Origin: Alphaproteobacteria bacterium | GTDB taxonomy: Bacteria > Pseudomonadota > Alphaproteobacteria > Rs-D84 | Reading direction: 5' to 3' | Assembly (NCBI GenBank): GCA_017937735.1 | Contig: JAGBCZ010000011.1 | Span: forward strand, 1 to 28,086 | DNA: 28,086 bases | Shown: one piece after another, positions 1 through 28,086 of the stretch | Position numbering within the stretch: position 1 is the first letter of the stretch | How the letters are laid out: every line of letters starts with the position of its first letter | The notes under the pieces: generated by a model | The model's database searches: none | What the model was told of the DNA's origin: nothing | The model's input: only the letters and a program-made list of their open reading frames with translations | Translations under genes and position numbers: made by a program

Positions 1-260
1 AAAAAACAGAAAGTGTTGGCGTGGGTGACGAATCGGATAACGCATCATACAACCAAGACATAACCATGGATTTACGCATATCTGAACGCAATAACAAACT
101 GATACAAAAAATCAATGCGGCCCTGGACCGAATGGACAAAGGTGAATATGGATACAGCGTTATATCAGGCGATGAAATCGGTTTAAAACGTATGATGGCA
201 CGCCCACTGGCCACCATGACCATCGAAGAACAAGAAGAATATGAAAATCATCGACAATAA
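1..260 (+). CDS. dksA: DksA-family transcription factor, 5' end outside the window
   Basis: DksA enters the secondary channel of RNA polymerase and, with ppGpp, adjusts transcription of ribosomal and amino-acid genes. The frame is open to the left edge, so this is only the C-terminal part. The GTG at 21 is unlikely to be the true start. Visible signatures are D-x-x-D-x-A at codons 27-44 (GDESDNA), the polymerase-contacting tip of the coiled coil, then the helix RNNKLIQKINAALDRMDKG and the globular end GEYGYSVISGDEIGLKRMMA. The usual zinc-finger cysteines are all absent (YGYS instead of YGYC, and none later). Many alphaproteobacterial DksA proteins keep only one cysteine, so this is the end of a known trend. 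A terminator follows directly. Family identity is confident; the true start is not visible. Confidence 0.88.
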   Translation, partial: KTESVGVGDESDNASYNQDITMDLRISERNNKLIQKINAALDRMDKGEYGYSVISGDEIGLKRMMARPLATMTIEEQEEYENHRQ

Positions 261-289
261 AATAGCCGGTATAAACCGGTTATTTTTTT
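261..289 (+). terminator. Rho-independent terminator after dksA
   Basis: A 10-bp stem (AATAGCCGGT / ACCGGTTATT, one G-U pair) closes an ATAA loop and is followed by a T run at 285-289. It starts directly after the dksA stop codon. Confidence 0.85.
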
Positions 290-302
290 GCCCAAACTTT
301 TA

Positions 303-330
303 TTGACAAATGTATTTTATGTATTATATT
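303..330 (+). promoter_or_regulatory. Sigma-70-type promoter for the small membrane protein gene
   Basis: A consensus TTGACA at 303-308 is separated by 16 nt from TATATT at 325-330. The predicted start near 337 leaves a leader of about 16 nt carrying AAGGGC as a ribosome binding site before the ATG at 353. Confidence 0.75.
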
Positions 331-352
331 GTAAAAAACAAGGGCAACTATT

Positions 353-601
353 ATGAGTACAGAAAACAAAAATGATCTTTTTAATTTTAGGGAAATTATA
401 TACCTTTTATATAATGGAATGGCCACAGGTCAAATAATACACGGTTCAAAAGATATGATCCAAAATGGTTACGACAAAGATAAACTTATTATTTTGCTTA
501 TGTGGATACTAATGTTTGCTTTTTCCGCAGAACGCCTGTATCATGCATACAAATCCAACAAAGATAACCAAGAAAATCAAAACAATCTAAAACAACGATA
601 A
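353..601 (+). CDS. Small hypothetical inner-membrane protein (82 aa)
   Basis: I do not recognise a family. The protein has a polar N-terminus, one clear hydrophobic segment at about residues 45-62 (LIILLMWILMFAFSAERLY) and a strongly polar, Asn/Lys/Gln-rich tail, so a single-pass membrane protein is likely. A good promoter lies upstream, AAGGGC sits about 9 nt before the ATG, and a terminator follows the stop, so this is a self-contained monocistronic gene. Those signals are the main reason to believe it is expressed. It is flanked by dksA and tatA, which give no hint of function. Confidence 0.65.
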   Translation: MSTENKNDLFNFREIIYLLYNGMATGQIIHGSKDMIQNGYDKDKLIILLMWILMFAFSAERLYHAYKSNKDNQENQNNLKQR

Positions 602-630
602 AAAACCCGCCATACGGCGGGAATTTTTTA
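599..630. terminator. Bidirectional terminator shared by the 353-601 gene and tatA
   Basis: CCCGCC (606-611) pairs with GGCGGG (616-621) around ATAC. An A run lies on the left and a T run on the right, so both converging transcripts end here. A nearly identical terminator lies at 3791-3812. Confidence 0.85.
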
Positions 631-834
631 TTTCTTTTTTGTAACCTTTTTTACAGGCGCTTTCTTAGCCGTTGTCTTTTTCGCAGGCTGTTTTTCTTCC
701 TTAATTTCTTTTTTAAAGATATTCAGTCCATCTGCCAGATTTTTCATCATACCTGGAATCTTGTTTGAACCGAACAAGATAACAACCAAAACAACGATTA
801 CTAATATTTCTGCCCATCCAAAACGTCCAAACAT
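628..834 (-). CDS. tatA: Twin-arginine translocase subunit TatA/E
   Basis: TatA forms the size-adaptable pore through which the Tat pathway exports folded proteins across the inner membrane. The 68-residue protein shows the family plan: an N-terminal transmembrane helix (residues about 5-20) with the early WAEI motif, the F21-G22 hinge, an amphipathic helix (KIPGMMKNLADGLNIFKKEI) and a Lys-rich cytoplasmic tail. Length is normal for TatA. It lies 18 nt downstream of the SPOR gene and probably shares its promoter. In many alphaproteobacteria a SPOR gene stands upstream of a tatABC cluster; here tatB and tatC do not follow, so they must be elsewhere or the system is reduced. Identity is confident. 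Confidence 0.93.
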   Translation of the reverse strand: MFGRFGWAEILVIVVLVVILFGSNKIPGMMKNLADGLNIFKKEIKEEKQPAKKTTAKKAPVKKVTKKK

Positions 835-852
835 ATTTATCCCCTTTTTATA

Positions 853-1611
853 TTATTTTGTTACATAACAATCCAATCCATCTGCCTTGGCGTTACGGCA
901 AAAACCATTTGCATCCGCAGATGTATTAAATCCGACACGCAATCTGTATGTTGTTGTACCGTTTTTCAATTGTGCCGCCAAGACAACAAATTTTTGTCCG
1001 CTAAACAAACTTGGGTGTGCAGCAATCAATTTACGTTGTCCTGCTTCGGCCAATGCACGTGTACTGTACGAACCCAACTGTGCATACCAGGCAAATGTTG
1101 TTGCTGGCGCAGTCTTTTTTGCCACAGGTTTGGGCTGTGGTTTTGCGGCAGGCTTCGCCGCAGGCTTTGGCGCTGTTGCCTTGGCTGGTTGGAATTTTAC
1201 TTCTTTTCTATCTTCTACAACGCGAACAGGAATTGCTGGTTCTGCCTTTGGTTGTTCAACCACCGGCGCTGGCGCAGGTTGTGGTTTTGGTTGCGCCACA
1301 GGCTTTTGTTCTGGTTGTGGTTTTACTGGTTGCGTTTTTACAGGTGGCATTACGTTCATATCCACAGGCGCCCCCTGATCATCAACAACCATTACAGGCG
1401 CATCTAAATCAACCTCTATTGAAGATGTAGATTCACCACCGATTGAACGAATAATTATATAAGATGCCAACACGATAATAACCAGCCCCAACGATAACAA
1501 CAGCCACGGTTTCTTTGGACGTGGCGCAGTAAACGCAGGCACTTCTGGTAATGTGTCCATTGTATCATTATCGTCTAAATCTAATAAATCCAAGTTGTTA
1601 TCTTCGTTCAT
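853..1611 (-). CDS. Membrane-anchored SPOR-domain protein
   Basis: SPOR domains bind glycan strands lacking stem peptides and recruit proteins to the division septum. The 252-residue protein has an acidic cytoplasmic N-terminus, one transmembrane helix (about 36-55), a long Pro/Lys/Ala/Gln-rich periplasmic linker (about 85-170) and a C-terminal SPOR domain (about 173-252) beginning WYAQLGSYSTRALAEAGQ and containing YRLRVGFNTSADANGFC. This is an FtsN-like layout, but no FtsN-specific motif is clear enough to name it. The ATG has a strong AGGAGG site 9 nt upstream and an extended -10 promoter before that. tatA follows 18 nt later. The low-complexity linker creates long spurious frames on the opposite strand. 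Confidence 0.88.
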   Translation of the reverse strand: MNEDNNLDLLDLDDNDTMDTLPEVPAFTAPRPKKPWLLLSLGLVIIVLASYIIIRSIGGESTSSIEVDLDAPVMVVDDQGAPVDMNVMPPVKTQPVKPQPEQKPVAQPKPQPAPAPVVEQPKAEPAIPVRVVEDRKEVKFQPAKATAPKPAAKPAAKPQPKPVAKKTAPATTFAWYAQLGSYSTRALAEAGQRKLIAAHPSLFSGQKFVVLAAQLKNGTTTYRLRVGFNTSADANGFCRNAKADGLDCYVTK

Positions 1612-1644
1612 TTGGCAATTCCTCCTGTAAATTCATATATGCTA

Positions 1645-1673
1645 ATTATATCATAAAAATATCGAATAACCAA
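1645..1673 (-). promoter_or_regulatory. Extended -10 promoter for the SPOR-tatA operon
   Basis: On the minus strand TTGGTT (1673-1668) is followed after 17 nt by TATAAT (1650-1645), preceded by TGA to form TGnTATAAT. The strong AGGAGG ribosome site and the ATG at 1611 lie downstream. Confidence 0.75.
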
Positions 1674-1690
1674 ACGTATATAAACAAAAT

Positions 1691-1834
1691 TTATTTGGGC
1701 ATATTACCAAAATTTGGTGGCACAATCAGTTTATGATTTTCTGCAACAATTGGTTCAACTTCGCACTTTTTCACACACCCTGAAACAATCATCGGTGTCA
1801 GAACCAGCGCAATTAAAAATAGTGTTTTTTTCAT
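1691..1834 (-). CDS. Small outer-membrane lipoprotein resembling a minimal BamC/BamF (DUF3035-like), 47 aa
   Basis: This short gene lies downstream of thrS. The translation starts MKKTLFLIALVLTPMIVSGC, a lipoprotein signal peptide with lipobox VSGC, so Cys20 would be lipidated. The mature part is only 28 residues and contains HKLIVPPNFGNMP. That resembles the conserved hydrophobic-PP-[DN]-[FL]-x-x-x-P motif of alphaproteobacterial DUF3035/BamF lipoproteins and of the unstructured N-terminus of BamC that binds BamD. AAAGGAAG lies 5 nt before the ATG. A hairpin (1856-1881) separates it from thrS 51 nt upstream, so it is probably cotranscribed. The lipoprotein call is firm. The Bam link rests on one short motif and is tentative. 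Confidence 0.72.
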   Translation of the reverse strand: MKKTLFLIALVLTPMIVSGCVKKCEVEPIVAENHKLIVPPNFGNMPK

Positions 1835-1855
1835 ATTACTTCCTTTCTTTTGTTT

Positions 1856-1881
1856 TATGGGGCAGATTGCCCTGCCCCATA
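1856..1881 (-). other. Intercistronic hairpin between thrS and the lipoprotein gene
   Basis: A perfect 10-bp inverted repeat (TATGGGGCAG / CTGCCCCATA) with a 6-nt loop starts just after the thrS stop. No T run follows in the minus direction; the next bases are A-rich and lead into the next ribosome site. It may be an RNA-processing or stabilising hairpin, or a partial attenuator, rather than a full terminator. Confidence 0.6.
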
Positions 1882-1885
1882 AATC

Positions 1886-3619
1886 TTACAATGGCATCTT
1901 TATTGCATCTTGCATCATTTGAACAAAATCGGACAGCTGTATCGTTTCCTGTTTCTGTTCCCCAAGTCTGCGCAAAGTAACCGTTTTATCCGCCATTTCT
2001 TTTTCACCAACAACCGCAACAATCGGCGTTTTTGCCAATGACAGTTCACGAATTTTATAGTTTACTTTTTCATCACGCAAATCTGCACGTGTGTTTACGC
2101 CAACACTGCGCAGTGCAGACACAACTTCGTTTGCATAATCTGCATGTTTTTCAGAAATTGGTGTGACAACAACAGGTTCTGGCGACAACCACAATGGCAA
2201 ATGCCCACCCGTTGATTCCAGCAATACGCCCATGAATCGTTCAATTGATCCTAACAAGGCACGATGCAACATAATTGGACGATGTTTTTCACCATCTTCA
2301 CCAACGTATGATAAATCGAATCGTTCTGGCAGATTCATATCCAACTGCACGGTACCACATTGCCATACACGCCCCATTGAATCTTTCAGATAATTATCAA
2401 TTTTTGGTCCATAGAACGCCGCATCACCTTCGGCAATTTCATATTCGATTCCATTTGCATCCAGTGCGTGTTTCAATGCACCTTCGGCCTTGTCCCAGAC
2501 TTCATCAGAACCAATACGGAATTCAGAATTTTTACGGGTTGCCAGTTTCATAGAAATCTTATCAAAACCAAACTTGCCATAAATATCTTTGATAAAGCGC
2601 AAGATTTTTACAACTTCTTCTTCCAGTTGTTCTTCGGTACAGAAAATATGTGCATCATCTTGGGTAAATTCGCGTACACGCATCAATCCGGACAAACCGC
2701 CTGCTGCTTCATAACGATTAACCTTGCCAAATTCTGCCAGATATAATGGCAAATCTTTATATGATTTAATACCGTGACCGAACACCAACATACCACCTGG
2801 ACATGACATTGGCTTTATACAGAACACCTTGCCATCTTGGGTTTTACCGGAATAATTATGTTCACCATATTTTGCCCAGTGTCCAGATCTTTCCCACAGA
2901 CATCTATCCATAACAGATGGCGTAGAAATTTCCAAATATCCAGCCCGTTCTTGGCGTGCACGTAAATATTCAATCAACTTGCGATAGATTTTATATCCCT
3001 TGTCATGCCAGAACACAGAACCTGGCGCATATTCTGGTTCAAAATGGAACAAGTCCATATCTTTACCCAGTTTTCTGTTATCACGTGCTGCGGCTTCTTC
3101 TTGCATTTTCAAGAACGCATCCAATTCTTCTTTGCTTGCAAACGCATCAACATAGATACGTTGCAACATTTTATTTTTTGCATCCCCCTTCCAGTATGCG
3201 CCTGCGACACTGCGGATTTTAAACGCATCCCGTGGCAAATCCTTGGAACTTTCCACATGTGGACCACGACACAAGTCAACAAATTCACGGAAAGTATAAA
3301 TCGACAATGCTTCGCCCGCAGCATCATATTCATTTAACCATTCCATTTTATATGGCTGAGATGTGAATATTTCTTTGGCCTCGTCCAAACTGACATTTCT
3401 TTGTTCAAAGCGACCATTGGACTTAATCAAATCACGCATTTCTTTTTCGATTTTTGCAAAATCTTCTTCGGAAAAGCGATATTCTGTATCAAAGTCATAA
3501 TAGAAACCATTTTCAATTGCTGGCCCCCCTGCGAATTTAACATCAGGGTGCAATTTTTTAACCGCTGCCGCCATAACGTGTGCCAACGAATGACGAACGA
3601 TTTCAATATCATAAGACAT
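1886..3619 (-). CDS. thrS: Threonine--tRNA ligase, form lacking the N-terminal TGS domain
   Basis: ThrRS attaches threonine to tRNA-Thr and edits mischarged Ser-tRNA-Thr. The 577-residue protein carries the editing domain (H10-x3-H14 in RHSLAHVMAAAV; C117 and H121 in DLCRGPH), the class II catalytic core with zinc ligands C273 (MSCPGG), H324 (DDAHIF) and H452 (MLHRALL), and the anticodon-binding domain (about 480-577). Typical ThrRS is about 640 residues and begins with a TGS domain of about 60 residues, which is missing. The frame continues upstream to a TTG at 3691, but that stretch is not TGS-like and overlaps the leader structures. The ATG at 3619 has AAAGG 8 nt upstream. A threonine-codon leader precedes the gene, suggesting control by charged tRNA-Thr. 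Confidence 0.96.
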   Translation of the reverse strand: MSYDIEIVRHSLAHVMAAAVKKLHPDVKFAGGPAIENGFYYDFDTEYRFSEEDFAKIEKEMRDLIKSNGRFEQRNVSLDEAKEIFTSQPYKMEWLNEYDAAGEALSIYTFREFVDLCRGPHVESSKDLPRDAFKIRSVAGAYWKGDAKNKMLQRIYVDAFASKEELDAFLKMQEEAAARDNRKLGKDMDLFHFEPEYAPGSVFWHDKGYKIYRKLIEYLRARQERAGYLEISTPSVMDRCLWERSGHWAKYGEHNYSGKTQDGKVFCIKPMSCPGGMLVFGHGIKSYKDLPLYLAEFGKVNRYEAAGGLSGLMRVREFTQDDAHIFCTEEQLEEEVVKILRFIKDIYGKFGFDKISMKLATRKNSEFRIGSDEVWDKAEGALKHALDANGIEYEIAEGDAAFYGPKIDNYLKDSMGRVWQCGTVQLDMNLPERFDLSYVGEDGEKHRPIMLHRALLGSIERFMGVLLESTGGHLPLWLSPEPVVVTPISEKHADYANEVVSALRSVGVNTRADLRDEKVNYKIRELSLAKTPIVAVVGEKEMADKTVTLRRLGEQKQETIQLSDFVQMMQDAIKMPL

Positions 3620-3697
3620 AATAATAACCTTTACTTTTTTAAATTTAATTTTTAACTGATTTATTATAGAAATTTGTGCGGACCACCGCAATAGAAA
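3620..3697 (-). promoter_or_regulatory. thrS leader region with hairpin and possible SD-sequestering pairing
   Basis: Between leader-peptide stop and thrS start, a GC hairpin TGCGG-TGGT-CCGCA lies at 3690-3677. A second hairpin, CCCC-TTT-GGGG at 3714-3704, overlaps the end of the leader peptide. The sequence AGTAAAG at 3635-3629, which includes the thrS ribosome site, is perfectly complementary over 7 nt to CTTTACT at 3734-3728, at the start of the threonine codons. No T run follows either hairpin, so control of translation fits better than transcription termination. This structural reading is by eye only. Confidence 0.45.
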
Positions 3698-3754
3698 TTA
3701 CACCCCCAAAGGGGTTGTTGTAGTTGTAGTAAAGATAAATTTAAATAAATTCAT
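3698..3754 (-). CDS. Threonine-rich leader peptide upstream of thrS (18 aa)
   Basis: An ATG-started minus-strand frame encodes MNLFKFIFTTTTTTPLGV and then TAA. Six consecutive threonine codons use three different triplets (ACT ACA ACT ACA ACA ACC), so this is not a simple triplet repeat. It lies between a strong promoter and thrS. This is the arrangement of amino-acid leader peptides such as thrL, where ribosome stalling on codons for a scarce amino acid switches RNA folding. Finding it before the enzyme that charges tRNA-Thr is strong circumstantial evidence. The ATG falls at the predicted transcription start (about 3754-3755) and no good ribosome site precedes it, so it may be translated from a leaderless transcript. 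Expression is not shown by the sequence. Confidence 0.68.
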   Translation of the reverse strand: MNLFKFIFTTTTTTPLGV

Positions 3755-3761
3755 ATCTTAT

Positions 3762-3790
3762 ATAGTATTACCACATGATATAAATGTCAA
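3762..3790 (-). promoter_or_regulatory. Promoter for the thrS leader and thrS
   Basis: A consensus TTGACA (3790-3785) is separated by 17 nt from TACTAT (3767-3762) on the minus strand. The predicted start falls at about 3755, against the leader peptide ATG. The -35 box directly abuts the T run of the upstream terminator. Confidence 0.75.
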
Positions 3791-3813
3791 TAAAAAACCC
3801 GCCATACGGCGGA
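3791..3813 (-). terminator. Terminator at the end of the gltX/hemolysin-III-like/DUF559 transcription unit
   Basis: CCGCC/GGCGG (3799-3803 and 3808-3812) close an ATAC loop, with a T run following on the minus strand. The core is nearly identical to the terminator at 599-621. It probably belonged to the hemolysin-III-like gene before the DUF559 unit was inserted. Confidence 0.75.
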
Positions 3814-3821
3814 TTTTATGC

Positions 3822-3849
3822 TATTTATCCAAAATACATCCAAACAAAA
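3822..3849. repeat. Direct repeat, distal copy (28 bp), matching the 3' end of the 4303-5040 gene
   Basis: This 28-nt segment matches 4304-4331 with one mismatch (A against G at the fifteenth base). The proximal copy encodes the last residues of the hemolysin-III-like protein (GCILDK) and its stop codon. The two copies flank the DUF559 gene and its palindromes, as expected of a target duplication. The distal copy runs into the native terminator. Confidence 0.8.
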
Positions 3850-3860
3850 ACACACCGTAA

Positions 3861-3907
3861 AATTCCCCTCCTTGGGAGGGGTGGTGGCTATGCCACCGGG
3901 GAGGGTT
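3861..3907. repeat. Palindromic inverted terminal repeat at the 3' side of the DUF559 gene
   Basis: The repeat has three parts: AATTCCCCTCC followed by its near complement GGGAGGGGTG; a small hairpin GTGGC-TAT-GCCAC; and CGGGGAGGGTT. The reverse complement of 4259-4303 has the same outer parts but a different central hairpin (CCCGTAGGG). The last codons and TAG stop of the DUF559 gene lie inside this repeat. Confidence 0.8.
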
Positions 3908-4256
3908 TAAGTTTCTCAATATTAAACCGTATCCACTCTAACACCCGTGGCATATCTTGTTTTACATCTTTATCTTCTATTCTCAATACGGTTATACCAA
4001 TTGAACGCATATATTCATCACGACCAACATCATATTCATATTTATCATCATGCGAAGAACCGTCAACCTCAACAACTAGTTTTAATTCCTTGCAATAAAA
4101 ATCAGCAATATAATTCCCTATTGGTTTTTGTTTAGTAAATTTTACCCCCAATGCAGAACGTTTTAATTCGTTCCACAATAACACTTCTGACAAAACACCC
4201 GCATGACGATTCATACGGGCAAAAACATTTAATTTTTTGTCATAAAGTTCAACCAT
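3888..4256 (-). CDS. DUF559 domain protein, Vsr/PD-(D/E)XK-like endonuclease fold
   Basis: The 122-residue protein matches the DUF559 pattern: SEVLLWNELKRSALGVKF, then KQKPIGNYIADFYCKELKLV, then VEVDGSSHDD. The likely catalytic residues are E24, D52 and E63/D65, as in very-short-patch-repair-like nucleases. The biochemical role of DUF559 proteins is not established. The gene is tightly enclosed by inverted palindromic repeats. The right repeat supplies GGGGAGGG as a ribosome site just before the ATG, and the left repeat supplies the last residues (KPSPVA) and stop. With the flanking 28-bp direct repeats this looks like a compact gene-carrying mobile unit. Family call confident; mobility inferred. 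Confidence 0.86.
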   Translation of the reverse strand: MVELYDKKLNVFARMNRHAGVLSEVLLWNELKRSALGVKFTKQKPIGNYIADFYCKELKLVVEVDGSSHDDKYEYDVGRDEYMRSIGITVLRIEDKDVKQDMPRVLEWIRFNIEKLKPSPVA

Positions 4257-4258
4257 TA

Positions 4259-4303
4259 AATAACCCTCCCCGCCCTACGGGCACCCCTCCTTGGGAGGGG
4301 AAT
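4259..4303. repeat. Palindromic inverted terminal repeat at the 5' side of the DUF559 gene
   Basis: This is the inverted partner of 3861-3907, reading AACCCTCCCCG, central hairpin CCCTACGGG, then CACCCCTCCTTGGGAGGGG and AATT. On the minus strand it places CGGGGAGGG about 10 nt before the DUF559 ATG. Its outer edge touches the stop codon of the hemolysin-III-like gene. Confidence 0.8.
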
Positions 4304-5040
4304 TATTTATCCAAAATGCATCCAAACAAAACAGCGAAAAAGAAGCACACACTGCCACCTATTACAAACAGGTGCCAAATACCATGCGAAAACTTCATAC
4401 GCCGCCATAAATAAAATGTTACACCAATCGTATACGACAGACCACCCGCCAATATAAACCACAGACCACGAATTGGAATATTACGTATCATCGCAGGCAA
4501 TATAAACAACAACGTCCACCCCATCGCAACATATAAGGCAACCATCCAACGTGGCTGTTGCTTTGGATTTTTAATCTTCATATATGAACCGAACAGAACA
4601 ATCCCCCACAAAATTGCAAACACAATCCAACCAATCAACCCACGCAGATTAACCAATAAAAACGGGGTGTATGTTCCTGCAATCAGCGCATAAATTGCAA
4701 CACTGTCCCACACTTCAAAAAAGCATTCATGTTTTTTACCAATTGTCGCATGACACATTGTTGAACCAAAATACAATGTAATCATTGTAACGCCAAAAAT
4801 CGCACACGATACAATTGCCCATGCGTCACCTTTAATCCCTGCGAACACAACCAACAGTGTCAACGCAGCAATTGCAAGTCCGATACCAATACCATGCGTT
4901 AATATATTAACTATTTCTTCTGATTTTGTACTCGGCTTTTCCCAACGGAACAACCCAGTTGCACGCAAGACCTTTAATAATTGTGATGCATGACTATCTT
5001 TTTTTACCGCTTTGATTCTTGCTTTTTTTGTCTGCGTCAT
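4303..5040 (-). CDS. Hemolysin III family (YqfA/PAQR-like) seven-helix membrane protein
   Basis: Members are seven-helix inner-membrane proteins related to eukaryotic PAQR receptors. The haemolytic activity that named them is poorly supported for most. The 245-residue protein has a basic N-terminal extension of about 40 residues, then the family start EEIVNILTHGIGIGLA, STMCHATIGKKHECFFEVWD after the second helix, ALIAGTYTPFLLV, and the C-terminal KFSHGIWHLFVIGGSVCFFF. The conserved histidines are the presumed metal ligands. Its ATG overlaps the gltX TGA by 4 nt (ATGA), indicating translational coupling. Its final codons belong to a 28-bp sequence repeated beyond the DUF559 gene. Family identity is confident, function is not. 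Confidence 0.86.
   Translation of the reverse strand: MTQTKKARIKAVKKDSHASQLLKVLRATGLFRWEKPSTKSEEIVNILTHGIGIGLAIAALTLLVVFAGIKGDAWAIVSCAIFGVTMITLYFGSTMCHATIGKKHECFFEVWDSVAIYALIAGTYTPFLLVNLRGLIGWIVFAILWGIVLFGSYMKIKNPKQQPRWMVALYVAMGWTLLFILPAMIRNIPIRGLWFILAGGLSYTIGVTFYLWRRMKFSHGIWHLFVIGGSVCFFFAVLFGCILDK
4304..4331. repeat. Direct repeat, proximal copy (28 bp), inside the end of the hemolysin-III-like gene
   Basis: This is the partner of 3822-3849, with one mismatch. It covers the stop codon and last codons of the 4303-5040 gene and touches the outer edge of the right palindrome of the DUF559 unit. Confidence 0.8.
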
Positions 5041-6614
5041 TTAACCGCCCCCTCGATTCGATTTTTTACCCTGTCACCACCCATAACTGTCATTATTGAA
5101 TACAGATCTGGGGTATTTGTGCGCCCAGATAATGCGACACGCAAATTCATTGCCACATCACCATTTTTTAATCCTGTTTTTTCAGCCACAGCAACAATTT
5201 TTGCCCACCATGTGTCTTTATCATCTGCCGCATTATATGTCGCCAAAAATTCACGCAATGCATCCCGATTAAATTCATATTCTGTGTTTGGAACAAACAA
5301 TTCATCCCAGAAAAACGCAACATTTTCCAACGTCTGGGACCAAGTGATAAAGTCTTTACGTACACGCTTTGGATTATCACGTTCAATACCCAAAACACCT
5401 GTCAGATATTTAACATCAGCCACTTGCATTTTGTTAACGTCTGTTCCATATTCATTTGCCCACGTTACAACACGATTTACCAATTCTGGCACAGGCAGTG
5501 AACCGATAAATTCTTTGGCCCACCATTCCAACTTTCTCATATCAAACAAGGCCCCAGACATTGGAATTTTCTTTGGTCGCATTTCATAATCCCAAAATGT
5601 TTTCACCTGTCCTTTCATTTTTGCTTCTTCGTAACCAGACGCCAAAATATTACCCAAATATTCAATCACAGCATCAACAGGCCAACCCTCTTGTAGAAAG
5701 AACGCCACATTTGCTTCTGGGTCTTTTCGCTTTGATAATTTGCGTTGTTTGCCAGTTTCGCTATCAATTTTATCCAATGTCGCTGTATGAATATACATTG
5801 GTGTATTCCACCCCATCATACGGAACAACTGCACATGCAGTGGCAATGATGGCAACCATTCTTCACCACGAACAACATGTGTTGTATGCATAAAGTGATC
5901 ATCACACAAATGTGCAAAATGATATGTTGGCAAACCGTCATTTGATTTAATCAGAACAATATCTTCATTACTTTCTGGAAAACCAATTGAACCACGAACC
6001 GCATCTTTACAGAAAATTCTTTGTTCAGGGTTCCCCATTGAATACAGGCGAATCGATGGTACTTCACCATTTTCTAAATGTGCAATAATATCTTCTTCGG
6101 TTAAATCCCTATCACGTGCAAATTCGCCATAGATACCTGTTGCAAAACCAGCAGCCTTTTGATTTTCTCTGATATTTTCCATATCATCCGCAGTTAAAAA
6201 GCATGGATATGCACGTCCTGTCGCCAATAATTCTGCCGCAACAGAATGATATATATCTTTACGTTGTGATTGATAATAAGGCCCATAAACCACATCATTA
6301 TTATACAAAAAACCGAAATCACGCATTGCGCTTTTTACAACATCGACAGCCCCCTGCACTTCACGTTTTGTATCTGTATCTTCGATACGTAACATGAACA
6401 CGCCCTTTGACTGTTGTGCTAATTTATAGTCAATTAAAACACTGTACAAATTACCAATATGCATAAAACCAGTTGGACTTGGGGCAAAACGTGTAACAAA
6501 CGCACCATCAGACAAATTACGTGCGGGAAATTTTTCTTCCAGTTCTGCAACTGTATATTTTGGCGCACCGCCCAACACACGTGCAATTAAATCTTTTGAT
6601 AAACCATTTCTCAT
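5037..6614 (-). CDS. gltX: Glutamate--tRNA ligase
   Basis: GluRS charges tRNA-Glu and, in bacteria lacking GlnRS, also tRNA-Gln. The 525-residue class I synthetase shows FAPSPTGFMHIGN (residues 43-55, HIGH motif), the IEDTDTKR segment (77-84), VVRGEEWLPSLPLH (248-260) and KLSKRKDP (292-299, KMSKS motif), followed by the helical anticodon-binding region. The zinc-site cysteines of the E. coli enzyme are not preserved (YPCFL), as in many GluRS. An N-terminal extension of about 38 residues precedes the usual start. The ATG at 6614 has AAGGA upstream, so I keep it. The gene is divergent from trmB with 46 nt between starts and overlaps the next gene by 4 nt. Confidence 0.96.
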   Translation of the reverse strand: MRNGLSKDLIARVLGGAPKYTVAELEEKFPARNLSDGAFVTRFAPSPTGFMHIGNLYSVLIDYKLAQQSKGVFMLRIEDTDTKREVQGAVDVVKSAMRDFGFLYNNDVVYGPYYQSQRKDIYHSVAAELLATGRAYPCFLTADDMENIRENQKAAGFATGIYGEFARDRDLTEEDIIAHLENGEVPSIRLYSMGNPEQRIFCKDAVRGSIGFPESNEDIVLIKSNDGLPTYHFAHLCDDHFMHTTHVVRGEEWLPSLPLHVQLFRMMGWNTPMYIHTATLDKIDSETGKQRKLSKRKDPEANVAFFLQEGWPVDAVIEYLGNILASGYEEAKMKGQVKTFWDYEMRPKKIPMSGALFDMRKLEWWAKEFIGSLPVPELVNRVVTWANEYGTDVNKMQVADVKYLTGVLGIERDNPKRVRKDFITWSQTLENVAFFWDELFVPNTEYEFNRDALREFLATYNAADDKDTWWAKIVAVAEKTGLKNGDVAMNLRVALSGRTNTPDLYSIMTVMGGDRVKNRIEGAVK

Positions 6615-6625
6615 CTATATATTCC

Positions 6626-6654
6626 TTGTGTTTTTAACACGCTAATTCTATACT
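6626..6654 (+). promoter_or_regulatory. Predicted promoter giving a leaderless trmB transcript
   Basis: TTGTGT (6626-6631), a 17-nt spacer and TATACT (6649-6654) lie so close to the gene that the predicted start coincides with the ATG at 6661. No ribosome binding sequence is visible before that ATG. Confidence 0.55.
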
Positions 6655-6660
6655 AAATAT

Positions 6661-7281
6661 ATGGAAAAACAAGAAATAAGAACATTTGGTCGCCGTCATG
6701 GCAAAAAATTATCCGCCCGTCAACAAACACTGATTGACGAATTGTTACCAACGCTTGCCCCAGAAAATGGCAACATTTTGGAAATTGGATTTGGCGCTGG
6801 CGAACATGTACGTGACCTGGCACACAACAACCCCGAAAAAATCATCATTGGCGCAGAACCATTTATGAACGGCGTGGCAAGTTTACTGTCTGCAATAACA
6901 GATGAACAATCGAATCGGATACTGAACGAATACAAAAATATCAGAATCTGGGCAGATGATGTTCGTGATTTCTTGCGTAAAACCGAATCGAAATTTGAAC
7001 AAATATGGGTACTGCACCCTGACCCATGGCCCAAGGCAAGGCACGAAAAACGCCGTTTATTATCTGCGGAATTTTTGAACACATTATCCAACTATCTAAC
7101 ACAGGACGGCGAAATTATTATTGGCACAGACCATTGGGAATATTTTGATTGGATAATTGAACAATTAAAACAAACAAATTTAACCGCAACAATTCCAGAC
7201 ATGGAAATTATACAAACCAGATATCAGAATAAAAACAAAGCCGGCACATCTGCACCAAAATATTTAATTCTACATAACTAG
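6661..7281 (+). CDS. trmB: tRNA (guanine-N7)-methyltransferase
   Basis: TrmB uses S-adenosylmethionine to methylate G46 in the variable loop of tRNAs. The 206-residue protein has motif I for SAM binding (EIGFGAGEHV, 41-50), the signature VLHPDPWPKARHEKRRLLS (about 117-135) and the later GTDHWEYFDW. It opens with RTFGRRHGKKLSARQ, a typical TrmB start. Length is normal. The ATG at 6661 has no ribosome site and sits 6 nt from a -10 box, so translation may start on a leaderless mRNA. Its stop codon shares a CTAG palindrome with the stop of the convergent gene at 7278. Identity is confident. Confidence 0.95.
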   Translation: MEKQEIRTFGRRHGKKLSARQQTLIDELLPTLAPENGNILEIGFGAGEHVRDLAHNNPEKIIIGAEPFMNGVASLLSAITDEQSNRILNEYKNIRIWADDVRDFLRKTESKFEQIWVLHPDPWPKARHEKRRLLSAEFLNTLSNYLTQDGEIIIGTDHWEYFDWIIEQLKQTNLTATIPDMEIIQTRYQNKNKAGTSAPKYLILHN

Positions 7282-7952
7282 CAACTTATAAAAAATCTGA
7301 CACGATTTTCCAGTTGTGGAATTTCAGATTTTATCAAACGAAAAACCTGTTCTATACGGCAGAAATCTTGGCCCAGCATAAAATGTAAATCAAATTTATT
7401 TTCTGAATTCCAACAATCAAGCATACCATATATCCGACCAACGAAATCAGATTTATCACCCGTATCTTTTCCCAAAATCAACAACAACGATGAAGCGTTT
7501 ATTTTTTGTAAATTTTCAAATAAATCATTCCAATCACACGAATCGATTTCATTGATATCCACCCCGATTGATAAATGCTTGTTAAAAAACATATCATCCC
7601 TGACGACATGTGTCTGTTCTACCAAACTATTCAGCGCCACATACGGCAAAAATATTTGTGCGCCATCTGCGCCATTTTTCAGTGCAATATTTATCTGCTC
7701 TGTTACATCTGAAACCTGTTGTTCAGAAATCTTTTTATTCATCATGTAAAAACGCGCCAGCATTGTTGTTTTTACATTTTCCAACCACGGCCATACAGTC
7801 TTTATCGAATCGGGCGCCAAAGAAATCACAGATAACTTTTTTTTCATAACAATATCTGCTGTACGGGCCAGTTCACTGGCATCTGCACCTGCGTTACACC
7901 ACAAGGCCAAATTATTTGACACATCATCAAAAATAATATTTTTATCTATCAT
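7278..7952 (-). CDS. Hypothetical protein (224 aa), possibly an alpha/beta barrel
   Basis: I do not recognise the family. The protein has alternating hydrophobic strand-like and helical segments without a signal peptide or membrane helix: NIIFDDVSNNLALWCNAGAD, LSVISLAPDSIKTVWPWLE, GADGAQIFLPYVALNSLV, LSIGVDINEIDSCDWNDL, SSLLLILGKDTGDKSDFVG, FDLHFMLGQDFCRIEQ. This rhythm would fit a TIM-barrel-like cytoplasmic enzyme such as an aldolase or phosphate-binding barrel, but I see no catalytic signature and do not name one. The frame could begin at a TTG at 7985. I prefer the ATG at 7952 because it lies 15 nt after a -10-like TATGAT, while the TTG would lie upstream of it. The stop overlaps the trmB stop in CTAG. 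Confidence 0.6.
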   Translation of the reverse strand: MIDKNIIFDDVSNNLALWCNAGADASELARTADIVMKKKLSVISLAPDSIKTVWPWLENVKTTMLARFYMMNKKISEQQVSDVTEQINIALKNGADGAQIFLPYVALNSLVEQTHVVRDDMFFNKHLSIGVDINEIDSCDWNDLFENLQKINASSLLLILGKDTGDKSDFVGRIYGMLDCWNSENKFDLHFMLGQDFCRIEQVFRLIKSEIPQLENRVRFFISC

Positions 7953-7966
7953 AATACTTTTTAGTT

Positions 7967-7986
7967 TATCATAAATATGATACAAT
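7967..7986. promoter_or_regulatory. Divergent promoter region with a palindrome and extended -10
   Basis: TATCAT-AAAT-ATGATA (7967-7982) is a perfect inverted repeat between two divergent genes. On the plus strand TGATACAAT (7978-7986) is an extended -10 whose predicted start is about 3 nt before the ATG at 7997. On the minus strand TATGAT (7973-7968) could serve the 7278-7952 gene. The palindrome may be an operator, perhaps for the RHH protein encoded at 9837, or just two overlapping -10 boxes. Confidence 0.5.
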
Positions 7987-7996
7987 AAAAATCATA

Positions 7997-8878
7997 ATGA
8001 GAAATAAATTGGATAATCTTTTATTGGGCATGCTATGGATACTTGTATCTACGCTGGGGTTATGCTTTTGGTTTAATATTAAATTCGGTTTTAATTTATT
8101 ATCATCATCACACTGGCAGCATTTATCATACATGCAGGCAACACGCACACCAATCACACCTATATTTTACATATCGCTTGTTGTTGGGGTATTTTTTATC
8201 ATATTTGGACTGTATTTACTAATACGTCCAAAATTTAGAAAAATAAAATTACCCGTACAGGATTCCAATACAACACCACAGCCATCCATTACACAACAAC
8301 AAACAGACAATGAATTTGGATTATCACGCCCAAAACGATTAACTGGTGCATCATATACAGACACACCTGAACAGGCTGGTTTTGTTGCACCAACATCACC
8401 ATTAACTGCGCCAGTGGCAACAACCCCACCCCCACAAATTCAGGTACCAACAACACATGCACAAGCCGATGACTTTTCTGAAATAAATGAAATATTTGAA
8501 TCAACCGGATATACCGTGAAACGCGCCCCACGTATCCAAGGATACCAGACTGCACTGTTGGCAATCGGCACAAATGAAACAGTATGGATGGGGGCTGTTG
8601 GCATTGAAACATCGACTATGCAAAGCATGGTTGACACTATCCGCCAGATTTTCCATGACACATTGGACGACATTGAAATAACTATTAACGGATTTGTCAT
8701 CAATGCGCACGATACATCTGCACCTGCCCCAACAATTTTAACATTTGCAACGACAGAGCAATTACGCCAATATATGCAAGAACATCCAAATCCACCAACA
8801 GACCCAGATATGGTTGAAAACTTTAATGCATTTTCTGAATACATATCTACGGTTATTGATTACCTAGGACGACTGTAA
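7997..8878 (+). CDS. Hypothetical two-helix membrane protein with a C-terminal cytoplasmic domain (293 aa)
   Basis: I do not recognise a family. Two transmembrane helices are clear (about residues 9-30, LLGMLWILVSTLGLCFWFNI, and about 55-76, IFYISLVVGVFFIIFGLYLL). A Pro/Thr/Gln-rich linker (about 83-155) follows. The folded C-terminal domain (about 158-293) includes GYTVKRAPRIQGYQTALLAI, NETVWMGAVGIE and DIEITINGFVINAHD. The domain has the strand-rich feel of a nuclease-like or Mrr-like module but no catalytic signature I can defend. The start is almost leaderless. Its TAA overlaps the next gene's ATG by one base (TAATG), so the two are probably translationally coupled. First gene of the 7997-10055 operon. 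Confidence 0.7.
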   Translation: MRNKLDNLLLGMLWILVSTLGLCFWFNIKFGFNLLSSSHWQHLSYMQATRTPITPIFYISLVVGVFFIIFGLYLLIRPKFRKIKLPVQDSNTTPQPSITQQQTDNEFGLSRPKRLTGASYTDTPEQAGFVAPTSPLTAPVATTPPPQIQVPTTHAQADDFSEINEIFESTGYTVKRAPRIQGYQTALLAIGTNETVWMGAVGIETSTMQSMVDTIRQIFHDTLDDIEITINGFVINAHDTSAPAPTILTFATTEQLRQYMQEHPNPPTDPDMVENFNAFSEYISTVIDYLGRL

Positions 8879-9384
8879 TGCAATTAAACGCCAGTACCGC
8901 AGAAAAAAAGATTTCAGACCTGGGCATGAAAGATATGCCACTGGTTGAATACACTCCAAAACGCACAAGTGTGACCAGCGACTGGTTTACACAATACAAA
9001 CAACTGTGTCACCAATTTATGTCAGGACTATCTGATTGTATTGAAGAACTGGCATTAATAAACATGTCCCAAGAAGATTTTATGGACCTGATTATGGGAC
9101 ACAAAATACCAGAAAATTTATCAATACGATTTCGTATACCATTGGTATGGGGCGGTGATTTAAGTGTTGAAAACATGTTTATGTGCAAAACGTTTCCACA
9201 TTCATACAATATGGACAGATTTATAATTATGCAAAGTGGCAACGACACAGTCTGGTTACCCGACCCACCAAAAAAAATATACCTGCCGGTCAGCACACTT
9301 GGCGGTGGCGATGGCGGGAACGGAACCGAAGACAGATTAACAGAAACAATCGCATCACAAATTGTCGCAGATCGTGACGTATAG
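8878..9384 (+). CDS. Hypothetical protein with a degenerate HNH-nuclease-like motif (168 aa)
   Basis: No confident family. The central segment GHKIPENLSIRFRIPLVWGG followed by VENMFMCKTFPHS resembles the arrangement in HNH/polymorphic-toxin nucleases: iP-x-n-x-x-x-HH-x-x-PL-x-x-GG, then an EN, then a late H. The double histidine is replaced by Arg-Phe, while GG, EN and the late His remain, so any nuclease activity is probably lost. The C-terminus is Gly-rich. No signal peptide or membrane helix. It is coupled to the preceding gene (TAATG), and an SMI1/KNR4-like gene follows 16 nt later. Such proteins are common immunity partners of HNH toxins, which gives modest contextual support. The HNH reading is speculative. 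Confidence 0.6.
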   Translation: MQLNASTAEKKISDLGMKDMPLVEYTPKRTSVTSDWFTQYKQLCHQFMSGLSDCIEELALINMSQEDFMDLIMGHKIPENLSIRFRIPLVWGGDLSVENMFMCKTFPHSYNMDRFIIMQSGNDTVWLPDPPKKIYLPVSTLGGGDGGNGTEDRLTETIASQIVADRDV

Positions 9385-9400
9385 TTACAAGGAATCGACC

Positions 9401-9835
9401 ATGACATGTACTGAATTTTTATCTGCAATGCAATCACGTGGCGCAAAAATATATGCACCTGCGCACACAAATCAAATACTGTTATTAAACGGCGCCCTGC
9501 AACAACGCAGATATGCAATGTTACCCCAATCAATAAACGAACTGTACACAATGGTCGGTGCAATTTGTATGGATACCGGATACATATTTGGTCCAAACGA
9601 AATCATGCGTGATTCAACATATCCAATCCCCAGCATATTAAAGGTCAACGATGACATTGCACCAATGGGCAAGACTGTTGGCAAAACCATTTTCGGACGC
9701 AATGATTTATTCTGGTTTGCATTTGACGCATTTGGTACATTTTACATGCTGGACAATTTAACATTAACACCACTGCGCCGATATGATGATGCATATCATG
9801 CAATGACAGACTGTTTAATATCTGGAAAAATTTAA
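9401..9835 (+). CDS. SMI1/KNR4 (SUKH)-like protein
   Basis: The 144-residue sequence follows the SUKH pattern: an LPQSINELYTMVGAICMDTG segment early, GPNEI, a middle region PSILKVNDDI, and the late strands KTIFGRNDLFWFAFDAFGTF then YMLDNLTLTPLRRYDDAYHA. SUKH proteins are often immunity proteins against secreted or intercellular nuclease toxins, though others have unrelated roles. I chose the ATG at 9401 because AAGGA lies 7 nt upstream (9389-9393); a longer in-phase start would overlap the preceding gene. It sits after the degenerate HNH-like gene and one base before the RHH gene. No signal peptide, so cytoplasmic. Family assignment is by eye and moderately sure. Confidence 0.62.
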   Translation: MTCTEFLSAMQSRGAKIYAPAHTNQILLLNGALQQRRYAMLPQSINELYTMVGAICMDTGYIFGPNEIMRDSTYPIPSILKVNDDIAPMGKTVGKTIFGRNDLFWFAFDAFGTFYMLDNLTLTPLRRYDDAYHAMTDCLISGKI

Positions 9836-9836
9836 C

Positions 9837-10055
9837 ATGAAGAAAATATCCGTATCTTTATCGGGACACCAAACCAGTATAACACTGGAATCAGAATTTA
9901 TTGATGCATTACAAAAATTATCTATACGGCAGAATCGCCCGATTGCAGCCATTATAAACGAAATAGATTCCACACGTTCCCCCGACAGAAATTTATCATC
10001 TGCAGTACGTGTTTGGATATTACAACAAACAATTTTACGCTTTAACGATAACTAA
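9837..10055 (+). CDS. Ribbon-helix-helix DNA-binding protein (RHH_4 type)
   Basis: The 72-residue protein matches the alphaproteobacterial RHH_4 family: KKISVSLSGHQTSITLESEF at residues 2-21 (family pattern K-x-S-V-x-I-x-G-H-x-T-S-I-x-L-E), IDALQKLSIRQNRPIAAIIN, an EID at about 41-43, and NLSSAVRVWILQQ near the end. These dimeric proteins use an N-terminal strand to contact DNA and usually act as small transcriptional regulators; targets are generally unknown. It is last in the four-gene operon, with ATG one base after the previous stop. A role in autoregulating the operon through the palindrome at 7967-7982 is possible but unproven. It converges on the ybeY-lnt gene with only 7 nt between stop codons. 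Confidence 0.88.
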   Translation: MKKISVSLSGHQTSITLESEFIDALQKLSIRQNRPIAAIINEIDSTRSPDRNLSSAVRVWILQQTILRFNDN

Positions 10056-10062
10056 ATTTTTT

Positions 10063-12063
10063 TCAATCACGTGTTCTGGAAAATATAACTGTACCGAATA
10101 TAGAAAATATCAGTATTATCATCATCCAATAATTCAATCCTATATTACGATATGGTGTATTATGCGCACCCCACACAAACCCATCCAATGTACCTGACAT
10201 ACCAACCGGCAGCATTGAAATAATTTCGCCATCCGATGCAACAAACGCACTGATACCAGAATAATTTGCACGCACAATGGGCAGTCCTGATTCGATTGCA
10301 TATCTGCGAACCATATCTAAATGCTGATACGTACCAGGTGTATTTCCAAACCAATTATCATTTGTAATATTCACAATTGCATCAACATGCCCTGCCCCAT
10401 TTGGCAATAACGAATCAGAAAAAATTATTTCATAACATACCGCAGGCGCAAACACAAAACCATTTACATCAATTATTTCTGGTCCATTACCCGCAGTTAA
10501 ATTTGCAGGTGACGGCAAAAAACCCAACGGTCTATATTCGCCAAACGGCACCAAATGTGATTTACTATAAATCTTTTCTATACGGCCGTCTGCCTGGGAC
10601 ACAACCATTGAATTAAACACACCACCCATATCAAACGTATTTGCACCAAACAGCAAAGTTTTACCCAGAAATGATGCCATATCAATATTATCTGTTGGCA
10701 AAACAACAAACGGATATGACGTTTCTGGCATAACAACAATATCTACATCGCCGTCCGCCTGCGCCAAAGACACAAGATTACGCACATTATATTCTGCACG
10801 TTGCAGCGCTTCTATCCTGTTATGCGTTGCTTTCTGTGATTGTGAAGTTCCAGGTTGCACAATACGCAAAACCGTTGTTTGTGAATTCGCCCCAACATCT
10901 GCATGTTTCATATTATGTACACCAATATATCCGCCGTATACAGCGATTCCTGTGAACAAAATAAAAACAATCCAAACAAACACATTTCGCCTATTTCTAA
11001 AAATTTCAACAAGGCTTGCAATCAATCCAACAATTATAAAACAAAGCCCCAACGCACCCCACAACGACATAGAATTTGCCAATTCTGGAATTATCATTGT
11101 TATATTTGCAATCGGATTCCATGGAAACCCAGTAAACACCCATTCACGCGCCCACAAAACCAACGACCACACACCTGCAAACAGAAACACACGTGATGCC
11201 GCAGACATTTTCTTTTGACTGATTGCCACAAATGGCCATGAAAAGATTAACCACCCTGCCACCATCAATCCAATTGCACCAGGTATTGTCCATATTGCAT
11301 ATTGATCTGCAATTTCAGGTGCAACATATATAGAGTGTAAAACCCACCAAAACATAAACAATGCATACATCGCACCAAACGGTGCAACACGCCACAACGC
11401 ACGCCAAAAACCACCAATTTTATCGTTGCGCACAGTCAACCAATACGCCCCTGCAACACCCAACACGGTCGCCCACCACTGATAGAACGGCGCAAAACCA
11501 AATGACGCAACCGCCCCAAACACGCCGTACAGCGCATATTGTGCATAACTATTTTTTTCTATTTTTATTTTCTTTAACCAAGAAATTGTTTTTGCCCCCG
11601 GGCAACACGAACCATCTGCACACGATATTTCAACATTACTTGCGTATGGATTTTTTATACCCAATTTTGACAATATTTTTGTTTCCTTGTTTTCCATAAC
11701 AATTGCATCATCATCTGTTATATGGTCATATCCCAACAGATGCAACACGCCATGAACAATCATATGCGCAGTATGATGCGCAACAGATATATTTTCTTGT
11801 TTGGCTTCACGTATAACCGTATCCAGTGAAATATAAATATCCCCCAACAGCACATCATCACCCAATTCAAACGACAACACATTTGTTGGTTTGTTAATGT
11901 TACGATATTCACGATTGATTTTTTTTATTTCTTTATCATCAACCAATATGATTGACACTTCTGAATTTTTATATTTAGCGCCCACCACCGCATTTGCGAT
12001 TTGTTCAAAATTTATTTTATATTTTTTCCATCGTTTATCGTGAACATCAACATATACTTTCAT
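10063..12063 (-). CDS. ybeY-lnt: Fusion of rRNA endonuclease YbeY and apolipoprotein N-acyltransferase Lnt
   Basis: Residues 1-140 are YbeY, a metal-dependent RNase for 16S rRNA maturation, with the signature HGVLHLLGYDH (H104, H108, H114) and FELGDDVLLGDIYISL. Residues about 171-666 are Lnt, which adds the third acyl chain to lipoproteins in the inner membrane. Lnt carries about six N-terminal helices and a periplasmic nitrilase domain with the triad E447 (VVMPETSYP), K501 (YSKSHLVPFGEY) and C543 (APAVCYEI). A short linker with C148, C153 and C154 joins them. No stop codon interrupts the frame. In many alphaproteobacteria ybeY and lnt are close, usually with a corC-like gene between them; here that gene is absent. 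I chose ATG 12063, where YbeY normally starts. The upstream gene ends at 12080. Confidence 0.93.
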   Translation of the reverse strand: MKVYVDVHDKRWKKYKINFEQIANAVVGAKYKNSEVSIILVDDKEIKKINREYRNINKPTNVLSFELGDDVLLGDIYISLDTVIREAKQENISVAHHTAHMIVHGVLHLLGYDHITDDDAIVMENKETKILSKLGIKNPYASNVEISCADGSCCPGAKTISWLKKIKIEKNSYAQYALYGVFGAVASFGFAPFYQWWATVLGVAGAYWLTVRNDKIGGFWRALWRVAPFGAMYALFMFWWVLHSIYVAPEIADQYAIWTIPGAIGLMVAGWLIFSWPFVAISQKKMSAASRVFLFAGVWSLVLWAREWVFTGFPWNPIANITMIIPELANSMSLWGALGLCFIIVGLIASLVEIFRNRRNVFVWIVFILFTGIAVYGGYIGVHNMKHADVGANSQTTVLRIVQPGTSQSQKATHNRIEALQRAEYNVRNLVSLAQADGDVDIVVMPETSYPFVVLPTDNIDMASFLGKTLLFGANTFDMGGVFNSMVVSQADGRIEKIYSKSHLVPFGEYRPLGFLPSPANLTAGNGPEIIDVNGFVFAPAVCYEIIFSDSLLPNGAGHVDAIVNITNDNWFGNTPGTYQHLDMVRRYAIESGLPIVRANYSGISAFVASDGEIISMLPVGMSGTLDGFVWGAHNTPYRNIGLNYWMMIILIFSIFGTVIFSRTRD

Positions 12064-12079
12064 ATTTTCACCATCCTTG

Positions 12080-13432
12080 TTATACCAATCCAACATTTCG
12101 TTCTGTGCCATACAACAGCAAATCACCCCGTGCATTTTTCTGTCTGATTTGCTTAATCGCATCATTAAAGGATATTGTTTTATTATCTGTATTTTTTACA
12201 GTCTGTAAAACATCCCGTCCAACTTCAAAACCTTTTAAGAAATGTTCTACGGTTGATTTATGTCCTGTTTTTGCAACATCCAGCGCATATTTAATTACAT
12301 CATCTGTCATCAAGAAATGTCCATTTTGATACACACGATTTAATTCTATTTTCGAGAACGCATCCCGTGGCAAATTCAAAAAGTCTTCGGCAGTTATTGC
12401 ACCAACCGCATACATTGCGCACCACCAGCGGCGTTTTAATGTACCGACCCGCCATTTGTCTGCGCCGTTATAGACCACAAACGCATCTGCCACCTGTTGC
12501 TTATTTTTTGCGATTGAAATTTTCGATGCAATAGGTTTAATATCAGCCGGCCGTTGATATCCTGCACATGCCAACGCAATCATTTGTTGTACATTTATAT
12601 TTGGTTTATCTTTTATCGCCCTTTGCAAGGCAGGCATTGTTTCAAACAACAGATGTCTGCGTGCCTGATTATAGTTATAATCCTTGGACCAGCGTTTTGT
12701 ATCGCCAAGTCTGTTTTCATATCTATGCAGTTTGCCATTATCATCATATCTGTAATACCACGTACAGCCCAATCCATTTGTTTCACGATTTTCACTGCCG
12801 TGTTGCTTTGATATATCCCGATATGTTTCCAGTTCTGTTAATCCGACTGCGATATGCGCCCAATATTCATCTGTTGCTTTTTTAACAAAATCTTTATCAT
12901 TTGGATTGATTTTTTTTAACACACTTTTTTCTTTGTTTTGGACAACTACTTCGTGTTTATCTTGATTTTTTTCTTTATCGTTATCCAGTTCATTTAAAAT
13001 CAGATTTCCACCACTGAACACAATTGTTCCCATCGCCATAAAGTACAACAGATAACTTTCTATCCATGGGTGTTTTTTTATAAATTTTGTTGCTGCATTT
13101 TTCTGGGACACTTGTTCCATACTTCTGATTAAATAATTATCCACCAAAACAGTATTTAGGCCCCGTGTTAAATATTCCAACAACCATAACACAGATACAC
13201 CTGATATTTTTCCTGTTTGTTGTGCAACCTCGCTGGACCAAGTTTTTAATTTTTTTGTATTTAATTCAATGGTATTGCCACCCTGATTATTTTTTTTAAC
13301 CACCAACAAATCAGACAAATGGGCCGTATCAGGAATTGTTTTGCGCTGCAATTTCAAGCGAATTTTTTTCAGATTATCCGCAGCACTACGGATATCATCA
13401 CCACGTTTTTGCGCAACAGTTTTTTTGTTCAT
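12080..13432 (-). CDS. Membrane-anchored lysozyme-like (GH24-type) protein
   Basis: The 450-residue protein has a basic cytoplasmic N-terminus (1-120), one transmembrane helix (about 124-146, IESYLLYFMAMGTIVFSGGN) and a charged linker. Its C-terminal region from about 190 resembles phage-type lysozymes: LTELETYRDI with candidate catalytic E202 and D206, ETNGLGCTW (217-225), a MIALACAGYQ helix, FVVYNGA, and GTLKRRWWCAMYAVG (330-344), the counterpart of the lysozyme GL-x-x-RR-x-x-E helix. If correct it would cut peptidoglycan in the periplasm or be a catalytically reduced relative. It lies 2 nt after the mucR-like gene and 16 nt before ybeY-lnt, so all three are probably cotranscribed. The lysozyme reading is moderate. 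Confidence 0.65.
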   Translation of the reverse strand: MNKKTVAQKRGDDIRSAADNLKKIRLKLQRKTIPDTAHLSDLLVVKKNNQGGNTIELNTKKLKTWSSEVAQQTGKISGVSVLWLLEYLTRGLNTVLVDNYLIRSMEQVSQKNAATKFIKKHPWIESYLLYFMAMGTIVFSGGNLILNELDNDKEKNQDKHEVVVQNKEKSVLKKINPNDKDFVKKATDEYWAHIAVGLTELETYRDISKQHGSENRETNGLGCTWYYRYDDNGKLHRYENRLGDTKRWSKDYNYNQARRHLLFETMPALQRAIKDKPNINVQQMIALACAGYQRPADIKPIASKISIAKNKQQVADAFVVYNGADKWRVGTLKRRWWCAMYAVGAITAEDFLNLPRDAFSKIELNRVYQNGHFLMTDDVIKYALDVAKTGHKSTVEHFLKGFEVGRDVLQTVKNTDNKTISFNDAIKQIRQKNARGDLLLYGTERNVGLV

Positions 13433-13434
13433 CT

Positions 13435-13791
13435 TTACTTTCTCCCCAGACCGGTTTTCTTGGCGATTTTTGACCGCTTTCTTGAATATGCAGGTGCCAC
13501 AAACGGATAGTCATTTGGCAACCCCCATTTTTCACGGTATTCGTGCGGTGTCAGGTTGAACTTACGTTTTATATATCTGCGCAACATGACATGCCACGTT
13601 CCATCTTCCAGACATTGAATTTTATCAGGGTGCACAGAATCTTGAATTTGTTCTTCGGTGACAGTTGTTCCACGCAAAATTTCACGTGCGTTTTTCACAG
13701 CCACTTCCATTGTTAACTTTGGATTAGCAGAAATTGCTGCCGCTGCCAGATTTGCAACAGCCAACGTAAAATCAGAATTTTTATTTACCAA
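13435..13791 (-). CDS. MucR/Ros-family transcriptional regulator lacking the zinc-site histidines
   Basis: MucR/Ros proteins are alphaproteobacterial regulators with a prokaryotic zinc finger that bind AT-rich DNA and silence genes in a nucleoid-protein-like manner. This 118-residue protein has the family hallmarks: an N-terminal helical region, SVHPDKIQCLEDGTW, NLTPHEYREKWGLPNDYP then FVAPAYSRKRSKIAKKTGLG. In the finger, C60 is kept, but the two histidines of the usual SLKRHLRTH segment correspond to Y73 and K77, so the classical zinc site is lost. Some rhizobial relatives also work without zinc. The start is a TTG with AAAGGA 10 nt upstream. It heads an operon with the lysozyme-like gene and ybeY-lnt. 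Confidence 0.9.
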   Translation of the reverse strand: MVNKNSDFTLAVANLAAAAISANPKLTMEVAVKNAREILRGTTVTEEQIQDSVHPDKIQCLEDGTWHVMLRRYIKRKFNLTPHEYREKWGLPNDYPFVAPAYSRKRSKIAKKTGLGRK

Positions 13792-13822
13792 CTTGCCATT
13801 TCCTTTATATTTTAATAGAATA

Positions 13823-13831
13823 ATTATAACA
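13823..13831 (-). promoter_or_regulatory. Extended -10 promoter for the mucR-like operon
   Basis: TGTTATAAT on the minus strand (TGn plus a consensus TATAAT at 13828-13823) predicts a start about 25 nt before the TTG start at 13791. The -35 region (TTTTAT, 17 nt upstream) is poor, as is common with extended -10 promoters. Confidence 0.6.
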
Positions 13832-13861
13832 CAAATAAACCCTAAATAAAAGCCAAGTCAA

Positions 13862-15133
13862 ATGACACGACCACTTGCAGATTTAATGCGACCGAACACA
13901 ATTGATGACATTGTGGGTCAAACTGTATTACTTGGTGAAAACGGCATTGTGCGCCGTATGGTTGAAAATCAGAAATTATCAAATCTGATATTATGGGGAC
14001 CACCCGGGTGTGGCAAGACAACAATTGCACGTGCGTTGGCAAATTCTGTTGATATGGACTTTGTTCCGATGTCTGCTGTATTTTCTGGAACATCTGATAT
14101 AAAAAAGGCAATGGATGCCGCCCGTATGAACCGTGACATTGGTCGCAATACATTATTATTTATTGATGAAATTCACAGATTTAATAAAACCCAACAAGAC
14201 ACATTGTTGCCATATCTCGAAGATGGGACGGTTGTATTTATGGGTGCAACCACCGAAAACCCCAGTTTTAATTTAAACAACGCATTATTATCACGTTGTC
14301 ACGTGGGCGTATTGTCTGGTCTGTCCAGCGAAGATTTATTGACACTGATGCAACGTGCCGAAGATTTTTTGGGCAAGAAATTACCACTGGACGAAAACGC
14401 ACGTACACATTTGGCACAAATGGCAGATGGCGATGCCCGATTTTTACTGAACACTGTTGAATACTTAATTAACGCAAACTTTAAAAAGTCGTTAACGCCG
14501 GACGCCTTGGATTCCGCCGTACAGAAACGTGCGCCATTATCTGACAAGCATGGTGATGAACATTATAATTTAATATCCGCTGTACATAAATCCCTGCGTG
14601 CCAGTGACACAGATGCGGCCCTGTATTGGACGGCCCGCATGATGACATCTGGTCAAGATCCAATGTATTTATTCCGCAGACTGACCCGATTTGCAGTCGA
14701 AGATGTTGGCCTTGCCGATCCAAATGCATTACAGGTTGCGATTGCTGCATGGAACGCATACGAACGACTGGGCAGTCCCGAAGGGGATTTGGCCCTGACA
14801 CAATTGGTTATATATCTTGGCACAGCACCAAAAAGCATTGGCAATTACAAGGCGCAAAAGGCTGCATATGCTGCGGCCCGTGCAACAGGTTCTTTGATGC
14901 CACCTAAAAATATATTAAACGCCCCAACAAAAATGATGAAAGATTTGGGCTATAACGATGGATATATTTACGACCCAGATACAGCAAACGGTTTTTCCGG
15001 TCAGAATTGTTTTCCGGAAAGTATGGGACGTCAAAAATACTATTTTCCTGTTGAACGTGGATTTGAACGCGAAATAAAAAAGCGTCTTGAATACTGGGAT
15101 AAACTGCGTGAACAATTAAAGAAAGATCAATAA
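13862..15133 (+). CDS. rarA: Replication-associated recombination protein A (RarA/MgsA), AAA+ ATPase
   Basis: RarA is a clamp-loader-like ATPase acting at stalled replication forks. The 423-residue protein starts RPLADLMRPNTIDDIVGQ and carries Walker A (GPPGCGKT, 46-53), Walker B (LLFIDEIHRF, 98-107), sensor 1 (GATTENPSF) and the arginine-finger segment ALLSRCHVG. The C-terminal RarA-specific region follows, with LYWTARMMTSGQDPMYLFRR and KSIGNYKAQKAAYAAAR. Length is normal. The gene is divergent from mucR. No clear ribosome site precedes the ATG at 13862. A strong bidirectional terminator follows. Confident. Confidence 0.96.
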   Translation: MTRPLADLMRPNTIDDIVGQTVLLGENGIVRRMVENQKLSNLILWGPPGCGKTTIARALANSVDMDFVPMSAVFSGTSDIKKAMDAARMNRDIGRNTLLFIDEIHRFNKTQQDTLLPYLEDGTVVFMGATTENPSFNLNNALLSRCHVGVLSGLSSEDLLTLMQRAEDFLGKKLPLDENARTHLAQMADGDARFLLNTVEYLINANFKKSLTPDALDSAVQKRAPLSDKHGDEHYNLISAVHKSLRASDTDAALYWTARMMTSGQDPMYLFRRLTRFAVEDVGLADPNALQVAIAAWNAYERLGSPEGDLALTQLVIYLGTAPKSIGNYKAQKAAYAAARATGSLMPPKNILNAPTKMMKDLGYNDGYIYDPDTANGFSGQNCFPESMGRQKYYFPVERGFEREIKKRLEYWDKLREQLKKDQ

Positions 15134-15157
15134 AAATTCCCCAAACGGGGAATTTTT
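15132..15157. terminator. Bidirectional terminator between rarA and the 15156-15926 gene
   Basis: AAAAATTCCCC (15132-15142) and GGGGAATTTTT (15147-15157) form a perfect 11-bp stem around AAAC, with A and T runs on either side. It overlaps the stop codons of both converging genes. Confidence 0.88.
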
Positions 15158-15926
15158 ATTTCGCTTCTAATTTACGCTGATTGTTCAAATACGACTGTCG
15201 TTTTTGGAACAAACAAGTTCTAAAATCATTTAAACAACTTTGAAATACCTTCGAAGACGAGTTTGTTTTTATCTTTGCCACATCCTTACAAGCCTCCTCT
15301 TTTATTTCACACTCCTTATCACCATCATGAAACAGGGTCTTGCTTAATGCAGTCAAATCATTAACTAACTGTTGTCTAATTTCTGCAGTTGTTTTATTTC
15401 CATTCCCAGATTGACTGTAGATAGATTGAAAATTACTTTCATAACAATCTAACTTCTTTTCCGGATCAAATATATTCATACAATTAGACACACCAACAGA
15501 CATATATACAGATCTATCTTTATCACGCCATGATGATGAAGACGAACTATCATCAGATGATGATGCGCCTGCCGCCTGCAATGTTGCAGTCAACGTTGCC
15601 TTTTCCAACTGTGTTTTCAATCGTCTTATCATTGCTTCCAGATATTCGTATTGTTTATACATTTGCTGGGCAATAACTGTTGTTTTTAATGCAATAACAT
15701 CCTGCATCAATGACCGTGTTTCGTATGTTGGATTTTTTGTTTGTCCAACATTATAGACATGTGTTGAACACAAGGCCAAACTGGGTACAATATAATCATT
15801 ATCTGGATTTTCACAACCATTTGATACAGCTGCCCATGTTGGCATCACCAACACACACCCCAGCATTACGCCAGTTATAAAAATTTTAGCAAAAATATTT
15901 TTTACTGTTTTCACTATAAACCCCAT
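15156..15926 (-). CDS. Hypothetical secreted protein with helical core and Ser-rich insert (256 aa)
   Basis: No family recognised. An N-terminal signal peptide (to about residue 32, ending MPTWAAVS) directs export. A helical stretch (about 70-115, MYKQYEYLEAMIRRLKTQLE) is followed by a low-complexity Ser/Asp tract (SSSDDSSSSSSW) and a Cys-containing C-terminal half (SNCMNIF, KLDCYES, KECEIKEEACKDV, QSCLNDFRTCL), probably disulfide-bonded in the periplasm. The ATG at 15926 lies inside the end of the upstream gene, overlapping it by 13 nt. A GTG at 15914 forming TAGTG with the upstream stop is an equally plausible start and keeps the signal peptide. The tight link suggests the two products act together. 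Confidence 0.72.
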   Translation of the reverse strand: MGFIVKTVKNIFAKIFITGVMLGCVLVMPTWAAVSNGCENPDNDYIVPSLALCSTHVYNVGQTKNPTYETRSLMQDVIALKTTVIAQQMYKQYEYLEAMIRRLKTQLEKATLTATLQAAGASSSDDSSSSSSWRDKDRSVYMSVGVSNCMNIFDPEKKLDCYESNFQSIYSQSGNGNKTTAEIRQQLVNDLTALSKTLFHDGDKECEIKEEACKDVAKIKTNSSSKVFQSCLNDFRTCLFQKRQSYLNNQRKLEAK

Positions 15927-17935
15927 TTCATCGCCGGTATCGTTGTATCCAATGAAGTTGTTTTTAATGTATAGGTACTAGCAGGTTGTATAGATACAAG
16001 CGTACCATTTTGGCATTCCTTCATAGAATCACGTTCAGTCATTTCTATTGAACCGCACATACATTTATTATCTTTATACGTCCCTTTATTACTTTTACAG
16101 AACGTCTCTGTCAAAGTGCTGATACAAACACCACCAACGTTACTTTTTGCACCACATTCACAACCTGTATCTGTCCACTTTCCACCAGAACTGGTACAAT
16201 TATCTCTCATTTTATTTTCTTCTTTTTGTGCTTCATTTGGATCCATACATCTTGCAAGATTATAATTGAATGAATGACCGCTTGTTTCACAAACACATTT
16301 ACCATCTTTCCATTCTGCGTTCCAATCCGTAGACCCCTCACAAACACATCTCTTACGGTCACTGTTTGATACATTCTTACATTTTTCTAAAACAGATGTT
16401 GCAACATTATTACTTGTTTCAACCAATGATGCGCCACCTTTTTCTGCATAAGGTTCCAACTGTTTTTCTGTGATACAAACTTGCTTTGGCAATGACTTGG
16501 TTGCTGCGATTTTCTGTAATTCTGGATACGACCCATCACCAACATGACAGTATTTTATAAAATCCATCTCTTTACATTCTTTACCGCTTTTATTAAACGA
16601 ACTTGACAGACATGTACTTGGGGCATCCTGTTCCAAGATACGTTGCAGTGTATCGATATCGATTGATGCCTGCTTTTTACGATTTGCAAACAATCCACTT
16701 GCATCCAGTGCCGCTGATGCACATCCAATGCGTACCATTGAATCATTTGCATCATTCTGTGCAGGATCCAACAGACCGCGTTGTACATCTTCTTGATTTG
16801 CCAGCACACGATGTAATGTACAAGACGGACTATCCTGGGCAGGAATAACCTGACCCAGTGAACACGGATGCTGTCCCTTGGTTGTTTCACTTGGGGTTGA
16901 ACGCCCATTTGGACAATTAGTATTATTATAAGAATAGCGTGCTGTATCAGAACACAAATATTCGCCCCACGAATTACACGAATTACTTAACATCAAATAA
17001 ATTTCTGTGATATCAACACCCACAGATTGTGCAATAATCAACGCATCATACAAAGAATCCAGAACCGTGTTATATGGGTCAAAGAATTGCCCTGCTTTAT
17101 CCTTAAATGTTTTTACACGTTTTGGTCCGGTACAATTATTACCACGTGCATCACATCCAGCATATTCAAACGCAGTCAACATTGTTGATTTTAAATCTTT
17201 CAGTGCAATTTCTGCATTTTCAATTTCACTCATAACCTGGCCGGTTATTTGCTGACGTACCAAAATATCATCAGACACACCTGCATTGATTGCAGCCTGT
17301 TGCGCCACTGTAACCCCTGGTGCCGTTTGTGCATCAATCTTTGCTTGTTGGGCGGCCGCCGCCTCGGCCTGGGCCTGGGCGACCAGTGCCTTTTGTTCAT
17401 CCAGTGCTGCCTGCATCTGTTGCATTTGTTGTGCATTTTGTGCCTGCATTTGTTGTTGCATCTGGGCCATCTGTTGTTGCATTTGTGCCATTTGTTGGCT
17501 ATTTTGTGCGGCCGCTGCCTGTGCTGCGGCTTGCTGTGCAGCCAGTTGTTGTTCTTGCAACTTGGCCGCAGCATTTGCAACAATCTGTGCAGAAATGTAT
17601 TCTACCAATTCTGCACCATGTTTTTTACAATCTTTGTTTGAATTCACGCAACCTTCGACAACAGGTTTTGCAATATCCATTGTTGTACATGCAGAACACT
17701 TTGGCTGGGCGCAACGCAAAATCAGTGAATTACAATTTCCAAAATCAGCAGTCGCACCACCTGCCCCACCGGCCAAGGTACGATTGTTCATCAACGTATT
17801 CCAATTATTGTTATTCGCAGTCCCAGTTCCGTTCCATGCTGTTAAATTACTGCCCGCAGTGGTTGCAACCTGGGCGCCAGAAACGCATGGCGCAAAAAAC
17901 AAGCACAACAATAAAAATCGCTTAAAATATTTCAT
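15914..17935 (-). CDS. Large secreted Cys-rich protein with a Gln/Ala/Met-rich coiled coil (673 aa)
   Basis: I do not recognise a named family. A signal peptide (MKYFKRFLLLCLFFAPCVSG) is followed by a short domain with cysteines (LILRCAQPKCSACTTMDI), then a low-complexity helical stretch (about 115-215) built on repeats of MQQQMAQ-like units, likely a long coiled coil. A central Cys-containing region follows. Near the C-terminus, three related modules of the form C-x(4,9)-[WY]-x(2,4)-G/D-x-x-C-x-C occur: around DGKCVCETSG, TDTGCECGAK and KDNKCMCGSI. These look like small disulfide-rich EGF-like units. An extracellular or periplasmic structural or adhesive role is possible. It probably shares a transcript with the 15156-15926 gene. 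Confidence 0.75.
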   Translation of the reverse strand: MKYFKRFLLLCLFFAPCVSGAQVATTAGSNLTAWNGTGTANNNNWNTLMNNRTLAGGAGGATADFGNCNSLILRCAQPKCSACTTMDIAKPVVEGCVNSNKDCKKHGAELVEYISAQIVANAAAKLQEQQLAAQQAAAQAAAAQNSQQMAQMQQQMAQMQQQMQAQNAQQMQQMQAALDEQKALVAQAQAEAAAAQQAKIDAQTAPGVTVAQQAAINAGVSDDILVRQQITGQVMSEIENAEIALKDLKSTMLTAFEYAGCDARGNNCTGPKRVKTFKDKAGQFFDPYNTVLDSLYDALIIAQSVGVDITEIYLMLSNSCNSWGEYLCSDTARYSYNNTNCPNGRSTPSETTKGQHPCSLGQVIPAQDSPSCTLHRVLANQEDVQRGLLDPAQNDANDSMVRIGCASAALDASGLFANRKKQASIDIDTLQRILEQDAPSTCLSSSFNKSGKECKEMDFIKYCHVGDGSYPELQKIAATKSLPKQVCITEKQLEPYAEKGGASLVETSNNVATSVLEKCKNVSNSDRKRCVCEGSTDWNAEWKDGKCVCETSGHSFNYNLARCMDPNEAQKEENKMRDNCTSSGGKWTDTGCECGAKSNVGGVCISTLTETFCKSNKGTYKDNKCMCGSIEMTERDSMKECQNGTLVSIQPASTYTLKTTSLDTTIPAMKWGL

Positions 17936-17948
17936 ATTCTCTCTATAA

Positions 17949-17962
17949 GTAAAATTTTACCA
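17949..17962 (-). promoter_or_regulatory. Extended -10 promoter overlapping a 12-bp perfect palindrome
   Basis: TGGTAAAAT (17962-17954, minus strand) is an extended -10 element. It overlaps GTAAAATTTTAC (17949-17960), a perfect palindrome that could be a repressor site. The predicted start leaves a leader of about 11 nt with a purine-rich AGAGAG before the ATG at 17935. Confidence 0.5.
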
Positions 17963-17997
17963 TATTTTAGCCCCATATAAAAGCAAAAAATGAAAAA

Positions 17998-18076
17998 AGT
18001 GATTAGTGTTAGCGGTTAGTGATAAGTGAATACTGTAATTATTCCGACTGACCACTAACCACTTACACTAGTCACT
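17998..18076. repeat. Imperfect inverted repeat, 27-bp arms
   Basis: Left arm 17998-18024 and right arm 18050-18076 are complementary except for about six positions, around a 25-nt loop. The arms are made of TTAGTG/CACTAA-type words, a composition seen in dispersed intergenic palindromes. No T run follows. It opens the 350-bp gene-free gap 17936-18286. Confidence 0.7.
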
Positions 18077-18183
18077 AAATAAATTAGAATGATTTAGATA
18101 AAAATAAATTGGGAATCGTAGTGTACAAACGCTACATGAATTGCCGGCACCGTTTAGATGAATTATTATCAGCAGATTTTTAG
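18077..18183. repeat. Tandem palindromic repeat, unit A (107 bp)
   Basis: Unit A shares with unit B an identical 23-nt opening block (18077-18099), a central block GTAGTGTACA...TACATGA (18118-18139) and AGATGAATTATTAT (18156-18169). Between them lie two segments that differ from unit B. Its central block folds as GTAGTGT-ACAA-ACGCTAC (7-bp stem with one G-T pair). The outer arm that would pair with 18140-18155 is not complementary here, so this unit looks decayed or altered on its left side. Confidence 0.7.
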
Positions 18184-18290
18184 AAATAAATTAGAATGAT
18201 TTAGATGCGGAACGGTCCCGATGGTGTAGTGTACAGAAGTTACATGAGCCATCGGGACCGTCCACAGATGAATTATTATAATTTATTTAT
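18184..18290. repeat. Tandem palindromic repeat, unit B (about 107 bp), intact hairpin
   Basis: Unit B begins with the same 23-nt block as unit A (18184-18206). ACGGTCCCGATGG (18212-18224) and CCATCGGGACCGT (18249-18261) are a perfect 13-bp inverted repeat around the central block GTAGTGTACAG...TACATGA. The outer flanks also pair imperfectly (AAATAAATTA...AAT.ATT with its reverse complement near 18271-18287), so nearly the whole unit is one long palindrome. Its right edge overlaps the ftsK stop codon. Confidence 0.75.
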
Positions 18291-20536
18291 AGAATATGTC
18301 TTTTATTATTTGCATCCGGCGCAGACACAATACCATCTGCCTCCATCCGTTCCATAAATCCTGCGGCCTTGTTATATCCAATTTGCAGTCTGCGTTGGAT
18401 ATATGAAATCGTTGGTTTTTTATCACGAATTACACATTCTTTGGCACGTGCATACAGGTCACCATCTTTATCACCTGTACCACCACCAAAACCACCAGAT
18501 ATATCAGATGCGCCACCATCTGCGGCATCGGTTACGCCGTCTGCATATTCCGGTTCACCCTGGGAACGCAAGAAGTCACCAATTCGTTTCAATTCTTTAT
18601 CATCGATAAATGCACCATGGATACGAACAGGGACACGTCCCGCCTCGCTGAACAACATATCACCCATTGCCAACAGTTGTTCTGCGCCACCTTCGCCAAG
18701 GCATGTTACACTGTCAATGCGGCTGCGTGCTTGGAACGATATACGTGTTGGGAAATTCGCCTTGATAACCCCAGTAATTGTTGTTGCATCTGGACGCTGG
18801 GTCGCCATAACAAGGTGAATACCAGCCGCACGTGCCTTTTGCGCAATACGTTGAACACACGCTTCTACATCTTTGCGTGCCAAACTCATCAAGTCTGCAA
18901 CCTCGTCAATAATGATGACCATATATGGCATATCAGACAAATCAACTTCTTGTGTTTCGAACAGTAATTCACCCGTTTCTTCATCTGTTCCAACAGCAAC
19001 CTGCTTGGTAATTTTTTCACCGCTTTCACGTTTCTGTGCTGCAATTTCATTGTAACTTTCAATGTTACGTGCGTTTAAGACCTGTAATTGTTTGTATCTT
19101 TCTTCCATTTCACGCACCGCCCATTTCAGCGCATTAACCGCTGGTTCTGGTTCCAACTTTACAATTGGCGTAATCAAGTGTGGAATATCATCCCAGAATC
19201 CAAAATCAACACCCTTTGGGTCAATGATAATCAGTTTACATTTATCTGGGGTAAAGTGATACACAATAGACGTTATGATTGATTGGACAAATACAGATTT
19301 ACCAGACCCTGTACGTCCTGCGACCAACATGTGCGGCATTTTTGCCAAATCAAAATACATTGGATTACCGCCAATATCGACCCCCAACGCCAACGGAATT
19401 TTATATTTTGATTCAACAAACAATTCGTCTTCCATCAAACCACGATAACGCACAGTCTGACGTTTCAGGTTCACCATTTCAACACCAATCAACTGTGTCT
19501 TTGGAATATGTGCGATACGAATACTTTCCGTTGCCATCGCACGTGTCATATCTGTCACAGTCTTGTTAACATCCGCCATACGTGTACCTTCGTCTGGCAT
19601 AAATTCATATAATGTTACAATTGGCCCAGGTTTAATTCCAACAACCTTGCCATGAACACCGTATTGCGCAAATTTCACTTCCATACTGCGTGCAATTTGT
19701 TTTAGTTCTGGGGTTACAGAATACTTGCTGAAATTAGACTTTTCCAAGAACCTGGTATCTGGCAATTCGTATGCAGCCGCACTGCGCACACGTGATTTTA
19801 CAGCCGCCACCGCAGTTGCTGCTTTTTTTGCGCTGCGCTTTTTTGGTGTTACGGCTTTTTCATCTGATGTGTCTTCTTCTTCAACCTCTTCTTCTTGGTC
19901 TTCTTCATCTGCTGATTCTGTATCTTCTTGTGGCACATATTTCGTCAGATGGAACGCAGATGCCAACCATAACAACCAACGTTTCAGTAACTTTGCCCCC
20001 CAACGGACATGCGCCCATTGAACGTGTAACAATACACCACCCATAATACAAAACGCAATAACACATAAAACACCAACCAACACTGCCCCAACGCCACCAA
20101 TCAGATGAACAACATCCGCCGCCGCCACAGCGCCAAACACCCCCCCATACGTAGATCGTGGCGCAATCAAACCAAATCCAATCGCACCAATACACAATGC
20201 AATAAAGCCACGTAACAAATTATATTCTGGGGGAATATCATCTTCGATATTTAATATCTGCATAACGCCCCAACGTGCCAAACATAGAAACAAAAATAAC
20301 CCCGGAATAACACCAACTGCATACCGAACCATCCCAACAAGATATCCCATAACTGACTGGCTGCCAAATGTACTGGCCACACCAAAACCATCCAAATATG
20401 GATTATACATTAACATTGCAAACACAGCCCACAGCGCAACAGCAAGCACACATGCGCCCAATATACGTTGTGTTAAACTTTTCAATGCACCAGATACCCG
20501 TTCTGGTAAAAAATTAGACTTTCTCTTCCCTGTCAT
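18287..20536 (-). CDS. ftsK: DNA translocase FtsK
   Basis: FtsK anchors at the septum and pumps DNA to resolve and segregate chromosome termini at division. The 749-residue protein has N-terminal membrane helices (about 20-195), an acidic linker (about 205-240, rich in Glu/Asp), the motor domain with Walker A (VAGRTGSGKSVF, about 404-415) and Walker B (MVIIIDEVADLMS, about 543), and a C-terminal winged-helix gamma domain (DLYARAKECVIRDKKPTISY, then LQIGYNKAAGFMERME). It is near the size of other alphaproteobacterial FtsK, with a short linker. The ATG is 9 nt from an extended -10 and has no ribosome site. The 3' end abuts the palindromic repeats. Confident. Confidence 0.96.
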   Translation of the reverse strand: MTGKRKSNFLPERVSGALKSLTQRILGACVLAVALWAVFAMLMYNPYLDGFGVASTFGSQSVMGYLVGMVRYAVGVIPGLFLFLCLARWGVMQILNIEDDIPPEYNLLRGFIALCIGAIGFGLIAPRSTYGGVFGAVAAADVVHLIGGVGAVLVGVLCVIAFCIMGGVLLHVQWAHVRWGAKLLKRWLLWLASAFHLTKYVPQEDTESADEEDQEEEVEEEDTSDEKAVTPKKRSAKKAATAVAAVKSRVRSAAAYELPDTRFLEKSNFSKYSVTPELKQIARSMEVKFAQYGVHGKVVGIKPGPIVTLYEFMPDEGTRMADVNKTVTDMTRAMATESIRIAHIPKTQLIGVEMVNLKRQTVRYRGLMEDELFVESKYKIPLALGVDIGGNPMYFDLAKMPHMLVAGRTGSGKSVFVQSIITSIVYHFTPDKCKLIIIDPKGVDFGFWDDIPHLITPIVKLEPEPAVNALKWAVREMEERYKQLQVLNARNIESYNEIAAQKRESGEKITKQVAVGTDEETGELLFETQEVDLSDMPYMVIIIDEVADLMSLARKDVEACVQRIAQKARAAGIHLVMATQRPDATTITGVIKANFPTRISFQARSRIDSVTCLGEGGAEQLLAMGDMLFSEAGRVPVRIHGAFIDDKELKRIGDFLRSQGEPEYADGVTDAADGGASDISGGFGGGTGDKDGDLYARAKECVIRDKKPTISYIQRRLQIGYNKAAGFMERMEADGIVSAPDANNKRHIL

Positions 20537-20545
20537 AACGCACGT

Positions 20546-20554
20546 ATTTTATCA
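20546..20554 (-). promoter_or_regulatory. Extended -10 promoter for ftsK with almost no leader
   Basis: TGATAAAAT on the minus strand (-10 hexamer at 20551-20546) predicts a start about 2-3 nt before the ATG at 20536. No good -35 box is visible, as the region is occupied by the upstream terminator. Confidence 0.55.
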
Positions 20555-20562
20555 TAAAAAAC

Positions 20563-20595
20563 ACAAAAAAAACAGACGATTTTTACATCGTCTGT
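20563..20595 (-). terminator. Rho-independent terminator after the PAP2 gene
   Basis: A perfect 9-bp stem (ACAGACGAT / ATCGTCTGT) is followed on the minus strand by a run of eight T at 20571-20564. It ends the transcription unit that includes the PAP2 gene and lies immediately before the ftsK promoter. Confidence 0.88.
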
Positions 20596-20600
20596 GTTTA

Positions 20601-21257
20601 TTATTTTGATTTCTTTAACATATACCATTTTACAACATCTGCCACAACCATACCAATAAATGCCCCAAAAATAACATCTGACGGCCAGTGCGCCCCAATC
20701 GCAACACGTGACAGACCAATCAATATTGCCAATGTCCATGTAACCGACTTGTACTTTGGCGCCAACATCCCAATCATTACCAAGCCTGCAAAACTGATTG
20801 CGGTATGTCCAGATGGCATTGAATTAAACGCCCAATCCAGTGACGGCGGGAAAAATCCTGTCATATCCAGCGCTTCAAAGAATATAGGTCTGGCACGTCC
20901 AATAAACGTCTTTAAAATTTTTACGATAATGCCAGCTGATAAAACGCTATACAAGATTAAAAATGCATGACTAGATTTTGTTTTTTCAAAACAGTCACGA
21001 ATACTGTGAATATCGCCATCTGACGTTATAAATTTTTTTACACACAATACTGCGGCTGCGATAAAAGATACAAGCAACCAAATTTTGCCAGAAAACACGA
21101 CATCAAAAAACGCACATAACCGACAATTAAATTGACGCATAAAAACAAACAGCGGTTCATCAAACCAAAAAATCCCCAATATAACCAATACAAAAGTGAC
21201 CAATGCAGCCACACCCATTTTTTTCCATTTAATTTGGTTACAATTTGTTAAAAACAC
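20601..21257 (-). CDS. PAP2-family membrane phosphatase
   Basis: The 218-residue polytopic protein carries all three PAP2 motifs: K116-x6-R123-P124 (KTFIGRARP), P148-S-G-H151 (SMPSGHTA) and S183-R-x5-H190-x3-D194 (SRVAIGAHWPSD). Such enzymes remove phosphate from lipid substrates on the periplasmic face, for example undecaprenyl pyrophosphate, phosphatidic acid or lipid A. The sequence does not decide which. The start is a GTG at 21257, supported by AAGGGGG 6 nt upstream. It lies 22 nt after the S41-like gene, in the same direction as secDF, and is followed by a strong terminator. Confidence 0.9.
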   Translation of the reverse strand: MFLTNCNQIKWKKMGVAALVTFVLVILGIFWFDEPLFVFMRQFNCRLCAFFDVVFSGKIWLLVSFIAAAVLCVKKFITSDGDIHSIRDCFEKTKSSHAFLILYSVLSAGIIVKILKTFIGRARPIFFEALDMTGFFPPSLDWAFNSMPSGHTAISFAGLVMIGMLAPKYKSVTWTLAILIGLSRVAIGAHWPSDVIFGAFIGMVVADVVKWYMLKKSK

Positions 21258-21279
21258 GACACACCCCCTTGTACAGAAA

Positions 21280-22785
21280 TTATAAATCTATCAATCTGTT
21301 ATAAATTTTCATATCCGTTAAAATCTTTACAGACACCGCCATTGACAATGCATCTTCATCCACGCCACTGGCGATTGTTGGACATCCTTGGCGAATATCT
21401 TTTACATTAACATTTTTTTCCTTGTTAAAATCACGTCCGTTAAAGTCACCATTGATAACATTTAAAAAGAACGCATTTTGTTGCTGACTGGAACGAATAT
21501 TAGACAAACAAACAATTGGAAATACGCCACGTCCATCAATAACACTGCCCTGGCCTGATTTGACAGATTTATTCAACAGTTCCAACGCACCACCATTATC
21601 TAAATCAATAACAGTTGCGATTCTGGCATTACCCGCAGTTGGCGTTCCAACCAATACACCACGCTTTATTTCATAAAATGCGTATGCAACTGCCTCGGCT
21701 GTGCCACGTGTTTGATCAGACATTAAAACGACAACTGGCGCTTCTGAAACAGGTGAAGTGTTTGGAACAACCTCTACCTCATCCATAGCCGTTTCAACAA
21801 TACGCATAACAGGAACATCGCCAACAAATAACCCTGCTAATTTTGCAGCCGCCCTTTCATCATCACCAGTGGACGTGCGCAAATCTAAAATAACACCATT
21901 AACATCAGAATATGTATGCAGCGCATTTTTTATAATATCAACTGCACCATCAGATATCTTATGAACAACAATTTCTAATATTCCGCCATCATCAGCATTG
22001 GACCGATGTACAATATCCGCATCTGCAACAACAACAGTCGCACGGCGCAACACAACATCTTTACTGCCAGATGGGGACAATATTTTGATTTTAGATGTAC
22101 CAGAATTAAATCCACTTAACACAGATGCCAATTCTGAATCAGACATATTTCTGACCAATTTACCATTTATCTGAACAATCAAATCACCAGAACTAATTCC
22201 TGCTGTATCTGCGGGTGCATCTTTGAACACACCATCAACACGGAAATTACCACGTTCATCGCGCGTTCCTTCCATACCGACACTGGTTAATAATCTGCCA
22301 TCTTCTGTAATTTGTGCAGATTTAGAAAAAATATATCTGCCATTTTCATCCAATCCACGCATTATTGCATCAACAACATACTGATATGTTTCATTTTCTG
22401 TCAGTGACTTTAAATGCGCATCATTTGCACGCATTTTTAAAATCAATGCAGTTGTAATTTCACCAAATGCATTCCAATCATTTTTTTCTGGCCGTGGATA
22501 ATTTGCAATAATTTTATCATCCCAAACCAATACTACACGTTCATCTGTTGCAGCAATATGTGCATAAGGATTTAAATTTTCCAGACTTTCAATTGCAACA
22601 TTCAGATTTTTTCCACCCCACTTTACACTGTTTAATTTTTCATAAACATCCGCAAAGTTTTCAGACATTTCAAATACAGGCAGCCCATCTTGAATTTTTT
22701 CATCTGGGAAAAACATGCTGCTTGCAAAGCACGGTGTCATACCAACAGCAAATGCCAATACAGTAAATAATTTTAGTATTCTCAT
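21280..22785 (-). CDS. S41 (CtpA-like) protease homologue with catalytic residues lost
   Basis: The 501-residue exported protein has a signal peptide (MRILKLFTVLAFAVGMTPCF, cleavage near CFA-SS), a PDZ domain (about 165-248, with DAPADTAGISSGDLIVQING) and an S41-like domain (about 260-430, with GVILDLR and RGVLVGTPTAG). In active CtpA/Prc the catalytic Ser lies three residues before the Glu of the SASE motif, and the catalytic Lys 25 residues after the Ser. Here those positions are G361 (RGTAEA) and N386 (PTAGNA), so both catalytic residues are gone. It is probably a periplasmic binding or scaffolding pseudoprotease. The ATG at 22785 has GGGGGG upstream and gives a proper signal peptide; an in-phase start at 22833 would overlap secF. 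Confidence 0.86.
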   Translation of the reverse strand: MRILKLFTVLAFAVGMTPCFASSMFFPDEKIQDGLPVFEMSENFADVYEKLNSVKWGGKNLNVAIESLENLNPYAHIAATDERVVLVWDDKIIANYPRPEKNDWNAFGEITTALILKMRANDAHLKSLTENETYQYVVDAIMRGLDENGRYIFSKSAQITEDGRLLTSVGMEGTRDERGNFRVDGVFKDAPADTAGISSGDLIVQINGKLVRNMSDSELASVLSGFNSGTSKIKILSPSGSKDVVLRRATVVVADADIVHRSNADDGGILEIVVHKISDGAVDIIKNALHTYSDVNGVILDLRTSTGDDERAAAKLAGLFVGDVPVMRIVETAMDEVEVVPNTSPVSEAPVVVLMSDQTRGTAEAVAYAFYEIKRGVLVGTPTAGNARIATVIDLDNGGALELLNKSVKSGQGSVIDGRGVFPIVCLSNIRSSQQQNAFFLNVINGDFNGRDFNKEKNVNVKDIRQGCPTIASGVDEDALSMAVSVKILTDMKIYNRLIDL

Positions 22786-22816
22786 ATTACACCCCCCATT
22801 GGTATGACATATATTT

Positions 22817-23680
22817 TTAATTATCTGTATCACGCAAATTAAAGTTATACAGAATCATATTAGATATAAAGATACTTGTGAACGTACCCATAATGACCGA
22901 GAATCCCATCGCAATTGCAAATTCACGTAACATTACCCCACCAAACAAATACAATCCAACCATCGCCAACATTGTTGAAACACTGGTTAACATTGTACGT
23001 CTGAACATTTCACCAACAGACAAATCAATCAAATCAGCCATTGGCATTTTGTGATACTTTTTTACATTTTCATCAATTCGGTCATAGTTTACAACCTTGT
23101 CGTTAATTGAATAACCAATACCAGTCAATATAATTGCAATTGCAGTCTGATTAAATTCCAATCCTGTAATTGAATAAAAACCAAACATCAATACAAAGTC
23201 CAAAAACAATGAACAAAATGCACCAACTGCATATCCACCTTTGTATCGAATCCAGACATAAATTGCCATCATGATAAATGCAAACAATATCGCCAAGATA
23301 CCACCACGAATTAATTCGCCACCAATTTTTGGTCCAACAATTTGCACTTGTGAATATTCAACATTATTACCCAAAATATTTTTTATTTCAGATACACGTT
23401 CATTTTGTTGTGCATCCGTCGCCCCCTTGGGTAATCCCAAACGAATTAAAATAGATTTTCCATCAACCTGTTGTAATTCCGGACTGAATTCAGATAACGC
23501 TGCACGCATTTTATCAATTGTATACGACTGTTCTATTGGTGTTACTTCCATTGAAATACCACCAGAAAAGTCAATACCATAATTCAGCCCACGAAATAAC
23601 AACGACAACACAGACAGCAACACCAACGCCGCAGATACGATGTATGCAATCTTACGATATTTCATTATATGCAATTTCAT
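22817..23680 (-). CDS. secF: Protein translocase subunit SecF
   Basis: SecF works with SecD to use proton motive force for pulling proteins through SecYEG. The 287-residue protein has the first helix, the SecD/F motif LNYGIDFSGGISMEV (residues about 32-46), a periplasmic domain and five further helices including TAIAIILTGIGYSINDKVVN followed by YDRIDENVKK and FRRTMLTSVSTML. Its order and spacing (yajC-secD-secF) are classical. The ATG at 23680 lies 16 nt after the secD stop with a GGGGG ribosome-site-like run. An alternative ATG at 23665 has no site. Confidence 0.96.
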   Translation of the reverse strand: MKLHIMKYRKIAYIVSAALVLLSVLSLLFRGLNYGIDFSGGISMEVTPIEQSYTIDKMRAALSEFSPELQQVDGKSILIRLGLPKGATDAQQNERVSEIKNILGNNVEYSQVQIVGPKIGGELIRGGILAILFAFIMMAIYVWIRYKGGYAVGAFCSLFLDFVLMFGFYSITGLEFNQTAIAIILTGIGYSINDKVVNYDRIDENVKKYHKMPMADLIDLSVGEMFRRTMLTSVSTMLAMVGLYLFGGVMLREFAIAMGFSVIMGTFTSIFISNMILYNFNLRDTDN

Positions 23681-23696
23681 ATTTATACCCCCACAC

Positions 23697-25250
23697 TTAT
23701 TTTACATAACCAATTTTTCTATTTTTACCGTTCATATACCAGTCTATCATTACCTTGGACAAGCATACGCATGTAAACAATGTTGTCAAGATACCAATTG
23801 ACAGCGTAACAGCAAAACCACGAATTGGACCAGCCCCAAATTGGAACAAAACCAATGCACAAATCAGTGTTGTTAAATTCCCGTCCAAAACTGTTTTCAT
23901 CGCACGGTCAAAACCGATATTTACTGCACGTAAACTTGGGGTACCTGCCCTGATTTCATCCCTGATACGTTCAAATGGCAATACGTTTGCATCAACTGCC
24001 ATACCCAACGTCAGAACGATACCTGCGATACCAGGCAATGTCAGCGTTGCACCAAACAGCGCAGTCAATCCAACAATCATACCCAAGTTCACCATCAATG
24101 CAATTCCTGCAATCACACCAAATGCGCGATAAACAAAGAACAAGAATATAAAGATGAATAATACACCAGCAATTGCGCCCACCTTACCTGCGGCAATTGT
24201 GTCTGCCCCCAATCCCGCACCAACAACACGTTCTTCGATAACCTGCAACGGCGCTGGCAACGCACCAGAACGCAACAACACAGCCAAATCTTTGGCACCT
24301 TGCAATGTAAATCCACCAGAAATCTGCCCACGTCCACCAGGGATAGGTTCGCGGATAACAGGCGCAGACAAAACCTTGCCGTCCAATACAATTGCAAATC
24401 TTTCATTAACATGTTCTGTTGTTAATTTTGCGAATCTGCGTGCCCCAGACGCATCAAATACAGTTGACACAACCGGCATATTATTCTGGTCAAATTCTGC
24501 CTGTGAATCTTTCAATGATTCACCAGAAACTTCGACACGGGAATACACAGGAATCAATTGTCCACCCATATCCATATATGGCAAAAATTCAGTACCATTT
24601 GGTGCACGACCAGATGCAATCTGTTCATTTGATACATTTTCATTAACCAGATGGAACGTCATTTTTGCAGTCTGACCAATCAGGTTCTTGATATGTTCAG
24701 GATTATCAACACCCGGCAATTGAACCAAGATATATTTTCCACCCTGACTTTGTATTGATGGCTCTTTGGTACCCAATGCATCAATACGGCGGCGCACGAT
24801 TTCAACACTGCGTGCCAACGCATCTTTTATCATTTCTTGCCGTTGCATTTCTGAATAAGACAAAGAAATTGTTTTTCCATCAGACGTCATATCAACAGTA
24901 TTACCAAACGCAGCCTTTAAGCGCCCTTTGGCATCAGAAACCTGATTTTCTTCACGAACAACAAATGACACAACACCATCATGATTGCGCAGATTAGAAA
25001 AACGAATAACACCTTTTTTTCTATCAATTAAATTAGTACGTGTTTCTTCATACAACTGTTGCGTTTTTTCAGCAAACATTGTATTTGTATCAACTTCTAA
25101 TAACAGTTGCGCACCACCCTTTAAATCAAGTCCAAGCGACACAGGACCAATCCAAGATGGAAAATATGGTGCCAATTTTGGCGACATTGTTGGAACAGCC
25201 AACAACACACAAAATACAGCAACAAAAACTATCGCCAATTTTTTAAACAT
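23697..25250 (-). CDS. secD: Protein translocase subunit SecD
   Basis: The 517-residue protein has the SecD plan: one N-terminal helix, the motif VSLGLDLKGGAQLLLEVDTN (about 38-57), a large periplasmic domain (P1 head and base, including RRRIDALGTKEPSIQSQG), and five C-terminal helices with GMAVDANVLPFERIRDEIRA and MKTVLDGNLTTLICALVLF. It forms SecDF with the next gene product and drives late steps of export. Spacing is 16 nt from yajC and 16 nt to secF. The ATG at 25250 has AAGGG upstream. Confident. Confidence 0.97.
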   Translation of the reverse strand: MFKKLAIVFVAVFCVLLAVPTMSPKLAPYFPSWIGPVSLGLDLKGGAQLLLEVDTNTMFAEKTQQLYEETRTNLIDRKKGVIRFSNLRNHDGVVSFVVREENQVSDAKGRLKAAFGNTVDMTSDGKTISLSYSEMQRQEMIKDALARSVEIVRRRIDALGTKEPSIQSQGGKYILVQLPGVDNPEHIKNLIGQTAKMTFHLVNENVSNEQIASGRAPNGTEFLPYMDMGGQLIPVYSRVEVSGESLKDSQAEFDQNNMPVVSTVFDASGARRFAKLTTEHVNERFAIVLDGKVLSAPVIREPIPGGRGQISGGFTLQGAKDLAVLLRSGALPAPLQVIEERVVGAGLGADTIAAGKVGAIAGVLFIFIFLFFVYRAFGVIAGIALMVNLGMIVGLTALFGATLTLPGIAGIVLTLGMAVDANVLPFERIRDEIRAGTPSLRAVNIGFDRAMKTVLDGNLTTLICALVLFQFGAGPIRGFAVTLSIGILTTLFTCVCLSKVMIDWYMNGKNRKIGYVK

Positions 25251-25266
25251 AATCAGACCCTTTTAC

Positions 25267-25581
25267 CTATTGTTCAACACCCGCCACTGCGTTTTTTGCA
25301 ACCTCAATCACAACGCCTTTGGCAACTTCTAAATCGATTGTTTTTTCATTAACTTTTTTAATTGTGCCATATATACCAGCCGCAATCACACGATTGCCAA
25401 CCTGTAATGAATCCAGCATTTTTTGATATTCTGCCATACGTTTTTTATTTGGGCGAACCATTAAAAAATAGATAATCCCAAAAACGACCATGCAATACAA
25501 AACCATACCCCAAAAACCATTTTGTGGGGCTGCTGCACCAGTTTGCACAACTGTATCAACAACTTCTGCTGTTTGTTCCAT
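25267..25581 (-). CDS. yajC: SecDF accessory subunit YajC
   Basis: The 104-residue protein has an N-terminal tail, one transmembrane helix (about 23-42, FWGMVLYCMVVFGIIYFLMV), the RPNKKRMAEYQKMLDSLQVG signature and the KOW-like GNRVIAAGIYGTIKKV segment typical of YajC. It associates with SecDF in the inner membrane. It leads the secDF unit, with AAGGAG 7 nt before the ATG and its own promoter between mutL and this gene. Confidence 0.96.
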   Translation of the reverse strand: MEQTAEVVDTVVQTGAAAPQNGFWGMVLYCMVVFGIIYFLMVRPNKKRMAEYQKMLDSLQVGNRVIAAGIYGTIKKVNEKTIDLEVAKGVVIEVAKNAVAGVEQ

Positions 25582-25608
25582 ATATTTTCTCCTTGATTTA
25601 ATACAGGC

Positions 25609-25637
25609 ACATTAGTAAAAAAAGCCCGATTTGTAAA
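25609..25637 (-). promoter_or_regulatory. Promoter for yajC-secD-secF
   Basis: On the minus strand TTTACA (25637-25632), a 17-nt spacer and TAATGT (25614-25609) lie in the 72-nt gap between mutL and yajC. The spacer holds a run of seven T. Confidence 0.5.
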
Positions 25638-25653
25638 GCAAAAATACAAGAAA

Positions 25654-27393
25654 TTACAATCTTTCAAACCAACTATCAATTTCTGTTATTGGAATAAATT
25701 TATACACAGGCCGTCCATGGTTACATTGCCCTGCCCGTTCTGTCCGTTCAATATCACGCAACAACGCATCCATTTGAGAAAAATCCAATTTTTGCCCAGC
25801 ACGTACAGAATGGTGACAGGCCCAGTTTGCCAACTTTAAATGTAATTTTTCCTTTAACTGTGACGAATGTCCATTTACACGAACTTCATCCGCAATACTG
25901 TGCAAAACATCTGTCCAATTCATATCCCAATCCGCAGGCTTTTCAAATATTGCAACCGCCACATCACCAAACGCATCAACATGCAATCCAGACTGTTTTA
26001 ATTCATCTGCAATCGTCATAATTGCCACAACATCTTCTTCACGCAAATTAACAACAATCGGTGTCAATAGCGGTTGAGTTTTTATTTTATTACTACGCAA
26101 TTTTTCATATGTTATACGTTCATGTGCAGCATGCTGGTCAACAATAACCATATTTTCGTCTTTTTGTGCGATAATATATTTATTTGCAATTTGCCCCACG
26201 ACACGCCCCAACGGCATATCAACAAAAACATTTTCTATTGGCGTTTCACTATGCCTTGGCACATTGGCAACAGACGTGGGCGCAGCATACGGATTTTGCA
26301 TAACAGGCTTTATTTCATCACGCACACAGAAAGAACGTGGTTTTATACCAAAATCAAATCGTGAATTATTATCAACTGATTTCATTGATTGTGCTGGAAT
26401 AATTTGCTGACCAGCGTTAATCATTGTTTGTGACAACCTGTCACGTAATGTTTTAATTATAAACGAACGCACATGTGTTGGTTCCAAGAAATGCACTTCG
26501 GTCTTGGCGGGTGACACATTAACATCCACAGCATTTGTTGGCAACCATAAATACAGCGCACACAATGGAAATTCACGTGCATGCATAACATCCATATATG
26601 CCGCACGCAATGCACCAACCAAAACCTTGTCTTTAACCGGGCGACCATTAACAAACAAGAACTGATCAACAGATGATGCACGGCGCAATGTTGCTTCTGA
26701 TATATATCCTGTTAATTTCATCCCAGATGTTGATGCAGACGTTGCATCTATTTCCAACATGCGCCCGACCACATCTTCGCCCATCACAGCAGATATACGT
26801 GATAATAAATCCTGATTTTTTGGAAACACCCATTTGTCATTTAGAACAAAACCAACATCTGTACGCGCCATCGCCAATTTTTTTACAACATCCAGTACAG
26901 ACATCAATTCTGCCCTGTCCCCACGCAAGAACTTTAATCGTGCAGGTGTTTTTGCAAACAAATTTCTGACACGCATACGTGTCCCGTTTTCCCATTCAGA
27001 CGGTTTTATTTCACCAGTATTACAGTCAATCTGCCAACCATTTGTATCGCTGCCATTATTTGTATCAATTGTCATATCAGACACAGATGCGATTGACGGT
27101 AACGCTTCGCCACGAAATCCCATAAAGTTTATATTCAACAAATCATCATCAGGCAATTTTGATGTCGCATGTCTTGTAATTGCACGTGCTAAATCGTCAC
27201 GTGACATACCCGATCCATTATCAATAACACTTATCATTGTGCGGCCGCCATCAATCACATCTACCACAATCTGATCTGCGCCTGCATCCAGCGCATTTTC
27301 AACCAACTCTTTGACCACACTGGCAGGATTTTCAACAACTTCGCCGGCTGCGATTTGGTTAACCAAAAAATCAGGCAACACACGAACAGTCAT
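25654..27393 (-). CDS. mutL: DNA mismatch repair protein MutL, endonuclease type
   Basis: MutL links MutS mismatch recognition to strand removal. The 579-residue protein has the GHKL ATPase motifs ENALDAG (32-38), DNGSGM (58-63), GFRGEALPSIASVS (92-105) and KTPARLKFL (148-156). A short Pro/Asn-containing linker (about 330-395) precedes the C-terminal dimerisation domain. That domain carries the nicking motif DQHA-x2-E-x4-E (419-430), with WACHHSVRAG and CNHGRP completing the metal site, so this should be a nicking MutL as in bacteria without MutH. GGAAGGG precedes the ATG by 5 nt. It lies 30 nt after greA. Confident. Confidence 0.96.
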   Translation of the reverse strand: MTVRVLPDFLVNQIAAGEVVENPASVVKELVENALDAGADQIVVDVIDGGRTMISVIDNGSGMSRDDLARAITRHATSKLPDDDLLNINFMGFRGEALPSIASVSDMTIDTNNGSDTNGWQIDCNTGEIKPSEWENGTRMRVRNLFAKTPARLKFLRGDRAELMSVLDVVKKLAMARTDVGFVLNDKWVFPKNQDLLSRISAVMGEDVVGRMLEIDATSASTSGMKLTGYISEATLRRASSVDQFLFVNGRPVKDKVLVGALRAAYMDVMHAREFPLCALYLWLPTNAVDVNVSPAKTEVHFLEPTHVRSFIIKTLRDRLSQTMINAGQQIIPAQSMKSVDNNSRFDFGIKPRSFCVRDEIKPVMQNPYAAPTSVANVPRHSETPIENVFVDMPLGRVVGQIANKYIIAQKDENMVIVDQHAAHERITYEKLRSNKIKTQPLLTPIVVNLREEDVVAIMTIADELKQSGLHVDAFGDVAVAIFEKPADWDMNWTDVLHSIADEVRVNGHSSQLKEKLHLKLANWACHHSVRAGQKLDFSQMDALLRDIERTERAGQCNHGRPVYKFIPITEIDSWFERL

Positions 27394-27423
27394 AAAAACC
27401 CTTCCTTTTTTTATATTTATAAA

Positions 27424-27894
27424 TCAGTCTTTAAATTTAACTTCCAATATTTCGTATTCTTTTTCGCCACCTGGCAATTTAACAATACACGTGTCACCAA
27501 CGCATCGCCCAATCATAGCACGTCCAACAGGTGACGTACACGAAATAACAGTACGACCATCCGATTCGATATCAGACAAAATTCTGCACTGCATTTTATT
27601 ACCATCTTCGTCTTCGGCCACAACACGTGCGCCAAAAACAACCCTGTCACCTGTTAAAGAATCAACATCGATAACAGATGCATTTTCAATAATTCCTTCA
27701 ATAAATCTAATACGAGAATCAATCTGACGTTGTTTTTCTTTGGCAGCACTATAATCTGCATTTTCAGACAAATCGCCCAAAGAACGCGCCCACTGTACAG
27801 TTTTTAATATTTCTGGTCTTTGATTTTCCTTTAAGTCTTTTAATTCCTTAATCAGGTTATCAAACCCCACACGTGAAATTGGTTTTTTTTCCAT
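27424..27894 (-). CDS. greA: Transcription elongation factor GreA
   Basis: GreA rescues backtracked RNA polymerase by stimulating transcript cleavage. The 156-residue protein has the coiled-coil N-terminal domain with LGDLSENADYSAAKEKQRQI, where the tip acidic residues lie, and the C-terminal globular domain (VFGARVVAEDEDGNKMQCRI, and ISCTSPVGRAMIGRCVGDTC). The ATG at 27894 has AGGAT upstream and begins EKKPISRVGFDNLIKELKDL, the normal GreA start. The reading frame continues upstream without a stop to the right edge of the window. A good promoter at 27925-27952 makes a separate greA start more likely. mutL follows. Confidence 0.96.
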   Translation of the reverse strand: MEKKPISRVGFDNLIKELKDLKENQRPEILKTVQWARSLGDLSENADYSAAKEKQRQIDSRIRFIEGIIENASVIDVDSLTGDRVVFGARVVAEDEDGNKMQCRILSDIESDGRTVISCTSPVGRAMIGRCVGDTCIVKLPGGEKEYEILEVKFKD

Positions 27895-28086
27895 AACTAT
27901 AATCCTATATGTTTTATTGTGGGAATTATACGCATTCATTTTAATTTTGCAATTATCAAATGAAACATCTGCCGGTTCATATGAACAGCCATAATAATAT
28001 CGGCTCGTACCTGCATTAAGCAGTGGTATCTCTTCATCGAGGAAATCATAATTATACTCAAACAATCCGCCTATTGCACTCGCTTC
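27895..28086 (-). other. Open frame in phase with greA running off the right edge
   Basis: The minus-strand frame shared with greA stays open from the greA ATG to the window end, adding at least 64 residues (including LFEYNYDFLDEEIPLLNAGT and YYYGCSYEPADVSFDN). I do not recognise them. They could be chance, the end of an upstream coding sequence merged with greA, or sequence foreign to this locus. The greA promoter lies within it. Confidence 0.35.
27925..27952 (-). promoter_or_regulatory. Promoter for greA-mutL
   Basis: TTGCAA (27952-27947), a 16-nt spacer and a consensus TATAAT (27930-27925) on the minus strand predict a start about 24 nt before the greA ATG. Confidence 0.65.

Follow-up and report, generated by a model that had tools for sequence, protein, structure and literature searches.

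Leader-peptide attenuation is a textbook mechanism for the control of biosynthesis operons. In E. coli, the thrL attenuator controls the biosynthetic operon thrABC via a leader peptide that is rich in Thr codons and contains Ile codons as well. Two known types of control of the threonyl-tRNA synthetase gene, thrS, do not involve a leader peptide: the translational operator of E. coli and the T-box of Gram-positive bacteria, which respond to the level of the synthetase or to uncharged tRNA. Among synthetase genes, pheST of E. coli does have a leader-peptide attenuator. In another variant, pyrBI of E. coli, the terminator is blocked by the ribosome itself, and UTP is sensed through polymerase pausing. 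Other leaders before synthetase genes have been described in Streptomyces, with attenuators before trpS and leuS (PMC1262725); in bacilli, with a His leader before hisZ and hisS* (PMC2965389); and in Streptomyces lividans, with leaderless leaders before leuS, trpS, and thrS as well as a leader before alaS (PMC8079986).

We examined a putative leader upstream of thrS in a 28,086-nt stretch of DNA, hereafter the window (contig JAGBCZ010000011.1 of assembly GCA_017937735.1, Alphaproteobacteria bacterium, Rs-D84). The initial annotation of the window described a promoter, an 18-codon minus-strand frame with six Thr codons in three different triplets, a stop codon, a hairpin, and thrS. All of these elements are present, and the frame and its Thr codons are just as described (Table 1). 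The hairpin had been placed between the stop codon and thrS; it actually lies inside the end of the ORF (hairpin A), where it spans the last Thr codon and the Pro, Leu, Gly, and Val codons (codons 14–18). The three kinds of Thr triplet are followed by Pro-Leu-Gly-Val and then by TAA. On the minus strand of the window, the -10 box of P1 ends 7 nt ahead of the leader's ATG.

Table 1. Features of the thrS leader locus in the window (all on the minus strand).
Feature	Position	Strand	Remarks
Candidate promoter P1, TTGACA-17-TACTAT	3762..3790	-	Direct reading; -35 at 3790-3785, -10 at 3767-3762
Leader ORF, MNLFKFIFTTTTTTPLGV and stop, 18 codons	3698..3754	-	ATG at 3754, TAA at 3700-3698
Six consecutive Thr codons, ACT ACA ACT ACA ACA ACC (codons 9-14)	3713..3730	-	Proposed sensing codons
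Hairpin A, ACCCC-TTTG-GGGGT, inside the end of the leader ORF	3702..3715	-	Proposed terminator stem; extendable over ACA...GT
U-rich tract 3' of hairpin A	3690..3697	-	Direct reading and T frequencies in relatives
Hairpin B, TGCGG-TGGT-CCGCA	3677..3690	-	Stem kept in relatives
P2, second promoter-like element, TTGCGG-17-TATAAT, downstream of the leader	3663..3691	-	Sequence kept in relatives
thrS ribosome-binding site, AAAGG	3628..3632	-	Direct reading
thrS, threonyl-tRNA synthetase, 577 aa	1886..3619	-	ATG at 3619-3617; SAD, catalytic, and anticodon-binding domains

A domain search with the window's ThrS (with the query starting one codon upstream, at 3622) gave no match to the TGS domain. 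Across the window, there were no matches to Rfam at gathering scores, including to the T-box (RF00230) before thrS. Further upstream, stretches resembling CCCTCCC...GGAGGGG (3865-3910 and 4261-4300) flank a small DUF559 gene (3888-4256); together, the gene and these stretches may form a mobile unit that separates thrS from the neighboring gene.

Counting both strands of the window together, there is a single run of six or more consecutive ACN codons, while the mean in 300 first-order Markov sequences was 0.0. The evidence for the leader is otherwise comparative, since neither the promoter nor the fold of a single sequence is above chance: the window contains 2 sites that match P1, with 2.0 expected, and the fold of the single upstream sequence is unremarkable (z = -1.2; 22 of 200 shuffled sequences were equally good).

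We scanned genome contigs with ThrS and retained the best 80 of a larger number of thrS loci. At the nearest loci, two of which are from Candidatus Enterousia (the group, in order Rs-D84 according to PMC12306168, in which the window probably falls), ThrS is 81–94% identical to the window's ThrS, and the leader is present in all 24 of the upstream sequences that we inspected. Searching 183 genomes of the family gave a match to ThrS in every one; a few of these matches are weak and may be to other synthetases. We dropped L106 and L191, for which no start was placed, and merged identical upstream sequences. This left 139 distinct upstream sequences, of which 136 contain the leader. The exceptions are L073, L201, and L203, which has just 239 nt of upstream sequence. 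Among 19 further distinct upstream sequences from low-scoring genomes, 15 contain the leader under a lax rule (Thr, an optional residue, Pro, any residue, and Gly), and L222, L223, L224, and L236 do not. (This second count leaves out L216–L218, L225, L238, L239, L241, and L243–L245.) In total, of the 158 distinct upstream sequences from these Ca. Enterousia-like gut Alphaproteobacteria, 151 have a Thr-Pro-x-Gly leader ahead of thrS, with L233, which is identical to L073, counted once. Relatives with the same thrS and no Thr frame, which had been named beforehand as evidence against the leader, do exist, and they number 7 of the 158. Because a leader with Thr codons is conserved before thrS across the clade, it is probably a sensor of tRNA-Thr charging, as the initial annotation had suggested. 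Some of the divergent leaders have few Thr codons, such as MKKLFFVFAATITPFGV, and the conservation is that of one clade, not repeated evidence.

More distant thrS loci do not have this leader. In 54 of them (L024–L049, L052–L053, and L055–L080), we found no Thr-rich short ORF, defined as one in which 4 or more of 8 residues are Thr; the search covered up to 350 nt ahead of the first ATG in the thrS frame. As L073 is also among the seven leaderless relatives, 53 of these loci are independent. At a few such loci (L052 and L080), the first ATG is probably upstream of the real start of thrS; L023 and L050 were excluded from the count. In the 53 distant ThrS proteins, the region matching the window's ThrS is preceded by an N-terminal extension of 65 residues or more, and by our reading, most of these extensions open like a TGS domain. 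Those at the 26 loci with 55–61% identity (L024–L049) have an extra N-terminal part of 65–81 residues, and no leader. Another group, L227–L230, has ThrS proteins that are 86–88% identical to the window's ThrS across the first 140 residues and 55–56% identical overall. In these, a divergent sequence may have taken the place of the catalytic part, with the leader and the N-terminal part kept.

To compare the leaders' shapes, we used the 135 of the 136 leaders that could be parsed (L151 has a leader but no parse); 112 of the 135 were kept as a non-redundant set. P1 scored at least 9 of 12 in 122/135 parsed leaders and in 164/2,700 (6%) of shuffled upstream sequences, in a test where the real sequences could choose alternative in-frame ATGs and the shuffled ones could not. 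The gap from the end of the -10 box to the ATG is 6–10 nt in 130/135 leaders (4–13 nt was allowed). The predicted start of transcription is therefore the ATG itself or a site just ahead of it, which would give a near-leaderless mRNA.

If codons are numbered backwards from the Pro codon, then Thr is present at position -1 in all 135 leaders, at -2 in 134, at -3 in 128, at -4 in 117, at -5 in 99, at -6 in 92, at -7 in 32, and at -8 in 5. Each leader has 3–8 Thr. Positions -1 and -2 are also within the stem of hairpin A, so they count for less as evidence about Thr. Positions -3 to -6 use all four Thr codons (ACA, ACT, ACC, and ACG). In the alignment of relatives' thrS upstream regions, which had been proposed as a check, the run of Thr codons is kept while the synonymous codons vary; therefore, it is the amino acid and not the DNA that is conserved. 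Across the 135 leaders, the peptide is highly variable in its N-terminal half, while the Thr codons and the hairpin are kept. The stop codon lies directly after the codon following Gly in 113/135 leaders and one codon later in the other 22.

The arms of hairpin A (ACCCC/GGGG) are found in 111 of the 112 non-redundant sequences, and the remaining one (L215) has a double change, to ACGCC/GGCG. The loop varies freely (TTT, CGC, GTT, TGC, CAC, and others). We also considered hairpin A as an anticodon mimic, as in the E. coli-type thrS operator, and rejected this reading because the loop is not conserved. When we searched seven genomes for the hairpin pattern, five had it once each and the other two lacked it; all five matches are before thrS by their coordinates, and the pattern read backwards was found in none. 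Behind hairpin A, T has a frequency of 56–87% at seven of the nine positions from +6 to +14 after the Gly codon; the exceptions are +9 (38% T and 58% C) and +11 (32% T and 50% A). This U-rich tract is interrupted, and it starts several nucleotides after the stem.

We did not find a general antiterminator helix when we searched the 112 sequences for alternative partners of at least 5 bp. The GGGG arm has such a partner upstream in 1/112 sequences and downstream in 5/112, compared to 19% and 29% of shuffled sequences, as if competition were avoided. The CCCC arm has an upstream partner in 0/112 and a downstream partner in 21/112 (shuffled sequences, 1% and 5%). The downstream stretch for the CCCC arm runs from the leader's stop codon to the start of thrS and includes the ribosome-binding site of thrS. 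This downstream pairing is a minority signal above chance. RNAalifold, run on 109 sequences, kept just three pairs of hairpin A; this is a weak test, as it missed hairpin B too.

TTG is at the expected place after the leader in 110/112 sequences (L117 and L134 lack it there), and we used these 110 to study P2 and hairpin B. Their -10 boxes are TATAAT (82), AATAAT (24), or others (4). The TG of an extended -10 box is found in 24/24 sequences with AATAAT versus 1/82 with TATAAT. With the spacing unconstrained, the first TATAAT or AATAAT after TTGC or TTGT is still at a spacer of 16–17 nt in 102/110. L203, which has no recognizable leader, retains TTGCGA-17-TATAAT. Hairpin B has a stem of at least 4 bp in 109/110 sequences, compared to 44% of shuffled sequences and 93% of arm swaps between genomes. 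Its arm types include GCGG/CCGC, GCGA/TCGC, GCAC/GTGC, and GTGC/GCAC, and by the swap control, the covariation of the arms is modest. Hairpin B overlaps the -35 box and the spacer of P2. It is unlikely to be a DNA operator: its loop ranges from 3 to 15 nt, unlike a dimer site with fixed spacing.

We then asked if other synthetase genes in the family have leaders with their cognate codons, using 96 regions upstream of 16 synthetase genes in seven genomes. The cognate amino acid ranked first of 20 at thrS (z = 8.7; 7/7), cysS (z = 6.2; 6/7, namely L347–L351 and L353), ileS (z = 5.6; 7/7, L253–L259), hisS (z = 4.6), lysS (z = 2.3, which is weak), and serS (z = 1.6; 2/6, L286 and L289). It did not rank first in the seven genomes at valS, leuS, proS, glyS, tyrS, trpS, pheS, aspS, alaS, or metG. 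Cognate-first ranks in 6 of 16 families correspond to P = 8e-5, which is generous, as thrS, ileS, and serS had already been seen when the idea arose; hisS, cysS, and lysS were examined later. Overall, the upstream sequences clearly point to cognate leaders at hisS, cysS, and ileS and suggest some at serS; lysS and trpS may perhaps have them too.

These candidate leaders are not all built alike. Before cysS are MTIRFINFYCCC and variants of it, each ended by a stop codon. The Ile leaders before ileS (MNTKTIIIIK, MKINTIIIIK, MNKKTIIIIK, MNTSKVIIIR, and others, each followed by a stop codon) have a strong terminator-like hairpin and a T run after the stop, as in classical attenuation. The two Ser leaders before serS, MKFTFVFFSSISSPFGE and MKFVFLSLRHSSSPFGVRI, also run to a stop codon and have CCCC/GGGG hairpins, in a layout like that of thrS.

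For hisS, we searched 113 genomes, of which 106 had a match, and sampled 30 loci (L342–L346 and L377–L406 were noted). By a strict rule, 27/30 have a leader with HH, and by a looser rule, all 30 have a His leader. In every one of the 27 HH leaders, a GC-rich stem (5 bp or longer) lies within the ORF, either on the His codons or past them. The sequences of these stems vary (CACGCCC/GGGTGTG, CACGCCA/TGGCGTG, CGCCC/GGGCG, TGCCC/GGGCA, and others). The stem at hisS lacks a T run immediately downstream, so a simple terminator seems less likely at this gene. By the looser rule, the gap from the -10 box to the ATG is 6–12 nt (3–14 nt was allowed). About 18 nt after the stop codon of the leader, 16/30 loci have a TATAAT-like box at the same offset, and 10/30 have none.

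We noticed a few other features upstream of synthetase genes. Two of seven trpS loci (L314 and L315) have 18-aa ORFs that end in CWRFAA or CWRFVA before the stop codon, with a GGCG/CGCC stem at the end of the ORF. At lysS (L334–L337 and L339), very short ORFs that contain Lys are followed by a GTGCGACCA-like stretch, and where there is enough sequence, by a terminator-like hairpin after that stretch. Upstream of aspS, L328–L333 contain a GGGTGGCACCGCG-like motif (AGGGTGGCACCGCG in L332), which is presumably the core of a T-box; L341 has AAGGTGGCACCACG. Three of these loci (L331, L332, and L333) have weak matches to RF00230 (26–28 bits, E = 0.02–0.06, versus a gathering score of 93), and the other aspS loci submitted to the Rfam comparison have no match. 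Divergent T-boxes in Alphaproteobacteria are possible.

The leader, its Thr codons, hairpin A, the U-rich tract, and the sequences of P1 and P2 are conserved together with the arrangement seen in the window. As for how they might work, we give about an even chance to a leader-peptide attenuator that senses the charging of tRNA-Thr, in which the ribosome would occlude the embedded hairpin A. From the sequences, we infer translation of the leader, termination at hairpin A, the activity of the promoters, and the direction of the response. P1 would give a short RNA that begins at the leader's ATG or a few nucleotides before it. If charged tRNA-Thr is plentiful, then the ribosome would clear the ORF and exit at the stop codon just behind hairpin A; the freed hairpin would fold, and transcription from P1 would end. 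If charged tRNA-Thr is scarce, then the ribosome would wait on a Thr codon and cover hairpin A, RNA polymerase would read through, and thrS expression would rise. P2 would provide a basal level of leader-free thrS mRNA.

Several observations favor occlusion by the ribosome. As no general antiterminator was found, direct occlusion is favored over a classical switch. The embedded hairpin with His codons at hisS and the cognate leaders at ileS and cysS in the same genomes also speak for an attenuator. According to PMC4824070, full folding of a hairpin requires about 10–15 nt between it and the A site of the ribosome. With hairpin A starting 3 nt ahead of the Pro codon, its folding should be blocked by a ribosome that waits anywhere from codon -1 to about codon -5 or -6. 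The Thr codons are concentrated at -1 to about -6, which matches this predicted boundary at about codon -5 or -6.

Some observations tell against occlusion. A well-translated leader could suppress hairpin A even when Thr is plentiful. The U-rich tract is offset and interrupted, and the stem at hisS does not have a T-rich stretch directly behind it. Transcripts from P2 would bypass the leader, and seven of the 158 thrS genes do without it. Also, occlusion leaves the downstream pairing of the CCCC arm unexplained.

The alternative that fares best, though we consider it rather unlikely, is that control is post-transcriptional: a stalled ribosome would change how the RNA is cleaved in the U-rich region that separates hairpins A and B, and the thrS RNA further downstream would have its 5' end protected by hairpin B. 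This would account for a U-rich linker between two conserved hairpins, and hairpin B would exist in transcripts from P1 only; the stem at hisS, with no T run directly behind it, would fit as well. But because hairpin B overlaps the -35 box and spacer of P2, its conservation may partly be that of promoter sequence, and the fact that most swapped arms still pair also argues against this explanation.

Less probable still is the reverse logic, in which the translating ribosome would suppress the terminator at hairpin A, read-through would report good translation, and a shortage of Thr would lower it. There is a precedent: according to PMC4824070, trailing ribosomes in E. coli constructs almost fully repress terminators near a stop codon, and termination is expected to increase as translation slows. 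However, the Thr codons are positioned where a waiting ribosome would cover hairpin A rather than expose it, and there would be little physiological benefit in making less synthetase when charged tRNA runs short.

The initial annotation favored translational control, with the region around codons 8–9 of the leader pairing with the ribosome-binding site of thrS unless a stalled ribosome covers it. The 7-nt complementarity on which this was based (3734-3728 with 3635-3629, CTTTACT/AGTAAAG) is exact. In the window, the pairing comprises 9 pairs, including one G-U and a further A-U, and is part of the centroid fold. But across the 112 non-redundant relatives, we saw no covariation for this pairing: the native duplexes average -7.17, versus -7.08 for swapped ones (sd 0.18), and 633 of 2,000 permutations were as low or lower. 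Placing a ribosome on the Thr run makes the ribosome-binding site more open by over 0.1 in 18/112 relatives; but it becomes less open in 5/112, and the mean predicted openness hardly moves (0.47 vs. 0.49; in the window itself, 0.39 to 0.47). We now think that this mechanism is very improbable. Least probable of all is a role in trans for the terminated leader RNA or for the leader peptide, with control of thrS being secondary. The leaderless trpL attenuator RNA (rnTrpL) and the peptide peTrpL do act in this way in Sinorhizobium meliloti (PMC7298713), but at thrS the N-terminal half of the peptide is far more variable than the Thr codons and the hairpin, and the hairpin pattern is single, and before thrS, in the five genomes that have it.

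Returning to occlusion of hairpin A by the ribosome, the sister genes suggest a broader proposal, in which our confidence falls a little short of even. These reduced-genome Alphaproteobacteria may control charging synthetase by synthetase with leader peptides, as a functional counterpart to the T-boxes of Gram-positive bacteria; thrS, hisS, and serS would use a minimal attenuator that requires only the ribosome, with the cognate codons on a hairpin that ends the transcript and a second promoter directly behind. Rs-D84 bacteria such as Ca. Enterousia are reported to lack pathways for amino acid biosynthesis (PMC12306168), and yet they appear to retain amino-acid-specific leaders on their charging enzymes. 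If the embedded-hairpin design holds, then it needs fewer parts than the classical attenuator with four segments, and it might be transferred to a laboratory host. The cognate leaders also suggest a natural set of single-amino-acid sensors, along with a way to recognize leaders of this kind in unannotated genomes.

It's useful to compare this leader to the known systems. Like E. coli's thrL, it is rich in Thr, but thrL controls biosynthesis and not charging. The E. coli operator and the T-box control the same gene, thrS; here, there is no match to the T-box and no conserved loop in hairpin A. The synthetase attenuators at trpS, leuS, hisZ/hisS*, alaS, and pheST share the use of cognate codons in a short ORF before the gene. 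In the classical ones, a terminator and an antiterminator follow the cognate codons, whereas at thrS, the hairpin is inside the ORF and we found no general antiterminator. In having a putative terminator inside the leader ORF, thrS resembles pyrBI of E. coli (PMC4824070), but the signal for pyrBI is UTP, and for the thrS leader it would be the Thr codons. Among the matches listed in the open-licence literature (subscription papers fall outside it), we found no such leaders in the Ca. Enterousia-like clade. The initial annotation's view that this design had not been described for thrS needs correction, given thrL of S. lividans TK24, which by its published description is a leaderless 18-aa leader with two Thr directly before thrS (PMC8079986). 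Judging by that description alone, the two are alike in this respect; the S. lividans leader differs in having just two Thr and one hairpin without a U-rich stretch, and in being from Actinobacteria. So, this type of leader, and even thrS as its gene, is already known. As far as our literature search shows, what is new is the clade, the deep conservation, the layout in which a promoter follows an embedded hairpin, and the occurrence of a set of cognate leaders within a single reduced genome.
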